Shown: one piece after another, positions 1 to 64,000 of the stretch | Layout of the letters: each line of letters starts with the position of its first letter | Position numbering within the stretch: the stretch's first letter is position 1 | Assembly: GCA_913061235.1 (NCBI GenBank) | Contig: CAJXTB010000021.1 | Span: 1 to 64,000, forward strand | Direction: 5' to 3' | Length of the DNA stretch: 64,000 nt | DNA from: an uncultured Pseudomonadota bacterium | GTDB lineage: Bacteria > Myxococcota_A > UBA796 > GCA-2862545 | Position numbers and translations under genes: made by a program | The notes under the pieces: model-generated | Told to the model about the DNA's origin: nothing | Database searches by the model: none | The model's input: the letters and a program-made list of their open reading frames with translations, nothing else

Positions 1-215
1 GCGTCCAGGGCTACTGGCTGTTCGGCCACGGTGACGTCGGCGGTCCGCAGGCCACGCGTGTCGGTCTCGGTCTGGACGTGCTCAACGGGTGCATCAGCCG
101 GGACGCGCACAACGGGGGCGTCGTAGACGATGTCTGCGTCGAGTGGGGCTTCGCTACGGGCACAGCCAATGAGTAGTGTGGCGACGATGAGTGCAGATGG
201 GCGGTGAAAAAGCAT
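1..215 (-). CDS. Lipoprotein, C-terminal part missing (cut by window edge)
   Basis: Only the first 71 codons lie in the window; the gene continues past base 1. The ATG at 215 follows a GGAGG at 5 bases. The start reads MLFHRPSALIVATLLIGC, a signal peptide ending in lipobox L-I-G-C, so the mature protein should begin at Cys18 and be lipid-anchored. The visible mature part is acidic, rich in Asp, Val and Pro, with no recognisable domain. It lies 105 bases downstream of the TPR gene on the same strand and may share its transcript. Function unknown. Confidence 0.7.
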   Translation of the reverse strand, partial: MLFHRPSALIVATLLIGCARSEAPLDADIVYDAPVVRVPADAPVEHVQTETDTRGLRTADVTVAEQPVALD

Positions 216-320
216 GGAGCCTCCGGTGTGGGAGGTGCCAACGCAGCCAGTGACTGTTCCTTACAGGTCAGGTGGTGCCGAAGTGAATCTTCTTTGGACA
301 TCGCGTCACTGACGTAGTCG

Positions 321-1775
321 CTACGGGGTGGCGCGCAGCTTCTCCGCAAGCTCGCTGTACGCTGCATTGCCCGACGTCATGGCCAATCGGTCCAACCAGC
401 GTGCGGCATCCTGTGTGCGCCCGATATCTGTGCTTGCGGCTGCTAGAGCCAAGACCAGACGCTCATCTGGAATCTCGCGTGCCACCGTGATGAGGGTCTC
501 GTAGGCCTTGTCGCTGTCACCGGTTTCTGCCTGAAGTTTTGCAGTCAGCAGGGCCGTCTCGACATGCAATGGACGCAGTATGCGTAGGCGGTCCATCGTT
601 GCCAGTGCGGCCTGCTTCTCACCGGCAGTGTCTTGGCTGCGGGCGAGGGCGATGGTCAAACGGGTGTCCCCGGGGCGTGCGCGGACGACTTGTCCAAGCA
701 CTGAGATCGCTTCGGCAAGGCGGCTTGATTCCAGCAAGAGCAGGCCAAGAGCAGCTTGCGCCTCCACATTGCCGGAGTCGTTGCCAATGGCGTTCGCGAG
801 GTCTGTGATGGCGTCTTCGGTGTTGCCCTGGCGTGCTTTTAGACGAGCGCGGGACATGAGCGGAAGAGCGCTCTGTGGGTATTGAACGACGAGTGCATCG
901 TAGGCGGTGATGGCTGCGAAGATGTTGTCGTCTTCAATCAGACGCGTGGCGAGCAGCTGGTGGTAGCCCTCCGAGTCGAGTGCGCCGCGAATCATCTCGT
1001 CCGCGAACAGGAGCGACAGGGCGGGGTCTGCGAAGGACTCGCTGATCTCCAGAGCTCGCAGTGCGGAAGTGCGCGCCTCTGCGCCATTGCTGCGGTCAAG
1101 CCACTGTTCGGCCAGTGCGGCATGAATACGCGGGTCGTTGGAGGCTGCGGTGGAACCCGCACGCAGGGTGTCCAGAGCGGTGTCTGGTGAGAGCACGGCC
1201 TTCATCAAGTAGCCTTCGGGGTCACTTGGAATGGCACGGATGGCTCTCTCGGCTACTTCTCGCGCGGTCTCGTTGTTGCCCAGTGCGGCGTGGAGCTGCA
1301 CCAGTCCCGAGTAAGATTCCGCCAGGGTTGGGTCGAGGGCGAGTGAGCGATCGTATGCGGCGATGGCTTCGTCTGGTTGCCCCGTCGCTCGGTACACAGC
1401 ACCCAGTCCCATGTAGCTGCGTGCGTGCTCGGGATCAGAGTCGAGAGCGATTCGGTAGGCGCGCTCGGCTTCGTTGGCGTCGACCAACACGCGGCCGAAT
1501 AGGTACCAGGATTGTGCTGTTGGAACCGCTTCAACACGTGCGCGGTAGGTGGCATCAGCAGCCCCCAGAAGGCCCATGCTGAGCAGGCCGTCAATGTAGC
1601 GTTCCTGCGCTTCCATATCGCCAGGCGCAGCCTCAGCTTCGGCCTGCGCCACTGGCAAGGCTTCAGCGATGCGACCTGCAAGCATTAGGTCTTCAGCGTC
1701 GCTTGCGCGGCTCGGCCCCGCTACGCTCAGCGCGAGAAGGGCGGCGAAACTGCATAGGGCCGTTTGAAATCTCAT
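321..1775 (-). CDS. Secreted/periplasmic tetratricopeptide-repeat protein
   Basis: A 484-residue protein with a signal peptide (about residues 1-24, ending PSRA) and then TPR-type helical pairs over almost its whole length. The clearest repeats carry the A-x-x-x-Y-x-x-A-L-x-x-D-P pattern (for example AYDRSLALDP). TPR arrays bind proteins, so a periplasmic scaffold or assembly role is likely, but the partner is not visible. There is no lipobox or membrane segment after the signal. Its ATG at 1775 is 44 bases from the divergent start at 1820, so the two genes share a short promoter region. The repeat fold is certain; the function is not. Confidence 0.85.
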   Translation of the reverse strand: MRFQTALCSFAALLALSVAGPSRASDAEDLMLAGRIAEALPVAQAEAEAAPGDMEAQERYIDGLLSMGLLGAADATYRARVEAVPTAQSWYLFGRVLVDANEAERAYRIALDSDPEHARSYMGLGAVYRATGQPDEAIAAYDRSLALDPTLAESYSGLVQLHAALGNNETAREVAERAIRAIPSDPEGYLMKAVLSPDTALDTLRAGSTAASNDPRIHAALAEQWLDRSNGAEARTSALRALEISESFADPALSLLFADEMIRGALDSEGYHQLLATRLIEDDNIFAAITAYDALVVQYPQSALPLMSRARLKARQGNTEDAITDLANAIGNDSGNVEAQAALGLLLLESSRLAEAISVLGQVVRARPGDTRLTIALARSQDTAGEKQAALATMDRLRILRPLHVETALLTAKLQAETGDSDKAYETLITVAREIPDERLVLALAAASTDIGRTQDAARWLDRLAMTSGNAAYSELAEKLRATP

Positions 1776-1819
1776 GGAGTGCTATCCTCTTGCGCCGAAA
1801 CACCAGCCAAGTGGCCTAC

Positions 1820-3097
1820 ATGCCCCGTTCGTTCACACTCGTCACACTACTGCTCGCTGGACCAGCCTTGGCCCAGGACACCCCCACTGTTGCTATTGTC
1901 GGCCTTCATCAGGCTGATTTGAGCGTTTCGGACCAGCGTGAAGCGTCCGAGATCTTTGCTCAAGCAATTGAAGAAGCGGGTTTTTTTGAGGCTCGTCGTC
2001 CAAAGTGGGTAGCGGACCGTCTGCGCGGGCGCGAGCCCCTGGTCTTGCGTGATGCCTTTGGCGGCGCCGGACGCTCGCGTCTGGAAGAAGGTCGCACCCT
2101 GTACGGCCAAGCTCAAATGGACCAAGCCGTCTCTGCCCTGGAAGAGGCGGTTGAGACGCTGGGGCAGGGCCTTGCTCTGACCCGAAGTCCTCGAGAGCTG
2201 TGGGACGCGCTCGTTTACTTGGGTGCAGCACGACAAGCGGCAGGCGACTACCGCGGAGGACGCACCGCTTTTGAACAGGCCATCGCGGTCATGCCGCTGC
2301 GTACCCCTTCGTCCCAAGAGTTCCCTCCGGATTTGATTCAACGCTACGACGACCTGCGTCGAGAGCGCCAAGCCTTGGCAACGGCGGTTCGGGTCACGGC
2401 CGGAGACGACGACACCGTTGTGTGGTTGAACGGAGAACGCAAGGGCAGCACACCGCTGACCATCGAAGGCGTCATTCCCGGTCGCAACTACTTTTATGGC
2501 GAGAGTCCTCTCGGCTTTTCCGCGTTCCAAGTTGCGGATGTTCAAGAGGCGCGCCAGGGCGATGTTGCACTGCGGTTGGACACGCCAATGCTGGCCAGTC
2601 CGGCGTCATCGGAGACCGGTCGTGCGCGTCAGATAGCGGATTTGTACGCTGCGCTGGGGGAGTCACTTGAGGTCGATATGATCTTGGTGGCAGGAACTGC
2701 GGAAGGTGAGGCGACCGCCCAGCTGTACTCCACGCGCACCGACACTTGGACCAATACCGTCTCTACTCGGTACGTCGGTAGCTCCGCCGACGAGCTGTCG
2801 GATGTACTGCCAACTCTCTGGGTCGACGTGCGGGAAGACGGGACCTTTGAGCCCAGTTCACGCGTGGCGACACCCCGTGGCCTAGACGTGTCCGGAGACG
2901 TACTCTTGTCGCGCATTTTGCTGCTACCCGAACAAGACGCCTTTGCTGACGAACGCACCGAGAAGAAGCCCAAAAAAGTGGGCAAAGTCCTGCTTGGCGT
3001 TGGCATTGGCTTAGCTGTCGCTGGCGGCGTTGCGTGGGGTACGGCCTATGCTTTGACCGAGCCGTTTCAGGGACGGGTCGGGTTCAGCCAGCCGTAG
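1820..3097 (+). CDS. Secreted protein with TPR-like region, PEGA-like domain and C-terminal membrane segment
   Basis: A 425-residue product if translation starts at ATG 1820, which directly precedes a signal peptide (MPRSFTLVTLLLAGPALAQ). The frame is open further upstream but that part is not signal-like. A helical TPR-like stretch lies around residues 95-185. It is followed by a PEGA-like beta segment with the typical phrase VVWLNGERKGSTPLTIEG. Near the C-terminus a Lys-rich patch precedes one hydrophobic helix (GVGIGLAVAGGVAWGTAYA). The plan repeats in the gene at 30316: signal peptide, helical repeats, basic linker, late membrane helix. It runs divergently from the TPR gene and converges within 5 bases on the lipoprotein at 3103. 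Role unknown, probably envelope-associated. Confidence 0.8.
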   Translation: MPRSFTLVTLLLAGPALAQDTPTVAIVGLHQADLSVSDQREASEIFAQAIEEAGFFEARRPKWVADRLRGREPLVLRDAFGGAGRSRLEEGRTLYGQAQMDQAVSALEEAVETLGQGLALTRSPRELWDALVYLGAARQAAGDYRGGRTAFEQAIAVMPLRTPSSQEFPPDLIQRYDDLRRERQALATAVRVTAGDDDTVVWLNGERKGSTPLTIEGVIPGRNYFYGESPLGFSAFQVADVQEARQGDVALRLDTPMLASPASSETGRARQIADLYAALGESLEVDMILVAGTAEGEATAQLYSTRTDTWTNTVSTRYVGSSADELSDVLPTLWVDVREDGTFEPSSRVATPRGLDVSGDVLLSRILLLPEQDAFADERTEKKPKKVGKVLLGVGIGLAVAGGVAWGTAYALTEPFQGRVGFSQP

Positions 3098-3102
3098 AGC
3101 AT

Positions 3103-3735
3103 CTACTCGCCTTCTGGCGTGGACCACGAGCCGCTGTACACCTTGTCTCCGTCTGGATGCGGTGCGGTGATGGAGTAGGTGCAGTTCCGTGTTCCGCCGT
3201 TCGACGGGCTGGTGATGGTGCGCAGTGGCATCAAACGGTAGCCGCGCTCGGTACCCGCATAGCGGACGTCATATTCGCGGCTTGAGTCGGTGTTGCTAGT
3301 GGTCAACTCTCCGCCAGACGATGTACGAGTGATGCCGCATTCGGTCTGGAAGTTGACCTTCCATGTGCCGGGGTCGCCTACGTTCGGAACGCGCAGCTCT
3401 GCCATGACGATGTACTTGCCGGGGGCGAGCTCTCCGACGTCGGTACCTAGGTACTCGTCGCAGGTACGTTCGCCTCGACAGATTCCGACGCCCTGCTCGG
3501 AGAACGGCCGTACGCCAGCTTGAATATCTTCCATCAACGGCTTGAGCAGAGTCTCCTCAAAACCCGTCACAAGAGTGCCTTGGGGTTCCGCGGGAACGGC
3601 GTTGGCGTCCGCGATGGCTGCTGCCACGAACGGTGCACACTCGGCTTCTCCGCAGGTTGCGGAAGTACCGCAGGCCGCCAGAGATAGGCAGAGAGCGACG
3701 GTAGATAGTGCTATGTGGCTTGATTGGACGCGCAT
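3103..3735 (-). CDS. Hypothetical lipoprotein
   Basis: A 210-residue protein with a signal sequence ending L-A-A-C (Cys22), a lipobox, so it should be lipid-modified. The mature part is rich in Cys (several pairs, including CGTSATC and CRGERTC) and Thr/Gly, suggesting a disulphide-stabilised periplasmic or surface domain with mostly beta structure. I recognise no family. The C-terminal half contains a possible beta-sandwich (residues about 105-210). It converges with the preceding gene, and its ATG at 3735 diverges from the methyltransferase at 3804. Confidence 0.75.
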   Translation of the reverse strand: MRVQSSHIALSTVALCLSLAACGTSATCGEAECAPFVAAAIADANAVPAEPQGTLVTGFEETLLKPLMEDIQAGVRPFSEQGVGICRGERTCDEYLGTDVGELAPGKYIVMAELRVPNVGDPGTWKVNFQTECGITRTSSGGELTTSNTDSSREYDVRYAGTERGYRLMPLRTITSPSNGGTRNCTYSITAPHPDGDKVYSGSWSTPEGE

Positions 3736-3803
3736 ATGACCCTCCCGGTCGACGCCATGCTATCGACAGCGGGACTGCGAGACAACCGCAGGTTGGGGGA
3801 GTG

Positions 3804-4724
3804 ATGAGCCTAGCGAACGCTAAACGACCGGATGGGAGCCCGCTTTTGTTGGACGGTCATCCGCCTTACAATGGCGACGCCCTCGAGGCTCTCGAAGGCG
3901 TGGAGTTCCGGCTTCCGTGCGGGGACAGTTGGATCAAGCGTGGCCACAATCCCGAGCACACTTACCTAGACGAGGCGCTGGAGGCGTGGAAGGAGAACCC
4001 GGAGTGGATGGACTTCCTCGATCTGGATTCGCCAGCAAGCGACCTCAAGCGAGCAAGCCGCGACGTCTACCTACACCACTGGCAAAAGTACCTAGACGCC
4101 GATCGGGTGCTCGACATCGGCTGCGGTATCGGCCGGCTGACCCATCCCTTCCTCGACCGTGGAGCGACTGTCATTGGCGTGGACGCTGACCTGGGTAGCT
4201 TGCAACGATGCGCTTGGTATGCGGCACGTAGGCCAGGAAAGCTGGACCTCCACTGGACCTCGACCTCTGCGCTGCCACACGTAGAACCGGTAGATGTCAT
4301 CGTTGCCTGTGAGTCGCTCTGCTACGTACCTGACTTGGAGACGGTGCTGATTTCGTTGCGCAAGCGTCTGAAACCAGGAGGGGCCTTTCTGTTGTCGATG
4401 GAGGCGGAATATGGTTGGGCGGTCGGCCCCGATGCTCCCTGCGACACCCTAGAATCCGCGTTGAGCGGCGGCATTGTGGATGCGCCGGGGGACCGCTGGG
4501 TTCGTACCGTGGGGCGCGATGAGCTTGCAGCATTGCTCGAAGATGCAGGATTCATCGTCGAAGACATTGTGGCTACGCACTACTTGGTAGACGGACCGCT
4601 GGAAGACGTGATGCCGTCCGCGTCGTCTCTTGAAGATCTGTTGGACGCAGAGGCGACTTGTCGAGAGCATCCGGTGTGGAGTCCGCTCAACCGGATCTGG
4701 ACGGCTGTCGCTCGCCGTCCGTAG
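3804..4724 (+). CDS. Class I SAM-dependent methyltransferase
   Basis: A 306-residue protein if the ATG at 3804 is used; the GTG at 3801 is in frame and equally close to the GGGGGA ribosome site. Motif I is VLDIGCGIGR (residues 102-111) and the acidic end of strand 2 is GVDAD (125-129). A motif IV-like segment (VDVIVACESLCYV) and LKPGGAFLLSMEAEYGW follow, all in the order of the Rossmann-type methyltransferase fold (Methyltransf_11/25-like). The N-terminal 90 residues are Trp- and Asp-rich and may shape the acceptor site. The substrate cannot be told. It precedes the beta-helix surface protein at 4819 by 94 bases on the same strand, without evidence of coupling. Confidence 0.85.
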   Translation: MSLANAKRPDGSPLLLDGHPPYNGDALEALEGVEFRLPCGDSWIKRGHNPEHTYLDEALEAWKENPEWMDFLDLDSPASDLKRASRDVYLHHWQKYLDADRVLDIGCGIGRLTHPFLDRGATVIGVDADLGSLQRCAWYAARRPGKLDLHWTSTSALPHVEPVDVIVACESLCYVPDLETVLISLRKRLKPGGAFLLSMEAEYGWAVGPDAPCDTLESALSGGIVDAPGDRWVRTVGRDELAALLEDAGFIVEDIVATHYLVDGPLEDVMPSASSLEDLLDAEATCREHPVWSPLNRIWTAVARRP

Positions 4725-4818
4725 CCTCGAAGCGTCCCTGCCCAGATTATTCGCTGCAGCAAGGAAAGTGACATTTATTCCCCAGAGAGTTGTGGTAGCA
4801 ACCGGGCGGGGAGAAATC

Positions 4819-6546
4819 ATGATTATCACTTTGCTTGCTCTTGTTGTCAGTACCGCCAGTGCTGCGGACTCCAATGAAGACGGATGCGTCGATTCGTTTT
4901 TCGACGCGAACACCGCCTGCGTGTCGACTGACGCCACGACCACCACCGGTCTGGTTGTGGGCAGTGGGGCGACGGTCGGTGTGTACGTGGACATTGGACC
5001 GGACGTGACTCTGGGTCAGGGAGTGGTCGTTGCGCCACGCGCTACCATTGCCGGACGAGTTGGTGAGCCCGGCTCCTCACAAATCGGTGACGACAGCATC
5101 ATCGGTCGCGGCGCCAGCCTCGGAGCGGACAGCCAGCTCGGCACGGACGTCATTGTGGGCCGCTTTACCCAGACGGGTGCGCGGTTTGACGCAGGCAACA
5201 ACGTTCATGTGGGCCAGGGAAGCGACATCGGTGACGATGTTGTGTTGAGCGCTGGAGCCGTTCTAGGGGCGTTGGTCTCGGTTGGCGACCACGCGGTCGT
5301 GCAGCCCGGAACGGTGATGGCTCGTGGTGTGCAGGTCGCTGACTCTGCGAACGCTTCTGAGCAGAGCGACATTGGCGGCATCATTGGACCTGACGTGTCG
5401 TTGGGCGCGGACGTGACGGTGGACCCCACGGCTCGCATTCGCAAGCGGACTGTCATTGGTGATGGCGTGACCATTGGTCAAAACACGCGTATCGCTCGCG
5501 ACGTGACCGTTGAATACAACGTCACCATCGGCGACAACGTCACGATTCGAGCCGGTGCTGTGATTGGTCACGGTGCGGTTGTGGCTGACGGAACGTTTGT
5601 CGGCAGTGCTGACGTCATTGAAGCAGCAGAGCTCTACGCCTTCACGTCGCACACCTTCACAACATGTGGCCTCACCGGTCGAACGGGACCTTCGCTTGCG
5701 ACCTGTCGTGCTTCCTACACGACGGACTGGGATGCGACGGATGCGTTTGGCATGACCACCAACGGCATTCAGCTGTGGACTGTGCCTCGGACCGGGCCGT
5801 ACCAAATCGTCGCAAAGGGGTCCTCTGGTGGGCGCGCCTCCAATAGTATCGGGCAGGCCAATGGCGCTGAAGTCACGGCAACGGTTCAGCTCATCGCTGG
5901 TGATGTCCTTCAGCTGCTTGTGGGCCAGCGCGGCGGCAACAATGCTACTCACGGCAATGAGAGCGGCGGTGGTGGCGGTACCTTCGTCGTGACCGCTTCT
6001 GACGTTCCGCTTGTTGTCGCTGGAGGCGCTGGAGGAGCGCCTTCAAGTGTCTACGGTGGTAGTTGTACTCGGACGGTTGCCACAGGCCACGGACAGGCGG
6101 GGACCAGTGGTGGCGCGTCCATTTGCGGTCATGTATCGGCAGCCGGCGGTGCAAACGGCTTGGGCGGATACGTCGCCGTAGCCAACCAGGACCGTCAGGG
6201 AGCTGCCGGAGGTGGCTTCGCGACCGCCGGCTCGTCAGGCTCGGGTCACTGCTCAACCTCTTTCGGTGGCGCAGCCTTTGTCCAAGGTGGCATTGGCGGT
6301 GACGGCCACGGTAGCTGCTATGGTCCTAGTTGGCCGGATGGTGGTTTCGGCGGCGGCGGAGCGGGTGCTCTCAGCTCTCCGGGCGGCGGTGGCGGCTACT
6401 CGGGTGGGGGGTCTGCTGGAGATTGGTCGTCGTATTCGAACTACGGCGGCGGCGGTGGCTCGTACACACTTGCAATGGCAACTGACGTCGTCATCGTGGC
6501 AGGGAGCAACACCGGCGAAGGCAGCGTGACCATCACCCAGCTCTGA
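4819..6546 (+). CDS. Secreted left-handed beta-helix protein with ALK-type glycine-rich domain
   Basis: A 575-residue secreted protein; ATG 4819 is preceded by GGGGAG. Residues 1-15 are a signal peptide (cleavage after STASA). Residues 17-25 (DSNEDGCVD) resemble a thrombospondin type-3/EF-like calcium loop. Residues about 45-265 are hexapeptide repeats of the [IV]-G-x-x-[AV]-x type, predicting a long left-handed parallel beta-helix. Residues about 279-575 form a Cys-containing glycine-rich domain with landmarks in the order of the ALK/LTK extracellular domain: FTTCG, GPS...C, GIQLWTVPRTGPYQI, LLVGQRG, GGGGGTFV, GGGGGYSGG and a GEGSVTI end. Hexapeptide helices are best known from cytosolic acyltransferases; here the signal peptide argues for a structural stalk. 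No lipobox or sorting tail is visible. Function is inferred: adhesion, matrix or surface display. The gene at 6745 is a partial paralogue. Confidence 0.85.
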   Translation: MIITLLALVVSTASAADSNEDGCVDSFFDANTACVSTDATTTTGLVVGSGATVGVYVDIGPDVTLGQGVVVAPRATIAGRVGEPGSSQIGDDSIIGRGASLGADSQLGTDVIVGRFTQTGARFDAGNNVHVGQGSDIGDDVVLSAGAVLGALVSVGDHAVVQPGTVMARGVQVADSANASEQSDIGGIIGPDVSLGADVTVDPTARIRKRTVIGDGVTIGQNTRIARDVTVEYNVTIGDNVTIRAGAVIGHGAVVADGTFVGSADVIEAAELYAFTSHTFTTCGLTGRTGPSLATCRASYTTDWDATDAFGMTTNGIQLWTVPRTGPYQIVAKGSSGGRASNSIGQANGAEVTATVQLIAGDVLQLLVGQRGGNNATHGNESGGGGGTFVVTASDVPLVVAGGAGGAPSSVYGGSCTRTVATGHGQAGTSGGASICGHVSAAGGANGLGGYVAVANQDRQGAAGGGFATAGSSGSGHCSTSFGGAAFVQGGIGGDGHGSCYGPSWPDGGFGGGGAGALSSPGGGGGYSGGGSAGDWSSYSNYGGGGGSYTLAMATDVVIVAGSNTGEGSVTITQL

Positions 6547-7540
6547 TCGCGCCACCCCCGTCCGGTCTGTTTTCGACATGTCGGGCAGTTGTGTAGTTCG
6601 TCTCTTGCATTGCTGAACATCCCGTCGAGAGACAGCGACGTCGTCGGGAGTTCGCTACGTCTCTGTCTGGCGCTGGTTGTTGACGACCGCAATGGGGCTC
6701 TTGTTTCTCTGTTTGCTGTGCCAAAACACTTACAGGGAGAAACCATGATTACCACTTTGCTTGCTCTTGTTGTCAGTACCGCCAGTGCTGCAGACTCCAA
6801 TGAAGACGGATGCGTCGATTCGTTTTTCGACGCCAACAGTGTGTGCGTGTCCACGGACGCTACGATCGCTACAGGCCTGACTATCGGGAGTGGGGCCAGC
6901 GTTGCTGCGTTCGCGGACATCGGGCCTGACGTGACTCTCGGTCAGGGAGTGATTGTCGCCTCTCGAAGTATCATTGCAGGTCGGCTGGGAGAGCCCGGTG
7001 CCTCCGCTATTGGCAACAACAGTATTGTTGGACGTGCCGCCAGTATCGGAGTGGACAGTCAGATTGGAGCCGATGTGACTCTGGGCCGCAATGCCCAGAT
7101 GGGGGCTCGGCTGCAAGCAGGCGACACCGTCCAGGTCGGGTATGCGAACGACATTGGTGATGATGTTGAGTTGAGTGCAGGAGCCGTTCTGGGGGCATTG
7201 GTCTCGGTCGGCGACCACACGTTCGTACAGCCTGGCACAGTGATGGCCCGTGGTACGCAAGTTGCAGATGCTGCGAGTGCTCTCGAAGGCAGCGACATCG
7301 GCGGCATCATTGGGCCTGACGTGTCCATTGGGTCGGCAACCACGATCGATCCACTCGCGCGCATTCGCAAGCGGAGTACCATCGGGGACAACGTGACCAT
7401 TGGTCAAAACGTCCGTATCGCCCGTGACGTCACCGTTGAATATGATGCTATCATTGGTGACAACGTCACGATTCGGGCCGGTGCGGTGATTGGGCATGGA
7501 GCAACCCTGGTCGACGGCACGTTCGTTGGACGCGACGAAG
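4819..7540 (+). repeat. Tandem partial gene duplication (beta-helix stalk)
   Basis: The first about 267 codons of the gene at 4819 are repeated at 6745 with high DNA identity; the first 30 codons are nearly unchanged. Similarity stops abruptly where the beta-helix ends (near 5620 and 7540), after which the two encode unrelated heads. The boundary fits a recombination or head-replacement event. Confidence 0.8.
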
Positions 7541-7932
7541 TCATTGACCCGGTAGCGTCGGGGCTAGCTGTCGTCGCCCAACATACGTCTACAACATCGC
7601 CCTACCAGACGGTGTACCGATTGGAACCGCAAACCGTGCCGAGTAGCGGCGACGCCCGGGTCTGGTACCAGACGTCGTGCGAGGACGCTGGGCTTCGACC
7701 CGTGAGTTGCGACTACAATAACTGGGGCCCAAATTACAATGCCACTGCGTGGAATGCTGTGATTTTGGAGAAAACCTATTGGAGCTGCAACGTGTCGAGT
7801 GGCATCCAGTCTAGGACTGGGTGGTCGGGTGTGATTACTTTCCACGTCCCAAGCAGTGATGGAAACGGTATCTATGCAACCAGCGGAGAATCCAATGGTG
7901 GGGCCGTGGGCTCCATGGTCTGTACTGACTAG
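6745..7932 (+). CDS. Secreted left-handed beta-helix protein with a different C-terminal head
   Basis: A 395-residue paralogue of the preceding gene; ATG 6745 follows CAGGGAGAAACC. Signal peptide, calcium-loop-like motif (DSNEDGCVD) and hexapeptide beta-helix (to about residue 265) align with the upstream protein with high DNA identity, including the first 30 codons, which are almost unchanged. After the helix the two sequences diverge completely. This one carries about 125 residues rich in Ser, Thr, Asn, Trp and Tyr with five or so Cys, and no glycine-rich repeats. I do not recognise this head domain; the pattern suggests a small disulphide-bonded beta domain. It appears to be a stalk with a swapped head, probably extracellular. 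Confidence 0.83.
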   Translation: MITTLLALVVSTASAADSNEDGCVDSFFDANSVCVSTDATIATGLTIGSGASVAAFADIGPDVTLGQGVIVASRSIIAGRLGEPGASAIGNNSIVGRAASIGVDSQIGADVTLGRNAQMGARLQAGDTVQVGYANDIGDDVELSAGAVLGALVSVGDHTFVQPGTVMARGTQVADAASALEGSDIGGIIGPDVSIGSATTIDPLARIRKRSTIGDNVTIGQNVRIARDVTVEYDAIIGDNVTIRAGAVIGHGATLVDGTFVGRDEVIDPVASGLAVVAQHTSTTSPYQTVYRLEPQTVPSSGDARVWYQTSCEDAGLRPVSCDYNNWGPNYNATAWNAVILEKTYWSCNVSSGIQSRTGWSGVITFHVPSSDGNGIYATSGESNGGAVGSMVCTD

Positions 7933-8061
7933 CGCTCTGCCTATCGAAAGTCGGCGGTGGCCACCTGGGTCGACCCTTATGGGGGCGGTACCTGCACAGA
8001 CGTTCATGTTGGGCTAGACTAGGCACCCGCCTTCTCTTCTGCCCTTCCTCCCTGTGACAAC

Positions 8062-8553
8062 ATGCGCGTCTTCGGCATAGATCCTGGCTGTACCGTCACC
8101 GGATTCGGGGTGGTGGAGAGTCATCGTGGTCGCGTCACCCTGGTAGATGCCGGGTGCATCCGAACCAAGGCCAGCGAACCGATGACCACGCGGTTGCATA
8201 GGATTTACCTTGGTTTGGTGGACGCTCTGGAGCGAAACAATCCAGATACGGTCGGTATTGAGGCCATCTTCCACCACAAGAACGCGCAGAGTGCGCTGAT
8301 TCTAGGCCAAGCCCGTGGTGTAGCTCTGCTCGCCACTGCAAAGTTCGGTTTTGAGCCGGCGGAATACAACCCAATGGTGGTCAAACGGTCGGTTGGCGCT
8401 CATGGTCGTGCGGACAAGAAGGCGCTCGCCAAGATGGTGTGCATGTTGTTGGGAACACAGGTCGAAGGACCTGCAGATGTGACGGATGCGCTGGCGATTG
8501 CCATTACTCATGCCGCACACTACCGGGCTCAGGCCATTGTGGGGGTACGGTGA
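8062..8553 (+). CDS. ruvC: Crossover junction endodeoxyribonuclease RuvC
   Basis: A 163-residue Holliday-junction resolvase of normal length. The RNase H-like fold carries four acidic catalytic residues at expected places: Asp7 (FGIDPG), Glu67 (GIEAIF), Asp139 and Asp142 (PADVTDALA). RuvC cuts symmetrically across the four-way junction after RuvAB branch migration. The family hallmark GQARG (residues 82-86) is present. It begins the ruvC-ruvA-ruvB-DUF192 operon, each gene joined to the next by a GTGA overlap, so expression is probably translationally coupled. Confidence 0.97.
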   Translation: MRVFGIDPGCTVTGFGVVESHRGRVTLVDAGCIRTKASEPMTTRLHRIYLGLVDALERNNPDTVGIEAIFHHKNAQSALILGQARGVALLATAKFGFEPAEYNPMVVKRSVGAHGRADKKALAKMVCMLLGTQVEGPADVTDALAIAITHAAHYRAQAIVGVR

Positions 8554-9149
8554 TTGCGTTGTTGACGGGCCGACTTGTGGAGCGAGAGGGCTCACGCGGC
8601 ATTCTCGATGTTCGTGGCGTGGGCTACGAAATCTTTGCGGCTACGGGAACTCTAGACAGCTGGGTAGAATCCGACTCAGACGTCGTTGCTCACATCTACA
8701 CTCAAGTATCGGAAGATACGCTGTCGTTGTACGGCTTTGAGGGTGGGGAGCAGCGGCGCGCCTTTGTGACCATGTTGGGTGTCAGCGGTGTTGGACCGAA
8801 AGTGGCACTTGCGGCCCTTGAGACCATGCCGGTGTCGGACTTGGCTCAGGCGTGCGATAGCGGGAACATCGCGGCGTTGTCACGCATCAAAGGCGTGGGC
8901 AAGAAGACCGCCCAGCGTATGGCCTTGGAGCTCAAGGGCAAGCTGCCTACAACCTTCTCAGTCAACTCACCAGCCAAGGCGCCAGTGGCCGGTGACCAGC
9001 TTCCATTGGCCCTAGACCGGCTGGGCTACAGCAAGGCCGAGATCAGTCGTGCCATGTCCGCGCTCGCTGCGCAGGGTGTGGGGGACGATGAGCCGGTACC
9101 CCAACGCTTGCGTGCTGCGCTTGCCGTGCTCTCTGGAGTTGGCTCGTGA
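8550..9149 (+). CDS. ruvA: Holliday junction branch-migration protein RuvA
   Basis: A 199-residue protein starting at GTG 8550, inside the ruvC stop (GTGA). Domain I is the OB-fold ([14 protein letters not shown] onwards, with GVGYEIF). Domain II holds two helix-hairpin-helix motifs ([11 protein letters not shown] and [12 protein letters not shown]) for junction-DNA backbone contacts. Domain III near the C-terminus (about 150-199) is the flexible RuvB-binding helix bundle. RuvA tetramers hold the junction flat and load RuvB hexamers. The size equals that of other RuvA proteins. The GTG start is favoured because it gives the canonical N-terminus. Confidence 0.97.
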
Positions 9150-10156
9150 ACCGCGTCGTTGACCCTACTGAAACCGAAGCCCATGACCCGGCACTGCGTC
9201 CGCGCAACCTGCGCGAGTTCGTGGGTCAGAAACGCATTGTCGAGAACCTTCGGGTGTACATCAAAGCGGCATTGCAGCGTGGCGAGCCCCTTGACCATGT
9301 GCTCTTGGCTGGGCCTCCGGGTCTAGGAAAGACCTCTCTGGCCTACGTTATCGCTGAGACAATGGGGACTCAAGTACGCACTGCTTCGGGACCTACGCTC
9401 GAGCGTGGCGGAGACCTTGCCGCCATTCTGACTGGTTTGGATAAGGGCGAGGTCTTGTTTATCGACGAGATTCACCGCATGTCGCGTGCTGTTGAAGAGG
9501 TGCTCTACCCGGCGATGGAGGACTTCGAGATCGACTTGGTCCTTGGCTCTGGTCCTGGTGCCCAGTCGCTCAAGGTGCCCCTGCAGCCGTTCACACTTGT
9601 GGCGGCAACCACCCGCTCGGGCATGCTGACTGCCCCTTTGCGCGCTCGGTTCGGCATTCACGCGACCTTCGACTTTTACTCCGCCGCCGAGCTGGCCATC
9701 ATCATCACCGCCAGCGCTGAGCGAATGGGAGTCGTCATCACCCCGGAGGGCTGCCGTGAGCTCGCGCGTCGTAGCCGGGGCACGCCACGCATCGCCAACC
9801 GCATGTTGCGGCGGGTGCGAGACTTCGCTGAGGTGCAAGGTGACGGCACAATCGACGCCGACATCACCCGAATCTCGCTCGAGCGTCTAGAGGTAGACCT
9901 ACTCGGTCTAGACAATATGGACCGTCGCATTCTGGAGGCTATCGCCATCACGTTCAGTGGTGGGCCTGTTGGGCTGGGCACGTTGGCGGCGAGTATTGGT
10001 GAGTCCCGCGACACCATTGAAGAGACCTATGAGCCCTTCTTGATTCAACTGGGATTCCTCCAACGGACACCCCGTGGCCGAGTGGTTACGCCGCGTGGCC
10101 GTGAGCATCTAGGGCTACCTGGACCGGTAGATGCCCCCCAGGAGACGCTACTGTGA
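9146..10156 (+). CDS. ruvB: Holliday junction branch-migration ATPase RuvB
   Basis: A 336-residue AAA+ motor that drives branch migration with RuvA. Starts at GTG 9146, overlapping the ruvA stop. Walker A GPPGLGKT lies at residues 56-63, Walker B LFIDEIH at 104-110. Sensor 1 sits in the strand [11 protein letters not shown], followed by the arginine-finger region PLRARFGI. The C-terminal winged-helix domain contains [15 protein letters not shown] and ends with the usual FLQRTPRGR. Full length with no missing motif. The next gene (DUF192 lipoprotein) starts within its stop codon. Confidence 0.98.
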
Positions 10157-10590
10157 AAGTACTCTGTATCATCGCGTTGTTCGCACTATCTGCGTGCTCT
10201 AAGAGTCCCTTTGTGACACGGGTTATTCAGGTCGACGGCCGCCCATTGGAAGTGGAAGTCGCCTATACGTACAAGGCGCGCGGCCAGGGCGTCATGGGCA
10301 AGGACGGCTTGACGGACGAGCAGGGTGTGCTCTTCATGTACCCAGAAGAGGCGAATATCGGCTTCTGGATGAAGACGGTGACCTTCCCACTGGACATCGC
10401 ATTTATTAGGTCAGACGGTTCGATTGCGCGAATTGCGCAGATGCAGCCCTTCGTGACCACGAGCACGCCGAGCCTTCAGCCCGTTCAGTATGCCCTGGAG
10501 ATGCGTGAAGGGTGGTTTGCGGACCATGATGTAGTCGTGGGCGAGAAAGTCACCGACATTCCTACAGATCTGGAACCAGAGCCCCGGTAG
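10153..10590 (+). CDS. DUF192 family lipoprotein
   Basis: A 145-residue protein starting at GTG 10153, which overlaps the ruvB stop. The N-terminus is a signal peptide with lipobox L-S-A-C (Cys15). The rest is a DUF192 domain: it has the hallmark [11 protein letters not shown], the segment [23 protein letters not shown] and a C-terminal half with [13 protein letters not shown]192 is a small extracytoplasmic beta fold of unknown biochemical role. Coupling to ruvCAB is odd because the product acts outside the cytoplasm; it may simply be carried by the operon. Converges with the HAD gene 11 bases downstream. Confidence 0.9.
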
Positions 10591-10601
10591 AGCTCGGGCT
10601 T

Positions 10602-11261
10602 CTAGCGGGCACGTCCCCAGTCTACGACGGACCACTTGCGTGCTGTCGCTATGCGTCGCAGCGGCTTGTCCGGATTGACAGCGACTGGCTTGGCCACATT
10701 CTCCAGCAGCTTGAGGTCGGTCACTGAGTCCGTATAGAAGCTGGCTTGCGACAGGTCTTCGCCCTCGCGCGCAGCCCACTCTACGGCGCGGTCGAACTTT
10801 GTATCGCCGTATGCAAACCCGTCGATTTCCCCGGTGAACTTGCCATCGCGGACTTCGAAGCTGGTGTGGATGATGTCGTGTAGGCCCCACGCATCGCGTG
10901 CTGCACGAGCCGCGTACGGGCTGGATGAGGTGGCGACGACGAGCCGGTCGCCTGCAGCGCGATGGGCATCGAGTGCGGCCAAGGCGCCTGGCCGAATGTG
11001 CTGCACGACGTCGTCTGCGAACCACTGCAGGGTGCGCGCCGCCATCTCTTCTTCGTCTTCGCCGGCCAAGCGTCGGACCGCTTCACGGTAGACCTCGTCC
11101 ATGCCTGCGTCATGGCCCATTTGGTAGCGCATCACCCACCACGCTCCCCGGAGGGCGTCCATGGTTGAGAGGCGTCCACCACGCCACTCATGCTTGACCC
11201 ATAGGCTCGCGGAGTTGACGTCAATCAGCGTACGATCGAGGTCGAACAGCGCGATTGCCAT
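10602..11261 (-). CDS. HAD superfamily hydrolase, subfamily IB (phosphoserine phosphatase-like)
   Basis: A 219-residue HAD phosphatase. Motif I is FDLDRTL (residues 6-12), with the nucleophile and acid/base Asp pair (DLD). Motif II is the Ser region VVATSSSPYAARA. Lys of motif III and motif IV (SFYTDSVTDLKLLE) complete the active site. The combination with VAVNPDKPLRRIA near the end is typical of HAD-IB proteins related to SerB and CicA. Substrate unknown; a small phosphate monoester is likely. It lies 3 bases downstream of the TerB-like gene on the same strand and is probably cotranscribed with it. Confidence 0.88.
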   Translation of the reverse strand: MAIALFDLDRTLIDVNSASLWVKHEWRGGRLSTMDALRGAWWVMRYQMGHDAGMDEVYREAVRRLAGEDEEEMAARTLQWFADDVVQHIRPGALAALDAHRAAGDRLVVATSSSPYAARAARDAWGLHDIIHTSFEVRDGKFTGEIDGFAYGDTKFDRAVEWAAREGEDLSQASFYTDSVTDLKLLENVAKPVAVNPDKPLRRIATARKWSVVDWGRAR

Positions 11262-11264
11262 GAG

Positions 11265-12104
11265 TCAGGTGCCTCGGGTCTGGCGAATGATGGGGGGCTG
11301 AGTGGAGCGTGGTTTGTCGTCAACGCCGAACAGACGGTCGAGGAAGGCGACCAGTCCGGTCAAGCGGCCATCCACGAGGGTCCACTTGTGTCCGCTCTCA
11401 GTGCGCACCACAACCGACGCGCCGAGCATTGGAACGCGGCTGTACGCGACAATATCGGTCCAAGGGAGGAAGGCCAGGCCCTCACGAAAGCGCCCAGCGA
11501 GTCCCTTGTCGTAGAAGCCGAGTGTCTCGACTTGCTCGAGGCCAATGCGGGCAATGCCGACCACATCTGCCGGAACGATCTGGGAGAGGGGGCCCGAGCA
11601 TGGATTGTCGTCACGCAGGACGGCTTTCCATTTGACCTGGGTCAAGCAGTCTCGGACTCGACTGATGTCGACCGGACGCAGTGACTGACCCATAGTTTCG
11701 GCAATGACGCGGTCCAATGCACCCTTAGGAAGTCCGAGTCCGTTGGCCATCGACTCCAGAAGGGTCATCTCCTCTTCTGCCAAGATGCCGTCTTTCCACG
11801 CCATTCGGGCTGCAAAGCGCAGGCCTGTCCACCGCTCTTCATCAGAAGGCAATGCATGCGCTAGAGCTCTAATGTCCAGTGGGGTTTCCCCAGCAGTCAC
11901 AGCCCACGCCCGAAGTTCGGCAGGGTCGCGGCCTGGGAATAGGCGAAGAAGAAATTCGAGTTCTGCGTCGTCGACAGAACCATCGCTAAAGGCGACGGCA
12001 GCGAGCAGCGCAATCAGGGCGTCATCCGCGGCGTGGCCTGGAACGAGTGCATCTGAGGCGCTCGGGTCGGCAACCATCTGCAGGTAATCATCAATACGCG
12101 CCAT
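11265..12104 (-). CDS. TerB-like domain protein
   Basis: A 279-residue cytoplasmic protein if ATG 12104 is used; it has GAGG at good distance, whereas an upstream TTG in frame has none. The N-terminal 165 residues are helical with two similar acidic units (AVAFSDGSVDDAELEFLLRL and AARMAWKDGILAEEEMTLLE). These resemble the TerB/DjlA-type helical fold, where a D-G-x-[LV]-x-x-x-E motif recurs. The C-terminal 100 residues are beta-rich (YSRVPMLGASVVVRTESG), PH-like in look. Function unknown; TerB domains occur in metal-stress and membrane-associated proteins. It is upstream of and adjacent to the HAD gene, and diverges from the sugar-kinase gene at 12157 with 52 bases between starts. Confidence 0.7.
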   Translation of the reverse strand: MARIDDYLQMVADPSASDALVPGHAADDALIALLAAVAFSDGSVDDAELEFLLRLFPGRDPAELRAWAVTAGETPLDIRALAHALPSDEERWTGLRFAARMAWKDGILAEEEMTLLESMANGLGLPKGALDRVIAETMGQSLRPVDISRVRDCLTQVKWKAVLRDDNPCSGPLSQIVPADVVGIARIGLEQVETLGFYDKGLAGRFREGLAFLPWTDIVAYSRVPMLGASVVVRTESGHKWTLVDGRLTGLVAFLDRLFGVDDKPRSTQPPIIRQTRGT

Positions 12105-12156
12105 AGAGGTCCTCAAAGGGGGGCGGGTTGCAGTCTATCAAGGTACGTCGACGATC

Positions 12157-13170
12157 ATGAGCAGCCTTCCATTCGACGTCCGACAACACTGGGTGTGGCC
12201 CCCACAAACCGTGTTCACATCCTCTGAGGATGGGTTGATCAATGCCACTTGGCTGGCGCGCGACGCGGGGCAACTGCTCGGGGTCGTTCAACGCCTGAAC
12301 ACTGGCATCTTTGTCCCGGAGGTCCACGAGGACATTCAGGCGGTCACAACCTACTTGGCTCAAGCGGGTTTGTTGACGACGAAGCTGGTGCCGACGACAG
12401 CGGGCGATCTGTGGGCCACAACATCATCCGGGGTGTATCGACGCCTGACTCCGGTTGGACATTCCACTATTCACGCCTTGAGCTCGGCAAGTGAGGCCCA
12501 GTCTGCCGGGCGTCTTGTCGGACGCTTTCATACGGCCCTGACCGGGTTTGAACACGACTTCCGAAGCGTTCGCGCTGGGGCACACGACACTCACGCCCAC
12601 ATGGCTGGGCTTGCGTCTGCCGTTCAGGCTCACTCCAACCACCGGTTGTACGACCAAGTGGCACCGTTGGCCGAGCGCATTGCCGCTCTTTGGCAGTCGT
12701 GGGATGGGGAGTTGGACGGGCCGAAGCGTGTCATTCACGGTGATCTGAAGGTGAGCAATCTGCGCTGGACGGATGGCGAGGCGGTTGCGGTGATCGATCT
12801 GGACACGGTGCAGATCAGCACGCTTGCCATTGAGCTGGGCGACGCTTTCCGCTCATGGTGCAACCGGTCGAACGAGTCGGACGCCAACAGTGTGTTTGAC
12901 GTTGACCTGTTTGCGGCCGCAATCCGTGGCTATGCGGAGGTTGTGACTCCGGTGCCAGAAGAATGGCAGGCTATCGTCCCCGGCATCGAGCGCATTGCGA
13001 CGGAGCTGGCGGCACGCTTTGCGCGGGATGCACTCGAGGAGTGCTACTTCGGCTTCGATTCGGCCTACGGCACGCGCGGTGACCACAACCTGCTGCGTGC
13101 AATGGGGCAGCTGTCGTTAGCGGAGTCCGTTCGTGCTCAACGCGCAGCAGCGGAAGCGGCGATGTCCTAG
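12157..13170 (+). CDS. Phosphotransferase of the APH fold, N-acetylhexosamine kinase (NahK)-like
   Basis: A 337-residue kinase of the aminoglycoside/choline phosphotransferase fold. The N-lobe has the NahK-like sequence GLINATW then VVQRLNTGIF (residues 26-52). The catalytic loop is HGDLKVSN (194-201) and the metal-binding segment IDLDTVQ (213-219), followed by ELGDAFRSWCN. These last features are closer to N-acetylhexosamine 1-kinases than to antibiotic kinases. It probably phosphorylates an amino sugar or related small molecule. Sugar metabolism genes (pgi, malQ) follow within 1-2 kb, which supports that reading. The stop shares a CTAG with the convergent gene at 13167. Confidence 0.85.
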   Translation: MSSLPFDVRQHWVWPPQTVFTSSEDGLINATWLARDAGQLLGVVQRLNTGIFVPEVHEDIQAVTTYLAQAGLLTTKLVPTTAGDLWATTSSGVYRRLTPVGHSTIHALSSASEAQSAGRLVGRFHTALTGFEHDFRSVRAGAHDTHAHMAGLASAVQAHSNHRLYDQVAPLAERIAALWQSWDGELDGPKRVIHGDLKVSNLRWTDGEAVAVIDLDTVQISTLAIELGDAFRSWCNRSNESDANSVFDVDLFAAAIRGYAEVVTPVPEEWQAIVPGIERIATELAARFARDALEECYFGFDSAYGTRGDHNLLRAMGQLSLAESVRAQRAAAEAAMS

Positions 13171-13778
13171 CCGAGCTTGATAGCGCCCAAGGCCCAGAAC
13201 AGGTCTTCGGGGGAGTCGATACCGCGCGCCAAGGCTTCGTCAACGGCTTCTCGCACGACATTGCCGGCGCCGTAGAAGCGCCAGTGGCCACGGCCTTCGA
13301 GGTAGAAGTATCGCCCGTCGCCGTATGCGATTTCTGTGACGGTAGCGCGGCCAAAGGTGTGTGTGCGGACTTCGGCGGGAGCATTGAAGCGCATCAAGAT
13401 GCGCGCAATCCACGGCACTGTGACGTCCAACTGGCGCAGGAAGGCATCTGGGCCGATGAGCCCGCGGACGTGACCGGGAAGCATGGCAACCGTGGTGAAC
13501 CAGGCGCCTCGGTCCAGAGACGAGCCGCTGGTACCGATCGTGCCTTCTGGAAGCGCCTTTGAGGAGAAGAAAACGCTGTTGATCCGACGACCGTCTGCCA
13601 ACGCCCCTAGCGCCGACCCTGTGGAGATCACATGGCGGCGCGCGAGGCGGTGCAAGACCGTCCGGCCGGGTTGATCATTCACCCGGACAGGTTCTTCGCC
13701 GACCTTGTGTCCAGCAAGGTCGTAGACTTCCAACGTGTATTCCCGCAAGACCGCTCCGATGCCTCTAGACGGTACCAC
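13167..13778 (-). CDS. Hypothetical protein
   Basis: A 203-residue protein from GTG 13778, 8 bases after the DUF493 gene on the same strand, so probably one transcript; no strong ribosome site is visible and the start is uncertain. No signal peptide or membrane helix. The N-terminal half looks beta-rich with a basic patch (LHRLARRHVIS), and the middle has VTVPWIARILMRF followed by a beta hairpin (YGDGRYFYLEGRGHW). I do not recognise the family. Its stop shares the palindrome CTAG with the convergent kinase gene. Confidence 0.65.
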   Translation of the reverse strand: MVPSRGIGAVLREYTLEVYDLAGHKVGEEPVRVNDQPGRTVLHRLARRHVISTGSALGALADGRRINSVFFSSKALPEGTIGTSGSSLDRGAWFTTVAMLPGHVRGLIGPDAFLRQLDVTVPWIARILMRFNAPAEVRTHTFGRATVTEIAYGDGRYFYLEGRGHWRFYGAGNVVREAVDEALARGIDSPEDLFWALGAIKLG

Positions 13779-13786
13779 AAGGCTCG

Positions 13787-14068
13787 CTACATCTTCGCGA
13801 GCACGTGTTCCATCGTTCCGAGGACTTCGTAGACGTCCAGCACCGATTCTGCACTCACAAGCTCGATTCGCACGTGTAAGGCCACGTACGTACCCTTACT
13901 CGAGTGCCTCTCCTCAACGTCCATTACGCGAGCTCCCGCTCCGGCCGCAGCGGCCATGGCGGTGACTGTAGTTGTTGCCGACGGCGGTCGCACGACCACC
14001 CGGAACTGAAAAGGACCAGGAAAGGTATGATTTGACCGTAGAAGCTCAAGCGATTCTTCTCGCTCCAT
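13787..14068 (-). CDS. DUF493 (YbeD-like) protein
   Basis: A 93-residue protein; ATG 14068 is chosen because GGAGG lies 6 bases upstream and the result matches the family length. DUF493/YbeD proteins have a small ACT-like alpha/beta fold. The signature is visible as NHTFPGPFQFRVVVRP near the start (family: F-P-x-x-F-x-[FL]-K-V-[IM]) and S-S-K-G-x-Y-x-[AS]-[LV]-[HT]-[VL] as HSSKGTYVALHVRI (residues about 57-70). The ending VYEVLGTMEHVLAKML-like is also typical. Role unclear; a regulatory role is proposed for ACT-like folds. Diverges from pgi, 94 bases away. Confidence 0.85.
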   Translation of the reverse strand: MEREESLELLRSNHTFPGPFQFRVVVRPPSATTTVTAMAAAAGAGARVMDVEERHSSKGTYVALHVRIELVSAESVLDVYEVLGTMEHVLAKM

Positions 14069-14162
14069 TTGCACCTCCGACGCCCTTCTGACCCGTTGAT
14101 GCCCCCGTGTCGACGGTCGGTAGGGTACACGGGCAGCACGACTTGGCAGCACGAGGACACGG

Positions 14163-15698
14163 ATGGCCGGACTACCGGAACTCTTCTTGGAACAACCTGG
14201 ACAAGCAATCAGCCTGGATGTGTCGACCATGGGTCTGCACGTGCCATCGCTTCATGCTTTGGACTGGAAACGCGTATTCGGTGAGATGCGTGCGCTGGAA
14301 TCAGGCGCCGTTGCCAATGTCGATGAAGACAGGCAGGTGGGCCATTACTGGCTTCGTGCGCCTGAACGCGCGCCGACCATGGCCTACGCCTCCGCGATCG
14401 GTGAAGCGGTGGAGGAGGTTGTCGGCTTCGTCCGCGGCGTCCGTTCTGGGGCTATCACGGCGCCAGATGGCTCACGATTCACAGATGTGCTGCACATCGG
14501 CACCGGTGGTAGCGCTCTGGGGCCCGGCTTCCTGGTCGATGCCTGCGGGACAGACGAGGGGCTAACTGTTCAGTTCCTCGACAATACCGATCCTGACGGC
14601 ATTCACCGTATCCTGCGCGGAATCGGAGACCGGCTTCGGACCACACTTCTGGTGATGGTCAGCAAGTCGGGAAGCACACCCGAGCCCAACAACGCCCTGG
14701 CGATTGTTCATGACCAGCTCGCCTTGCGTGGATTGCCGATTGGACCCGTCTCAGTTGCTGTGACTGTCGAGGGTAGCTCCCTGTCGAAGCGGGCAAAAGA
14801 GGAAGGGTGGCTTCGCTCGTTCCCAGTGTGGCAGTGGGTCGGCGGGCGCGTGTCGTCGATGTCGGCGGCCGGGCTGCTTCCGGCAGGTCTGGCCGGTGCT
14901 GAGATCGGCGGGCTGTTGTCGGGTGCCGCTCAAATGGATGAGTGGACACGGACCGAAGACGTCCTGCGAAACCCGGCAGCGTTGTTGGCAGGAGCTTGGT
15001 ACTTGGCGGGTAATGGGAAAGGAGACCGCTGCGGTGTCACCATTCCTTACGCGGACCGCTACGTCCTGCTGTCCCGCCACCTGCAGCAGGTCATCATGGA
15101 GTCCATCGGTCAGCGTCTGGACCGCGACGGCAACGAGGTTCGCCAGGGCCTCACCGTGTACGGGAACAAGGGGTCGACCGACCAGCATGCCTTCGTCCAG
15201 CAGCTTCGGGATGGCCGAGACGATTTCTTCGTCATGTTCGTTCAAGTGCTCGACATTGGGCTGACCGGTGACGTTGAGATTCAACCCGGCATCACAACTG
15301 GCGACTACCTTCAGGGGTTTTTGCTGGGGACTCGACGCGCACTCATCGACGAGGGTCGACCTGTCATGACCTTGACAGTCCCCACGGTCGACGCGCGCTG
15401 TACCGGTGCACTCATCGCGCTGTTTGAGCGGGCGGTCAGCTTCTACGGCACCCTCATCAACATCAATCCGTACCACCAGCCTGGCGTTGAAGCGGGCAAG
15501 AAGGCTGCGGCGCTAGCGCTAGAGATGTCGACCTCACTACGCGGACTCATTGCGACGGATGGTCAGACGGTGGACGCATTGTCCGAGGCCCTGAAGGCCC
15601 CGAAACTGGATGTCTACTTCTTGCTCCAGCGACTAGAAGCGACGGGTCGTGTTCGTCAGGACCGTACGGGTCGTGACGTTCTCTGGGTGTGCACATGA
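14163..15698 (+). CDS. pgi: Glucose-6-phosphate isomerase
   Basis: A 511-residue enzyme interconverting glucose-6-phosphate and fructose-6-phosphate. The phosphate-binding segments HIGTGGSALGP (111-121) and SKSGSTPE (167-174) are present. The catalytic Glu region is MESIGQRLDRDG, with GNKGSTDQHAFVQQLRDG and NPYHQPGVEAGKK toward the end, matching PGI signatures. A C-terminal extension of about 60 residues (TDGQTVDALSEAL...LLQRLEATGRV) recalls the longer cyanobacterial/plant-type enzymes rather than the E. coli form. malQ starts within its stop (ATGA), so the pair is coupled: hexose phosphate formation directly beside glucan breakdown. Confidence 0.95.
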   Translation: MAGLPELFLEQPGQAISLDVSTMGLHVPSLHALDWKRVFGEMRALESGAVANVDEDRQVGHYWLRAPERAPTMAYASAIGEAVEEVVGFVRGVRSGAITAPDGSRFTDVLHIGTGGSALGPGFLVDACGTDEGLTVQFLDNTDPDGIHRILRGIGDRLRTTLLVMVSKSGSTPEPNNALAIVHDQLALRGLPIGPVSVAVTVEGSSLSKRAKEEGWLRSFPVWQWVGGRVSSMSAAGLLPAGLAGAEIGGLLSGAAQMDEWTRTEDVLRNPAALLAGAWYLAGNGKGDRCGVTIPYADRYVLLSRHLQQVIMESIGQRLDRDGNEVRQGLTVYGNKGSTDQHAFVQQLRDGRDDFFVMFVQVLDIGLTGDVEIQPGITTGDYLQGFLLGTRRALIDEGRPVMTLTVPTVDARCTGALIALFERAVSFYGTLININPYHQPGVEAGKKAAALALEMSTSLRGLIATDGQTVDALSEALKAPKLDVYFLLQRLEATGRVRQDRTGRDVLWVCT

Positions 15699-17122
15699 GA
15701 CGCGCGGGCCTACTTCTGCATCCCTCGAGCTTGCCGGGACCGTATGGCATTGGTGACATTGGCCCATCCGCCCGAAGTCTGATGGGCTGGCTGGAGTCAG
15801 CGGGCATCCGCCTGTGGCAGTTTTTGCCGTTGAACCCGGTGGATGGTCTTGGCTGTCCCTACGCATCTCCGAGTGCGTTCGCCGCAGAGCCGCTGCTGAT
15901 CAGCATTGATGACCTGATCACCGATGGCTGGCTAAAAGCGACCGAACGTCCGTTGTTTCCCGGCATTATGGACACTGTCGATTGGTCGTGGGTTCACCAG
16001 TTCAAGGGGGCGGCGCTTCGCCTAGCCGCTGTGCGGGTCGCCAAATCGGTGGACGTTCGCGGGTGGGCCGCTGAGCGCGACTGGGTGCTCCCATGGGCGA
16101 CCTTCAGCGCACACCGAGACGTTCATGGCGGCGAGTGGCAGTCGTGGCCTTCCACACTTGGGGACCCCGATGATGCCGTGATTGACGTGCACATCGCCCT
16201 TCAGTGGTTGTTTGATCAGCAGTGGTCGAGGCTGCGTGAGGTGGCCCGGTCGCACGGTGTTGCCCTGTGGGGTGACCTGCCCATGTTCGTGGGGGCCTCC
16301 AGCGCCGACACCTGGTCTCATCCAGAGTTGTTTCAGTTGTCGGACGACCAGCGCCCAAGCGTCGTCACTGGTGCTCCGCCGGATTCGTTTTCACCGACCG
16401 GACAAAAATGGGGCCACGCGCACTTCGACGTCGCCCAGCACCGACAGACGGACCACGCCTGGTGGGTCTCGCGCATGTCTCGGCTGCTCGAACATGTGGA
16501 CGCCGTTCGTCTAGACCATTTTCGTGGCCTTGCTGCGGTGTGGGAAATTCCCGCCCATGACCCGGATGCAAGGGGGGGACGCTGGGTGCCAGGGCTTGGC
16601 GCGCCTCTGTTGTCTGCGCTGCAGACGGCGTTTGGCAGCGTGCCGGTCATTGCCGAAGACCTCGGGGTCATCACACCAGATGTCGCGGAGCTGCGTGATG
16701 CGTTCGGCTTGCCGGGAATGGCGATTGCCCAGTTTGCCTACTCGGGCAACGCAGACGCTTCACAGCCGTACTTACCGCACAACCACCGGACGTCGCTCGT
16801 CGTCTACCCGGGCACCCACGACAACAACACGATTGTGGGCTGGTATGCATCCGCAGACGAAGGCACACAAGACCATGTGCGCCGCTACCTCGCTGTCTCG
16901 GGCAACGACATTGCAGGCGACATCGTTCGTTCGGTGTACCGGTCCGTGGCGGATACCTGCATCGTCGCTCTGCAAGATGTTCTCTCACTTGGTGGCAACG
17001 CTCGCATGAACCTCCCCGGCACCTGCGAAGGAAACTGGCAGTGGCGGTGCCGCGCAGACGCGCTCAATGTGGGTGTTGCGAGACGGTTGCGGCAAGAAGC
17101 AGAGCTGAGCGGGCGCATTTGA
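15695..17122 (+). CDS. malQ: 4-alpha-glucanotransferase (amylomaltase)
   Basis: A 475-residue GH77 enzyme that transfers alpha-1,4-glucan segments between maltodextrins, releasing glucose. The start is typical (RAGLLLHPSSLPGPYGIGD). Catalytic motifs follow in GH77 order: VRLDHFRGLAAVWEIPAH with the nucleophile Asp, IAEDLGVITPDV with the acid/base Glu, and PGTHDNNTIVGWY with the third Asp. ATG 15695 overlaps the pgi stop; a GTG six bases earlier is also in frame. With the CUT1-type transporter at 32.5-36.5 kb it implies maltodextrin or glycogen use. The protein is slightly shorter than E. coli MalQ because it lacks that enzyme's N-terminal extension, as in Thermus-type amylomaltases. Confidence 0.95.
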   Translation: MRRAGLLLHPSSLPGPYGIGDIGPSARSLMGWLESAGIRLWQFLPLNPVDGLGCPYASPSAFAAEPLLISIDDLITDGWLKATERPLFPGIMDTVDWSWVHQFKGAALRLAAVRVAKSVDVRGWAAERDWVLPWATFSAHRDVHGGEWQSWPSTLGDPDDAVIDVHIALQWLFDQQWSRLREVARSHGVALWGDLPMFVGASSADTWSHPELFQLSDDQRPSVVTGAPPDSFSPTGQKWGHAHFDVAQHRQTDHAWWVSRMSRLLEHVDAVRLDHFRGLAAVWEIPAHDPDARGGRWVPGLGAPLLSALQTAFGSVPVIAEDLGVITPDVAELRDAFGLPGMAIAQFAYSGNADASQPYLPHNHRTSLVVYPGTHDNNTIVGWYASADEGTQDHVRRYLAVSGNDIAGDIVRSVYRSVADTCIVALQDVLSLGGNARMNLPGTCEGNWQWRCRADALNVGVARRLRQEAELSGRI

Positions 17123-17161
17123 CGTCCGTATCGAGTAGATTGCCACCGTCGGGAGGTTGAT

Positions 17162-17821
17162 TTGCGTTTCTGGTTTCTAGTGTTGCTGCCGGGTTGTTGC
17201 TCAACAGACTTCATCACAGGTGGAGGTGGCAGCGATGCCCCCGAGATTGGTGTGGGTGAGACTCGTGAGATTGTGACGCGTAGCCGGACCATAGGTGAGC
17301 TCATCAACGCTGGTTCCCAGCAAGGGCGTCCGGACCCACCCATGGAAGTCATGACGCGCAGCCAGTGCTCGAGCCTCTCCGACGGTGGTGAGGTCGACTC
17401 CAACGGTGTGACGGGTCGCATTGAGTGTGGCGAACAGCTCGTGGGCCATACCCGTGGCGGCGTTCAAGAGTTCGATACGCGCTTCTACGAAGCCAACTTT
17501 TGCACCCCAGCGACCACCGACCACAGCGGCGGAGACGAGCGTATCTACCGGCTGAGCGTGCCCGATGGCCGCTTGCGTCCGTGGGTCACCTTGGACACCC
17601 CGTGTGCTGACCTGGACCTTGCGGTCATCAAGTGGTCGGGCACGAGTATGCCGAGTGCTAGCAGCAGCGTGAACGACTGCGAGATGTTCCCGAAAGATGG
17701 GACGACTCGTGAAATCGTGGACGTCACCAGTGACCGCGCCACCGAGTGGTTGATCGTAGTCGAGGGCAAAGGCAGTGAAGAGGGTGCGTTTGGACTGACC
17801 GTCCAGTGCGTGCCCTGGTAA
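17162..17821 (+). CDS. Lipoprotein with PPC-like domain, paralogue 1
   Basis: A 219-residue protein starting at TTG 17162; GGGAGG lies exactly 5 bases upstream and no ATG precedes the lipobox. The signal peptide MRFWFLVLLPGC ends in Cys12. After a variable linker come about 165 residues closely shared with the gene at 18069, for example GSQQGRP, RSQCS, CGEQLVGHTRGGVQ, FDTRFYE and DGTTREIVDVTSDRATEWLI. The central section LDTPCADLDLAVIKWSG and the ending EEGAFGLTVQC recall bacterial pre-peptidase C-terminal (PPC) beta-sandwiches. Six conserved Cys suggest disulphides. Function unknown. Confidence 0.82.
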   Translation: MRFWFLVLLPGCCSTDFITGGGGSDAPEIGVGETREIVTRSRTIGELINAGSQQGRPDPPMEVMTRSQCSSLSDGGEVDSNGVTGRIECGEQLVGHTRGGVQEFDTRFYEANFCTPATTDHSGGDERIYRLSVPDGRLRPWVTLDTPCADLDLAVIKWSGTSMPSASSSVNDCEMFPKDGTTREIVDVTSDRATEWLIVVEGKGSEEGAFGLTVQCVPW

Positions 17822-18068
17822 GCGAATGCTGCACCGACGTGGGTGAGAATCCTCGGAGGTCGCGGCTGTCAGCTGGAACTGCAAGCTGTGAGAAAGGGTA
17901 GGGGCTTACCTGCTTTCTTGGTGAAAAGCGGCTAGTAGGGCTGCATGACAGCCGTCGGAGACGGCGCCTATGTCTGACGTCTCATCGCTCACAGCGCCGG
18001 TTGCGTAGCCAACTGCGTGAACCGAAATCAGCAGACGGCCCGCCGACGCTATTTTTTGGGAGAACCAC

Positions 18069-18758
18069 ATGCTCTTGCTCTTGGCCCTACTCACTGGCTG
18101 CGACTACCTTCCTGGCGCATCCAACTCGACCCCTGAACCAGTGCCTGCGACGGTTCGTGAGCCGCAGCCTCTGCCGGCTGTAGGTGAGACCCGAGCTGCA
18201 CCGGGGGCAGAGCCCCAACCGGGCAATGGGCACGTCTTGATTCATCAAGGCTCCCAGCAAGGCCGCCCAACACCGCCGGAAGAAGTCATCGTCCGTAGCC
18301 AGTGCTCCGAAGTCACGGACGGCGGTTCGGTTGACGCCAACGGAATCAGTGGACGGCTTGGCTGTGGCGAGCAGCTCGTGGGCCACACCCGCGGTGGTGT
18401 TCAGGCCTTCGACACGCGCTTCTACGAGCACCACTTCTGTACGCCCGCCACCACCAACCACGATGGCGGAGATGAGCGCATCTACCGGATGAGCATTCCA
18501 GAGGGCCGCCTGCGTCCATGGGTCACCCTCGACACTCCCTGTGCGGACCTGGACCTGACCATCATCAAGTGGTCGGGAACTGAGCTACCGACCTATGATA
18601 CCTCCGTCGCTGACTGCGAAATGTTCCCGAAGGACGGTACTACGCGTGAGATCGTAGACGTCACCAGCGACCGGGCCACGGAGTGGCTCATCGTCGTAGA
18701 GGGCAAAGATGCGGAAGAAGGGGCCTTTGGTCTGACCGTTCAGTGCATGCCCTGGTAG
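18069..18758 (+). CDS. Lipoprotein with PPC-like domain, paralogue 2
   Basis: A 229-residue tandem paralogue of the gene at 17162. ATG 18069 follows GGGAG at 7 bases. Signal peptide MLLLLALLTGC, lipobox L-T-G-C. The linker (about residues 14-60) is Pro-rich and unlike that of paralogue 1, while the domain from GSQQGRP to the C-terminal MPW is almost unchanged, with replacements mainly between like residues. Conservation of every Cys and of DCEMFPKDGTTREIVD implies selection on the folded domain. Likely displayed on the outer membrane. It converges with the methyltransferase gene, 3 bases apart. Confidence 0.82.
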   Translation: MLLLLALLTGCDYLPGASNSTPEPVPATVREPQPLPAVGETRAAPGAEPQPGNGHVLIHQGSQQGRPTPPEEVIVRSQCSEVTDGGSVDANGISGRLGCGEQLVGHTRGGVQAFDTRFYEHHFCTPATTNHDGGDERIYRMSIPEGRLRPWVTLDTPCADLDLTIIKWSGTELPTYDTSVADCEMFPKDGTTREIVDVTSDRATEWLIVVEGKDAEEGAFGLTVQCMPW

Positions 18759-18761
18759 GCG

Positions 18762-19355
18762 CTACGCCTCGCTCTTCTTAGGCTGGCGGCAGATGTACAC
18801 CAGCGCTGGGGGGGCGTTTCGCCACTCGATTCGGCTGGTGCTCACGTCGCCAAAGTGGGTGTTGAGAAGCTGACGAAGCCGCTTTCCACCGGGCAACAGC
18901 GCATTGGCGTGGACGTAGGTGAAGGTCACCAAGATGCCGTCTTTCTTGAGGACTTGGGCGACTGCCGCCAGGCCGGCATTGGCGGACTCCTCGGGGAAGA
19001 CCGTCCAAGGTAGACCACTAATGACCCGGTCTATGTCGGTGTGTCCCCACTCGGTTGCTGTCTCGACCAAATCCTGCACGTAGGTCTCGGACACGTCGAC
19101 ATCTGGGAAGGTCTTGCGCAGGTGGGCTGCGAGCTCTGCGCCGGGCTCCAATGCCAGCAAGGGCGCGTTTGGAGCGGTGTCCCGAATGGCTGCCGTGACC
19201 GGGCCTGTTCCAGCACCAAGCTCCACGATGACGTGGTCATCTTGGACTTCTGCCGACGAGACCATCAATCGCGACAGGTACTTGCTGCTCGGCAAGATGG
19301 CGCCCATGCGACCCGGCGCTTTCCTGACTTCCCGTAGAAACAGTCCGACGTCCAT
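18762..19355 (-). CDS. Methyltransferase, phospholipid N-methyltransferase (PmtA)-like
   Basis: A 197-residue Rossmann-fold methyltransferase; ATG 19355 is chosen because GGAGG lies 5 bases upstream, and the frame upstream has no family similarity. The N-terminus FLREVRKAPGRMGAILPSS matches the PmtA/KsgA-like opening where F-L-x-x-[FL]-x-x-x-P-x-x-[VM]-G-A-I-x-P-S-S occurs. Motif I is VELGAGTGPVT (residues 44-54). Acidic strand 2 is LALEPG, and motif IV is VISGLPW, the N/S-G-L-P-W site typical of PmtA-type enzymes. It probably methylates phosphatidylethanolamine; a rRNA adenine dimethylase-like role is less likely because of length. Confidence 0.8.
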   Translation of the reverse strand: MDVGLFLREVRKAPGRMGAILPSSKYLSRLMVSSAEVQDDHVIVELGAGTGPVTAAIRDTAPNAPLLALEPGAELAAHLRKTFPDVDVSETYVQDLVETATEWGHTDIDRVISGLPWTVFPEESANAGLAAVAQVLKKDGILVTFTYVHANALLPGGKRLRQLLNTHFGDVSTSRIEWRNAPPALVYICRQPKKSEA

Positions 19356-19518
19356 GAGACCTCCGCCGCCGGGGTATCGTGCCTCATGAACCGTCACAAG
19401 TCGCTGAGACTCCGCTCCAGGCGGCATCGGTGTGGGGGCGCTACGTCGCTCGCCAACTGGGTGGTTTGCTTGGGTGCCCAACACCCACCGCGCGCTCGAT
19501 AATCACCGTCGTCGATTG

Positions 19519-19639
19519 CGGTTTTTGAGATACACTGCTCGCCAACGAACAATTGGGGAGAAGCAATGATTCGGTGTAGTTTTTTGGTCTGGATGGTCTC
19601 GGGTTCGGTCGCTTTTGCAGCGGACAGCAACGGAGACGG
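19519..19639 (+). repeat. Perfect 121-bp direct repeat, copy 1 (promoter region, RBS and signal-peptide codons)
   Basis: This 121-base stretch is identical to 21467-21587. It contains a GATACACT -10-like element, the GGGGAG ribosome site and the first 24 codons of the beta-helix genes. Farther upstream and downstream the two copies differ. Perfect identity here with scattered, mainly silent changes later suggests a recent duplication, gene conversion or strong constraint on the leader region. Confidence 0.85.
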
Positions 19640-21293
19640 GTGCCAAGACGAATACGCCGGGAACGGTGCATGTGTCGACGTAGACGCTACGGTCGACGGC
19701 ACAAGCACAGTGGGCTCAAGCGCGGTTGTGCTGGAACAGGCCACTGTGGGACCTGAAGTTGCTCTGGGCTCGAGTGTCTTCGTCGGGGCTCGCGCAACGC
19801 TCGCCGGACGCGTTGCCCACGCAAGCAACCCGCTGCCGGTTGGAAACAACACCATCATTGGTCGGGGCACTCAGCTTGGAGCTGACCATGCGCTCGGGGA
19901 TGACGTCACTATTGGTAGATCCGCCGTTGTCGGAGCTCGCCTTACGGTGGCTGCTGGCGGCAGCCTTGGGTACGCCTCCCAGGTCGGCACAGACGTCACG
20001 GTCGGCGCCAACGCCGTAGCCGGCAACTTGGTCTCGCTTGGGGACTTTGCAACGCTCGGGGACAACGCCGTTGTGTCTCGCGGCGTCACCATTCTGGACG
20101 GTGCGAATTCTGGCAATGGGGCCACGGTCGACGGTATCGTTGGACCGGAAGTTCTCATCCGTGCAGGGGCGCGCATTGAACAGGGCGCGCGTGTCCGTAA
20201 GTTGGCTGAGATCGGTGAAGGTGCGGCCATTGAGTCGACAGGTCGCGTGGGTCGCGGCGCGGTAATCCAGGCTGGAGCTACCGTCTTCGGACGCGTCGCT
20301 GCCAACGCCACGGTCGGCGATGGCGCGACGGTAGAGGCTGGCGCAATCGTCGCGCGTGGCGGCGAAGTGTGCGCGGGGAACACGCTTCCTACGGGCTCAC
20401 AAGTGTTGGGCGATGGCACATGGCCGGCCGAAGGGTGTTCGGTTGCATCGTGCAAAGACATCTTGGCGAATGATTCCGGGGCTGCCGACGACTACTACGA
20501 TGTTGATTTCGACGGCGATGGGCCGAACGCTCCGGTCTCCGTGTGGTGTGACATGAGTGGCGGCGGCATCACGCGTCCAGCGCCAGGAGAGGCCTTCCGT
20601 ATTGATCTGTCCGGCCAACCCGTTGTGCTGGACGTGCCCGCAGACACGACGACAGTGTTTCAGTTCGAGCTGTACGGCGCCTCTGGCGGCACCGGTCAGG
20701 GCTCGAATGGCGGAACGGGTGGGCGTACGCTCGGAGACGTTGAGGTTGGACCTGGCGATACGCTGACGGTCTTCGTTGGCGGTCAGGGCTCGGCGGGTGG
20801 TTCAGCGGATATCGGAGATTGTAATACAAGAACTGGCGGATACAACGGTGGTGGTCGTGGCTCGCGAGGAGGCTCGGGTGGTGGTGGCGCGACAGATGTC
20901 CGCCTTGGTGGCGTGTCGCTGTCTGACCGCGTGCTCGTCGCTGGCGGCGGCGGTGGCTGTGGCTACAACAACTGCACCTATGCTGGCGGTGCCGGTGGCG
21001 GAGTGAACGGCTTGAACGGAATCGCTGGCTCTGGCAGGAATCCAGGACATGGCGCCACCCAGAACGCTGGAGGGGCTGGCGGCAACGCAGGAACCTTCGG
21101 ACAGGGTGGCATTGGCCAACACTGCAATGACAACGGTGGCGGTGGCGGCGGCTGGTATGGCGGCGGTGCTGGCTTTACTGCCAATGAGCCTGGCGGCGGC
21201 GGCTCCGGATACCTTGGAGCTGGGGTCACCAATGGAACGACATCAACGTCGTCTCACAGCGGCAACGGCTGGCTTGAGTACACCCTCCAGTAG
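19566..21293 (+). CDS. Secreted beta-helix protein with fibrinogen-type motif and glycine-rich domain, copy 1
   Basis: A 575-residue protein from ATG 19566 (GGGGAG 5 bases upstream). Signal peptide to about residue 18 (VAFA), calcium-loop-like DSNGDGCQDE, then hexapeptide beta-helix to about residue 275, homologous to the proteins at 4819 and 6745 but clearly more distant. Residues 295-335 (SCKDILANDSGAADDYYDVD and VSVWCDMSGGG) match the N-terminal part of fibrinogen C-terminal-type domains (S-C-x-[ED]-[IL]-L ... V-x-C-D-M). Residues 345-575 are a glycine-rich domain with FQFELYGASGG, GGGGATDVRLGG, VLVAGGGGG and a final HSGNGWLEYTL, the Gly_rich (PF12810-type) layout. Probably extracellular; function unknown. 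The tandem copy starts 220 bases after its stop. Confidence 0.85.
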   Translation: MIRCSFLVWMVSGSVAFAADSNGDGCQDEYAGNGACVDVDATVDGTSTVGSSAVVLEQATVGPEVALGSSVFVGARATLAGRVAHASNPLPVGNNTIIGRGTQLGADHALGDDVTIGRSAVVGARLTVAAGGSLGYASQVGTDVTVGANAVAGNLVSLGDFATLGDNAVVSRGVTILDGANSGNGATVDGIVGPEVLIRAGARIEQGARVRKLAEIGEGAAIESTGRVGRGAVIQAGATVFGRVAANATVGDGATVEAGAIVARGGEVCAGNTLPTGSQVLGDGTWPAEGCSVASCKDILANDSGAADDYYDVDFDGDGPNAPVSVWCDMSGGGITRPAPGEAFRIDLSGQPVVLDVPADTTTVFQFELYGASGGTGQGSNGGTGGRTLGDVEVGPGDTLTVFVGGQGSAGGSADIGDCNTRTGGYNGGGRGSRGGSGGGGATDVRLGGVSLSDRVLVAGGGGGCGYNNCTYAGGAGGGVNGLNGIAGSGRNPGHGATQNAGGAGGNAGTFGQGGIGQHCNDNGGGGGGWYGGGAGFTANEPGGGGSGYLGAGVTNGTTSTSSHSGNGWLEYTLQ

Positions 21294-21312
21294 GGGGCAC
21301 TGGCTCGCATGA

Positions 21313-21340
21313 GGGCGGCGTGCATGAGGCAACGCCGCCC
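21313..21340 (+). terminator. GC-rich hairpin after the first copy, no T-run
   Basis: A perfect 9-bp stem (GGGCGGCGT, ten-base loop, ACGCCGCCC) begins 20 bases after the stop of the gene at 19566. It occupies the same position as the better terminator after the tandem copy (23251) and starts with the same ATGAGGGCGGCGT. It lacks a T tract, so it may only stabilise or weakly terminate the transcript. Confidence 0.5.
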
Positions 21341-21466
21341 CGCTGGTCTCAGTGGATTGCATCCCTTGTTGGTGACTCGCGTTCACGTCGGTATCTCTGA
21401 CCAACTGGGTGGTTTGTTTGCGTACCAAACACCCACCCCGCGCTCGCCAAGCTGCTTCGCTGATCA

Positions 21467-21587
21467 CGGTTTTTGAGATACACTGCTCGCCAACGAACAA
21501 TTGGGGAGAAGCAATGATTCGGTGTAGTTTTTTGGTCTGGATGGTCTCGGGTTCGGTCGCTTTTGCAGCGGACAGCAACGGAGACGG
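21467..21587 (+). repeat. Perfect 121-bp direct repeat, copy 2
   Basis: Identical to 19519-19639. Carries the -10-like element, ribosome site and start of the second tandem gene. A looser similarity (ACTGGGTGGTTTG and ACACCCACC, a short imperfect inverted repeat) begins about 60-70 bases farther upstream in both copies. Confidence 0.85.
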
Positions 21588-23235
21588 ATGCCAAGACGAA
21601 TACGCTGGGAACGGCGCATGTGTGGACGTGGACGCTACGGTCGACGGCACAAGCACAGTGGGCTCAAGCGCGGTTGTTCTGGAACAGGCCACTGTCGGAC
21701 CTGAAGTTGCTCTGGGCTCGAGTGTGTTCGTCGGGGCTCGTGCAACGCTCGCCGGCCGGGTCGCCCACGCGAGCAACCCGCTGCCGGTTGGAAACAACAC
21801 CGTCATTGGTCGCGGCACTCAGCTCGGCGCTGATCATGCGCTTGGAGATGACGTCACTATTGGCCGGTCCGCTGTTGCCGGGGCTCGCCTGACCGTGGCT
21901 GCTGGCGGTAGCCTTGGGTACGCAGCTCAGGTAGGCACGGATGTCACCGTTGGAGCCAATGCCGTAGCTGGCAACTTGGTCACGCTTGGGGACTTCGCAA
22001 CCCTAGGGGACAACGCAGTTATCTCTCGCAGTGTCACCATTTTGGACGGTGCCAACTCCGGCAATGGGGCTACGGTTGACGGCATCGTTGGACCCGAAGT
22101 TCTCATTGCCGCGGGCGCGCGCATTGAACAGGGCGCGCGTGTACGCAAGCAGGCTGAGATTGGCGAAGGTGCGGCCATTGAGTCGACGGGTCGCGTAGGT
22201 CGCGGCGCCGTAATCCAGGCTGGAGCTACCGTCTTTGGACGCGTCGCTGCAAACGCCACGGTCGGCGATGGCGCTACGGTAGAGGCTGGTGCAATCGTTG
22301 CGCGTGGCGGCGAAGTGTGCGCGGGGAATACGCTTCCGACGGGCTCGCAGGTGTTGGGCGACGGCACATGGCCGGCTGAGGGGTGCTCGGTCGCCTCGTG
22401 CAAAGATATCTTAACGAATGATTCCGGGGCTGCCGACGACTACTACGACGTGGATTTCGACGGCGACGGGCCGAACGCTGCGGTCTCCGTGTGGTGTGAC
22501 ATGACCGGCGGTGGCATCACGCGTCCGGCGCCGGGCGAGCGGTTTCGCATTGACCTGACCGGCCAACCCGTCGAGCTGGCAGTGCCGGTAGACACGACCA
22601 CGGTGTTTCAGTTCGAGTTGTACGGCGCTTCTGGGGGCACCGGGCTGACCCAGAATGGAGGGGCGGGCGGTCGTGCTGTCGGAGCGGTTGAGGTGGGACC
22701 TGGGGATACGCTGACGGTCTTCGTGGGTGCCCAGGGTGCAAGTGCCGGAACAGCGGATACCGGAGCCTGCAACACACGAACGGGTGGGTACAACGGCGGT
22801 GGTCGCGGGTCACAGGGCGGCTCGGGTGGCGGTGGCGCGACAGATGTTCGCCTCGGTGGCGCGTCGTTGTCTGACCGCGTACTCGTCGCTGGTGGCGGCG
22901 GTGGCTGTGGCTACAACTCCTGTGTTTATGCTGGCGGCGCCGGTGGCGGCGCGAATGGTTCGAACGGGACTGGCGGTAGCAGTCCCGGAGCAGGTGCCAC
23001 CCAGAACGCGGGTGGGGGTGGCGGAAATGCTGGAACGTTCGGCGTGGGTGGTACAGGTACACCCTGCAATGACAACGGCGGCGGTGGCGGCGGCTGGTAC
23101 GGAGGCGGTGCTGGCTACACGAGCAACTCACCAGGCGGCGGCGGCTCCGGTTATCTGGCCCCCGAGGTGACCGGAGGCAGTACGTCTACCTCTTCTCACG
23201 CCGGCCATGGCTGGCTTGAGTACGCCTTGCAGTAG
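21514..23235 (+). CDS. Secreted beta-helix protein with fibrinogen-type motif and glycine-rich domain, copy 2
   Basis: A 573-residue near-duplicate of the gene at 19566, using the equivalent ATG 21514. Signal peptide, calcium-loop-like motif, hexapeptide helix and the SCKDIL...VSVWCDM segment are almost residue-identical (for example I/V, S/T and A/R swaps), and most DNA differences there are silent. Divergence concentrates in the glycine-rich domain, where short indels occur (for example around residues 485-500 and 545-560). Head variability on a constant stalk resembles surface proteins under diversifying pressure, although no dN/dS value can be calculated here. A strong intrinsic terminator follows at 23251. 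Confidence 0.85.
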   Translation: MIRCSFLVWMVSGSVAFAADSNGDGCQDEYAGNGACVDVDATVDGTSTVGSSAVVLEQATVGPEVALGSSVFVGARATLAGRVAHASNPLPVGNNTVIGRGTQLGADHALGDDVTIGRSAVAGARLTVAAGGSLGYAAQVGTDVTVGANAVAGNLVTLGDFATLGDNAVISRSVTILDGANSGNGATVDGIVGPEVLIAAGARIEQGARVRKQAEIGEGAAIESTGRVGRGAVIQAGATVFGRVAANATVGDGATVEAGAIVARGGEVCAGNTLPTGSQVLGDGTWPAEGCSVASCKDILTNDSGAADDYYDVDFDGDGPNAAVSVWCDMTGGGITRPAPGERFRIDLTGQPVELAVPVDTTTVFQFELYGASGGTGLTQNGGAGGRAVGAVEVGPGDTLTVFVGAQGASAGTADTGACNTRTGGYNGGGRGSQGGSGGGGATDVRLGGASLSDRVLVAGGGGGCGYNSCVYAGGAGGGANGSNGTGGSSPGAGATQNAGGGGGNAGTFGVGGTGTPCNDNGGGGGGWYGGGAGYTSNSPGGGGSGYLAPEVTGGSTSTSSHAGHGWLEYALQ

Positions 23236-23250
23236 GGCACCCCGACTCAC

Positions 23251-23294
23251 ATGAGGGCGGCGTACATTCCTGTACGTCGCCTCATTGTTTTTTT
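23251..23294 (+). terminator. Intrinsic (rho-independent) terminator after the second copy
   Basis: Left arm ATGAGGGCGGCGTAC (23251-23265), loop ATTCCT, right arm GTACGTCGCCTCAT (23272-23285), then TGTTTTTTTG. The arms pair over about 14 positions with one bulged G and one G-U pair. The 7-T run makes this the clearest terminator in the window; it ends the surface-protein block. Confidence 0.85.
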
Positions 23295-23440
23295 GAGCAT
23301 TGAAATCCTTGGTGGGGGCACTCCGAGCAGGTGACCGATCCACTGGTTTTGTGCCCGGCCTCACATCGACGACTCAACTTCCTTGGTGATTGGCCATCGC
23401 GGCGGCTACACTGTTGACGACCCCATCCTCGGAGTTTCAC

Positions 23441-23731
23441 ATGCCCCCAGCCGCACGAATCGGTGACATGCACGTCTGTCCCGCAGTCAACCCCGGTCCT
23501 GTCCCCCATGTCGGAGGACCCATCGCGGTCGGATTGCCTACAGTTCTCGTGGGTGGCTCGCCGCAAGCGCGCATGGGTGACATGTGCATCTGTGTTGGTC
23601 CGCCCGACACGATTGCCAAGGGTTCTGGCACCGTCTTGGTTGGCGGCGCTCCCGCCGCTCGCATGGGGGATACCACGGCACATGGCGGGTCCATCGTTGT
23701 GGGCCTTCCGACCGTGATGATCGGCGGATAG
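23441..23731 (+). CDS. PAAR-domain spike-tip protein
   Basis: A 96-residue protein from ATG 23441 (GGAG 8 bases upstream; the upstream in-frame ATG gives a non-conserved extension). It consists of a single PAAR domain: three A-R-[IM]-G-D motifs (ARIGD near residue 5, ARMGD twice) and Gly/Pro turns such as VGLPTVLVGG occur. PAAR proteins form the conical tip that sharpens the VgrG or gpV spike of type VI secretion systems and other contractile injection machines. No tube, sheath or effector extension is fused or adjacent. A stand-alone gpV-like spike gene lies at 55029. Converges with the oxidoreductase gene, 6 bases apart. Confidence 0.9.
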   Translation: MPPAARIGDMHVCPAVNPGPVPHVGGPIAVGLPTVLVGGSPQARMGDMCICVGPPDTIAKGSGTVLVGGAPAARMGDTTAHGGSIVVGLPTVMIGG

Positions 23732-23737
23732 AGTTAG

Positions 23738-24751
23738 CTACGGGGTCAGAATGACCTTGCCGATATTCTCCCGGTCATGAAGGATTCGGTGAGCCTCCTT
23801 GGCGTTGTCAAACGGCACGGTGGCATGAACCACGGGGCGCAAGATCCCTTGGGACCACAGCTCCAACAGCTGGTGTAGCCAACCTGCGAGCCTTTCCCGC
23901 TCTTCCCACATGTGGCCCATGTTGACGCCCATTGTGCCAACGTTTTCGTTCATGAGTGACAGGGGATTGAACTTCATCCAGGGCACCGAGAGGGCGGCTC
24001 CAATCATGGGCAGCTTTCCGCTGGTTGCTGTTGGACTGCCTGCAGAGAATCCAAAGCAGATGAGCTTTCCACCCGTTCGCAGAAGACTTAGGCCTTTTGA
24101 CCAAGACTTTCCACCGATAGGGTCGAGCACCAAGTCGAACTTTGGACCGTCTGCTAGCGCTTGTGCAAAGTCGACGGTGCGGTAGTCGATGAGCTGGTCG
24201 TACCCGCGCTCGAGCAGTGCTTCGTGCTTGTGGCCAGACGCGGTACCAACGGCAATCGCGCCCTTCCACTTCAGGATGTCCAAGGCTGCCAGCCCAACGC
24301 CACCTCCAGCAGAGTGCACCAGGACACGGTCCCCTTCACGCACCCGTCCCATCTCCATCAGCATCATCCACGCGGTCAGGCCGGTGACGGGGATGGACGC
24401 TGCGGTCACTGCATCTAGACCTTCGGGACGCTTTACCGCTTGCACTTGGTCGACGATAACCGTGTCGCTGTAGCCGCCGAACTGTGTGCCTGACAGAACG
24501 TCTTCACCGATTCGGTGTGCTGAGACGCCGTCACCAACGGCGTCAATGCGTCCTGCCACCTCGTATCCGACCACCAAGGGACCCTTGGGTGCATCTGGGT
24601 ACTTTCCGAGTCGCGCCATGCAGTCCGCGAAGTTGACCCCTGCGGCCTCGACGCGAATGCGGACTTCGCCCGGTCCGGGAACAGGGTCTTCTGCCTCGCG
24701 TACTTCCAGAACTTCAGGTCCGCCGTAGCGAGGAATCCAGATCTGACGCAT
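23738..24751 (-). CDS. Zinc-free medium-chain oxidoreductase (quinone oxidoreductase/VAT-1-like)
   Basis: A 337-residue member of the medium-chain dehydrogenase/reductase superfamily. The GroES-like N-terminal part contains EVRIRVEAAGVNFADCMARLG, the non-zinc quinone-oxidoreductase version of the site. The NAD(P)H-binding Rossmann core starts at VLVHSAGGGVGLAALDI, with the A-x-x-G-x-V-G pattern in modified form, and FDLVLDPIGGKSW follows. Conserved zinc-ligand Cys residues are absent. The late segment (GMNVGHMW-like) recalls VAT-1 relatives. Likely NADPH-dependent reduction of quinones or enones; substrate not deducible. Confidence 0.85.
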   Translation of the reverse strand: MRQIWIPRYGGPEVLEVREAEDPVPGPGEVRIRVEAAGVNFADCMARLGKYPDAPKGPLVVGYEVAGRIDAVGDGVSAHRIGEDVLSGTQFGGYSDTVIVDQVQAVKRPEGLDAVTAASIPVTGLTAWMMLMEMGRVREGDRVLVHSAGGGVGLAALDILKWKGAIAVGTASGHKHEALLERGYDQLIDYRTVDFAQALADGPKFDLVLDPIGGKSWSKGLSLLRTGGKLICFGFSAGSPTATSGKLPMIGAALSVPWMKFNPLSLMNENVGTMGVNMGHMWEERERLAGWLHQLLELWSQGILRPVVHATVPFDNAKEAHRILHDRENIGKVILTP

Positions 24752-24839
24752 GTTGCCTCCAAGGTGAGGGGACTAATGCTGTGGCGCTTGGCGTCCATCT
24801 GCCTCGTCGTCGTCGTATGGTGTGCCAAAGGAGGTTGTC

Positions 24840-25271
24840 ATGGCCGGAGCGAAAGAGAGCATTGAGATCAACGCGAGCCCAGAGGTTGTGTTCGGGGTGA
24901 TCATCGCGTACGAAAAGTACCCGGAGTTCCTCGATGATGTGTCTGCTGTAAAGGTACTCTCCCGCGGGGACGGCACCGCGCGCATTGAGCAGACGCTGAG
25001 CTTGGTCAAAGAAGTGACCATGACGCTCAAGCTCACCGAGGTGGAAAACACCAGTGTGCGCTGGGTCACCGAAGGCGGGTCGAAGTTTTTGAAGAAGAAC
25101 GACGGCAGCTGGGAGCTCGAAGATCTGGGCAACGGTCGGACCCGTGCGACGTACGGACTCGATGTCGAGGTCGGTATGTGGGTGCCCAAGACCATCATCA
25201 ACAAGATGACTGGAAGCACCTTGCCTAAGACGCTTGAAGCTTTCAAGAAGCGCGCCGAAGCAGCGAGCTAG
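24840..25271 (+). CDS. SRPBCC/COQ10-START family protein
   Basis: A 143-residue protein from ATG 24840, preceded by a near-perfect AAAGGAGG 5 bases away; the GTG upstream in frame lacks this spacing. The opening IEINASPEVVFGVIIAYEKY and YPEFLDDVSAVKVLSR match the lipid- or ring-binding helix-grip fold (polyketide cyclase/COQ10-like). Continuing WVTEGGSKFLKKNDGSWELE and the final helix AFKKRAEAAS complete the family length. Such proteins bind hydrophobic ligands; the ligand here is unknown. Its stop shares CTAG with the convergent gene. Confidence 0.85.
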   Translation: MAGAKESIEINASPEVVFGVIIAYEKYPEFLDDVSAVKVLSRGDGTARIEQTLSLVKEVTMTLKLTEVENTSVRWVTEGGSKFLKKNDGSWELEDLGNGRTRATYGLDVEVGMWVPKTIINKMTGSTLPKTLEAFKKRAEAAS

Positions 25272-25795
25272 TCTACCCACTCAAGGAACACGTCTGGCTG
25301 GTGAAAGTCGGGCGCGTCTCCGGGCAGTACTGCTGTTGATGCATACGCGCGGCGGTCTGCCAGACCGTGAATCGACGTCGCGTTGACCCGCCAGGGAAGC
25401 GGGGGAAGCAGAGAGTCGTCAATGAAGGCGGTGGCGTTCCAACGATCACCGTCAATGTGCGCCTCGACCCTTAGTGGCAGGCCGCTCGCTGTCGGCTGAC
25501 GTACACCCCTCAACGTGAGCACCAAGTGATGGCCGGCGGGACCGACCTCAATTTCGGTGTACGGAATGGGGGAGCCGGGACCGGCGATGAATATCTCCAC
25601 GACCTCGAATTCCCATAGACCCGGCACTGAACTTGGCGGGGCCTCTGGAGCAGGGTCTCCGTAGAACGGGGCCCGGATCGTGATTTGCGCGCCACCTTCG
25701 ACCCTCCGCAACAACACTTCGACATGTTCTTGTCGTGCAAGGAGTTTGCCGCGCCAATCGCACGTGATGTCCAGTTTCACCGGTCCTCCAGCCAT
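25268..25795 (-). CDS. Carbohydrate-binding-like beta-sandwich protein (UPF0462/CBM9-like)
   Basis: A 175-residue cytoplasmic protein without signal peptide. The run LWEFEVVEIFIAG, then YTEIEVGPAGHHLVLTLRG and a late AYASTAVLPGDAPDFHQPD resembles the C4orf33/UPF0462 proteins and more distantly the CBM9-type beta-sandwich. I identify this by pattern only; ligand binding is plausible but untested. Begins at ATG 25795 and is followed by the shared CTAG stop. The 170 bases upstream, before the kinase at 25966, hold no other gene. Confidence 0.7.
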   Translation of the reverse strand: MAGGPVKLDITCDWRGKLLARQEHVEVLLRRVEGGAQITIRAPFYGDPAPEAPPSSVPGLWEFEVVEIFIAGPGSPIPYTEIEVGPAGHHLVLTLRGVRQPTASGLPLRVEAHIDGDRWNATAFIDDSLLPPLPWRVNATSIHGLADRRAYASTAVLPGDAPDFHQPDVFLEWVD

Positions 25796-25965
25796 CGTAA
25801 GGGCGCCGAAGACCTAGCGCGGTTGCCTCTTGGGCACCAAAACCAAGGTCTGAGGTTGCCGAAACGCCAAAGAACACGCTAGATGCGCCGGTCTGCATTT
25901 TGTGCGGGCCCTGTTCGACCTTCCCCAGGCGAACCTAAGAACTCTCACCCACTTGCGGAGGCGCC

Positions 25966-28008
25966 TTGCTGGCTCCCGGAGACACCATTGACCGGTACGA
26001 AGTTCGCGAGCGCATTGGCGCTGGCGGAACGGCCGTGGTGTATCACGTGACCCATGTCGCACTGGGGACCGAGCACGCGCTCAAAGTCCTCTCGGTGACC
26101 TCTCCGGTCATCCGCGACCGTATGCTGCAAGAAGGCCGCGTTCAGGCCAGCCTTAGACACCTCAACGTGGTGGCTGTGACGGACGTTCTAGACGTGAATG
26201 GCGCCCCTGGGCTGCTCATGGAGCACATCGAGGGACCGTCGCTTGAGGCCGCTCTTGAGAAGTTCCAGATTCCCTTGGCATCCGCTGAGGCGTTGTTCGT
26301 AGGTATTGTCAATGGCGTCCGTCAAGCCCACCACCATGGTCTCGTCCATCGGGACTTGAAGCCAGCGAATGTGTTGTTGGCGAGTACGCCGGATGGGTTT
26401 GTTCCCAAGGTCACAGACTTTGGTCTCGCGAAGGTCATCGCCGAAGCCGGAGCCGTTGGGACCGGACACACTCGAGCAGGCGTTGCTCTGGGAACTCCGG
26501 CCTACATGGCGCCTGAGCAGATCCGCGACGCTCGAAAGGTGGACCAGCGCGCTGACATCTTCGCACTCGGCTGCATTCTGTACGAACTTGTGACCAAGCA
26601 GCGCGTGTACCCAGGTACCGACACCATCGGCATCTACAACGCTGTGCTGGACGCTGAGTTCATTGCTCCCCGTGAGTTGGTTTCGGACTTGCCGGACCGT
26701 ATTGAGAACGCCATCCTGGGTGCGTTGGTTCAAGACAAGAAGAGCCGCATTCCGGACTGCTCCACGTTGTTGGAGGTCTTGGCTGGGAACAAGGTGTGGA
26801 CCATCCCGGCGCGTATCGAAGGGTTCCGTCCGCAGAACACCGAAGAGTTGGGTGTCTTGCCCGAGATCAGTGCGCCGCCGGTAGATGCGCCTGTCCTCAC
26901 CATGGCTCGCCCGAGCACTCTGGACGTTGCACAAGAAGCGCATGTTCCCGAGCCGAAAGCGTCTGCACCCCCGCCGGTCGAGGATGACCTCGCGGACATT
27001 CTGGAGTTGCCGAAGGAATCGCCTGCGCCCGCTCCTGTGTCGGATGCAGAACTCCACCGGTTGTCCACTGGACCCAGTCTTACCGAAGAGCTTGAGCTAC
27101 TCGGTGGGGGCGAAATCCCCTACGTGGACGAAGCTCCCGCGCTTGTTGAACCCGTTCACGTCGCGCCCGAGCCTCCCGCTCAACCGGAAGTAGCCTCCGA
27201 AGAGCGAGAGGCGAATGGCCCTCCTGAGGTAGCGCCCGCGCCGGACCGTTTCGATTCAGTTGACGCATACGACGAAGGCGTGGCCCTAGACGTCGATGAT
27301 GATGATGATTTGTACCCGGGTCGTCGTCGCAAGCTTCCATGGCTGATCGGTGGCAGCATCGCTCTTGTGGCCTTCCTGTTGATGTTGACCATCGGCGGTG
27401 GCGGGTACCTGGCCTGGCAAGCAATCACGGAACGTGATGGCAATCCGTCGGATGGCAATCCAGATGTCCTCGCCACCGTGCCAGACATTGAGGAGCCGTC
27501 TCCGAATACGGTCGATGCCGACACCAATGCTACGGCCGACGGTACCGAGGCCCCACAGGTTGCAGAGGTTCCAGAGCCCGTTGAAGTGGTCGAGCCCGTT
27601 GCTCCCGCGCCCGCACCCGCCCCAGTCGTTCCCACCCGACGCATTGGCAATCCAGCGCCAGTCACACCGACTCCGGTGACCCCGGTACCTGCACCGCAGC
27701 CAATCTCGCGCCCCGCACCTGCTCCCGCACCCGTTGTGGCGCCAGCACCCGCACCTCAAACGGCCCCCACACCCCGCGAGCCCGTCACCGTGAAGGTTCT
27801 GTCCGACCCACCAACGGCGTCGATTCAGGTCTCTGGTGTCAGCGGTCGTACACCGGCCAAGCTCGACTTAACGCCGGGAATGCAGTCGCTGACGCTCACG
27901 AGTGGTGACCGAAGCGAGACAGTGACCATTCGCCCCACAATCTCGGGTGCGAATATCTTCTGCTACAGCTTCCCAGAGAGCCGCCTGTACACGGGTCGCT
28001 GTCCGTGA
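25966..28008 (+). CDS. Membrane Ser/Thr protein kinase with C-terminal PEGA-like domain
   Basis: A 680-residue Hanks-type kinase starting at TTG 25966 (GGAGG just upstream; no earlier ATG keeps the kinase start). The glycine loop is RIGAGGTAVVY (16-26), the ATP-binding Lys is Lys40, the helix C Glu is Glu56. HRDLKPAN (128-135), DFG (151-153) and MAPEQ (181-185) follow, so it should be active. A long acidic Pro/Glu-rich linker leads to a transmembrane helix at about 459-481, preceded by an Arg/Lys patch. After it come a Pro/Ala-rich stretch and a PEGA-like end (VTVKVLSDPPTASIQVSG), probably periplasmic. This is a transmembrane sensor kinase typical of Myxococcota. The SGNH hydrolase starts in its stop codon. 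Confidence 0.93.
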   Translation: MLAPGDTIDRYEVRERIGAGGTAVVYHVTHVALGTEHALKVLSVTSPVIRDRMLQEGRVQASLRHLNVVAVTDVLDVNGAPGLLMEHIEGPSLEAALEKFQIPLASAEALFVGIVNGVRQAHHHGLVHRDLKPANVLLASTPDGFVPKVTDFGLAKVIAEAGAVGTGHTRAGVALGTPAYMAPEQIRDARKVDQRADIFALGCILYELVTKQRVYPGTDTIGIYNAVLDAEFIAPRELVSDLPDRIENAILGALVQDKKSRIPDCSTLLEVLAGNKVWTIPARIEGFRPQNTEELGVLPEISAPPVDAPVLTMARPSTLDVAQEAHVPEPKASAPPPVEDDLADILELPKESPAPAPVSDAELHRLSTGPSLTEELELLGGGEIPYVDEAPALVEPVHVAPEPPAQPEVASEEREANGPPEVAPAPDRFDSVDAYDEGVALDVDDDDDLYPGRRRKLPWLIGGSIALVAFLLMLTIGGGGYLAWQAITERDGNPSDGNPDVLATVPDIEEPSPNTVDADTNATADGTEAPQVAEVPEPVEVVEPVAPAPAPAPVVPTRRIGNPAPVTPTPVTPVPAPQPISRPAPAPAPVVAPAPAPQTAPTPREPVTVKVLSDPPTASIQVSGVSGRTPAKLDLTPGMQSLTLTSGDRSETVTIRPTISGANIFCYSFPESRLYTGRCP

Positions 28009-28730
28009 GACCCCGCGTCCGTGACGCGCTCTTGCTGCCTCTCTTACTCCCGTTTGCCATCGTTCAAGGTCGCAAGGTGCGTCGCGACACGCCGGTGCTA
28101 CCCGAAGCCGCTGGTGAACGGCATGGCGTGCTGGGAGCCGGGACTCCGCTTCGCCTTGTGACGCTCGGGGATTCAACCATCGCTGGGGTGGGGTTGGCAG
28201 ACATGGGTGACACCGTCACGGTTCAGCTGGCTCAGCGCTTGGCGAGGTCCCATCAGGTGCAGTGGCGGGCCATCGGCAAGACCGGGGCAACGTCGGCGAC
28301 TGCACTGACGGAGCTCGTGCCCCAGCTACGAGGGGCTGGCGCGGATGTGGTCGTGGTCTCCCTTGGCGTCAACGACGCACTGAAGGGCGCAACCCGTCGT
28401 GGATTCGCGCGTCGCATCTCGGTGTTGATTGAAGGGATTCGTGCTCAAGTGGGCGCAGTTCCCGTCATTGTCTCGGGGCTTCCGCCGCTTGGAGACTTTG
28501 TGCTTCTGCCGTCTGCGCCTCGCAGATTTGCGGGCATTCGCGGCCGGGCATTGGATGCCGGCCTTGCAGACGTCGCCAACAGCGTCTCGGATGTGATCCA
28601 CTTGCCGCTTGTGTTTGGCCCATTGGACCAAGCCTTCGCGGCGGATGGCTTTCATCCCGGCACAGACGCACATGCGTCATGGGCCGAACAGCTGCTTCCT
28701 CATGTCTTGCAGGTCAGTGCTGGACGTTGA
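28005..28730 (+). CDS. SGNH/GDSL-type hydrolase
   Basis: A 241-residue esterase/lipase-like protein. GTG 28005 overlaps the kinase stop (GTGA). The N-terminus is hydrophobic (DALLLPLLLPFAIVQG), possibly an uncleaved anchor. Block I is LVTLGDSTIAGVG with the nucleophile Ser; the Gly block is in AIGKTGATS, the Asn block is VVSLGVNDALKG, and block V is DGFHPGTDAH with Asp and His. This is the complete catalytic set. Targets could be acyl groups of lipids, peptidoglycan or glycans. Coupling with a kinase suggests linked expression rather than an obvious pathway. Confidence 0.88.
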   Translation: MRPRVRDALLLPLLLPFAIVQGRKVRRDTPVLPEAAGERHGVLGAGTPLRLVTLGDSTIAGVGLADMGDTVTVQLAQRLARSHQVQWRAIGKTGATSATALTELVPQLRGAGADVVVVSLGVNDALKGATRRGFARRISVLIEGIRAQVGAVPVIVSGLPPLGDFVLLPSAPRRFAGIRGRALDAGLADVANSVSDVIHLPLVFGPLDQAFAADGFHPGTDAHASWAEQLLPHVLQVSAGR

Positions 28731-28860
28731 CCGCAAAGACATTGTCGTTCACCTGAATCGTGGAAATGTCTTCGGGGGCATCAAACGACGCACGGAGAGA
28801 CACGAGTGCAAGGGCGAGCAACAGAACAGGAATGGCGAATAGCAAGGGTGCAGGGCGCAC
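28714..28860 (-). CDS. Small membrane or secreted protein (48 residues)
   Basis: An open frame from GTG 28860 with GGAGG 6 bases upstream. The product opens MRPAPLLFAIPVLLLALALV, one hydrophobic helix, then about 26 hydrophilic residues (SFDAPEDISTIQVND and further). It overlaps the 3' end of the hydrolase gene by 17 bases on the other strand and fills an otherwise empty 200-base gap. Good ribosome site and a sharp hydrophobic/hydrophilic split favour a real gene; its shortness keeps it tentative. No family recognised. Confidence 0.5.
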   Translation of the reverse strand: MRPAPLLFAIPVLLLALALVSLRASFDAPEDISTIQVNDNVFAVNVQH

Positions 28861-28946
28861 GGAACACCTCCATTTAGTAGGTGTTCAGAGCGCCGAAAAA
28901 GTTCATGTGGAAAGCGTCAACTTCCACACTTCCGTAAGATTTGGCC

Positions 28947-30140
28947 CTATTCAGCCGGCTCGCCGCACACGATGTCTGCGCGAATGTCGTAGAGAGACGT
29001 CAACTCTTGGGCGTCGATGCGCACCTTGTTGTCGTTCATCTCAGTCACCGTAGAAATCGCGACGGTGCCGTCAGCAGTCGTTGCGATGCCTTCCACGCCG
29101 TTGGTGACGGGAGTTCCAATCGCAATGCCATCCGCGGCAGACGAGGTCACGGTGACCACTGTCGTGCATTCGCTCTGAACGGGGACCGACCACCAGTCGG
29201 AACCAGCCACGCCGCAGAGGGCGCCGCTGACGGTCACGCCGTCGCGAAGCTGAATAGCGGTTGTTGATACATTGTTTTGCCACACATCGTTGCTGTCGGT
29301 CGTGCAGTCGAGCGGGGCGGCATCGGGGCAGCTGACGCGTGTAGACAGGTCATAGACCAGGGTGGTTGACGCCTCAACGCCGATTGCGTCAGTGGGCGCT
29401 CCGAGGGTCCGCAGGCCGAGCCCAACCGCTCCTGGAGTGCCCACTGCGACGGTCACTCCTGTGTCGTCGGTCAGGGTCAGCGACACATCGGTGATCGCAA
29501 CATCGAGGGGCTGAAGGGTGACATCGAGTGCACAACCGTCGAGCAGTGTGGTGGGTGCGGCATACCAGTCTGGGTCGCCAACGCAGCCGTCTGCCATGAC
29601 GGGGAACGACACGGAAGCCGCGGTCTCGCGGGTGTCGTTGTCTTCAAAGTCGTCGGGTAGTTCGCACGGTTCGCACTCGGCGGACACGCTCAAGCGGTAC
29701 GCATTTTCGGCACCGAAGAAACCGACAACGCGGGCTTGTACAGTGGTCGCTTCTTCTACGAAGAATCGTGCAGATTCGTCATCCGTAGTGCTTGCGCTCA
29801 CTGCGATTCGGTCTTCGCCGTTGTAGATCTCCAGGTCCAGGTCGCCTTGGTCGGTCGCAAAGTCCAGATCGACGACTGTGACACAGCCCGCAGTGGCATC
29901 AATCTCGAACCAGTCCTCGTCACCGGCACAAACCTGTGCTGAAACGGGCAGCATCTCTGGACGAATGGCCGTAGCGCCGCTGTCGTTTTCTTCGAGTAGG
30001 TCTTCCGGACATGGGGGTGCGGTGTCCGCGGTATCCGACGTTCCCGGTACGATATCGGTTCCACCATTCGTGTCGGAGTCATCTGGAAGGCTGGGGCAGG
30101 CACACAGGGCGAGAACGGCGACAATGGCTGAGCGGGACAA
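28947..30140 (-). CDS. Lipoprotein with repeated PPC-type domains
   Basis: A 397-residue lipoprotein from TTG 30140, with GGAG 7 bases upstream. Signal peptide with a lipobox-like L-C-A-C (Cys15). A Thr/Asp-rich linker follows, then three or so repeats opening with a L-E-E-N-D / F-E-D-N-D phrase, then a C-x-G-D-x-D-W-[FY] phrase (for example CAGDEDWFEI and CVGDPDWYA). This is the usual beginning of bacterial pre-peptidase C-terminal (PPC) domains, which are beta-sandwiches found in secreted enzymes. No catalytic domain is attached. Probably a surface protein. It diverges from the gene at 30316. Confidence 0.83.
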   Translation of the reverse strand: MSRSAIVAVLALCACPSLPDDSDTNGGTDIVPGTSDTADTAPPCPEDLLEENDSGATAIRPEMLPVSAQVCAGDEDWFEIDATAGCVTVVDLDFATDQGDLDLEIYNGEDRIAVSASTTDDESARFFVEEATTVQARVVGFFGAENAYRLSVSAECEPCELPDDFEDNDTRETAASVSFPVMADGCVGDPDWYAAPTTLLDGCALDVTLQPLDVAITDVSLTLTDDTGVTVAVGTPGAVGLGLRTLGAPTDAIGVEASTTLVYDLSTRVSCPDAAPLDCTTDSNDVWQNNVSTTAIQLRDGVTVSGALCGVAGSDWWSVPVQSECTTVVTVTSSAADGIAIGTPVTNGVEGIATTADGTVAISTVTEMNDNKVRIDAQELTSLYDIRADIVCGEPAE

Positions 30141-30315
30141 TCAGGTCTCCTAGAGTGGGACCACCTTTGCCTGTTCCGACCGCCCCCGCAACGGGAATGG
30201 TGTGGCCAGACGCGGGTAATGTGGGCGTGTGACAGAACCGTGTTACGGGCGCCGGCTTGCGCGGGCTTCGAATAGCATCGGATGAACCGTACAGTGGTCA
30301 GGTGTGGAGGTGGTG

Positions 30316-31284
30316 GTGATTTGGCTCATGTTTTCTGTGGCACTGGCTGACCCGTGTCCCGACATCGCCGATACCGTGCTTCAAGCCAGTCTGGCGTTCG
30401 AAGACGCCGAAGTGGACCAGGCTCGTGGTCTGATCGATACGGCAATGTCTGGTTTGAGCTGCCAAACGTCTCCAATCGATGGCGCAGTTCTCGCCGACTT
30501 GTATGGGTTTGATGCCGTGGTCTCGTACAGCTCCGGGGATGACGAGCGGACGGACACAGCTCTGACTCGCCTACGCACGGCCTTTCCGCAGGTCGAGTCG
30601 CACCCCATGTTTGGTCCTGAGCTCGTTGAGCGTTCTCAAGCCGCTGCCCTTCGGGCGGGCGAACCAACCGCGACCCTCACCCTTGTTGAGGGGCGCCGTC
30701 TGTGGGTAGATGGTCGTTCTGCACAGCTAGATACGCCGCTGGAGTTGGTGCCGGGAATGCACCTGATGCAGAGCAATGGTGGTGCCGGCGTGCTCACCGC
30801 TTGGATGGACGTGCAAGGAACAGTGGACGCCGTCATTGACGATGGCGTCACGCTCAAGCAGCCGCGTCGGTCACGTCCCGAGCGCCCAGACCGTTCTTCG
30901 GAGCGCCCAGACCGTTCCGAACGCCCTGCTCGTTCTGAGCGCGTTGCGGGAGACAAGCGTCGCCATCGCGGAGGCTTGTTGGCGGTCGGAGCTTTGACTG
31001 CCGCTGCTGGCGGTGGGGCCCTGGTGTACGGCTGGCAGGCCGAACAGTCGTTCAACACCAACCCCTTTGATGCCGCTCGCTACGGCGAATGTGTGCTAGC
31101 AGACGCTTGCTACGGTGACGCGCGGATTTCGGCGATTCAGTCTGACGCAAGGCGCGTGCGGATTGCCTACATCGCCGGCTACGCTCTGACTGCCCTCGGT
31201 GTGGGTATTGTGGGCACGGAATTGTTGATCTTGCCGGAACCGAAGGGTGATGGCGGCACTGTTGGGCTCAGGGGGACGTTCTGA
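30316..31284 (+). CDS. Secreted protein with basic Arg/Pro repeats and two C-terminal membrane segments
   Basis: A 322-residue product if GTG 30316 is used: GGAGG at 30306-30310 gives ideal spacing, though GTG triplets at 30304-30313 and ATG 30328 are in frame. A signal peptide (IWLMFSVALA) precedes a helical domain (about 12-150), then a beta segment with a VPGMH turn. Residues about 192-216 contain the repeat RPERPDR/SERPDRSERP, and two hydrophobic helices follow (LLAVGALTAAAGGGALVYG; IAYIAGYALTALGVGIVG). The plan resembles the gene at 1820. The role is unknown, perhaps an envelope protein. The next lipoprotein gene overlaps its stop by one base. Confidence 0.75.
   Translation: MIWLMFSVALADPCPDIADTVLQASLAFEDAEVDQARGLIDTAMSGLSCQTSPIDGAVLADLYGFDAVVSYSSGDDERTDTALTRLRTAFPQVESHPMFGPELVERSQAAALRAGEPTATLTLVEGRRLWVDGRSAQLDTPLELVPGMHLMQSNGGAGVLTAWMDVQGTVDAVIDDGVTLKQPRRSRPERPDRSSERPDRSERPARSERVAGDKRRHRGGLLAVGALTAAAGGGALVYGWQAEQSFNTNPFDAARYGECVLADACYGDARISAIQSDARRVRIAYIAGYALTALGVGIVGTELLILPEPKGDGGTVGLRGTF
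30880..30938 (+). repeat. Short coding direct repeat (Arg-Pro/Ser-Glu-Arg)
   Basis: The 17-mer GAGCGCCCAGACCGTTC occurs at 30880-30896 and 30901-30917, period 21 bases, with a degenerate third unit to about 30938. It encodes the ERPDRS repeat of the preceding gene. Such periodic coding repeats can change copy number by slippage. Confidence 0.8.
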
Positions 31285-32441
31285 TGCGTCATACACTACT
31301 TGGTTGCTCGCTCTTGCTCAGCGGATGCTGGTTGTCAGACGACGAGATTGTGGACCGCTATGACCCGGGCGCCGTGGAGCCTGACACGAGCGTCAGTGAC
31401 GTCCCGACGACAGACGTCCTGAGCGTAGAGCCTGACTTTGGGACCAACTCTGGTGAACAACTCGTGGTCATCGAGGTGGACGCCGTTGGCGAGGACCTCA
31501 CTGTGACTTTCGGTGGGGAGTTCGCCGAAGTCGTCTCCATAGATGGCGCCTCTCTGACCGTGCGCACACCGCGTGGGGCCGAGGGGGCGACGGATGTTGT
31601 TGTGTCTTCCGGCGGCGGCTCAGCCACTCTGGAAGATGGCTACTGGTACTGGGAAGACGCTGCGGGTACGTTTGGAACCCTTGGAGACGTCACCTTCTAC
31701 GACTACAGAGGCGACCTGGCGCGGCTTGGCTATGTGGACTCCACCTTGGTCGATATTCGTGTGGTGGAAGGGTCTTTTGATGACTTCTCAGCGGGGTACA
31801 GCCGGACGCTCGATGCCTGTCAGCTCGGTGGCAACCCAAACAACACGCCCCTTCTCGACCTGCAGAGTCCAGACATTCAGCTGCGCACCGCGAATGGTGA
31901 GGCCCGTTCCGTGGCGTACGACGCCGAGTCCGGCAACTACTCCGGAGAGCTCTCCGCTGGTGGTCCAACAAATGGCGTGGTCTACGACATGTTGCCGTTT
32001 CAGGGGACCGGCCTGTTCCCGAGTTTCGGCATCGAGCCCATCGCCGATCTGGCGGGCTCGTTTGTCGTTGAACAGCCCGACTTCAATGCCGTACGGTTGT
32101 TCACCGAGTCCATCGGTCAGGATGTGGGTCAAAACAGTTTCATGGTGGAATGGACCCAGCCAGATGAGGCGGACTACGTCATCATTGAGCTTGTACGTTG
32201 GGGACCGAACGCCAGCAATACCGAGTGGCAAGTTGCAGAACGGGCGTCATGCGTTGTGGAAGACGACGGATCCTTCAGCATTCCGGGCTCGGTCTGGACT
32301 CAGTGGAGTTTGGGCGCGCCACTAGACATCTACATCAGCCGGGTTCGTACGACTGAGACGGTGTTGCCGCACAACAATGCCATCAATGGCGTGGTTGGGC
32401 GCTCAAGTATTGGCGGCACGGTCTGGCAGGCTTTGTTCTAG
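31284..32441 (+). CDS. Lipoprotein with IPT/TIG-like domain
   Basis: A 385-residue lipoprotein whose ATG 31284 overlaps the previous stop by one base (TGATG), so it is probably coupled to that gene. Signal peptide ends L-S-G-C (Cys15). Residues about 45-115 form an IPT/TIG-like immunoglobulin fold: LSVEPDFGTNSGEQLVVI opens it and TDVVVSSGGGSATLEDGYWY closes it, typical of TIG domains in surface and cell-binding proteins. The remaining 250 residues look beta-rich and are unfamiliar. Probably exposed on the outer membrane; function unknown. Confidence 0.8.
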   Translation: MRHTLLGCSLLLSGCWLSDDEIVDRYDPGAVEPDTSVSDVPTTDVLSVEPDFGTNSGEQLVVIEVDAVGEDLTVTFGGEFAEVVSIDGASLTVRTPRGAEGATDVVVSSGGGSATLEDGYWYWEDAAGTFGTLGDVTFYDYRGDLARLGYVDSTLVDIRVVEGSFDDFSAGYSRTLDACQLGGNPNNTPLLDLQSPDIQLRTANGEARSVAYDAESGNYSGELSAGGPTNGVVYDMLPFQGTGLFPSFGIEPIADLAGSFVVEQPDFNAVRLFTESIGQDVGQNSFMVEWTQPDEADYVIIELVRWGPNASNTEWQVAERASCVVEDDGSFSIPGSVWTQWSLGAPLDIYISRVRTTETVLPHNNAINGVVGRSSIGGTVWQALF

Positions 32442-32483
32442 CCAGAAACAGCTGCGAGCCTCCTACGCTAGGATGCATGACCT

Positions 32484-33514
<1,031 letters not shown>

Positions 33515-33518
<4 letters not shown>

Positions 33519-35641
33519 CCGCACTGCTCCTGCTTTTAGCGACGGCTTCGGCCTCGGAAGTGACCGTCTGGCATTCGTACTCGGGTGCCGAACAAGCCGC
33601 ATTGGAGCAGGTTGCCGACGACTGGGAGTCGACGCACCCTGATGATCGAGTGTCGTTGGTTGCGCTGCCCTTCGGTGGCTTTGATACCAAGGTTGATACC
33701 GCCATCCCGCGTGGGAACGGGCCCGACTTGTTCATCGCCGCTCATGGAAACGTTGCCAAGTGGGTGCTTGAGGGCGTGATTGAGCCGTGGACGTCGGACA
33801 CCACCGGCATTGCACCGGTTGGTTTGGACGCATTCACCGTAGACGAGCAGCTCTGGGGCCTGCCCATCGCGACCAAGTCGCTCGTGTTGCTGTACGACCC
33901 CAGCCGCATCGCGTCGCCTCCGCAGACCACCGATGAGTTGATTGCGATGGCCCGTGCCGAGACCGCTGATGGTCACTATGGACTTGCGTACCAGGCGGCG
34001 GACCCATACTTTCACGCGCCATGGATGCACGCCTTTGGTGCGGTTGCAATCGACGACGATGGCACTGTTTCCCTGGACGGCGATGCCCAAGTTCAGTCCT
34101 TTGCCTTCGCGCGTCGACTCGCCGTCGATGAGGGCATTGCGCCCACACAGCCCACCGGCGAGCTGGTGTCGCGACTGTACGAAGACGGCGATGTGACCTT
34201 TGTGATCAGCGGTCCTTGGTTCACCGCAGATCTGTCCCGTCCAGTTGCTGCAGCACCGTTTCCGATGGTGAGCGAGACCGGCCTTCCCGCACGGCCTTAC
34301 CTGACGGTGGACGGGATCTACCAGGCGAAAGGAGCCCCTTCTCCGGAGCTCGCCCAGGACCTGGCATGGGCCATCGCCAGCGCGCATGGGGCCCAGACCC
34401 GCCAAGATGTAGGCGGTCAGGCTGTGACGTGGACAGCAACGACAGGTGCGTCGCCTCTGGTTCAGACATTGAGAACGCAGGCAGAGACCGCGATTCCTAT
34501 GCCCACCCACCCCGACATCTCGGCGGTGTGGGAGGCTCAGGCGTACGCGCTTCGGCGGGTCATGCGGGGGTCTGCATCACCGGAACGTGCGGGTCGAGAG
34601 GCCCAAGCACGCTTTGAACAGCTTCAGCAGAAGGACGTCGTCGAGGTCTCGCGCTCCCCGTACATTGCCGCGTTTGGGGTGCTCTTGCTCGGCCTTGTCG
34701 GCATGTTGGTGGTTCGCCTTCGCAATCCGGAGCTTCGCAATGAGCTCGCGGCAACGAAGTGGGACTACTTCTGGATTGGACCTGCCGCGCTGGCCATGAT
34801 TGCGTTGGTGGTCACGCCATTCGTGCTGGGTGCTGCCGTCTCGCTGTATGCGTACCAAGGCGGCGAGTGGACCTTCGTTGGATTGTCGCATTTTTCCGAC
34901 ATCCTGCTGTCGCGTGATTTCCCAATTACCTCGCCCATGTCCTTCTTCTACACCTTGGCCGTGACCATTTTGTGGACCGTGACCAACCTGACCTTGCACG
35001 TGAGCATTGGCGTGGCGTTGGCGCTGGTGCTTCGTGAGCCGTGGATTCGTATGCGCGGAATGTGGCGCGCTCTGCTCATCCTGCCGTGGGCCGTCCCAAA
35101 CTACATCACTGCCCTCATCTGGAAGTCCATGTTCCATGCGCAGTATGGAGCCATCAATAAGCTGCTTGCGATTGTGACCCCTGGACCTGGCCCGGTTGAG
35201 TTTGACTGGTTCGCGCAGTTCTCCACGAGCTTTGCTGCGAATCTGGCCACCAACACCTGGCTCGGCTTTCCGTTCATGATGGTGGTGACGTTGGGAGCCC
35301 TCCAGGCGATTCCGAAGGACCTGGAAGAGGCCGCTGAGGTCGACGGCGCCGGCTACCTCACCCGTCTACGCCATGTGGTCTGGCCGCTGCTTCGGCCGGC
35401 GCTACTTCCAGCCATTCTGCTCGGAAGCGTGTGGACGTTCAACATGTTCAACGTCGTGTACTTGGTGAGCTCTGGTGAGCCCGATGGCTCGACCGAGATT
35501 CTGATCAGCGAGGCTTACCGGTGGGCGTTTAGTCGGAACAACCAGTACGGCTATGCGGCTGCGTATGCAGTGCTCATCTTCGGCGTGTTGTTGGTGTACA
35601 GTCGTGCTGCGAACCGCCTTGTCGGCCGGAAGGTGCTGTAA
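33515..35641 (+). CDS. Fused solute-binding protein and permease (MalE-MalF fusion)
   Basis: A 708-residue protein starting at ATG 33515 inside the preceding stop. Residues 1-14 are a signal-like segment; 15-380 form a complete extracellular solute-binding protein of the MalE class (VTVWHSYSGAEQ at the start, GPDLFIAAHGN, GLPIATKSLVLLYD, and GDVTFVISGPW). A hydrophobic helix at about 384-402 links it to residues 410-708, a MalF-type permease with six or so membrane helices and the EAA loop KDLEEAAEVDGAGY (601-614). Normally MalE and MalF are separate; here one SBP is tethered to the transporter. A fusion of this kind is known to me from Bdellovibrio. No frameshift is seen, so it is a real fusion. 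Confidence 0.93.
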
Positions 35642-36489
35642 TGCGCGCGCCGTCATGGGTTCGAGTGATGCTGGTTCATTTGGTGCTGCTGGTTGTCACC
35701 GTTGCAGCCTTGTACCCGGTCCTCTGGGTGCTGAAGATGGCGCTCACACCTGGTCAATCCTTCGCTGTAGACCCGTGGCCCATCCCGCAGACAGTGACCT
35801 TTGAGAACTTCGCCCATGTCATCAACACCGAGACCTCAGAGGGTGGCTGGTTGTTCGGGCGTCAGCTGTTCAACAGCCTGGTCATCAGCCTGAGTACGGC
35901 CGCGGTGGGCTTGGCATTGTCGACCTCTGCTGCCTACGCACTGTCGCGCTTCAAGTTCGTTGGCAAAGAGGCGGGAATGGGGGCTTTCCTCATCACCCAG
36001 ATGTTCCCGGGTGTGGTGATGCTCATCCCGCTGTACCTGCTTCTCGACACAATGAACCTGCTCGACAACCTGCTTGGTTTGGTATTTGTGTACGCCACCA
36101 CCTCGGTTCCGTTCAGTGTGTGGACCCTCAAAGGCTACTTCGACACGTTGCCGCGAGAGCTCGAAGAAGCGGCGATGATGGACGGAGCCTCGCGTTGGCA
36201 GACGTTCACGCAGGTTGTGCTTCCACTAGCGACGCCTGCACTAGCTGTCACTGGCTTGTTCTCGTTCATGACCGCATGGAATGAGTTCATCTTGGCCACC
36301 ACCCTGGTCAGCAAGCCTGAGCAGTTCACTCTGCCCATCGTGCTGCAACGCTACGTCAACGACTACAACGCGGAGTGGGGGCACTTTGCAGCGGGAGCAA
36401 TTCTCGTGAGTTTGCCCGTTGTTGCGCTGTTTTTTGCGCTTCAACGCTACTTCGTTGAAGGGCTCACCGCGGGCTCAGTCAAGGGCTAG
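35641..36489 (+). CDS. CUT1-type sugar ABC transporter permease (MalG-like)
   Basis: A 282-residue inner-membrane permease with six hydrophobic helices, the usual length of MalG. The EAA loop is LEEAAMMDGASRWQTFTQV (about residues 174-192), which contacts the MalK-type ATPase. Helical segments include FLITQMFPGVVMLIPLYLLL and the final VALFFALQRYFVEG. It pairs with the permease half of the fusion protein. ATG 35641 overlaps the previous stop (TAATG), and its 3' end overlaps the convergent lipoprotein gene by 11 bases. Confidence 0.93.
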   Translation: MRAPSWVRVMLVHLVLLVVTVAALYPVLWVLKMALTPGQSFAVDPWPIPQTVTFENFAHVINTETSEGGWLFGRQLFNSLVISLSTAAVGLALSTSAAYALSRFKFVGKEAGMGAFLITQMFPGVVMLIPLYLLLDTMNLLDNLLGLVFVYATTSVPFSVWTLKGYFDTLPRELEEAAMMDGASRWQTFTQVVLPLATPALAVTGLFSFMTAWNEFILATTLVSKPEQFTLPIVLQRYVNDYNAEWGHFAAGAILVSLPVVALFFALQRYFVEGLTAGSVKG

Positions 36490-37150
36490 TTGTTCCGTCG
36501 GGTGCCCATGTGAAAGCCGTGCGCGGATACGGAGCACGCGCCTCAAGAGACGGAAGCGTCGATAGCTGCCAGACCCCGTCGGCCCAGAATGTCTGGACCT
36601 CGGGTGCATCGGTCTCAACGTCCATGGTTCCGAAAGCGCCGCTGAGTTTGGTGCCGGCGCTGCTAGGATGAGCGCTAGTGGTTGGGAGGTTGAGCGTGCC
36701 CAGGCCGTCCATCACCATGCGCCAGCTGCCATTGCGCGGGCGCATACGCATCCAGGTAAGGGCTGGATCGGGCGGTGCCAGCGGGTCGGTCGTGAGGGTC
36801 TGCAGCGGTTGGCTTGCGAACCGGACTAGGAGGTCATGGCCTTCGCTTCGGACCGTAACGGTCTGGGTGGGGCCAATAGCCAACGGGACGCCAAGCATGG
36901 GATGCCCCACCGTTTGGCCGTCGACCACGGGAGATGCGCCGGCCTGGCTCCATCGGTCGGAGGGGCCCAGGAATACGCGTACGCCATGAGCAGTGTCATC
37001 GAACCGCAGGGCAATGACGTCGTCGTCTTGTTGTACGACCTGCCATGGGGCCTGTACGTCTACGTCAGGAGTTGCGCGCCATGATGCTGGCTGGGTGTCC
37101 GGCTCGTGACAGCCAAGCGGAGCAAGAAGTAGGATGGCAGCGCGTCGCAC
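36479..37150 (-). CDS. Hypothetical lipoprotein
   Basis: A 223-residue protein from GTG 37150. The signal peptide MRRAAILLLAPLGC ends in Cys14 (lipobox P-L-G-C, slightly atypical). The mature part is beta-rich, Trp-containing (WRATPDVDVQAPWQVV; WMRMRPRNGSWRMV) without recognisable domain. The 67 bases to the divergent nuclease start at 37218 must hold the promoters of both. The 3' end overlaps malG by 11 bases. Function unknown. Confidence 0.72.
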   Translation of the reverse strand: MRRAAILLLAPLGCHEPDTQPASWRATPDVDVQAPWQVVQQDDDVIALRFDDTAHGVRVFLGPSDRWSQAGASPVVDGQTVGHPMLGVPLAIGPTQTVTVRSEGHDLLVRFASQPLQTLTTDPLAPPDPALTWMRMRPRNGSWRMVMDGLGTLNLPTTSAHPSSAGTKLSGAFGTMDVETDAPEVQTFWADGVWQLSTLPSLEARAPYPRTAFTWAPDGTTSP

Positions 37151-37217
37151 AGAGAGTCCTCACAATCGCCGTACCCGCCGGCGGTTCGACTGGCTACACT
37201 GGCGTCCGGGAGCTCGA

Positions 37218-37802
37218 ATGCATCGCTTGGTTGTTCTGACGGCTGGATTCTGCGCGTTGACTGCGTGTGAAGGTTTTCCAGATCTAGAGTTGGTGGACGA
37301 GATTCCGATCGTCGGCCAGAATTCTTGCGCGCCGCCCCGCGAGATCGACGTCGGCTGCGTGCTGGACGGCGACACATTCGACATCACTGGCTGTGGTGAC
37401 CCCAGCGAACGGGTTCGACTGTTGGGACTGGATGCCCCGGAGATTGCGCACAATGGCAATGATGCGGATTGTTTCGGCGACCAAGCCGGCAACGAATTGC
37501 GCCGACTCATTGAAGGTCAAACCGTCACTCTCACGTTTGATGAAGAGTGTGAAGGCATCTTTTTCCGCACTCTCGCCTACGTTTACCTGTCGCCTGATGA
37601 CATTGATCTAAACGAAGACGAAGTGTCCGACGCGGAAGGATCGGTCTTGCTCAACGAGCTGCTTCTGGCGCGGGGATTCGCACGACTCATTCCAGAGGAA
37701 CGTTTCGGAACGCTTCGGCTACAAGCGCAGCTAGAGGCCGCTCAAGCGCGGGCGCAGGCCAATGGACTGGGGCTTTGGGGCGTGTGCGAGCCGACCCAAT
37801 AA
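37218..37802 (+). CDS. Thermonuclease (SNase-like) lipoprotein
   Basis: A 194-residue lipoprotein nuclease; ATG 37218 gives signal peptide MHRLVVLTAGFCALTAC with Cys17 after L-T-A. The SNase fold is recognised by DGDTFDI (about 50-56), then RVRLLGLDAPE (65-75) with the calcium-binding Asp and catalytic Arg and Glu, FFRTLAYVYL with the second catalytic Arg (about 117), and the final A-x-A-N-G-L-G-L-W-G. It probably degrades DNA or RNA outside the cytoplasm or at the outer membrane, e.g. for nutrient scavenging. Extra Cys residues suggest a disulphide-stabilised form. Confidence 0.9.
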   Translation: MHRLVVLTAGFCALTACEGFPDLELVDEIPIVGQNSCAPPREIDVGCVLDGDTFDITGCGDPSERVRLLGLDAPEIAHNGNDADCFGDQAGNELRRLIEGQTVTLTFDEECEGIFFRTLAYVYLSPDDIDLNEDEVSDAEGSVLLNELLLARGFARLIPEERFGTLRLQAQLEAAQARAQANGLGLWGVCEPTQ

Positions 37803-37847
37803 ATCGAAGTCGTGTATGGTAATGCCGTTCATGTGAGAGGAGACGAC

Positions 37848-38789
37848 ATGACTGACGGAAGTGGGCTTCGCTCTGTAGCGGATGCCTTGGCTGAGGTCGC
37901 GCAGTGGCGGACTGACGAAGAAGCGCGCCACGGAACCGAATTGGCAGAGGTCGATCAAGAGGTCGCATCGCTACAGACCGGGATCGAGAACCTGAAGCAA
38001 CAGTTGGAAGCGCTTGGTCGCTTTCGCACTGAGCTGCTGGGCAAGGTGGATTCTATCGAAGAAGAGGTCGCAGGCCGCAACTATGACGCCGTGTTCGGTG
38101 TCCTGGGTGGTCAGTTGGCGGGCCTCTCGGAACGTTCAGGCGACCTTCTCCAGAAGGAACGGGTGCGCGATGCGCAGCTGGCTGAGACCCTCGACGACCC
38201 CGCTGTGATGAACCTGCTGGCCGAGTACCAGCAGTTCAAAGAGACTGTGGAACCTACGCTCGCAAGCATTCCTGCCACCTACCGTGCAGCCATGGAAGAG
38301 ACGGGCCGCAAGCAGCGAGAGGAGCTGGAAATGCACCTCTCGGACGTAGGCACCGAGCCCATCCCCCACGACGGCGATGCGTTGCCGTTGGATGTCTTGG
38401 TTGCAGTCGATGCCCCCGATGGTCAGGCAGAAGTGCTGATGCTCGTCATGCCCGTGGCCGACGCCGTCTACGGCGAGTGGAAGTCACGAGACGAGGACCT
38501 TCAGACCCGGTTGGCTGCCCGCATCATGCAGGGTGTCTTCGTGACTGCAGGCGAGATGGGCCTTGGTGGGAACCAGGGCGTTTTTGGCGGACACAAGGGT
38601 CAGCTGGCAGTAGAGCTAGAGCTCGCCGGTGGCGACCCTGAGGCGATTGCCGAGAGCTTCCGCTCCAGTATCCAAGAGACGTTGGGCGCTTCCCCAGAGT
38701 TGATCGCCGCGAAGGTCGAAGCAACTGTTCGCGTCATAGAAGTGGACCATTTACTTCCGCCAGAAGAACCGGCCATGGGTGAGGCTTAA
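37848..38789 (+). CDS. Coiled-coil protein of unknown function
   Basis: A 313-residue cytoplasmic protein from ATG 37848 with GAGAGGAG upstream. The first 120 residues are helical, with heptad-like spacing typical of a coiled coil (EVASLQTGIENLKQQLEALG). The C-terminal half is alpha/beta with DALPLDVLVAVDAPDG and VFVTAGEMGLGGNQGVFGGH. No enzyme motif is found. It begins a three-gene operon with 38792 (2 bases apart) and 39285. Function unknown. Confidence 0.75.
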   Translation: MTDGSGLRSVADALAEVAQWRTDEEARHGTELAEVDQEVASLQTGIENLKQQLEALGRFRTELLGKVDSIEEEVAGRNYDAVFGVLGGQLAGLSERSGDLLQKERVRDAQLAETLDDPAVMNLLAEYQQFKETVEPTLASIPATYRAAMEETGRKQREELEMHLSDVGTEPIPHDGDALPLDVLVAVDAPDGQAEVLMLVMPVADAVYGEWKSRDEDLQTRLAARIMQGVFVTAGEMGLGGNQGVFGGHKGQLAVELELAGGDPEAIAESFRSSIQETLGASPELIAAKVEATVRVIEVDHLLPPEEPAMGEA

Positions 38790-38791
38790 TC

Positions 38792-39280
38792 ATGATTGAT
38801 GAATTTCGCGCTGCAAAGCTGGTAGACGCCGCGAAGCGTCTCGGTGTCGGCCCCTTCGAGCTTGTTCGGTTGTCCGTCGCTCTAGGTGAGTCTTCGTCTG
38901 ACCTGCGGTTCACGTCCGACAGCTTGGCGAAGATTGAAGACAAGGCCGGTATTCGCAGGTTTTGGGAAGATCGGGCATTGCCATCGTCTGGCAATCCCAT
39001 CGAAGCTGCCGTTCGCGGCGCCTGTGGGTTGCTCTTGGACCTTGGGTTCGTTGGAACTACCGGAACCCGACTCGACAACTTGAGCCGTGGTCTGACCGAT
39101 ACTCAGGCGGAAGCCATCGATGAGTCGACTGCCCTGCTCGCGGAGGAAGGAGCGGTGCTCCTGATGACGTCGGCAGCGGGTCTGCAGGTCTCGGTTGCTC
39201 CAAGGTTCGAGGGCAAGATTCGCGCCATCGCAGATGGTTCGGAGACGCCAAGTACGATCGCATCGTTGTGGACGGAGTGA
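38792..39280 (+). CDS. Hypothetical protein
   Basis: A 162-residue protein, 2 bases after the coiled-coil gene and 4 bases before the PEGA gene. ATG 38792. Helical, with a conserved-looking stretch LGVGPFELVRLSVALGESS and a later Leu/Gly-rich part (ACGLLLDLGFVGTTG). No signal peptide or catalytic motif, no family recognised. Tight packing suggests all three products act together, perhaps with the third as membrane partner. Confidence 0.72.
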   Translation: MIDEFRAAKLVDAAKRLGVGPFELVRLSVALGESSSDLRFTSDSLAKIEDKAGIRRFWEDRALPSSGNPIEAAVRGACGLLLDLGFVGTTGTRLDNLSRGLTDTQAEAIDESTALLAEEGAVLLMTSAAGLQVSVAPRFEGKIRAIADGSETPSTIASLWTE

Positions 39281-39284
39281 GCGC

Positions 39285-40760
39285 ATGGCTCGACGTCGTC
39301 GTAGTCTGATTGGAGGCGCCCGTAAGGCGACCCAACGAGTCAGCACGGATGCTCCGGTACCCGAGCGTTCCGCAGGCCCAGAGCCTTCGGAGTCTCTGCA
39401 AGATGAGTTTCCGACTCAGATTGCCGATGCCGCCCCTGAGGGCGTGAATACCGGCTCGTCCGACAAGCCGCCGGAGGTCCAGCGCGCCGGAATGACAATG
39501 GTCCCGGACGCCGAACAGCTCGAAGACTTGATGTCCGAGGACGAGGCCTACGACCCCTACGCGAGCGACACATTCGATGTCTTGGGCACGCCCGATGACA
39601 CACCGTTGCCAAGTGACTCGCCCGTTGTCTCGTCTCCAGACAACCTGTACGACGAGCCAGAGCCGGAGCCCGCAGGTCCTGAAGACCAGCCGTCGTTCGA
39701 AGAGGCTCCGACCCAGCAGGATGCTGGTGATTGGGCATCGGACATTGGAATCGAGGACGCTCAGTACGTGGAGACCGGCAAGTTTGCCGAAGACACGACA
39801 GACCATGGTTGGCAGGAGTCGGTCTACGGCGGTCCGGCGACCATGAGCGCTGAGATGGACGAAGACGACTTTGGCCCAAATGACGGCTCGGACCCACTGG
39901 GTTCTGGCTTCATTGACTTGTCTGATGGCGCTCGTCCGCCCACAGAAGAAATGCCGAATGCGGTGATGGAAGATCTGTCTCAGGTCTACAGCGCGCCCAT
40001 GTCTGTTCCAGAGCCGCCACCGGTTCCGGGCATTGTGGACCGCTACACGCCACCACCGATGAGCCGTCGCGGACCCGCGCCCCCCACGGGCGTAGACGCG
40101 CGACGTCCTGCGTTCACGCCAAATCCGGCTCCTCGCCAGGCACCATCTCGTCCCGTTGCACCCACTCCTGCACCTGACCTGCGTCGGCGTGCGCCGGAGA
40201 GCACAGACAGTACCGGTACACCGCTTGTGACTCTCATTCTGGCGTTCCTGCTCGGCGGAGCGGTGTTCGTGTTGTTGCTGGCCCTGGTCTGGACCATGAT
40301 GAACATGACCAACGCCGGTAGCACAGAGCCTGTCGTTCAACCGGTACCGGCAACGGCTCAGCCGGCGGTTCAAGGTCTCGATGTGGTTCCAGAAGGCCCA
40401 GACGAGGGCACGGGCGTTGTTGAAGTCCGTGACGGAATTGGCGCCGAAGACCCGGCTGTAGAAGTGGATGTGGTTCCGGTTCCGGTGCCTACGGCGTCCC
40501 CGCGTCCCCGTCCGGCTCCAGCGGCACCGACTGCTGTGCCACGCCCTGTGGCTACGTCTGGCACCCTGTCGATCGAAAGCAATCGTCGGGTCATCGTGAG
40601 CATCGACGGCAACCCGTCGGACTTCACTCCTCTTGAACTGACGGTCCCTCCCGGAACCTACTCGATTAGCGCTGAACTCCCGAGTCGTGCTGGGTCGCAG
40701 CAGACACAGACCGTCGAAGTTGAAGCTGGCGAGCGCAAGCCGCTGTACTTCCGTTTCTAG
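39285..40760 (+). CDS. Single-pass membrane protein with PEGA domain
   Basis: A 491-residue protein from ATG 39285. The N-terminus is basic (MARRRRSLIGGARK); residues about 20-310 are acidic and Pro/Asp/Glu-rich with low complexity, likely disordered and cytoplasmic. A single transmembrane helix (LVTLILAFLLGGAVFVLLLA, about 320-340) follows, then a Pro/Ala/Val-rich stretch. The end is a PEGA domain (SNRRVIVSIDGNPSDFTPLE then VPPGTYSISAELPSR). The layout equals the linker-TM-PEGA half of the kinases at 25966 and 60227 but with no kinase domain. It may be an envelope-associated partner or decoy; role unknown. Confidence 0.8.
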   Translation: MARRRRSLIGGARKATQRVSTDAPVPERSAGPEPSESLQDEFPTQIADAAPEGVNTGSSDKPPEVQRAGMTMVPDAEQLEDLMSEDEAYDPYASDTFDVLGTPDDTPLPSDSPVVSSPDNLYDEPEPEPAGPEDQPSFEEAPTQQDAGDWASDIGIEDAQYVETGKFAEDTTDHGWQESVYGGPATMSAEMDEDDFGPNDGSDPLGSGFIDLSDGARPPTEEMPNAVMEDLSQVYSAPMSVPEPPPVPGIVDRYTPPPMSRRGPAPPTGVDARRPAFTPNPAPRQAPSRPVAPTPAPDLRRRAPESTDSTGTPLVTLILAFLLGGAVFVLLLALVWTMMNMTNAGSTEPVVQPVPATAQPAVQGLDVVPEGPDEGTGVVEVRDGIGAEDPAVEVDVVPVPVPTASPRPRPAPAAPTAVPRPVATSGTLSIESNRRVIVSIDGNPSDFTPLELTVPPGTYSISAELPSRAGSQQTQTVEVEAGERKPLYFRF

Positions 40761-40817
40761 ACTGCCGGCGCGGGGCAGGGCCTCCACGTTGATCTCTCAA
40801 CGACGTCAGCCATGCCG

Positions 40818-41486
40818 CTAGCGTGAGCGGCGCGGCCCAAAGATGGCCGTGCCCACGCGAACCCAGGTGGCACCTTTCGCAATAGCGACCTCGAAGTCGC
40901 CACTCATGCCCATGGACAGCTCGGTGAGGGGAAGGCCGATGGCTCGGCCTTGCTCGGCAAGGCTGGCCAACTGCTCGAAGAACGGTGCTGGGTCTTGGCC
41001 ATTGGGCGGCAAGGTCATCAGACCGCGTAGCTGCACGCCGTCTTCCGCGACTATCTCTGAGCAAACGGCGAGAACATCATTGGCTTGAACCCCGGTCTTT
41101 GAGTCCTCATCCCCTAGATTCACTGCCAGCAGAACCTGGATGGGCGAGTGCTTCTTTGCGAGTGCACGTGCATGACGCGGGCTGTGTACGGCGTGGACCC
41201 GCTCACTCACGGGTGCGATGAGACCGGCCTTGTTGGTCTGAATGGTGCCAATGAAGTGCCAGTGCAGATCCGTCAGGTCCACCAGCTCTGCTGCCTTGTG
41301 GGCCAGTTCTTGAGCGTAGCTCTCACCGAAGTGGCGCTGTCCAGCGGCGTAGGCCTCTCGAATGGCACTCGCCGGTTGGGTCTTGCTGACGGCGATGAGG
41401 TGTACGTCCTCTGGCGAACGTCCGGCGCTGACTGTGGCGTGTGCGACCTGGTCGCGAACAGCCACAAGACGGTCGGCGATACTCAC
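40818..41486 (-). CDS. yggS: PLP-binding homeostasis protein, YggS/PLPBP family
   Basis: A 222-residue member of the pyridoxal-phosphate-binding YggS family. GTG 41486 overlaps the maf stop (GTGA); the GTG at 41495 is a second option. The PLP-binding Lys is in HLIAVSKTQPAS, followed by GQRHFGESYAQEL, WHFIGTIQTNKA, and the C-terminal LSMGMSGDFEVAIAKGATWVRVG. These match the family closely. YggS proteins control vitamin B6 and amino-acid balance rather than racemise amino acids. It is the last gene of the gdh operon on this strand. Confidence 0.93.
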   Translation of the reverse strand: MSIADRLVAVRDQVAHATVSAGRSPEDVHLIAVSKTQPASAIREAYAAGQRHFGESYAQELAHKAAELVDLTDLHWHFIGTIQTNKAGLIAPVSERVHAVHSPRHARALAKKHSPIQVLLAVNLGDEDSKTGVQANDVLAVCSEIVAEDGVQLRGLMTLPPNGQDPAPFFEQLASLAEQGRAIGLPLTELSMGMSGDFEVAIAKGATWVRVGTAIFGPRRSR

Positions 41487-42046
41487 ACCGCCCACCGCGT
41501 GGCTCCAAGGTCTAACAACGGCTGGATGACAGCTTCAGCGGGCAGTCCCATGACGTTGGTCCATGAGCCTTCGACGCTGGCGATGAGCATACCGCCACGG
41601 CCTTGAATGCCGTAGGCGCCTGCTTTGTCGTCGGCTTCACCGGTGGCGACGTACGCGTCGATTTCGCGGCCGTTGAGGGCGCGAAACACCACCTTAGTGG
41701 AGATAGCGAAGCTGTGAATGTCGCTGCCGCTTCGAATGCACACGCCGGTCGTGACCGAATGGGTGCGCCCAGACAGGTGGCGAAGGTGCGAGGCGGCGTC
41801 GGCGTGGTCTGTGGGCTTGTGCAGGATGGCACCATCCAAGTGGACCACCGTGTCCGCTGCCAAGACCACGGCGTCCACAGGGCCCGTTGCGGCCTTGTCA
41901 CGGGCCGTACGAATCGCGTAGGTGACTGGGTCTTCATGGGGCAGGGGAGTCTCGTCTACGTCAGCGGGGTGCACGGACACCGCGAATCCGAGACTCGTCA
42001 GGATTTCCCGCCTGCGGGGACTGGCGCTTGCGAGGTAGATCGTCAC
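41483..42046 (-). CDS. maf: Maf-like nucleoside triphosphate pyrophosphatase
   Basis: A 187-residue house-cleaning pyrophosphatase. GTG 42046 overlaps the thioesterase stop. The nucleotide loop YLASASPRRREIL and the motif VVLAADTVVHLDG (catalytic Asp pair region) are typical, with LSGRTHSVTTGVCI and GGMLIASVEGSWTNVMGLP closing the family pattern. Maf proteins hydrolyse non-canonical or dTTP/UTP-type nucleotides. It lies third in the four-gene chain gdh-thioesterase-maf-yggS. Confidence 0.93.
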   Translation of the reverse strand: MTIYLASASPRRREILTSLGFAVSVHPADVDETPLPHEDPVTYAIRTARDKAATGPVDAVVLAADTVVHLDGAILHKPTDHADAASHLRHLSGRTHSVTTGVCIRSGSDIHSFAISTKVVFRALNGREIDAYVATGEADDKAGAYGIQGRGGMLIASVEGSWTNVMGLPAEAVIQPLLDLGATRWAV

Positions 42047-42537
42047 TTTTTACGACGCTCTAGGTCTTCAGCACGTGCCTGGACCCGACGCTCCCGTCGC
42101 ACGCAGGCGTCATGGTGGCGACGCTTGTCGGTCTCGGTCACGGGCGCAAGCGTCGGCACCTCAGTCGGGCGACCGTCCTCTCCCAGCGCCACGAATGTCA
42201 GGTACGCGGTGGAAGTGTGCACACGCTTGCCGGTCAGTGGGTTCTCGCTCTCAACGCGGACACCGACCTCCATGGAGGTTCGTCCTGCAAAGTTGACCTG
42301 ACCCTGCAGCACCATCACGTCACCGTCTTTGGCGGCAGCCTTGAAGGACAGATTATCCATCGCTGCTGTGACCACGACCTTGCGGGCGAAGCGTTGGGCG
42401 CTGATGGCGGCACATACGTCAATCCAAGCCATGACCTGTCCACCGAACACACCGCCAACGTTGTTGGTGTGCTGAGGCAACACCAGCCAAGTCATCTCGG
42501 TGCGTGTGTCCACTGGATGGACAATCCGTTCACTCAC
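42043..42537 (-). CDS. Acyl-CoA thioesterase, hotdog fold
   Basis: A 164-residue protein starting at GTG 42537, inside the glutamate dehydrogenase stop. The motif LPQHTNNVGGVFGGQVMAWID is the N-[VLI]-x-G-x-x-x-G-G-x-[LV]-[LM]-x-x-x-D signature of YciA/acyl-CoA-hydrolase hotdog proteins. Catalytic Asp and Asn lie in the expected positions, and VNFAGRTSMEVGVRVESENP is the second conserved part. It hydrolyses acyl-CoA to free acid and CoA. The C-terminal 30 residues are basic (RRHHDACVRRERR), unusual but compatible. Confidence 0.9.
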   Translation of the reverse strand: MSERIVHPVDTRTEMTWLVLPQHTNNVGGVFGGQVMAWIDVCAAISAQRFARKVVVTAAMDNLSFKAAAKDGDVMVLQGQVNFAGRTSMEVGVRVESENPLTGKRVHTSTAYLTFVALGEDGRPTEVPTLAPVTETDKRRHHDACVRRERRVQARAEDLERRKK

Positions 42538-45500
42538 GACTGCATCCGGGCAACTGCACCTGCAACGCGCTCCTCGAGCACGAGCAGGCTGGCGACGCTC
42601 GGCGCTGTGCCCTCTTGCATCAGCGCATCGACCTGGGCGCGAACCGGGGCAAGGATGCCCTTCTCGAGCTTCGGCACAAGGCTGTCGACACGACCACGAG
42701 ACTTCGCGATGGGGACGAGCGGCAACAGCTCTCGGAGCAAGCGGTTGAACCGGTTGTACAGGATGTGCAGGGCGACCGGGTCCCATTCGCCAGTGGCGGG
42801 ACGGGTTGACAGGTGGTCGAGGACCTCCTGTAGTCGTGTGGCTCGTCCAACGGCAATCTGGGTCACTGCAACCGCTTCTTGGGCGTGTCCTGAGCGCTTG
42901 GACTCTGCCCAAACCATGAGTGCCGCGTTCAGGTGATTGGCCTTGAGCACGCCTGTCGCAACCTTCTTGGGGATCGACGCGCCACGCAGGTCGGCAATGG
43001 CGTCTGCTTGCCGCTTGATCACCTCTTTGCCCTGGCGAGACCACATCTGGTCCACAGCGACCTGCATTTCAACAATCTCGTCGGCGGTCGGGATGCGCTC
43101 GCGCGACCCCTGCCAGTAGGTGGCGATGTGTCGGATACCAGCATCGATCTGGACCCACGACCGGTTGAGTGTGGAGAGCTGCACGGATGCGCGCAGTTCT
43201 TCCAATGTTGAGCGGACTTCATCCGCACGGGCGAGCTGCTGGGCGGACTTGTACGCGTGGGCCGCGACAGACACTGTGCGGCCGGTCTTCTCGGATGTCA
43301 CCGGGAAGAAGCTGGCGCCGGCGTCCGCAATGATCTGGTTGGTCGCTTCGGTCATGGCGATTTCGTCCGCCAGCATGTGCGAGCGAATGTCGTCAGCGTA
43401 GCGTTCCTGAATGACCTTCGGGAAGTACGACATGAGCAGGTTGTCGTAGCCCGGAAGTTCCTTTGGATTGCCGTTCATCAGCTCTTGGAAGACGTACATC
43501 TTGACCCAAGAGGACAGCACGGCGAGCTCGGGACGGGTCAGACCAAGACCTTCATCCGCACGGGTGGCGAGCTCGGAATCGGAGGGGAAGTGCAAGCGCT
43601 TACGGCCGACGTTGTGGACCCGGCTGACGAACGCAATGGCACGGCCGAAGTCGAAGATGTTCTCCTGACTACGGATGGCGTCGCGGGACAGCTGGCGGCC
43701 CTGCAGGTCGTTGTTGTTGAGGACGAGCTTGGCTACTTCGTCCGTCATGCTCTCGAGCAGCGTGTTGCGGGCGTCGTCGTTGAGTTCGCCGCGCTTGGCC
43801 ACCTGGTTGAGCAGAATCTTGAGGTTGACCTCATGGTCGCTCATGTCCACGCCGGCAGAGTTGTCGACGAAGTCGGTGTTCAGGCGAACACCGTTCTGTG
43901 CGGCTTCGATGCGGGCGCGCTGGGTCATGCCCAAGTTGCCGCCCTCGCCAATGATGTCGCAGCCAAGCTCGTCTGCGTTGACGCGCAGGGAGTCGTTGGA
44001 GCGGTCGTCGGCGTCGGCGTCGGTCTCGAAGCTCGCCTTGACGTATGTTCCGATTCCACCGTTCCACAGTAGGTGGGTCTTCATCAGGAGGATGTGACGA
44101 ATGACCACTTCGGGCGGTGCTTCGTCGGCATCAATACCGAGCATCTCTTTCGCTTGCGCGGACAGAGGAATCGACTTGGCCGTACGGTCGAAGACGCCGC
44201 CACCTTCGCTGATGATCTTGGTGTTGTAGTTGTTCCAGCCGCCATCGCGACCGGCCTTGAACAGCCGCTTTCGTTCCTTCGCGGACGCCGCAACATTGGG
44301 AGTCGGGTCCAAGAACACGTGAATGTGGTTGAAGGCGGCGCGCAGACGAACGGTGTCCGTCTCAATCAGACCGTTGCCGAAGACGTCACCGCCCATGTCG
44401 CCAATGCCTGCGCAATCAAACTCGTCTTTGTACGGGTTGATCCCCATCTCAGCGAAGTGACGCCGGACCAAGACCCATGCGCCACGCGCAGTGATTCCGA
44501 CCTTCTTGTGGTCGTAGCCATTGGAACCACCGCTTGCGAAGGCGTCGTCGAGCCAGAATCCGTACTCGCGGGCCAGGCCGTTTGCAGTGTCTGACAAGTG
44601 GGCGGTGCCCTTGTCGGCTGCCACAACCAGGTAGGCGTCGTCTTCGTCATGGCGAACCACCCGAGGCGGCGGAACGATCTTGCCATTGACGGCGTTGTCG
44701 GTCACATCCAGCAGGCCGCGGATGAAGATCTTGTACAGTTGGTCGGCTTGTTCGCGTCGGATACGGGCGTCTGGGTCTGCTTGCTTGAGCTTGAAGCCAC
44801 CCTTTGCACCGGTGGGAACAATGAGGACGTTCTTGACGACCTGGGTCGTAGCGAGTCCCAGAACCTCTGTGCGGTAGTCGTCGCGGTCGCTCCAGCGCAG
44901 GCCGCCACGAGCCACCTTGCCAAAGCGAAGGTGAACGCCTTCGACATCAACAGCGGACACGAAGATCTCGTTGACCGGCTTGGGTTCGGCCATGAACTCG
45001 AGCTTGTCGCACTCGAACTTGAACGACAGGTAGTGGCGAATCTTGTCCGTGCGGTAGGCGTTGGTGCGGACGGTAGCGTTGACAGCGCTGCGCAACGAGC
45101 GGAAGAGCAGGTCTTCATCGTGAGTGTTGATCTTGCGTTGTGCGTCGGCCAGGGCGCTATTGGCGCTGTCGACCGCGCTCTTGCGATTGCGCTTGAGGTC
45201 CGGGTCGAAGCGCGCCTTGAACAGGTCGATGATGAGCTGGGTCGTGATGGGATGGCGAAGGACCATCTCAATGGCACGCTCTTCAGACAGCTTGATCTGG
45301 AGCTGGCGGCCGTAGCGCAGGTAGGCGCGCAGAACATCGATGTCCTGCCACGACATGCCGGCTCCGAGCACCAAACGGTTGAGTCCGTCGCTACCGATCT
45401 TGTTGGCGAAGACCGCTTCGATGGCGTCAATGAGCACGTCTTTGCGACCCAGGATGGTCTCGCGGTCTACGCCGGTGGCCCCGCGGAAGCGGAAGGTGTC

Positions 45501-47216
45501 CATGTAGAACGTTCCGCCAGCGGACTTGACGATAGTCGCGTACGAGTCGAGGACCAACAGGCCCATCGCGTCGAGTACCGGCAAGATGTCCGACAAGTAG
45601 ATGTTCTTGCTCTGGTAGATGCGCAGAGCAATGCTGTCCCCGTCTTCAAAGATGTCGACGGACAGGGGGTTGGACGACGACAAGGCCTCGAGGCGGTCGA
45701 TGTCTTGAATCGCGCGACTGGCAGTAGTCGCTCGCTTCCAGCTTTCTGGGAAGGCGCGCCCGTAGTCTTCGGTCAGACGGTCGGCGGTCGCTTCGTCGCG
45801 CTCTTCGTCGAGTGCTTGCCACAGCTGGGCACTCCAGGGCGTGGCGATTTCCCGCAGCTCGGAACGCAGCGCTTTCAGGCCGTCCTCATCAGGCTTCTGC
45901 ACGCCGGTCAGGTAGAAGTAGGCCAGGACCGTCTCAAAGCGACCCACGTACAGGCCGTGGTCTGAGTAGGTCGCGCGCAATGAACCCATGACGTGGGTTT
46001 CGAGGTCCGAGCGCAGCTCCTCTGAGTACGATGACTTGGGCATCGCGATGAGGCAGAACGCCGAGAAGGGTCCGGTCATCAGGAATGTGACGCCGACTTC
46101 CTTCCGTTGTTCGGAGTCAAAGACCAGGTCGACAGTGTTGGCGATGTCTTCGCGAGTTGCGGTGAAGAGGAACTCTGTGGGCAGGGAGTCAAAGACGTTG
46201 GAAATGCCCTTGTACCGGAAGGATCCTGGCTCTGCCTTTTGGTTCTGAAGGATGCCAGCGAGCACGCCGCGCAAGATGGGCACCTGCCGGCACGCCTGGG
46301 TGATGGCGCGGTAGGTGAACATGCCGCGGATGAACAGCTGGCTGTCGGGGTCTCCGGGAAGTGTGACGCGAATTTCATCAATGCGGCCAGCACGGTGAAC
46401 GCGCGACTCGACAAGGCTCTTTCGTACCTGCACGGTCCCTGGAGCGTGGGCCAAGGGCCAGTCGCCATCGGGGGAGCCCGAGTGGGAACCGGCGACGGTC
46501 TGCATGCCAGCAGCTTCGCGGTTGGTTGCTTCCATACCCATGAATACAAAATGGTCGGCAGTGAGCCACTTGAGAAACTGGGCGGTCTCAGTGGCGTCGG
46601 AGGCGAGACCGGCATCGCTGTCCGCGATTGCCTGGAGCTTCTCTACCCAGCGGTCGACGGTGTGGGTCATGGTGCGGAAGTCGCGCACCACAGCGCTCGC
46701 TAGCTCCAAGTTGTTCGCGAGAGTCGCGGCAGTGCCCTTGAGGTCCTCACGCAGGGTTCCGGCGTCGGCGTCCATCATGACAATGGACTCGATCTGCTCG
46801 CCCGTTCCAACAGCGGTGAGCACGCCATTGGCGTCGCGCGAGACCGGAAAGACGATGTTGAAGCCCGAGCTGTATTCGGCGTCTCGGCGCGACAAGAACA
46901 GGCGCATGGAGTCCACGATAAACGGTTGGTCGTCCATATTGCTGACCACAAGGACGCCTCGAGCACCACGCTCGAAGATGTTGACGGAGACGGCTCCGGG
47001 CTTGCGGAGGTGCATGGTCGAGAAGACGCGTTCGAGACGGGACAGTGTGTCGGCCGCACTGTGCATCGCCAAGAAGGGTCCGCGCACATGCTTGAGGGTC
47101 AAGCTCACGAAATCTTTGAACAACGCCAGACGGTCCGCGGGCACGTTTCCGGTCCAGGTCTTCAGGGCGCTCTTGACGCGACGGGCGGCGTCTTTAGACG
47201 GGGGCGTGGTCGACAT
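42534..47216 (-). CDS. NAD-dependent glutamate dehydrogenase, large (180-kDa) type
   Basis: A 1560-residue enzyme of the L_GDH/NAD-GDH family found in proteobacteria and actinobacteria, which deaminates glutamate to 2-oxoglutarate with NAD+. Long N-terminal regulatory and ACT-like domains (about 1-700) precede the catalytic core. The core has KVARGGLRWSDRDDYRTEVLG and VPTGAKGGF (substrate/Lys region), then GIGDMGGDVFGNG near the NAD-binding part. The length equals the family's, with no truncation. It is first of the overlapping operon with thioesterase, maf and yggS. A perfect inverted repeat (47317-47335) and a TATAAAT element lie upstream of its ATG 47216, hinting at regulated transcription. 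Confidence 0.95.
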   Translation of the reverse strand: MSTTPPSKDAARRVKSALKTWTGNVPADRLALFKDFVSLTLKHVRGPFLAMHSAADTLSRLERVFSTMHLRKPGAVSVNIFERGARGVLVVSNMDDQPFIVDSMRLFLSRRDAEYSSGFNIVFPVSRDANGVLTAVGTGEQIESIVMMDADAGTLREDLKGTAATLANNLELASAVVRDFRTMTHTVDRWVEKLQAIADSDAGLASDATETAQFLKWLTADHFVFMGMEATNREAAGMQTVAGSHSGSPDGDWPLAHAPGTVQVRKSLVESRVHRAGRIDEIRVTLPGDPDSQLFIRGMFTYRAITQACRQVPILRGVLAGILQNQKAEPGSFRYKGISNVFDSLPTEFLFTATREDIANTVDLVFDSEQRKEVGVTFLMTGPFSAFCLIAMPKSSYSEELRSDLETHVMGSLRATYSDHGLYVGRFETVLAYFYLTGVQKPDEDGLKALRSELREIATPWSAQLWQALDEERDEATADRLTEDYGRAFPESWKRATTASRAIQDIDRLEALSSSNPLSVDIFEDGDSIALRIYQSKNIYLSDILPVLDAMGLLVLDSYATIVKSAGGTFYMDTFRFRGATGVDRETILGRKDVLIDAIEAVFANKIGSDGLNRLVLGAGMSWQDIDVLRAYLRYGRQLQIKLSEERAIEMVLRHPITTQLIIDLFKARFDPDLKRNRKSAVDSANSALADAQRKINTHDEDLLFRSLRSAVNATVRTNAYRTDKIRHYLSFKFECDKLEFMAEPKPVNEIFVSAVDVEGVHLRFGKVARGGLRWSDRDDYRTEVLGLATTQVVKNVLIVPTGAKGGFKLKQADPDARIRREQADQLYKIFIRGLLDVTDNAVNGKIVPPPRVVRHDEDDAYLVVAADKGTAHLSDTANGLAREYGFWLDDAFASGGSNGYDHKKVGITARGAWVLVRRHFAEMGINPYKDEFDCAGIGDMGGDVFGNGLIETDTVRLRAAFNHIHVFLDPTPNVAASAKERKRLFKAGRDGGWNNYNTKIISEGGGVFDRTAKSIPLSAQAKEMLGIDADEAPPEVVIRHILLMKTHLLWNGGIGTYVKASFETDADADDRSNDSLRVNADELGCDIIGEGGNLGMTQRARIEAAQNGVRLNTDFVDNSAGVDMSDHEVNLKILLNQVAKRGELNDDARNTLLESMTDEVAKLVLNNNDLQGRQLSRDAIRSQENIFDFGRAIAFVSRVHNVGRKRLHFPSDSELATRADEGLGLTRPELAVLSSWVKMYVFQELMNGNPKELPGYDNLLMSYFPKVIQERYADDIRSHMLADEIAMTEATNQIIADAGASFFPVTSEKTGRTVSVAAHAYKSAQQLARADEVRSTLEELRASVQLSTLNRSWVQIDAGIRHIATYWQGSRERIPTADEIVEMQVAVDQMWSRQGKEVIKRQADAIADLRGASIPKKVATGVLKANHLNAALMVWAESKRSGHAQEAVAVTQIAVGRATRLQEVLDHLSTRPATGEWDPVALHILYNRFNRLLRELLPLVPIAKSRGRVDSLVPKLEKGILAPVRAQVDALMQEGTAPSVASLLVLEERVAGAVARMQS

Positions 47217-47283
47217 TGACAGTCTCCTGCAGCGAGGTGGCGGGCAGTCTATCGAGTGTCTCGCTGAGGGGCTGTTCAGGGTG

Positions 47284-47335
47284 ATTTATACAGCGAAAAC
47301 ACGGAGGATAAGTTGCTTTGTAAGTCGCTTACAAA
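47284..47335 (-). promoter_or_regulatory. Perfect inverted repeat and -10-like element upstream of the glutamate dehydrogenase gene
   Basis: On the + strand TTTGTAAGTCGCTTACAAA (47317-47335) is a perfect inverted repeat of two 8-base arms with 3-base spacer, reading the same type of arms on the other strand. Nearer the gene, TATAAAT (47284-47290 on the - strand) looks like a -10 box. The repeat would be roughly 45-55 bases upstream of a start dictated by that -10, an activator-type position. The bound regulator and the exact -35 are not visible. The repeat is unusually A+T-rich for this genome. Confidence 0.55.
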
Positions 47336-47357
47336 ATTCGTCGGACTCGTGCGGTGC

Positions 47358-48278
47358 CTACTCCGGGTCAGGCAAGTCCACGGTCCCAGCTTGAGTCAGC
47401 GCGCGACTGTCACCGTCGACCCATTCCCAGGCCGCGACGTGGCCGCCGCCGTAGTACTTGGCAATGCCGACATCAATCAGTGCGAGTCGGCCATCACATC
47501 GCGTGACGATTCCGCCAGTGGCTTGTACGGTGTGGCCCACGACCATGCGCTTGACACCGAGAGAATCCAGCGACGTCTGAAGCCGTGGACAGACCTGTGA
47601 CTCTGGGTCGGTTGCGTAGCCGCGGTACCACAGAACGCTCCCGCTACCGACGGCCTCGCCGCCGCTGACGTCCATGTCTCGACGCACAGCGGCGTTGATG
47701 GCGTCAACGCCCTGCTCGGCCCAGTGGGGCGGGATGCCGGCGTGAACAAAGACGGTGTCTCCAACGGTTGCAACGGCGTCGTGTGAGCGTACGAACGCAC
47801 CGGACTCCCCGTCGGGTGAAAAGGCCTGAATGCGCGCTTCCATGCCGCCGTAGGTCGCGACATCGCCTTCGGTGACGTAGCGCCAGTCGCCTTGGACGTT
47901 CATCACTTCATGGTTGCCAATGAGAGCGACAACCCGTCCACCGGCGGCTGCGGCTTCGCTCTCCAAGCGCACCAACAGCTCGATGATGCCCTTACTGTCT
48001 GGTCCTCGGTCGGTCTGGTCGCCGGTCTGGACGAACACTGTCTCGCCAGCACTCCAGTGCCCCTCGGCATCGATAATCCCTGCCAATCGGAAGACGGTGA
48101 GGGTCTGCTCCATGTCGCCGTGAAGGTCGCCCACAGCGATGATGCGCGCTGGAGCATCTTGGGTGGTTGATGTTGTCGGTGTCGGTTCTAGTGTCGGTTG
48201 CAGTGGCGGGTCAGCGTGTGCATCGGGTGTACTGCAAGCCATCACACCCATCGTTGCCCAAATCCAAGCCAGCTTCAC
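47358..48278 (-). CDS. Calcineurin-like metallophosphoesterase lipoprotein (Shewanella-like phosphatase type)
   Basis: A 306-residue protein from GTG 48278, just upstream of a signal sequence with lipobox-like V-M-A-C (Cys15). The metallophosphatase motifs are GDLHGD (50-55), GDQTDRGPDS (86-95) and GNHEVMN (121-127); a late VHAG and VVGHTVQATGG give the remaining His ligands. The DLHGD/GDQTDRG combination fits the Shewanella-like phosphatases, related to protein phosphatases. It may dephosphorylate a periplasmic or surface protein. It lies upstream of the gdh operon on the same strand and diverges from the PmbA-like gene. Confidence 0.88.
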   Translation of the reverse strand: MKLAWIWATMGVMACSTPDAHADPPLQPTLEPTPTTSTTQDAPARIIAVGDLHGDMEQTLTVFRLAGIIDAEGHWSAGETVFVQTGDQTDRGPDSKGIIELLVRLESEAAAAGGRVVALIGNHEVMNVQGDWRYVTEGDVATYGGMEARIQAFSPDGESGAFVRSHDAVATVGDTVFVHAGIPPHWAEQGVDAINAAVRRDMDVSGGEAVGSGSVLWYRGYATDPESQVCPRLQTSLDSLGVKRMVVGHTVQATGGIVTRCDGRLALIDVGIAKYYGGGHVAAWEWVDGDSRALTQAGTVDLPDPE

Positions 48279-48347
48279 GTCGACCCCGCGTGTTTGGTGT
48301 ACAAGACCACAACCCACTACGAGTACCCGAACGACACGGAGCCCGCC

Positions 48348-49643
48348 ATGAGCGTCACGTCCAAGGACATCCAACACTGGCTAGAACGCGCCACCAGCCT
48401 CGGCGCTGCCGGGGCTGAGGTGCTCGTCACCGAGCGCGAAGGCACCTACATTCGCGTAGAGAATGGCAGGGTGACTGCCCAAAAGCCAATGGCTGAGCAG
48501 CGTGTTCAGATCACCGCGTTCTTAGAAGATGGCTCAATGGGCATGGCGGCCAGTGCGCCTTCGAATGCCGGTAGTGCGGTCGCCAGTGCGGTTGCCGCAG
48601 CAGGCGACGGTACGCCAGACGCCACGGCAGGTCCCGTTCGTGGACTGCGTCAGATCGACTACCGAGAGCTCGGCATAGACGACCGTCGGTGGCCGAATAT
48701 CGAGATGGCTGACCGTATGGATGTGGTGGTGTCAGCAGAACGCGGCGCCCGTGTCGACAGCCGCGTTCACACGCACCCCTTCGAGTGGACAGACTCGCGG
48801 ACGCGCCGGCAGTTCGGTAGCACCGCGAATGTCATGCTCGAAGAGTTCGCCACCCGTTTCCGCTGCTCTGGAGGCGTTCGAGTAGCCGGTGATGATGCGG
48901 TTATTGGGTTGACCGACTTTGTTGAGGGGCGCTCGTTTGCCACCGTGTCCTCGTTGCCGTTTGGCGCGAACATGGCGAAACGCGCGCTGCGTCTTCTGGA
49001 CGACCGGATTGAGATCTCGGGTCCTGTTCGGGTCATGTTCGGACCTCGGGCGACGGCAGCCTTGTTCACCGCGATGGCGGACGCCTTCGTGTCGGGCAAG
49101 CCTACGTTTATGAGCGATGGCACTGCCCTTCACAAGCGCATCCATCTGCTGGATGATGGCGCCCTGCCAGGTGCGTTGCGGTCAACGGCCTTTGACGACC
49201 GAGGCGTCTCTCCGGTTCCCGTCGTGGTGCTGAAGAACGGCCGGTTGGACCAGAAGTACAAGACGCCGGTCACGGCCCGCGGCAAAGACGAGCGCGCGAC
49301 TGGTCATTGGTTCGATGGTGCGTTGCGGCCTAACAACCTGATTCTTCGCGGAGGAACACGGTCGATCAACGCCGTGCTCTCCGAGCGGTCCGATGTGCCA
49401 ACGCTTGAGGTGCATGACCTCGCTGGCGTCGAAAAAATCAAGTGGGGCACGGGCAAAGCGGACCTGATTGCCTACGGCAACTTCCGAAAGGGCAATGAGC
49501 GGCTCGGTTCTGTCGCTGGGGTACGTCTGCGCGGCAACCTAGCCGAAGTTCTGGCCCAGCTGGTAGACGTCACGTCAGACACCGACCGAATGGGCCACAT
49601 CGACGCCTCAGGCATGCTGGTCGACGGCTTTGTCGCTGGGTAG
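48348..49643 (+). CDS. TldD/PmbA family protein, TldE/PmbA-like
   Basis: A 431-residue protein from ATG 48348 (CGGAG 7 bases upstream). The start GAAGAEVLVTEREGTYIRVE and the C-terminal part SGTASINAVLSERS-like plus GGTRSINA and LGSVAGVRLRGNL fit the TldD/PmbA fold. TldD carries the metallopeptidase H-E-x-x-x-H motif; I cannot find it here, so it resembles the non-catalytic PmbA/TldE partner. TldD-TldE process microcin-like peptides and disordered proteins. A TldD gene is not in the window. Confidence 0.82.
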   Translation: MSVTSKDIQHWLERATSLGAAGAEVLVTEREGTYIRVENGRVTAQKPMAEQRVQITAFLEDGSMGMAASAPSNAGSAVASAVAAAGDGTPDATAGPVRGLRQIDYRELGIDDRRWPNIEMADRMDVVVSAERGARVDSRVHTHPFEWTDSRTRRQFGSTANVMLEEFATRFRCSGGVRVAGDDAVIGLTDFVEGRSFATVSSLPFGANMAKRALRLLDDRIEISGPVRVMFGPRATAALFTAMADAFVSGKPTFMSDGTALHKRIHLLDDGALPGALRSTAFDDRGVSPVPVVVLKNGRLDQKYKTPVTARGKDERATGHWFDGALRPNNLILRGGTRSINAVLSERSDVPTLEVHDLAGVEKIKWGTGKADLIAYGNFRKGNERLGSVAGVRLRGNLAEVLAQLVDVTSDTDRMGHIDASGMLVDGFVAG

Positions 49644-49659
49644 CTGCGGCTAGCGCTCG

Positions 49660-50499
49660 CTACTGGACGGTGACGTTGCCGGTCTCGTTGATGCTCAGCG
49701 GGACGATGCCGAAGGGCGTGTCGACGTCCATGGTTGCTGCCAGGCCAACGTCGAGCGGGTCGCGTCGCGTCAAGGCCTGGATGACTTCTGAGCCCACGCC
49801 CACGAGGTTGATGACGACGGGAAGAGTGAGGGTGCCGTTCGTTGCGCCCTCAACACCGCCGAGCTGGGTGATTCGCCCGGCAGCAACGGCATCTCCGCCA
49901 AGGTCAAGGTCGTACTGGAAGGCGTCAAAGAAGATGGTGCTGCCGTGGGGATTGTCGATTCCCAGGTCAATGGCCAGCTCGGCTTCTTGTGTGAGGATGT
50001 TCAGGCGTTCTACGCGCAGGCGCTCGAACTGGAACTTCGGGGTGCGAAGAGCAGGGAATTCGCCGGCTTCGTCGTACGGAACGCGAGCCTCACCGAGTGG
50101 TGTGTCGAAGCCCAGGTGGCCAGCGAGGCCGAAGCCAACTTGGTCCTCGCCACGGGTGGCTTGCACTGTGTCGTATGTGTCCAGCCAGTTGAGCGACATG
50201 GGGAGTGCCAGCTCGCTCGACCCAATGGCCTCCAGCTGAAAGCCGTCTTCGTTGTTGCCGTCGAACAAATCAATACCTTCGAGGCCAAAGTCGTACGAAA
50301 ACGACGACAGGCCCACGCGGATAGGATTGGGATTGTCCACGCTGAAGACGAACTGAGCGTCGATTCCGTCAAAGTCGATGGCATCTACTTCCATGCGCTG
50401 GAAGTTCACGTCCGGGATGAACGCTTCGAGCTCGGCACAGGCGTTGAGTCCCAACAGGGCAGGCAGTGCTGCTGCGATGGTAGAGAATGTGCGTGTCAT
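49660..50499 (-). CDS. LEA-14-like (WHy domain) lipoprotein
   Basis: A 279-residue lipoprotein with signal peptide ending N-A-C (Cys21). The mature part resembles the WHy/LEA type 2 fold, with VDAIDFDGIDAQFVFSVDNP (the N-P-N motif nearby) and a second N-P motif (LGIDNPHGSTIFFDAFQYDL), indicating two related halves. WHy proteins are beta-sandwiches linked to stress protection. ATG 50499 overlaps the stop of the M16-like gene upstream (ATGA), so the two are coupled; coupling of a peptidase-like and a WHy lipoprotein has no known meaning to me. Confidence 0.82.
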   Translation of the reverse strand: MTRTFSTIAAALPALLGLNACAELEAFIPDVNFQRMEVDAIDFDGIDAQFVFSVDNPNPIRVGLSSFSYDFGLEGIDLFDGNNEDGFQLEAIGSSELALPMSLNWLDTYDTVQATRGEDQVGFGLAGHLGFDTPLGEARVPYDEAGEFPALRTPKFQFERLRVERLNILTQEAELAIDLGIDNPHGSTIFFDAFQYDLDLGGDAVAAGRITQLGGVEGATNGTLTLPVVINLVGVGSEVIQALTRRDPLDVGLAATMDVDTPFGIVPLSINETGNVTVQ

Positions 50500-51731
50500 C
50501 GGTACAACCCTTGCGCTTGGACGGTGTGGTGGTGGCCTTCGTCGATTCCTAGGCGAATGTAGACGGTGGTGTCGTCATTCCCTTCAATCGGTGCCTGTTC
50601 GAACCAGTCGTTGCGGTCTGTGACGACCGCAAACGCCAGTGTATCCGGTGAAACGACACGCTGGAGTAGATCTCGAACACGGTCGGGATTTGTGTCCGCT
50701 TGGCCCCCAATCGCCAACAACTGTTCTCCCGTGACGCCCTCTTGGGCCCAGGTCTCCAGCGCTTGAATTGCACTGAGCAGGGCGGTCGTGGTGGTGTTGT
50801 GGCTCGCCGGCCGGACGGAGAGCAGCAGCATGGGGTGGGGGGTGTTCCACGCGACCTCTGGCCCGGTGATGATGGACCAGGAGCCGCTCGCTTCTGGCAG
50901 CTGTGCGGCGTTGAATGCGGAGACGGCGTCGAGCCACACCGACCAGTCTGCGTCGTCTGGGGAAAGCGGTAGGGCATGGCCCGCTGCGGCAGTCGGCGGA
51001 AGGGTCTTGGACGATGCCACAATGAAGGACCGGCCTTCTGGGAGCAGGGGGGATTGCCTGGGGGCGTCTGCTGGCAGGGTTCTGGGCAAACCCAGGAGCG
51101 CGTCGGCAACTGCCCGTTGGCCCGCGGCAAGGTCTCCGGGTCCAGCGAGTGTGATGACCGTGGTTCCACGAACGTAGTGTCGGGAATGGAAGGCTGTCAG
51201 CTCAATGTCGGTGACGGTTTGGGCCACGCTCGCGCGCCCGGCTGCAGCATGTCCGTAGGGGTGCGCTCGGTATATGCGCTCCCGCACCAACTGTGCGGAG
51301 AGGTCGGGGATGACCTGTATCGACGCTGAGACAAGAGCTTGGGCATGGGTGTCTCGGTCGTGTGCGGTGAGCGGACTTGGGTTGACCAGGGCGTTGCCGA
51401 GACTGCCGGAGCATGCGGTTGCGGCGTCTATTGGGGCGGTCGTTGTGAAGGTGATGGCCTCAAGTCCCACCGTCACAGAAACCGTGCTGCACTCAGTCGC
51501 TGCTTGGGCAACTTCATGTGCAGTCAGTGCCGCGACGCCTTCCCGTCCGACGGGGTCGAATGCGGAGCCTGCGCGGACTCGCGCGGTAATCAGGACGTGG
51601 TTTGTGTCTGCCGGGGTCAGGACAACGGATACCGGCGCGTCTGCCAAGTCGGCGCGCACAGGACCGGGGTCGATGGCCGGACGACAGAACGGTCGTGGCC
51701 CAACGAGGGCGAGTAGGACGATGAACCTCAT
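50496..51731 (-). CDS. M16 peptidase-like protein, probably inactive
   Basis: A 411-residue protein from ATG 51731, with a hydrophobic N-terminus (MRFIVLLALVGPRPFC), probably a signal peptide. Similarity to M16 peptidases: VLITARVRAGSAFDP then GREGVAALTAHEVAQA where the zinc motif H-x-x-E-H belongs, and PYGHAAAGRASVAQTVTDIE then FHSRHYVRGTTVITLAGPGD (the usual P-Y-G-H ... F-H-x-x-Y-x-P region). The H-x-x-E-H is missing, leaving only HE, so activity is unlikely; inactive M16 partners are common in M16 pairs, but no active one is nearby. Confidence 0.78.
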   Translation of the reverse strand: MRFIVLLALVGPRPFCRPAIDPGPVRADLADAPVSVVLTPADTNHVLITARVRAGSAFDPVGREGVAALTAHEVAQAATECSTVSVTVGLEAITFTTTAPIDAATACSGSLGNALVNPSPLTAHDRDTHAQALVSASIQVIPDLSAQLVRERIYRAHPYGHAAAGRASVAQTVTDIELTAFHSRHYVRGTTVITLAGPGDLAAGQRAVADALLGLPRTLPADAPRQSPLLPEGRSFIVASSKTLPPTAAAGHALPLSPDDADWSVWLDAVSAFNAAQLPEASGSWSIITGPEVAWNTPHPMLLLSVRPASHNTTTTALLSAIQALETWAQEGVTGEQLLAIGGQADTNPDRVRDLLQRVVSPDTLAFAVVTDRNDWFEQAPIEGNDDTTVYIRLGIDEGHHHTVQAQGLYR

Positions 51732-51934
51732 TGGCAACCCAGAGCGTGCGTTGCTCCCGTTGTATCGACAGCGCACTGCACATTGCAGGGGTCATGAGCG
51801 ATGGGGCAACGTTGATTCACGAAGGGGACTGTATCCGAACCCCCGGTGTCTATGGTACATTCACACCACGAAATCGCCGCTTCGACGACCTTCCCCGCTC
51901 GTCACGGCGCGGTATTCACTGCCCCGGAGGTGCC

Positions 51935-52312
51935 ATGTCTGCGTCTATCGTTGATCCCGCGCTCAACTCTCGCGACCTGATTCGAACCCTGCGTACCGGC
52001 GTTCGTCAGTTCCCCGGTGAAGTCATGCCAGAGAGCGTGGCCTGGCAGTCCTTTCTCGAGCTTCGCAAGCGCGGTGAGCCGAAAGCGACGAGCCTCTTTA
52101 TCGGCGCGCTCAAGAGCTTGCACTCTCGCCGGTCCTTCGCTGGTGCTGATATCTTTAGTGAGGACACCCTTCCTGAAGAGCACCGCTTGGTAGATGACAA
52201 TTACTTGGCCGACCTGTGGAAGGCGTACAAGAAGTGCATCCGCACCCACCGCACGGGGCCTGCCAAGGTCTTGCTGCAGGACATCGCTGACCAACTCGAC
52301 CCGCCGGCGTAA
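51935..52312 (+). CDS. Hypothetical protein
   Basis: A 125-residue protein; ATG 51935 follows GGAGG at 4-5 bases, and the upstream in-frame extension is unlike protein. Helical, soluble, with segments LRTGVRQFPGEVMPESVAW and LADLWKAYKKCIRTHRTGP. No signal peptide, no known domain. The 203 bases before it hold no other gene. It is a single gene between divergent and downstream units. Confidence 0.65.
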   Translation: MSASIVDPALNSRDLIRTLRTGVRQFPGEVMPESVAWQSFLELRKRGEPKATSLFIGALKSLHSRRSFAGADIFSEDTLPEEHRLVDDNYLADLWKAYKKCIRTHRTGPAKVLLQDIADQLDPPA

Positions 52313-52380
52313 CGAGCTGTAAGCATTGCGGTCACCGTGATGGCCTTCAACACGATACGGGCGCTGCCGTGGGGGTCACC

Positions 52381-52689
52381 ATGTTTGGTTGGCTACGAAA
52401 GGACAGCGTGGATCGGTCGGGAGGCTCCGGCGATAACGTCGGTCAACAGCACCTCGCGTTGTACAAATTCGACAGCTGTCCCTACTGCAAGCGCGTCTTT
52501 CGCACCATTGACCAGCTCGCGGTGAACATAGAGTACAGGGACACGCGCTCGGACCCGAAATGGCGCAAGGACTTGATGGAAAAGACAGGGAAAACGCAGG
52601 TTCCATGCCTGTTCGTAGACGGAAAACCCCTGTTCGAATCGTCTGAGATTTCGGCCTTCCTGACTCAAAACTTCGCGGTCCGTAGTTGA
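52381..52689 (+). CDS. Glutaredoxin-like protein
   Basis: A 102-residue thioredoxin-fold protein from ATG 52381 (GGGGG upstream). The active site CPYC sits in LYKFDSCPYCKRVF, followed by the cis-Pro segment KTQVPCLFVDGKPLFES and the C-terminal helix SEISAFLTQNF. It reduces disulphides via glutathione. The N-terminal 25 residues (MFGWLRKDSV...) are an extension before the glutaredoxin core. DedA starts within its stop (TTGA), suggesting coupling. Confidence 0.9.
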   Translation: MFGWLRKDSVDRSGGSGDNVGQQHLALYKFDSCPYCKRVFRTIDQLAVNIEYRDTRSDPKWRKDLMEKTGKTQVPCLFVDGKPLFESSEISAFLTQNFAVRS

Positions 52690-53303
52690 TTAGGGAATTC
52701 ATCGAGAACATAGGTGGATACCCCGGTATCTTCCTGTTGTGTGCTCTGTCCGGTATTGCCTTTCCGCTACCCGAAGACATCTCGCTTTTGTACGCCGGAA
52801 TCCGTCTTCGCGAAGGTGCCTTGTCGTGGCCCCTGACATTGTTCGTCGCCGCCAGCGGCGTCATGGTCCGCGATGTCGTCGCGTACTCGATTGGGCGGTT
52901 CTTCGGTGATTGGATTCTCGGAAGCTCGCTGTCCAGTCGGCTGTTCGGCAAGAAGCTTCCTCGGGCGCGCAAGATGCTGGAGGAGCGCGGCAGTAGTGCT
53001 GTCTTCCTCGGGCGCTTCCTGATCGGCGTTCGGGCCACTGTGTTCTTTGCAGCCGGCGCCAGCGGCGTCAGCTTCAAGAAGTTCGCCCTTTGGAACCTCA
53101 TCGGGATGGTTCTGACAGTCCCACCTGTTGTCGTGCTCGGATTCTACTTCGGCACGCCTCTCCTGGATGGAGCGTCGTGGCTCATCCACAAGGGACGTTT
53201 CGTGGGACTGATGATCTTGGCCATTTTCGCCGCTGCTATCTGGCTTCGTGTACAGCAGGACACACTTCGCCGAGAAGACGAAGCCAAGGCGTCAGACGCG
53301 TAG
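52686..53303 (+). CDS. DedA family membrane protein
   Basis: A 205-residue inner-membrane protein beginning at TTG 52686, which overlaps the glutaredoxin stop. Membrane helices and the family signatures are visible: GIAFPLPEDISLLYAG (the P-x-P-E-[DE] entry helix), RDVVAYSIGRFFGD, and the G-R-F-x-x-G-x-R pattern as FLGRFLIGVRATVFFAAGAS. DedA proteins are thought to flip or transport lipids and support envelope homeostasis. Coupling with glutaredoxin is unusual. Confidence 0.9.
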   Translation: MIREFIENIGGYPGIFLLCALSGIAFPLPEDISLLYAGIRLREGALSWPLTLFVAASGVMVRDVVAYSIGRFFGDWILGSSLSSRLFGKKLPRARKMLEERGSSAVFLGRFLIGVRATVFFAAGASGVSFKKFALWNLIGMVLTVPPVVVLGFYFGTPLLDGASWLIHKGRFVGLMILAIFAAAIWLRVQQDTLRREDEAKASDA

Positions 53304-53310
53304 CTGAAGC

Positions 53311-54237
53311 CTACCCAACGCCGTTGTCGCGTAGGCGCTGAAGCAAGAAGTCACGCGAGCTGATGGGCGCTTCGCCACCGGGACCCAGTGGGGTCAACAC
53401 ATGGTCGGGGTGTGGGTGCAGGAAGAACGGCATGGAGAACCGTCCGCCGTCTGACTTGTCGGGATTGACCACTCGGTGTGTCGTAGCGGGAATGCGGCCG
53501 TTGGTAAGAACCTGCATCATGTCGCCGGTGTCACAAACCATGACGCCAGGTGCTGCGTCTACGGCCACCCATTCACCGTCACGGGTCAGCAACTGAAGCC
53601 CTGGACGCGTGGAGACCGGCAGAACGGTGAGCAGATTGATGTCCTCATGCTGTGCCGCGCGAACAGCGCCGGGAATGGACGCTGGATTGTCCGGGTAGTG
53701 GATGATTCGCAGCACGCTATTGCCGTCTTCGACCATGTCGCGAAAGTAGGACTCGGGCATGTCCAGGTGGTCGCCAATGGCCACGAGTAGCTCTTTGCCG
53801 AACGCTTCGAGCGCACCAAACAGGGGCTGGAAGGTGTTGCGGAAGGCCGGGAGCTCGGCAGGGTAGTGGTTCGGAGGTACGTCGCCGGAGACGGTCAGTT
53901 CATGGTCGTCAGCCAGCTCAGCGCCTACGTGCCAGAACTCTTTGAGGTCGCCAACGCTGCGGTCTTTGGCGCGCTCTACGCCGAACGATGTGTAGCCACG
54001 CTGACGGCTAATCTCGGGGTTCTCGTACTGCCGCTTGGTGTCCTCAGGCAGTGCGAAGGTCTCTGCTGCGACGGCGTATGCGCGCTCCAACAGGTCAGCC
54101 GGTACTCCGTGTCCAGTGACCTTCACAAAGCCCGTCGCCTCAAGGCCGCGGCCAAGGGTTGCTACGAACTGTGCCCGACGCTCACCGCCGGCACGGTAGT
54201 CGTTGAAGTCCACCAGTGGAATGAGCGCGTTGGACAT
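53311..54237 (-). CDS. 2-Oxoglutarate/Fe(II) dioxygenase of the isopenicillin N synthase family
   Basis: A 308-residue enzyme. The double-stranded beta-helix iron ligands are His197 and Asp199 (AQHEDINLLTVL) and His254 (TTHRVV). The 2-oxoglutarate-binding R-x-S is Arg266-x-Ser268 (GGRFSMPFF). The N-terminal DIOX_N region is EATGFVKVTGHGVP. A soluble iron oxygenase that could modify an amino acid, antibiotic or small molecule; substrate not visible. It follows the HTH-SspB-like gene with 14 bases between them, probably cotranscribed. Confidence 0.9.
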   Translation of the reverse strand: MSNALIPLVDFNDYRAGGERRAQFVATLGRGLEATGFVKVTGHGVPADLLERAYAVAAETFALPEDTKRQYENPEISRQRGYTSFGVERAKDRSVGDLKEFWHVGAELADDHELTVSGDVPPNHYPAELPAFRNTFQPLFGALEAFGKELLVAIGDHLDMPESYFRDMVEDGNSVLRIIHYPDNPASIPGAVRAAQHEDINLLTVLPVSTRPGLQLLTRDGEWVAVDAAPGVMVCDTGDMMQVLTNGRIPATTHRVVNPDKSDGGRFSMPFFLHPHPDHVLTPLGPGGEAPISSRDFLLQRLRDNGVG

Positions 54238-54251
54238 GGGAGGCTCCTAAA

Positions 54252-54926
54252 TTAAGTGACCAAGCGCAGCTTGGGGCGTCCACTGTTCGGATCTGGGGCT
54301 TCCTCTTCTTCCTCTTCGATGGTGTCAGGCACCACGGGGAAGAAGATGAACTGACGGAAAGCGGACCATGGGAACGAGCAGGTGTACAACGTGTCGAACG
54401 ACAGAGTCAGACTGACGCCAACGTCGTTGTATGACGGGTTGTTGTGCATGTGGAAGGCGGCGTCGAGCTTGATGGGAAGCTCGCGGTCTTTGTATTGGTC
54501 GAGTGTCGACTTCGGCACGCCGCTGTCTTCGAGGCCCTTGGTGGCAATGACGAACATGAAGTCAATGCCCAAGGCGAAGGCTGCGCGAAACAGCTGTTCG
54601 GGGTGGTTTCCGTACGGGTCGAGGGTGTCGAACTCATCGTCCGTCTCTGCGCCCTGCATGGACACGACCCGTGGCACCATAGACTTTACGGGCTTGGGCT
54701 CGGGGAACGACGTCAGCGCTAGGTCTTCTGGAGAGAGCTCCAGCAAGTTGCCCAGTGACAACAGCTCGTCCACCGTCATGGCTTCTGCCCCCGACAGCAC
54801 GCGGCGAGCCCGTGAGCGGTCAACACCCATGGCCTGAGCCGCAGCGGCGGTGTTGAGACGCTTGGTTTTAATCCACTCACGCAACATCTTTAGTAGCGGT
54901 GCGCTGGGTCGGTCAGTGTCTGCCAT
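54252..54926 (-). CDS. HTH (XRE-type) protein fused to SspB-like ClpXP adaptor domain
   Basis: A 224-residue protein; ATG 54926 is preceded by GGGGAG, while the upstream frame has no ribosome site. Residues about 9-70 form an XRE-like helix-turn-helix (AAQAMGVDRSRARRVLSGAE). Residues about 108-200 resemble the SspB substrate-binding fold: ELPIKLDAAF, DVGVSLTLSFDTLYTCSFPWSAF. An acidic linker (EEEEEE) and the C-terminus GRPKLRLVT follow, close to the SspB ClpX-binding tail R-P-x-L-R-V-V. SspB hands ssrA-tagged proteins to ClpXP. Fusion to a DNA-binding head suggests targeted proteolysis of a DNA-bound partner. This is an inference from short motifs. Confidence 0.75.
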   Translation of the reverse strand: MADTDRPSAPLLKMLREWIKTKRLNTAAAAQAMGVDRSRARRVLSGAEAMTVDELLSLGNLLELSPEDLALTSFPEPKPVKSMVPRVVSMQGAETDDEFDTLDPYGNHPEQLFRAAFALGIDFMFVIATKGLEDSGVPKSTLDQYKDRELPIKLDAAFHMHNNPSYNDVGVSLTLSFDTLYTCSFPWSAFRQFIFFPVVPDTIEEEEEEAPDPNSGRPKLRLVT

Positions 54927-55028
54927 CAAGTCTCCCCGACGTCCGCCTAACCCGCACCAGCCGTCCTGCATGGATGGCGTCACAGCGGGTAGGAGACGTC
55001 AGTTGCGTCGCTGTTGCAGCGTCGCTGC

Positions 55029-55907
55029 CTAGTTGATCTTGACGAGGCCGCCACTGATGTTGGCCATTGCGCTGCCCTTGACGTCAACCTTGGCGGCCTG
55101 GACGGTCGCACCTGAGGCGCCCTTGAGCGTAGCGGTAGTGCCGCCTTCCCAAGTGCCAGATGTGCCCGCTTTCGATGTGATGCTGGTACCGGCCTTGGTC
55201 TTGGCGGCCGAGCCAACGTCAATCGAGTAGTTTTTGCCAACCTTCAGGTTGTGGTCCTTGCCCGCTTCGGCCTCGATATTCTTACCAGCGATGTACTTGA
55301 TGTCGTCGCCGGCTTCGAGGTAGAGGTTTTTCTTGGTGCGGATGTGGATGTCTCCCTTACTATTCGTAAGGAAGATGGCGCCTTTGGCGCTGTCAAAGAC
55401 GAACGCAAGCTCGTGCTCTTTGTCCCAGATCTGAACGGTTTCGGCACCTGCGGTGTCGTCGAAGACGAACAGGTGACCGCTGCGGGATTTCCAGAATCGA
55501 CGGTCGTTGTCGTCAATTGTGGTGGAGCCATCTGTAAACATTTCCGTGGACCACTGGGCGCCCGTGTCCGTCTTTGCGGAGGTAGGCATGCCGGCTTCGG
55601 CTTCTTCTGGGGGCAGGTCGACGCCGTTCCAGTGCTGTCCAATGATGACGCCCTGGTTTTGGTCACCTTGCAGGAAGACAACGAGGACTTCGTCACCAAT
55701 CTCGGGCAGGGCGTACAGTCCGCGGCCTTCACCGGCGTTCGGGCTCGATGCGCGCAGCCACCAAGTGTCCGGTTCACCCGGCATGGAAGGGAACTTACAG
55801 CGGATGCGGCCGTAGCGTTCGGGGTCGATGTTATCGGTCACAATGCCGATGACGGGGTGCGCAACAGTTCCCGAATTGGCGCGGCCTTTGCCGTCGGTCA
55901 AACCCAT
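55029..55907 (-). CDS. Phage baseplate assembly protein V/VgrG-type spike protein (stand-alone gp5-like)
   Basis: A 292-residue protein; ATG 55907 is chosen because GGAGG precedes it 8 bases away. Residues about 17-95 form the gp5/gpV OB-fold: GIVTDNIDPERYGRIRCKFP, WWLRASSPNAGEGRG, ALPEIGDEVLVVF and GQHWNG are family hallmarks. Residues about 150-292 form a repetitive beta-helix needle, ending with VKGSAMANISGGLVKIN. Unlike VgrG there is no gp27-like domain in front, as in phage or eCIS/R-type components. It forms the puncturing spike; PAAR (23441) would cap it. No tube or sheath gene is adjacent. Confidence 0.88.
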   Translation of the reverse strand: MGLTDGKGRANSGTVAHPVIGIVTDNIDPERYGRIRCKFPSMPGEPDTWWLRASSPNAGEGRGLYALPEIGDEVLVVFLQGDQNQGVIIGQHWNGVDLPPEEAEAGMPTSAKTDTGAQWSTEMFTDGSTTIDDNDRRFWKSRSGHLFVFDDTAGAETVQIWDKEHELAFVFDSAKGAIFLTNSKGDIHIRTKKNLYLEAGDDIKYIAGKNIEAEAGKDHNLKVGKNYSIDVGSAAKTKAGTSITSKAGTSGTWEGGTTATLKGASGATVQAAKVDVKGSAMANISGGLVKIN

Positions 55908-56045
55908 ATCAAAATCCTCCATACATCAAATCAGGGCGCGCCATAAGGCACACAACCCCTCCAACGATATGCGAGGGGCACACGCGACGTCAACCAAATC
56001 GGCACGGACGTCGCCATTGATTCATAACCGTAATTCGGAGCGAGC

Positions 56046-56426
56046 GTGGCGAGCATTCAGTCAGGTCCTGCACGGGTAGCCGACTCTGGCGTGGTGACCG
56101 CGTTCATGGGCTTTCCATTGCGCATTCACACGCCGATTGAAGGGTACCGATTTGGCGTGGAGTTGCGCTTTCGCACGGACGCATCGCTCGATGACGTCCA
56201 TGTGGGCAGTGAGTTTGTGGACGGCATGCTGATCCTCGACCTCGTCAATTTCGACTCCGATACGGGGCGTGGGTCGTCTCGACCTGTGCTGATCGGCCAG
56301 ACGGACACGGACGCTGTCTTCTTCCACTTCAAGGTGTTTCGCTACGGCGCTACGGTCGACCACACGGTGCACTACACCTTCTTTGTGGCCAACAAAGAAG
56401 AGATTGGGTTCCAGCCAACTGCGTGA
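56046..56426 (+). CDS. Hypothetical protein beside the spike gene
   Basis: A 126-residue protein from GTG 56046 with GGAG 5 bases upstream, diverging from the spike gene (138 bases between starts). Beta-rich: RFGVELRFRTDASLDDVHVG then MLILDLVNFDSDTGRGSSRP and VDHTVHYTFFVANKEEI. No signal peptide, membrane helix or known domain. Proximity to the spike gene invites a link, but divergent orientation makes that weak. Confidence 0.65.
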   Translation: MASIQSGPARVADSGVVTAFMGFPLRIHTPIEGYRFGVELRFRTDASLDDVHVGSEFVDGMLILDLVNFDSDTGRGSSRPVLIGQTDTDAVFFHFKVFRYGATVDHTVHYTFFVANKEEIGFQPTA

Positions 56427-56490
56427 TCGTCCCGGGGGCAGCGGCAAGCAGATGTGATACCGCCGAGACCCACCGCAACCGGAGACAGCG

Positions 56491-57447
56491 ATGCACGACG
56501 ACGCCCGCGACGAGCTTCAAGACCTGCTCGATACGCCCCCCGTCCCCACCCGCCGACCGACCGTCGCTGGTATGGAAGATGAGCTGTACCGCGTCCATCC
56601 GCTTCTAGACCACGGCTTCTTGCGCGTCGTCGACTACATGGGAGACGACGCCGCGATTGTTCAGGCTGCTCGCGTTTCTTATGGAAAGGGCACGAAGAAC
56701 GTCCGCAATGACCGCGGTCTCATCCGCTACCTCATGCGGCACCGGCACTCCACGCCCTTCGAGATGTGCGAGATCAAGCTTCACGTGAAGCTGCCCATCT
56801 TCATTGCGCGTCAGTGGATTCGGCATCGCACTGCGAACGTCAATGAGTACAGCGCTCGCTACAGTATCTTGGACAAAGAGTTCTACATTCCTGCTGTTGA
56901 GGACATTGCCCAGCAGTCCGACAGCAACCGCCAGGGACGTGACGAAGCACTGTCCAACGACCAGGCGCTCGCCGTGCAAGAGCTGCTGCGCCGAGATGCG
57001 AACACGTCGTACGACACGTACTCGCACCTCATCAATGACACTGGTGACGGCTCCCCAGAGCGTGACGGCGAACCGCAGCTTGCACGTGAGCTCGCGCGCA
57101 TGAACCTGACGCTGAACTACTACACCCAGTGGTATTGGAAGACGGACCTGCACAACCTGTTTCACTTCCTGTCGCTGCGTCAGCACCCGCACGCTCAGAA
57201 AGAGATTCGGGTCTACGCAGATGTCATGGCAAAGCTGGTCGAGCAGTGGTGCCCCATCGCCTACGAAGCCTTTGTCGACTACCGAACTGGCGGGACCTTC
57301 TTCAGCCGTGAAGAGGTGGAGATCATCCAAGCGATGGCCCGCGGCGAAGACCCCGATGTGCTGTTGCCGAAGAGCGACATGTCCTTTCGTGAGCGCAAAG
57401 CGTTCCGCCACCAACTCAAGCTCGGGCCGCCCAAGAAGAACAGCTAG
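56491..57447 (+). CDS. thyX: FAD-dependent thymidylate synthase
   Basis: A 318-residue ThyX that methylates dUMP to dTMP with FAD and methylene-tetrahydrofolate. The signature RHRTANVNEYSARY (111-124) is present, with the substrate-binding RHSTPFEMCEI just before it (T88-P-F). The N-terminal extension of about 40 residues is longer than in many ThyX proteins. ATG 56491 has GGAG 9 bases upstream. It replaces ThyA; no thyA is in the window. No operon partner is obvious. Confidence 0.95.
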   Translation: MHDDARDELQDLLDTPPVPTRRPTVAGMEDELYRVHPLLDHGFLRVVDYMGDDAAIVQAARVSYGKGTKNVRNDRGLIRYLMRHRHSTPFEMCEIKLHVKLPIFIARQWIRHRTANVNEYSARYSILDKEFYIPAVEDIAQQSDSNRQGRDEALSNDQALAVQELLRRDANTSYDTYSHLINDTGDGSPERDGEPQLARELARMNLTLNYYTQWYWKTDLHNLFHFLSLRQHPHAQKEIRVYADVMAKLVEQWCPIAYEAFVDYRTGGTFFSREEVEIIQAMARGEDPDVLLPKSDMSFRERKAFRHQLKLGPPKKNS

Positions 57448-57503
57448 CGGCTTACGGATAGGAAACGTCGGCAATGCCGGGCGAATTGCACTAGATTCCG
57501 CTC

Positions 57504-60230
57504 ATGCGTTTTCTACCCCTCCTTTCTGTTGTGTTGCTCGGCTGTCCGCAGTCGCCCGAAACCCCGGACTCTCTTGGTGTCACGGCACTTTTTGAAGGAG
57601 AGCGTCTGTTGCCGGTGGACGCCGGTCTGCGCTTCACCCTCGATGGAGTAGACGCGGCCGATGTTGAGGTGTCGCTCGACCCCGAGGTCGCTCTCTCTAC
57701 CTCTTGGGACGCGGTCGATGGCGTGTTTACCGCGTGGCCTGAGGGGGGCCTCCAGGCGATTGCCGCGTATGATGTGACCGTCACCACTCCAGAAGGGTCT
57801 GTGGTGTTCCCAATGCACACGGCGGGCGAGCTGTTGCCACCGAATGGCAGCGACGCTCTGTGTGACGAAGGCGAGTGCGCGCGTGTGTCCATCGAGTCCC
57901 GAGACACAGCCACACGTAGCTACCGCATTCAGACCGACCATCCGCTGCGCGACAACAACCCGGCCAGCGGTGAGGTGAGCTTCCTAGAGCAGCCCGGCCA
58001 GCCGATTCTTCGGTCCGGACATGACCTCTTCGACGCCTTGTTCGCGATGTCCGTACACGAGACTCGCCAGCTGTCTGTGGACTTCATTCAAGACGGCGCC
58101 TTTGCCGGTGGCGCTCCCATCGCCTGCGACTGCTTTCAGACCGGTGAGCTGTGGCGATACGTGTGGACGCGGGACACCGCCTACGCAGTGGACCTGGGGC
58201 TTGCATGGCTAGACCCAGCACGGTCACGCAACTCCCTCGACTTCAAGCTGTCGACAGAGCGCGACGGTGGACCGCTGCAGATTGTTCAGGACACCGGTAC
58301 CGGTGGAAGCTGGCCGGTCAGCACGGACCGGGTGGTGTGGGCGATTGGTGCGGCGCGAACCTTGGACTTTCTGGAAGAACCCGCACGGGGCGTGTTCGCT
58401 GAGCGTGCTCGAGAGGCCATGGCTACAACGGCAGAGCGTGACCGCGAGGCCGTCTACAATGCGGAACGTGGTGTGTACACCGGCGAGCAGAGCTTCCTCG
58501 ATTGGCGGGAGCAGAGCTATCCAAGCTGGGTAGAAGGCGACGTTGTCCACGTGGGTATGAGCGAGGCACTTTCCACGAATGCGGGCCATCTCGCTATGCT
58601 TCAGCTGCTCACCGAGCTGTCTGAAGAGGCGGGAATGACTGAGGACGCGGCTCGCTATGGTGGCTGGGCCGACGAGCTGGAGCAAGGCATCCAAGACGTG
58701 TTCTGGCAGGACGGTGCCTACACAACGCTCACGACGAACACCCTAGACCGCGCCCCTGTTCATCGCTGGGACTTGCTCGGTACGGCACTTGCGAGCGCTA
58801 CTCTAGACGACGCTACTCGGGCACGCGACGCGTTGGCCGTCTACCCCCATGCGGACCACGGACCGCCGGTTCAGTGGCCTCAGCTGCCCAACATCCCAGT
58901 CTACCACAACCGCGCGATCTGGCCGTTTGTGTCCGCCTATGGTCTGAGAGAAGCGCGTCGTCATGACCTCGCAGAACACGTCACACACGATGTCTTGGGT
59001 ATGGTTCGTAGCAGTGCACTGAACGTGTCGAACATGGAGAACCTTGAGTTCGTGTCGGGAGACAACTGGTGGGACGACGGTGACCTGTCGGGCCCCGTCG
59101 TCAACAGCCGCCGACAGCTGTGGTCAGTGGCCGGCTACTTGTCGATGGTTGTGGATACGATGCTGGGCATGGAGTCGTCGCGCCAAGGGGTGTCGTTCTC
59201 GCCGTACATCCCCGGTACTCTGCGCGACGAACTGCTCGGCAACGTCGACCGGCTCGTCCTTCACGCATTTCCGTACCAGGGGCAGACCTTGGACATCGAG
59301 GTGCGGCTGCCCATGGCCGGTCAGGACCACTCGGCGGCGTCCCAGGTTCAGAGCGTGGTCCTGAATGGCGAGGTCTTGTCTGATGGACTGGTTCGACCTT
59401 CGCTATTGCAAGACGGAGACAACCGGCTGGTCATCACCCTCGTCGCCAGCGACGCAGCCACCACAGCCCCGGTCTTGGTGGACTCGAACACACCCGGAAA
59501 TGGACTATTTTCGCCCACTGAACCCGCGCTTGACGATGTCGCCGCACAAGGTGGAGGCCGACGCCTGACCTGGTCGGGAGACGACGGTGCGGTGTTTGCG
59601 GTGTACCGGGATGGTGAGCGCTTAGTGGATGCGCTGGATGCCGAAGAGTACGTGGATACCCAGGATATCGGGGGTGCCTCGCCTTGCTACGTCGTTGAAG
59701 CGATGTGGCCGGAGACGGGCAATCGGAGCCATCACAGCCAAGCGCGGTGTTTTTGGGGCCCCGAGAGTGAGGGCCGGGTTCAGGTCATCACGGGCAACAA
59801 CTTCGGTAGCAATGCCGGGGTGTTCACCCAGCGTGACGGTCGGTCGTACTACAGCAACTGGGGGGCTCCCACGGACGAGCTGACCATCTCTCTGACTGCC
59901 AACCGGACCGGGCCACACCTGCTGTCCTTCGGCTACGCAAATGGAGCGCTTGGCTTTGACAGCGGTGTCACAGCGGCGGTTAAGCGGGTCTCGGTCTCCG
60001 GCGTTGACGGAGAGGAGTGGGTGGTCATGCCGCACACAGCGAGCTGGGACAACTGGAAAGAGTCGTCCTTCGTGTCCTTCGATCTTGTGGCTGGAGAGGA
60101 CTACATTGTCACCGTGTCGGACGGCGCGAACATGAGCTATCTCGAGCACTTTGCGCGGTACTCGGGCACCGGTGGGGCGACGCCGTTCAACAACGTCGAC
60201 ATCTCCCAGATGATTGTGTTGTCGCGCTAG
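57504..60230 (+). CDS. Large six-hairpin glycosidase-like lipoprotein
   Basis: A 908-residue lipoprotein from ATG 57504: signal peptide ends L-L-G-C (Cys14). Residues about 150-560 contain an (alpha/alpha)6-barrel-like region with TRDTAYAVDLGLAWLDPARS, DTGTGGSWPVSTDRVVW and NWWDDGDLSGPVVNSRRQLW, resembling MGH1/GH15/GH63-type six-hairpin glycosidases. A beta-rich C-terminal section (about 670-908) may be a carbohydrate-binding or Ig-like region. An alpha-glucan or other sugar target is plausible given transporter and MalQ, but the substrate is not readable from sequence alone. Its stop shares CTAG with the kinase. Confidence 0.78.
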   Translation: MRFLPLLSVVLLGCPQSPETPDSLGVTALFEGERLLPVDAGLRFTLDGVDAADVEVSLDPEVALSTSWDAVDGVFTAWPEGGLQAIAAYDVTVTTPEGSVVFPMHTAGELLPPNGSDALCDEGECARVSIESRDTATRSYRIQTDHPLRDNNPASGEVSFLEQPGQPILRSGHDLFDALFAMSVHETRQLSVDFIQDGAFAGGAPIACDCFQTGELWRYVWTRDTAYAVDLGLAWLDPARSRNSLDFKLSTERDGGPLQIVQDTGTGGSWPVSTDRVVWAIGAARTLDFLEEPARGVFAERAREAMATTAERDREAVYNAERGVYTGEQSFLDWREQSYPSWVEGDVVHVGMSEALSTNAGHLAMLQLLTELSEEAGMTEDAARYGGWADELEQGIQDVFWQDGAYTTLTTNTLDRAPVHRWDLLGTALASATLDDATRARDALAVYPHADHGPPVQWPQLPNIPVYHNRAIWPFVSAYGLREARRHDLAEHVTHDVLGMVRSSALNVSNMENLEFVSGDNWWDDGDLSGPVVNSRRQLWSVAGYLSMVVDTMLGMESSRQGVSFSPYIPGTLRDELLGNVDRLVLHAFPYQGQTLDIEVRLPMAGQDHSAASQVQSVVLNGEVLSDGLVRPSLLQDGDNRLVITLVASDAATTAPVLVDSNTPGNGLFSPTEPALDDVAAQGGGRRLTWSGDDGAVFAVYRDGERLVDALDAEEYVDTQDIGGASPCYVVEAMWPETGNRSHHSQARCFWGPESEGRVQVITGNNFGSNAGVFTQRDGRSYYSNWGAPTDELTISLTANRTGPHLLSFGYANGALGFDSGVTAAVKRVSVSGVDGEEWVVMPHTASWDNWKESSFVSFDLVAGEDYIVTVSDGANMSYLEHFARYSGTGGATPFNNVDISQMIVLSR

Positions 60231-61948
60231 AGCGGACGCGCTCGGACCGTCACGGCCTCACCATCGACAACGGTGACGGTCTGGCTGTGGGAGATACCGT
60301 TGGCTTCGTTCTCAACGCGAATCTCGTGTGGGCCAGCCGATAGGGTGTGACCGCTGAGCGGTGCTGTGCGGTCGAGCTTGGTGCCGTCTACGTACACATT
60401 CGCCCAGCCACCACCGACGAGGGCCACTGTGAGGGTTCCGATGCCGTCTGATGCGGGCTCCGGCTCTGGACTTGGTGGTGTTGGTGTCGGGACTTCCGTC
60501 CGTGGAACGGTGCCCTGTGGGCGTGGAGTGGGGCTAGGCACCGCTTGTTCAACCTGCGGGTCGTCGTCCACTTCGTCGAGTGCTTTCCACAAGTGGGTGG
60601 TGGTTCCAGGCTCTAGGACCACGCGTTCTTCGACCGGTTCGCGGTCTGCTGCCACCAAGCGCACCGTGTAGATTCCTGGCGCCAAGTGTTCGATGGTAGC
60701 GGTCTCAACCGGTCCATTCGTTACGGGAAGGCCGTCCACGTACACTTGAGCCGGAGGGTCGACCATGACGTCGAGCACTGTTCCCAACGGTGTCACTACA
60801 ACGGGCTCTACCGTCTGCCCACCAAAGTACGCCGCACCTACGGCGACACCGGCGACACCCAGCACGACAGCGACGACCATCAAGCCGATCAGCCAGTAGG
60901 TGCTCTTGTCGCTAGGACGTGCCGATGGGCTGTCCCAGCCTCCTTCAGGCTCTGGCATGTCTTGGTGCAGCTGAGAGGCGACTGCGTTGTTTTGTTCGAG
61001 CGTTGCCCGTTCCTGGGCAATGTCGTCGGCAAACAGCTCGGTCATGAAGCTGGCGACGTCTTCTGCGAGCTGATCGGTGCTGGACGGGAACAGGAACTCA
61101 GACAGCTCTTCGTACAGCTCTCGGGCTGTTTGGTACCGCTCGTCACGGTCTTGCGACAGCGCCTTCATGACGATGTCATCCAGACTCTTTGGAACGCGCC
61201 CGTTGACCGTAGAGGGGGCAGGAACGTCTGCGGCCTTGACCTTCTCTAGGGTGAGGACATCGTTGCCGGTCTTGAACAAGCGGCGACCGGTGAGCATCTC
61301 CCACATGACAATGCCGAGGCTGAATATGTCAGACCGTTGGTCAATCTCCAGGCCAGAGGCTTGCTCGGGGCTCATGTACTCGTACTTGCCCTTGAGCACG
61401 CCAGCGTCTGTGTCCGACAGGTTGCTCTCGGCCTTGGCAATGCCAAAGTCGGCGACCTTCACCTCGCCTGAGTAAGCGACCATGAGGTTGGACGGAGACA
61501 TGTCTCTATGGACGATACCGTAAGGACGACCCTGTAAGTCGGCCATGGTGTGTGCATGGGTCAGGCCCTTGCACGCCTCGGAAGCGATGTACACCGCGAA
61601 CTCGATGGGCAGGTAGCGTCGGCCTTGGGAGAGCTTGCGTAGGATGCGACGGGTGTCTTTGCCGTCGAGGTATTCCATCGCGATAAAGTAGTTGGCATCT
61701 AGCTTACCGAAGTCGTAAATCCGGATGATGTTCCGGTGCTGCAGCGCCACCGTGACCTTGGCTTCGTCGATGAACATCTCGACGAACTCGGGGTCTTCGC
61801 CGAGGTGCGCCAAAATACGCTTGATGACGAGCAAGTTTTCGAAGCCACCATGACCGAAGGTCTTGGCCTTGAAGATCTCGGCCATGCCACCCGTCGCGAT
61901 TTTATCGACGAGGAAGTACTTACCGAAGCGTTCGGGCTCGAAGTTCAT
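60227..61948 (-). CDS. Membrane Ser/Thr protein kinase with two PEGA domains
   Basis: A 573-residue Hanks-type kinase from ATG 61948. Motifs: KIATGGMAEIF (16-26), Lys43, Glu62, HRDMSPSN (147-154), DFG (167-169), MSPEQ (192-196), so it should be active. A single TM helix is at about 351-375 (YWLIGLMVVAVVLGVAGVAV). Two PEGA domains follow in the presumed periplasm (about 388-452, and about 503-573), separated by a Pro-rich linker. The first shows VMVDPPAQVYVDGLPVTNGP. Such kinases sense envelope status in Myxococcota. It may be transcribed with the dapB operon, the nearest gene ending 25 bases upstream. Confidence 0.93.
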   Translation of the reverse strand: MNFEPERFGKYFLVDKIATGGMAEIFKAKTFGHGGFENLLVIKRILAHLGEDPEFVEMFIDEAKVTVALQHRNIIRIYDFGKLDANYFIAMEYLDGKDTRRILRKLSQGRRYLPIEFAVYIASEACKGLTHAHTMADLQGRPYGIVHRDMSPSNLMVAYSGEVKVADFGIAKAESNLSDTDAGVLKGKYEYMSPEQASGLEIDQRSDIFSLGIVMWEMLTGRRLFKTGNDVLTLEKVKAADVPAPSTVNGRVPKSLDDIVMKALSQDRDERYQTARELYEELSEFLFPSSTDQLAEDVASFMTELFADDIAQERATLEQNNAVASQLHQDMPEPEGGWDSPSARPSDKSTYWLIGLMVVAVVLGVAGVAVGAAYFGGQTVEPVVVTPLGTVLDVMVDPPAQVYVDGLPVTNGPVETATIEHLAPGIYTVRLVAADREPVEERVVLEPGTTTHLWKALDEVDDDPQVEQAVPSPTPRPQGTVPRTEVPTPTPPSPEPEPASDGIGTLTVALVGGGWANVYVDGTKLDRTAPLSGHTLSAGPHEIRVENEANGISHSQTVTVVDGEAVTVRARPL

Positions 61949-61973
61949 TGCTGCCGGGGGTCAGTTGCCTGCA

Positions 61974-62285
61974 TTACAGGTCGGATTCGGGAGCCCCGGT
62001 ATCCACGGGAGCGACCCTTGCCCAATAGTCAGACAGGTCGTCGCAGGTCCATTCGTCCCGTAAGGTGGAACGATCCCCTGCATCCCGGCACACCGCACGG
62101 TCGTCGCGACTGGCAGATCCCGACTGTGAAGCCACACATGCGCGGACTTCTTCCGACGTCACAGTGAATCCACAGTCCTCTGCGTACGCCTGCATTCGGG
62201 GGCAAATCTGCTGACAACTGTTTCGACAGCCGGTCAAAACGGCAAGTGTCGCAGCGATACCTAGTAGTGGAAGAAGCGTTCTCAT
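61974..62285 (-). CDS. Small cysteine-rich lipoprotein
   Basis: A 103-residue lipoprotein from ATG 62285, which overlaps the dapB stop (ATGA). Signal peptide MRTLLPLLGIAATLAVLTGC ends in the lipobox L-T-G-C. The mature part has about seven further Cys (CQQICPRM, YAEDCGFTV, VRACVA, AVCRDA, WTCDDL), suggesting three disulphides. No known family; Cys-rich small secreted proteins are often structural or protease inhibitors, but this is not shown here. Confidence 0.8.
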   Translation of the reverse strand: MRTLLPLLGIAATLAVLTGCRNSCQQICPRMQAYAEDCGFTVTSEEVRACVASQSGSASRDDRAVCRDAGDRSTLRDEWTCDDLSDYWARVAPVDTGAPESDL

Positions 62286-63079
62286 GCGTGCAGTCCCAGG
62301 ACGTCCTGCATCGTATAGCGACCCGGGGCCCTCCCGCGAGCCCAGACTGCAGCGCGCAGTGCGCCAACGGCGAATGTGTCGCGGCTGGTGGCGACGTGAC
62401 CGAGGCGGAGGCGGTCTCCGTCGCTTGCCAGCCACACCTCGTGCTCACCGACGACATCGCCCATTCGCAGGGCGTGCATTCCGATTCGCCCGCTCACACG
62501 CTCGCCTGTGCGTCCGTGGCGACCATGGTCGGCCACATCTGCTAGTTGGACACCACGGGCTGCGGCAGCGCTCTGTGCGAGGAACAGTGCCGTTCCAGAG
62601 GGGGCATCTACCTTGTGGCGGTGATGGCTCTCGACGACTTCGATGTCGGCGTCTGGCAGTGCCTTGGCAGCGCGAGCGACGAGGTCTGCAAGCACGGTGA
62701 CACCCGCACTGAAGTTGGCAGCGGCGACGACGGGAGCGGTCTTGGCGTAGGCGTCGAGCGCGGCATCTTGCTCGGCGGTGAGTCCGGTGGTTCCGGTCAC
62801 CAGCGCGGCGCCATTCAGGAAGGGGAGCGCGGCGATGAGTGCGTCAGGCTGGGAGAAGTCGATGACGACCTCGGCGCCAAAGAAACACTCGTCTTCGAGC
62901 ACACCGATAGGAATGCCAGCAAATCCAGCGCCTGCGGTGCGGCCGGCATCTTCAAATGCGGTGCTGGCGTCTGCACGACCTACAGCGGCGGCGAGTGAGA
63001 AGGTCTCGTCTTCCAAGATCCGGTGGACCAAGCGCTTACCCACGCGACCGGCTGCACCGAGAATGGCGACGACAACCAT
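62282..63079 (-). CDS. dapB: 4-Hydroxy-tetrahydrodipicolinate reductase
   Basis: A 265-residue lysine/diaminopimelate pathway enzyme reducing HTPA with NAD(P)H. ATG 63079 is chosen because it begins the Rossmann motif GAAGRVGKRL (residues 8-17); the frame upstream is unlike DapB. Conserved motifs: TGTTGL, ANFSAGV, and the catalytic ESHHRHKVDAPSGTA (E-x-H-H-x-x-K-x-D-x-P-S-G-T-A), plus a late GRIGMHALRMGDVVGEHEV. Full length. It lies one base after the outer-membrane protein stop and overlaps the lipoprotein start, so it is in one transcript with them. Confidence 0.96.
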   Translation of the reverse strand: MVVVAILGAAGRVGKRLVHRILEDETFSLAAAVGRADASTAFEDAGRTAGAGFAGIPIGVLEDECFFGAEVVIDFSQPDALIAALPFLNGAALVTGTTGLTAEQDAALDAYAKTAPVVAAANFSAGVTVLADLVARAAKALPDADIEVVESHHRHKVDAPSGTALFLAQSAAAARGVQLADVADHGRHGRTGERVSGRIGMHALRMGDVVGEHEVWLASDGDRLRLGHVATSRDTFAVGALRAAVWARGRAPGRYTMQDVLGLHA

Positions 63080-63080
63080 C

Positions 63081-64000
63081 TTAGAAGACCACCCGACCGA
63101 GCAGCTGTGCGCCGAGAACAGGGCGGGACAGGTCGCGACCGTCGATCTCGGAGTAGTAGGAGCCAGGCAGCAGGATGGCACCGGAGAGGCCAATGTCTAC
63201 GTGCTCAGTACCAATGTAGTTGGCGCCAGCATTGAACTCGAAACCGTAGCTCTCACGCCCTTCTTCGGGGGCAGCTAAGACGCGGCCCCAGAGAAGCGAC
63301 CCTTCGACTTCGAACTGGTCGTTGATGGTGCGCTTGATGCGTGGCTTGAGGAACAAGGCGTTGCTGACGGCGTTGCCGCTAGCGACCTCGTCGAAGCTGC
63401 GTCCCACGATTTCACCGCTCTCGGTCCGAATCGCAAAGGTCGGCAGTGGCTGCTCGAACATGAGCAAGCCGACGTTGTAGTCGCGGTCGAACGTGAAGGT
63501 TGTGCGGGTGTTGTCGATGGTGCCGTCACCAGTAGCGACACCGGCAACCAAACCGACTGTGGCGAAATCGAAGCCAACGTCACCCTCTAGAACAGCGCCA
63601 CCAGCGGCGATGTTGACGGCTTGGTCGTCAATGGACAGGTCGCCGCCGCCGAAGCGGGCAACGCCTTCGCCGTGAATGGCAATGCGACCGATCTCAGCGT
63701 CGAACGACAGGTCGATGGTCGCGACGGTGAATGGATCGGCACCGTCTGCATGCACCGTGTGTCGGAGCTGGAGTGCAGCTCCGGCGGTGATGGTCTCGGA
63801 GCGGTAGGCGCCCATTGCGTTGAAGGAGGTGGTGTCGTCGGATGCGTTGAACAGCGCCTCGGAGTTCACGTCAATGGCGGCAGATGCGTAGATCTCGCCG
63901 AACAAGCCTTCCCACTGAATCCGGTCAGCAGTGTCGCCGTACTCGGCGTTGCGGCCCAGTCCGTCATTCCACCAGATTCCGCTGCCCCAGTTCAGTGGCA
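63081..64000 (-). CDS. Outer-membrane beta-barrel protein, N-terminal part missing (cut by window edge)
   Basis: The reading frame is open to the end of the window, so only the C-terminal 306 or so residues are visible; the TTG at 63905 is not likely the true start. The sequence alternates hydrophobic and polar residues with many Gly, Tyr, Asn and Phe, and ends GAQLLGRVVF, a C-terminal Phe typical of Gram-negative barrel proteins. Segments such as YNVGLLMFEQPLP and GRESYGFEFNAGANYIG support strands. Likely a porin or barrel of unknown substrate, upstream of and adjacent to dapB. Confidence 0.8.
   Translation of the reverse strand, partial: PLNWGSGIWWNDGLGRNAEYGDTADRIQWEGLFGEIYASAAIDVNSEALFNASDDTTSFNAMGAYRSETITAGAALQLRHTVHADGADPFTVATIDLSFDAEIGRIAIHGEGVARFGGGDLSIDDQAVNIAAGGAVLEGDVGFDFATVGLVAGVATGDGTIDNTRTTFTFDRDYNVGLLMFEQPLPTFAIRTESGEIVGRSFDEVASGNAVSNALFLKPRIKRTINDQFEVEGSLLWGRVLAAPEEGRESYGFEFNAGANYIGTEHVDIGLSGAILLPGSYYSEIDGRDLSRPVLGAQLLGRVVF

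Follow-up and report, generated by a model that had tools for sequence, protein, structure and literature searches.

Results

A secreted protein with a beta-helical stalk and a glycine-rich head

The window, i.e., the whole stretch of 64,000 nucleotides analyzed here, contains an ORF at 4819-6546 that begins with an ATG at 4819, ends with its stop codon at 6546 and encodes a protein of 575 residues (protein 4819). A signal peptide is followed by a cap with two cysteines, a hexapeptide beta-helix stalk and a glycine-rich head of about 300 residues (Table 1). A Pfam scan of the protein returned hexapeptide/LbH families only, and neither a tyrosine kinase, a transmembrane helix nor an EGF-like module. 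Judged by eye, the cap with its DxNxDG loop resembles a short calcium-binding thrombospondin-3-like loop. Some related proteins in the same genome, among them L073 and L070, start with a thrombospondin-3-like DxDxDGxxD repeat in place of the short cap.

Table 1. Features of the gene for protein 4819 and of its paralogues in the window.
Feature	Position	Strand	Basis
GGGGAG ribosome-binding-site-like motif, common in the stalk family	4808..4813	+	sequence, family survey
Signal peptide MIITLLALVVSTASAA, likely signal peptidase I type	4819..4866	+	sequence and regex survey; type judged by eye
N-terminal cap DSNxDGCxDxxxxANxACV, two conserved Cys	4867..4926	+	alignments
Hexapeptide stalk, left-handed beta-helix class	4927..5622	+	Pfam Hexapep, PDB matches, strand pattern in model
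ALK/LTK-type TG head: TNF-like sandwich and glycine-rich lattice	5623..6543	+	profile, single-sequence and structure comparison
Tandem paralogue, stalk with 73% amino acid identity, unrelated head	6745..7932	+	sequence comparison
Paralogue: stalk, fibrinogen-like GGGW motif and PF12810 head (E 1.9e-26)	19566..21293	+	
Near-copy of the gene at 19566..21293, same architecture (PF12810 E 6.9e-26)	21514..23235	+	

The stalk matches Pfam Hexapep at 8.6e-29 and, in the PDB, LpxD, GlmU and LpxA. The signal peptide and long hexapeptide helix proposed in an earlier sequence-only reading of this DNA are both present. The predicted full-length model shows a regular strand pattern along the stalk, which would comprise about 13 coils if each has 18 residues. 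The head is poor and unusable in this full-length AlphaFold model, and the Foldseek matches that it gave, to other beta-helices, were weak; we therefore base the stalk's handedness on sequence. Enzymes with a hexapeptide beta-helix are usually trimers.

The hexapeptide repeats are shared with the LbH acyltransferases LpxD, LpxA and GlmU, and the matches to LpxD/GlmU-type models could suggest that protein 4819 is a secreted hexapeptide acyltransferase with an accessory domain. However, all acyltransferase models scored far below their curated cut-offs (76.7 bits vs 207 for the best enzyme model), the alignment of the stalk family contains no invariant His, and the stalk exists in about 95 copies with exchanged heads. 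We regard an enzyme as highly improbable. Unlike the acyltransferases, protein 4819 is secreted, lacks enzyme features and would use the repeats as a rod.

The head is an ALK/LTK-type domain

The sequence-only reading had recognized the landmarks of the ALK/LTK glycine-rich domain in the C-terminal 300 residues or so, and all of these motifs are found in frame and in the order given, including FTTCG (5653-5667), GIQLWTVP (5764-5787), GGGGGTFV (5965-5988) and GEGSVTI, which ends at 6534. The proposed extent of 5655-6546 is right in running to the stop, but the domain begins slightly earlier, at about 5641-5650.

A head profile was built from 15 aligned heads from the same genome and from relatives in the family and order. 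Against the PDB, this profile matched ALK, LTK and SCD-2 with E-values down to 1.6e-31 over positions 4-282 of 283, and at E<=10 it found nine ALK/LTK-family sequences and one other match (E=0.27). With the single head sequence as query, LTK was matched at 3.4e-13, and correcting for composition cost only 2.9 bits. In an AlphaFold model of the head (pLDDT 81.5, pTM 0.87), the predicted fold gave confident Foldseek matches to ALK/LTK-family chains only (E 8e-15). Comparison by VIA-align gave Z-scores of about 33 for human LTK and ALK (LTK 33.4; 2.4 A over 260 residues) and 23.6 for nematode SCD-2. Phage tail proteins scored 7-8, and TNF ligands 4-5. Together, the profile, single-sequence and predicted-fold matches make the homology of the head to ALK/LTK secure, as had been proposed. 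The head of protein 4819 is a true TNF-like and polyglycine (TG) domain in its predicted fold.

A low-complexity artefact was considered as the cause of the ALK match. It is ruled out by the fold and by the N-terminal 58 residues of the head, which are not Gly-rich and match ALK on their own at 2.4e-5. An HMM search had been suggested as a check, and its outcome depends on the model: PF12810 (now named ALK_LTK_GRD) gives no match to protein 4819 at E<=10, while the head profile matches ALK/LTK. PF12810 matches 7 of the 15 aligned heads at E<=1, and its miss on protein 4819 is a limit of the Pfam model. The head profile and the comparison of structures, which had also been suggested, thus gave the profile match and the ALK/LTK-like predicted fold whose joint absence would have spoken against the domain.

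The TG domains of human ALK and LTK (PDB 7LRZ, 7NX0, 7N00) resemble the head in predicted fold, with 32-33% identity over about 260 residues, and have the motifs FTTCG, GPxxxxC, GIQxWxVP and GGFGGGG in common with it. In contrast to the human receptors, protein 4819 has no kinase, transmembrane or EGF module, and the TG domain is mounted on a secreted beta-helix. The ALK loop Y966-V972 overlaps the site of the ligand ALKAL (PMC12354906). In the bacterial profile, unrelated residues stand opposite this YTPALKV loop, with the register read by eye. As the loop is not conserved, there is no reason to expect ALK's ligand for the bacterial head.

A family of about 95 stalk proteins in one genome

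When the genome was searched with protein 4819, it yielded 103 matches, almost all of them in the stalk. These correspond to 96 distinct stalk ORFs (hereafter about 95); a few of these are cut by contig ends or have no head. Among 57 relatives of the family and order, the stalk profile found no other genome at E<=1e-20, and a further 283 genomes from the phylum gave none at E<=1e-22; the two sets overlap, and more diverged stalks in them could fall below these thresholds. The family thus appears to be lineage-specific and is so far found in one genome only. Among 14 named genomes, a Myxococcota MAG has the RuvB that comes nearest (66%) to that of this organism, which points to this phylum but to no finer placement.

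About 80 of the 96 members look like plain signal-peptide proteins without an obvious cell anchor in a regex survey, and a few look like lipoproteins. In 52 of 91 family genes, the motif GGGGA[GA] occurs no more than 18 nt from the chosen start. The same motif precedes any candidate start in 4 of the 76 other ORFs of at least 200 residues in the window. Across the genome, this extended, GGGGAGA-like ribosome-site motif thus stands before many family genes, and it may reflect a common origin or common control of their 5' ends.

The heads are diverse, and most of their domains are of extracellular interaction types. Among 90 scanned heads, the bacterial GGGW fibrinogen-like model matched 38, Fibrinogen_C 27 and COLFI 17, in overlapping sets, and TLDc was found in five. 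Others carry EGF, laminin-G-like, cadherin-like, RCC1, FG-GAP, Big or CBM domains, and for more than 20 heads BLAST found no relative in the head set. The bacterial fibrinogen-like GGGW proteins (NF040941) represent a sister tip type within the family, not the head of protein 4819. In the tandem pair at 19566-23235, the GGGW motif lies between the stalk and the PF12810 head, and DNA identity is 92-99% at the 5' end and lower in the head. At 17162-18758, the window also contains a tandem pair of paralogous ORFs, each some 220 residues long, whose C-terminal parts are closely similar (DTRFYE.NFCTPATT...EGAFGLTVQC).

Heads are exchanged at the stalk/head junction

When head classes were placed on a stalk tree (a quick version), 24 changes were needed, compared to the least possible 6 and an average of 46.6 with shuffled labels; the heads are therefore partly inherited and repeatedly exchanged. 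Codon-aligned DNA of the pairs P0001/P0002, L020/L021 and L043/L064 is 61-96% identical along the stalk, and identity falls to background at or just past the stalk/head junction. L019 and L023, a tandem pair at about 78278-80794 of G000:C6, have stalks that are 100% identical across ten 25-codon windows (about 250 codons) and heads that have diverged to 53-80%. This pattern points to a stalk that was recently duplicated or homogenized by gene conversion.

The ALK-type domain in other prokaryotes and phages

The combination of head and stalk had been called unusual. An ALK-type domain on such a stalk is indeed unusual, but it is no one-off: this genome has six full ALK-type copies, of which four are joined to the hexapeptide stalk. 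The other two, in L005 and L059, are attached to another N-terminal part, which has the motif THQGRLLD and no Pfam name.

Of 189 genomes in the phylum, 32 encode the full domain, which also occurs in MAGs or genomes assigned to Bacteroidota, Verrucomicrobiota, Gemmatimonadota, Gracilibacteria and archaea. In prokaryotes it often lies at the C-terminal end of a protein or is repeated, with as many as five copies ahead of a sorting tail. Five ALK-type TG domains, with Ig-like domains between them and a Por-type sorting tail, are found in L126 (about 2,450 residues), which is encoded in a Bacteroidales MAG. Two 'Klebsiella' MAG matches (L134 and L146) look like binning errors; L134 and L113, the latter from a relative in the order, have the same C-terminal end. 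In our literature search we found no direct report of an ALK-type glycine-rich domain in bacteria, and a paper on ALK/LTK evolution does not mention bacteria.

The strong similarity to human ALK/LTK could mean that the head was acquired from an animal gene, but the diversity of the domain is far greater in prokaryotes. In addition, the human pair groups with two Bacteroidota sequences on a long branch, away from the head of protein 4819, in a tree that is unrooted and carries composition warnings. An animal source for the head is thus very unlikely.

The domain was also found in at least 80 viral contigs, where it is often C-terminal in phage proteins, and the phage relatives of the head are encoded beside structural and collagen-like genes. 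One of these phage proteins (L265, OQ999401.1, CDS of about 8.6 kb) has been deposited as 'ALK tyrosine kinase receptor', a misleading name evidently given because of the TG domain. Such frequent viral occurrence would fit a reading of protein 4819 as a derived phage tail fibre or tailocin tip that still works in a particle. However, the protein has a signal peptide and a beta-helix stalk, its nearest annotatable neighbors are housekeeping genes, e.g., ruvA/B/C-like ORFs, and about 95 copies are dispersed in the genome. We give a particle role hardly any weight.

Discussion

The family is best read as a set of secreted rods that retain their stalk and exchange their tips, with each tip binding a target, so that together they form a repertoire of binding specificities; we put the probability of this reading at about 0.65. 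The export signal, the predicted fold and homology of the head, the type of stalk, the size of the family, the diversity of the tips, the exchange at the junction and the presence of this domain in extracellular proteins of phages and other bacteria come from sequence and computation. The signal peptide would export protein 4819, and the Cys/Asp-rich cap and hexapeptide beta-helix would form a stiff stalk. The TG domain, with its TNF-like sandwich and extended polyglycine lattice, would provide a rigid tip. The most likely target for binding by this tip would be a glycan or protein of another cell, a particle or a matrix; the sequence-only reading had proposed that the head may be able to bind a ligand or another cell. 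With one stalk kept and tips exchanged across about 95 rods, the organism would gain a repertoire of binding specificities.

Published systems with TNF-like or Gly-rich recognition tips, together with export, a stiff stalk and exchangeable extracellular interaction tips, point to a role in recognition or adhesion. The tail fibre gp24 of phage Pam3 (PDB 7YPX, 7YFW) has a two-part tip, TNF-like and glycine-rich, as in protein 4819 (Z 7-8). The Pam3 tip is a proposed receptor binder and structurally similar to ALK (PMC9608196). It differs in being smaller (about 130 aligned residues), in having an alpha-helical shaft and in being part of a virion. In the MAT fibres of Bdellovibrio the tips are swapped, and one TNF-like tip binds GlcNAc/LPS (PMC10769870). 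The likeness lies in a kept N-terminal part, exchanged C-terminal tips that include TNF-like ones, and a chimeric repertoire in one genome. In contrast, MAT has 21 members that form intertwined trimeric beta-prism fibres, compared to about 95 members with a hexapeptide helix here. The stalk family may work in a manner analogous to MAT fibres, a likeness of design without a claim to MAT membership.

Surface display, binding, the targets and the oligomeric state of the rods are features that we infer. As most members have no obvious cell anchor, the rods might be released. Some tips are generic (RCC1, FG-GAP and Big domains), which counts against a recognition repertoire.

The main rival is a structural component of a matrix or cell coat. 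The rods would then assemble with one another or cross-link the extracellular matrix, with the Gly-rich head as a rigid packing module instead of a recognition tip. The resemblance of many heads to animal matrix domains (fibrinogen, fibrillar collagen C) and the lack of a clear cell anchor in most members fit this role. The strong diversity and exchange of the tips fit recognition better than one structural role, and the phage setting of the head's relatives also argues against a matrix component. Such a role is therefore possible but considerably less probable than recognition or adhesion by exchangeable tips.

The idea of an adhesin with a stalk and exchangeable tips is already known, and the larger finding is the mosaic family of about 95 rods. 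More tentatively, and with somewhat less than even odds, these rods would be the lineage's private recognition repertoire with one genuine ALK/LTK tip, and the animal ALK/LTK domain would have been recruited from an old pool of prokaryote and phage tips.

The domain with which a medically important pair of receptors binds its ligands is thus a common extracellular domain of prokaryotes and phages that the standard Pfam model can miss, and its wide occurrence there makes the origin of the domain in animals testable. In this lineage, a large mosaic family of secreted rods carries domains usually regarded as animal matrix modules. For the organism, about 95 rods with a common stalk and different tips would resemble a toolkit with which to grip other cells or surfaces.
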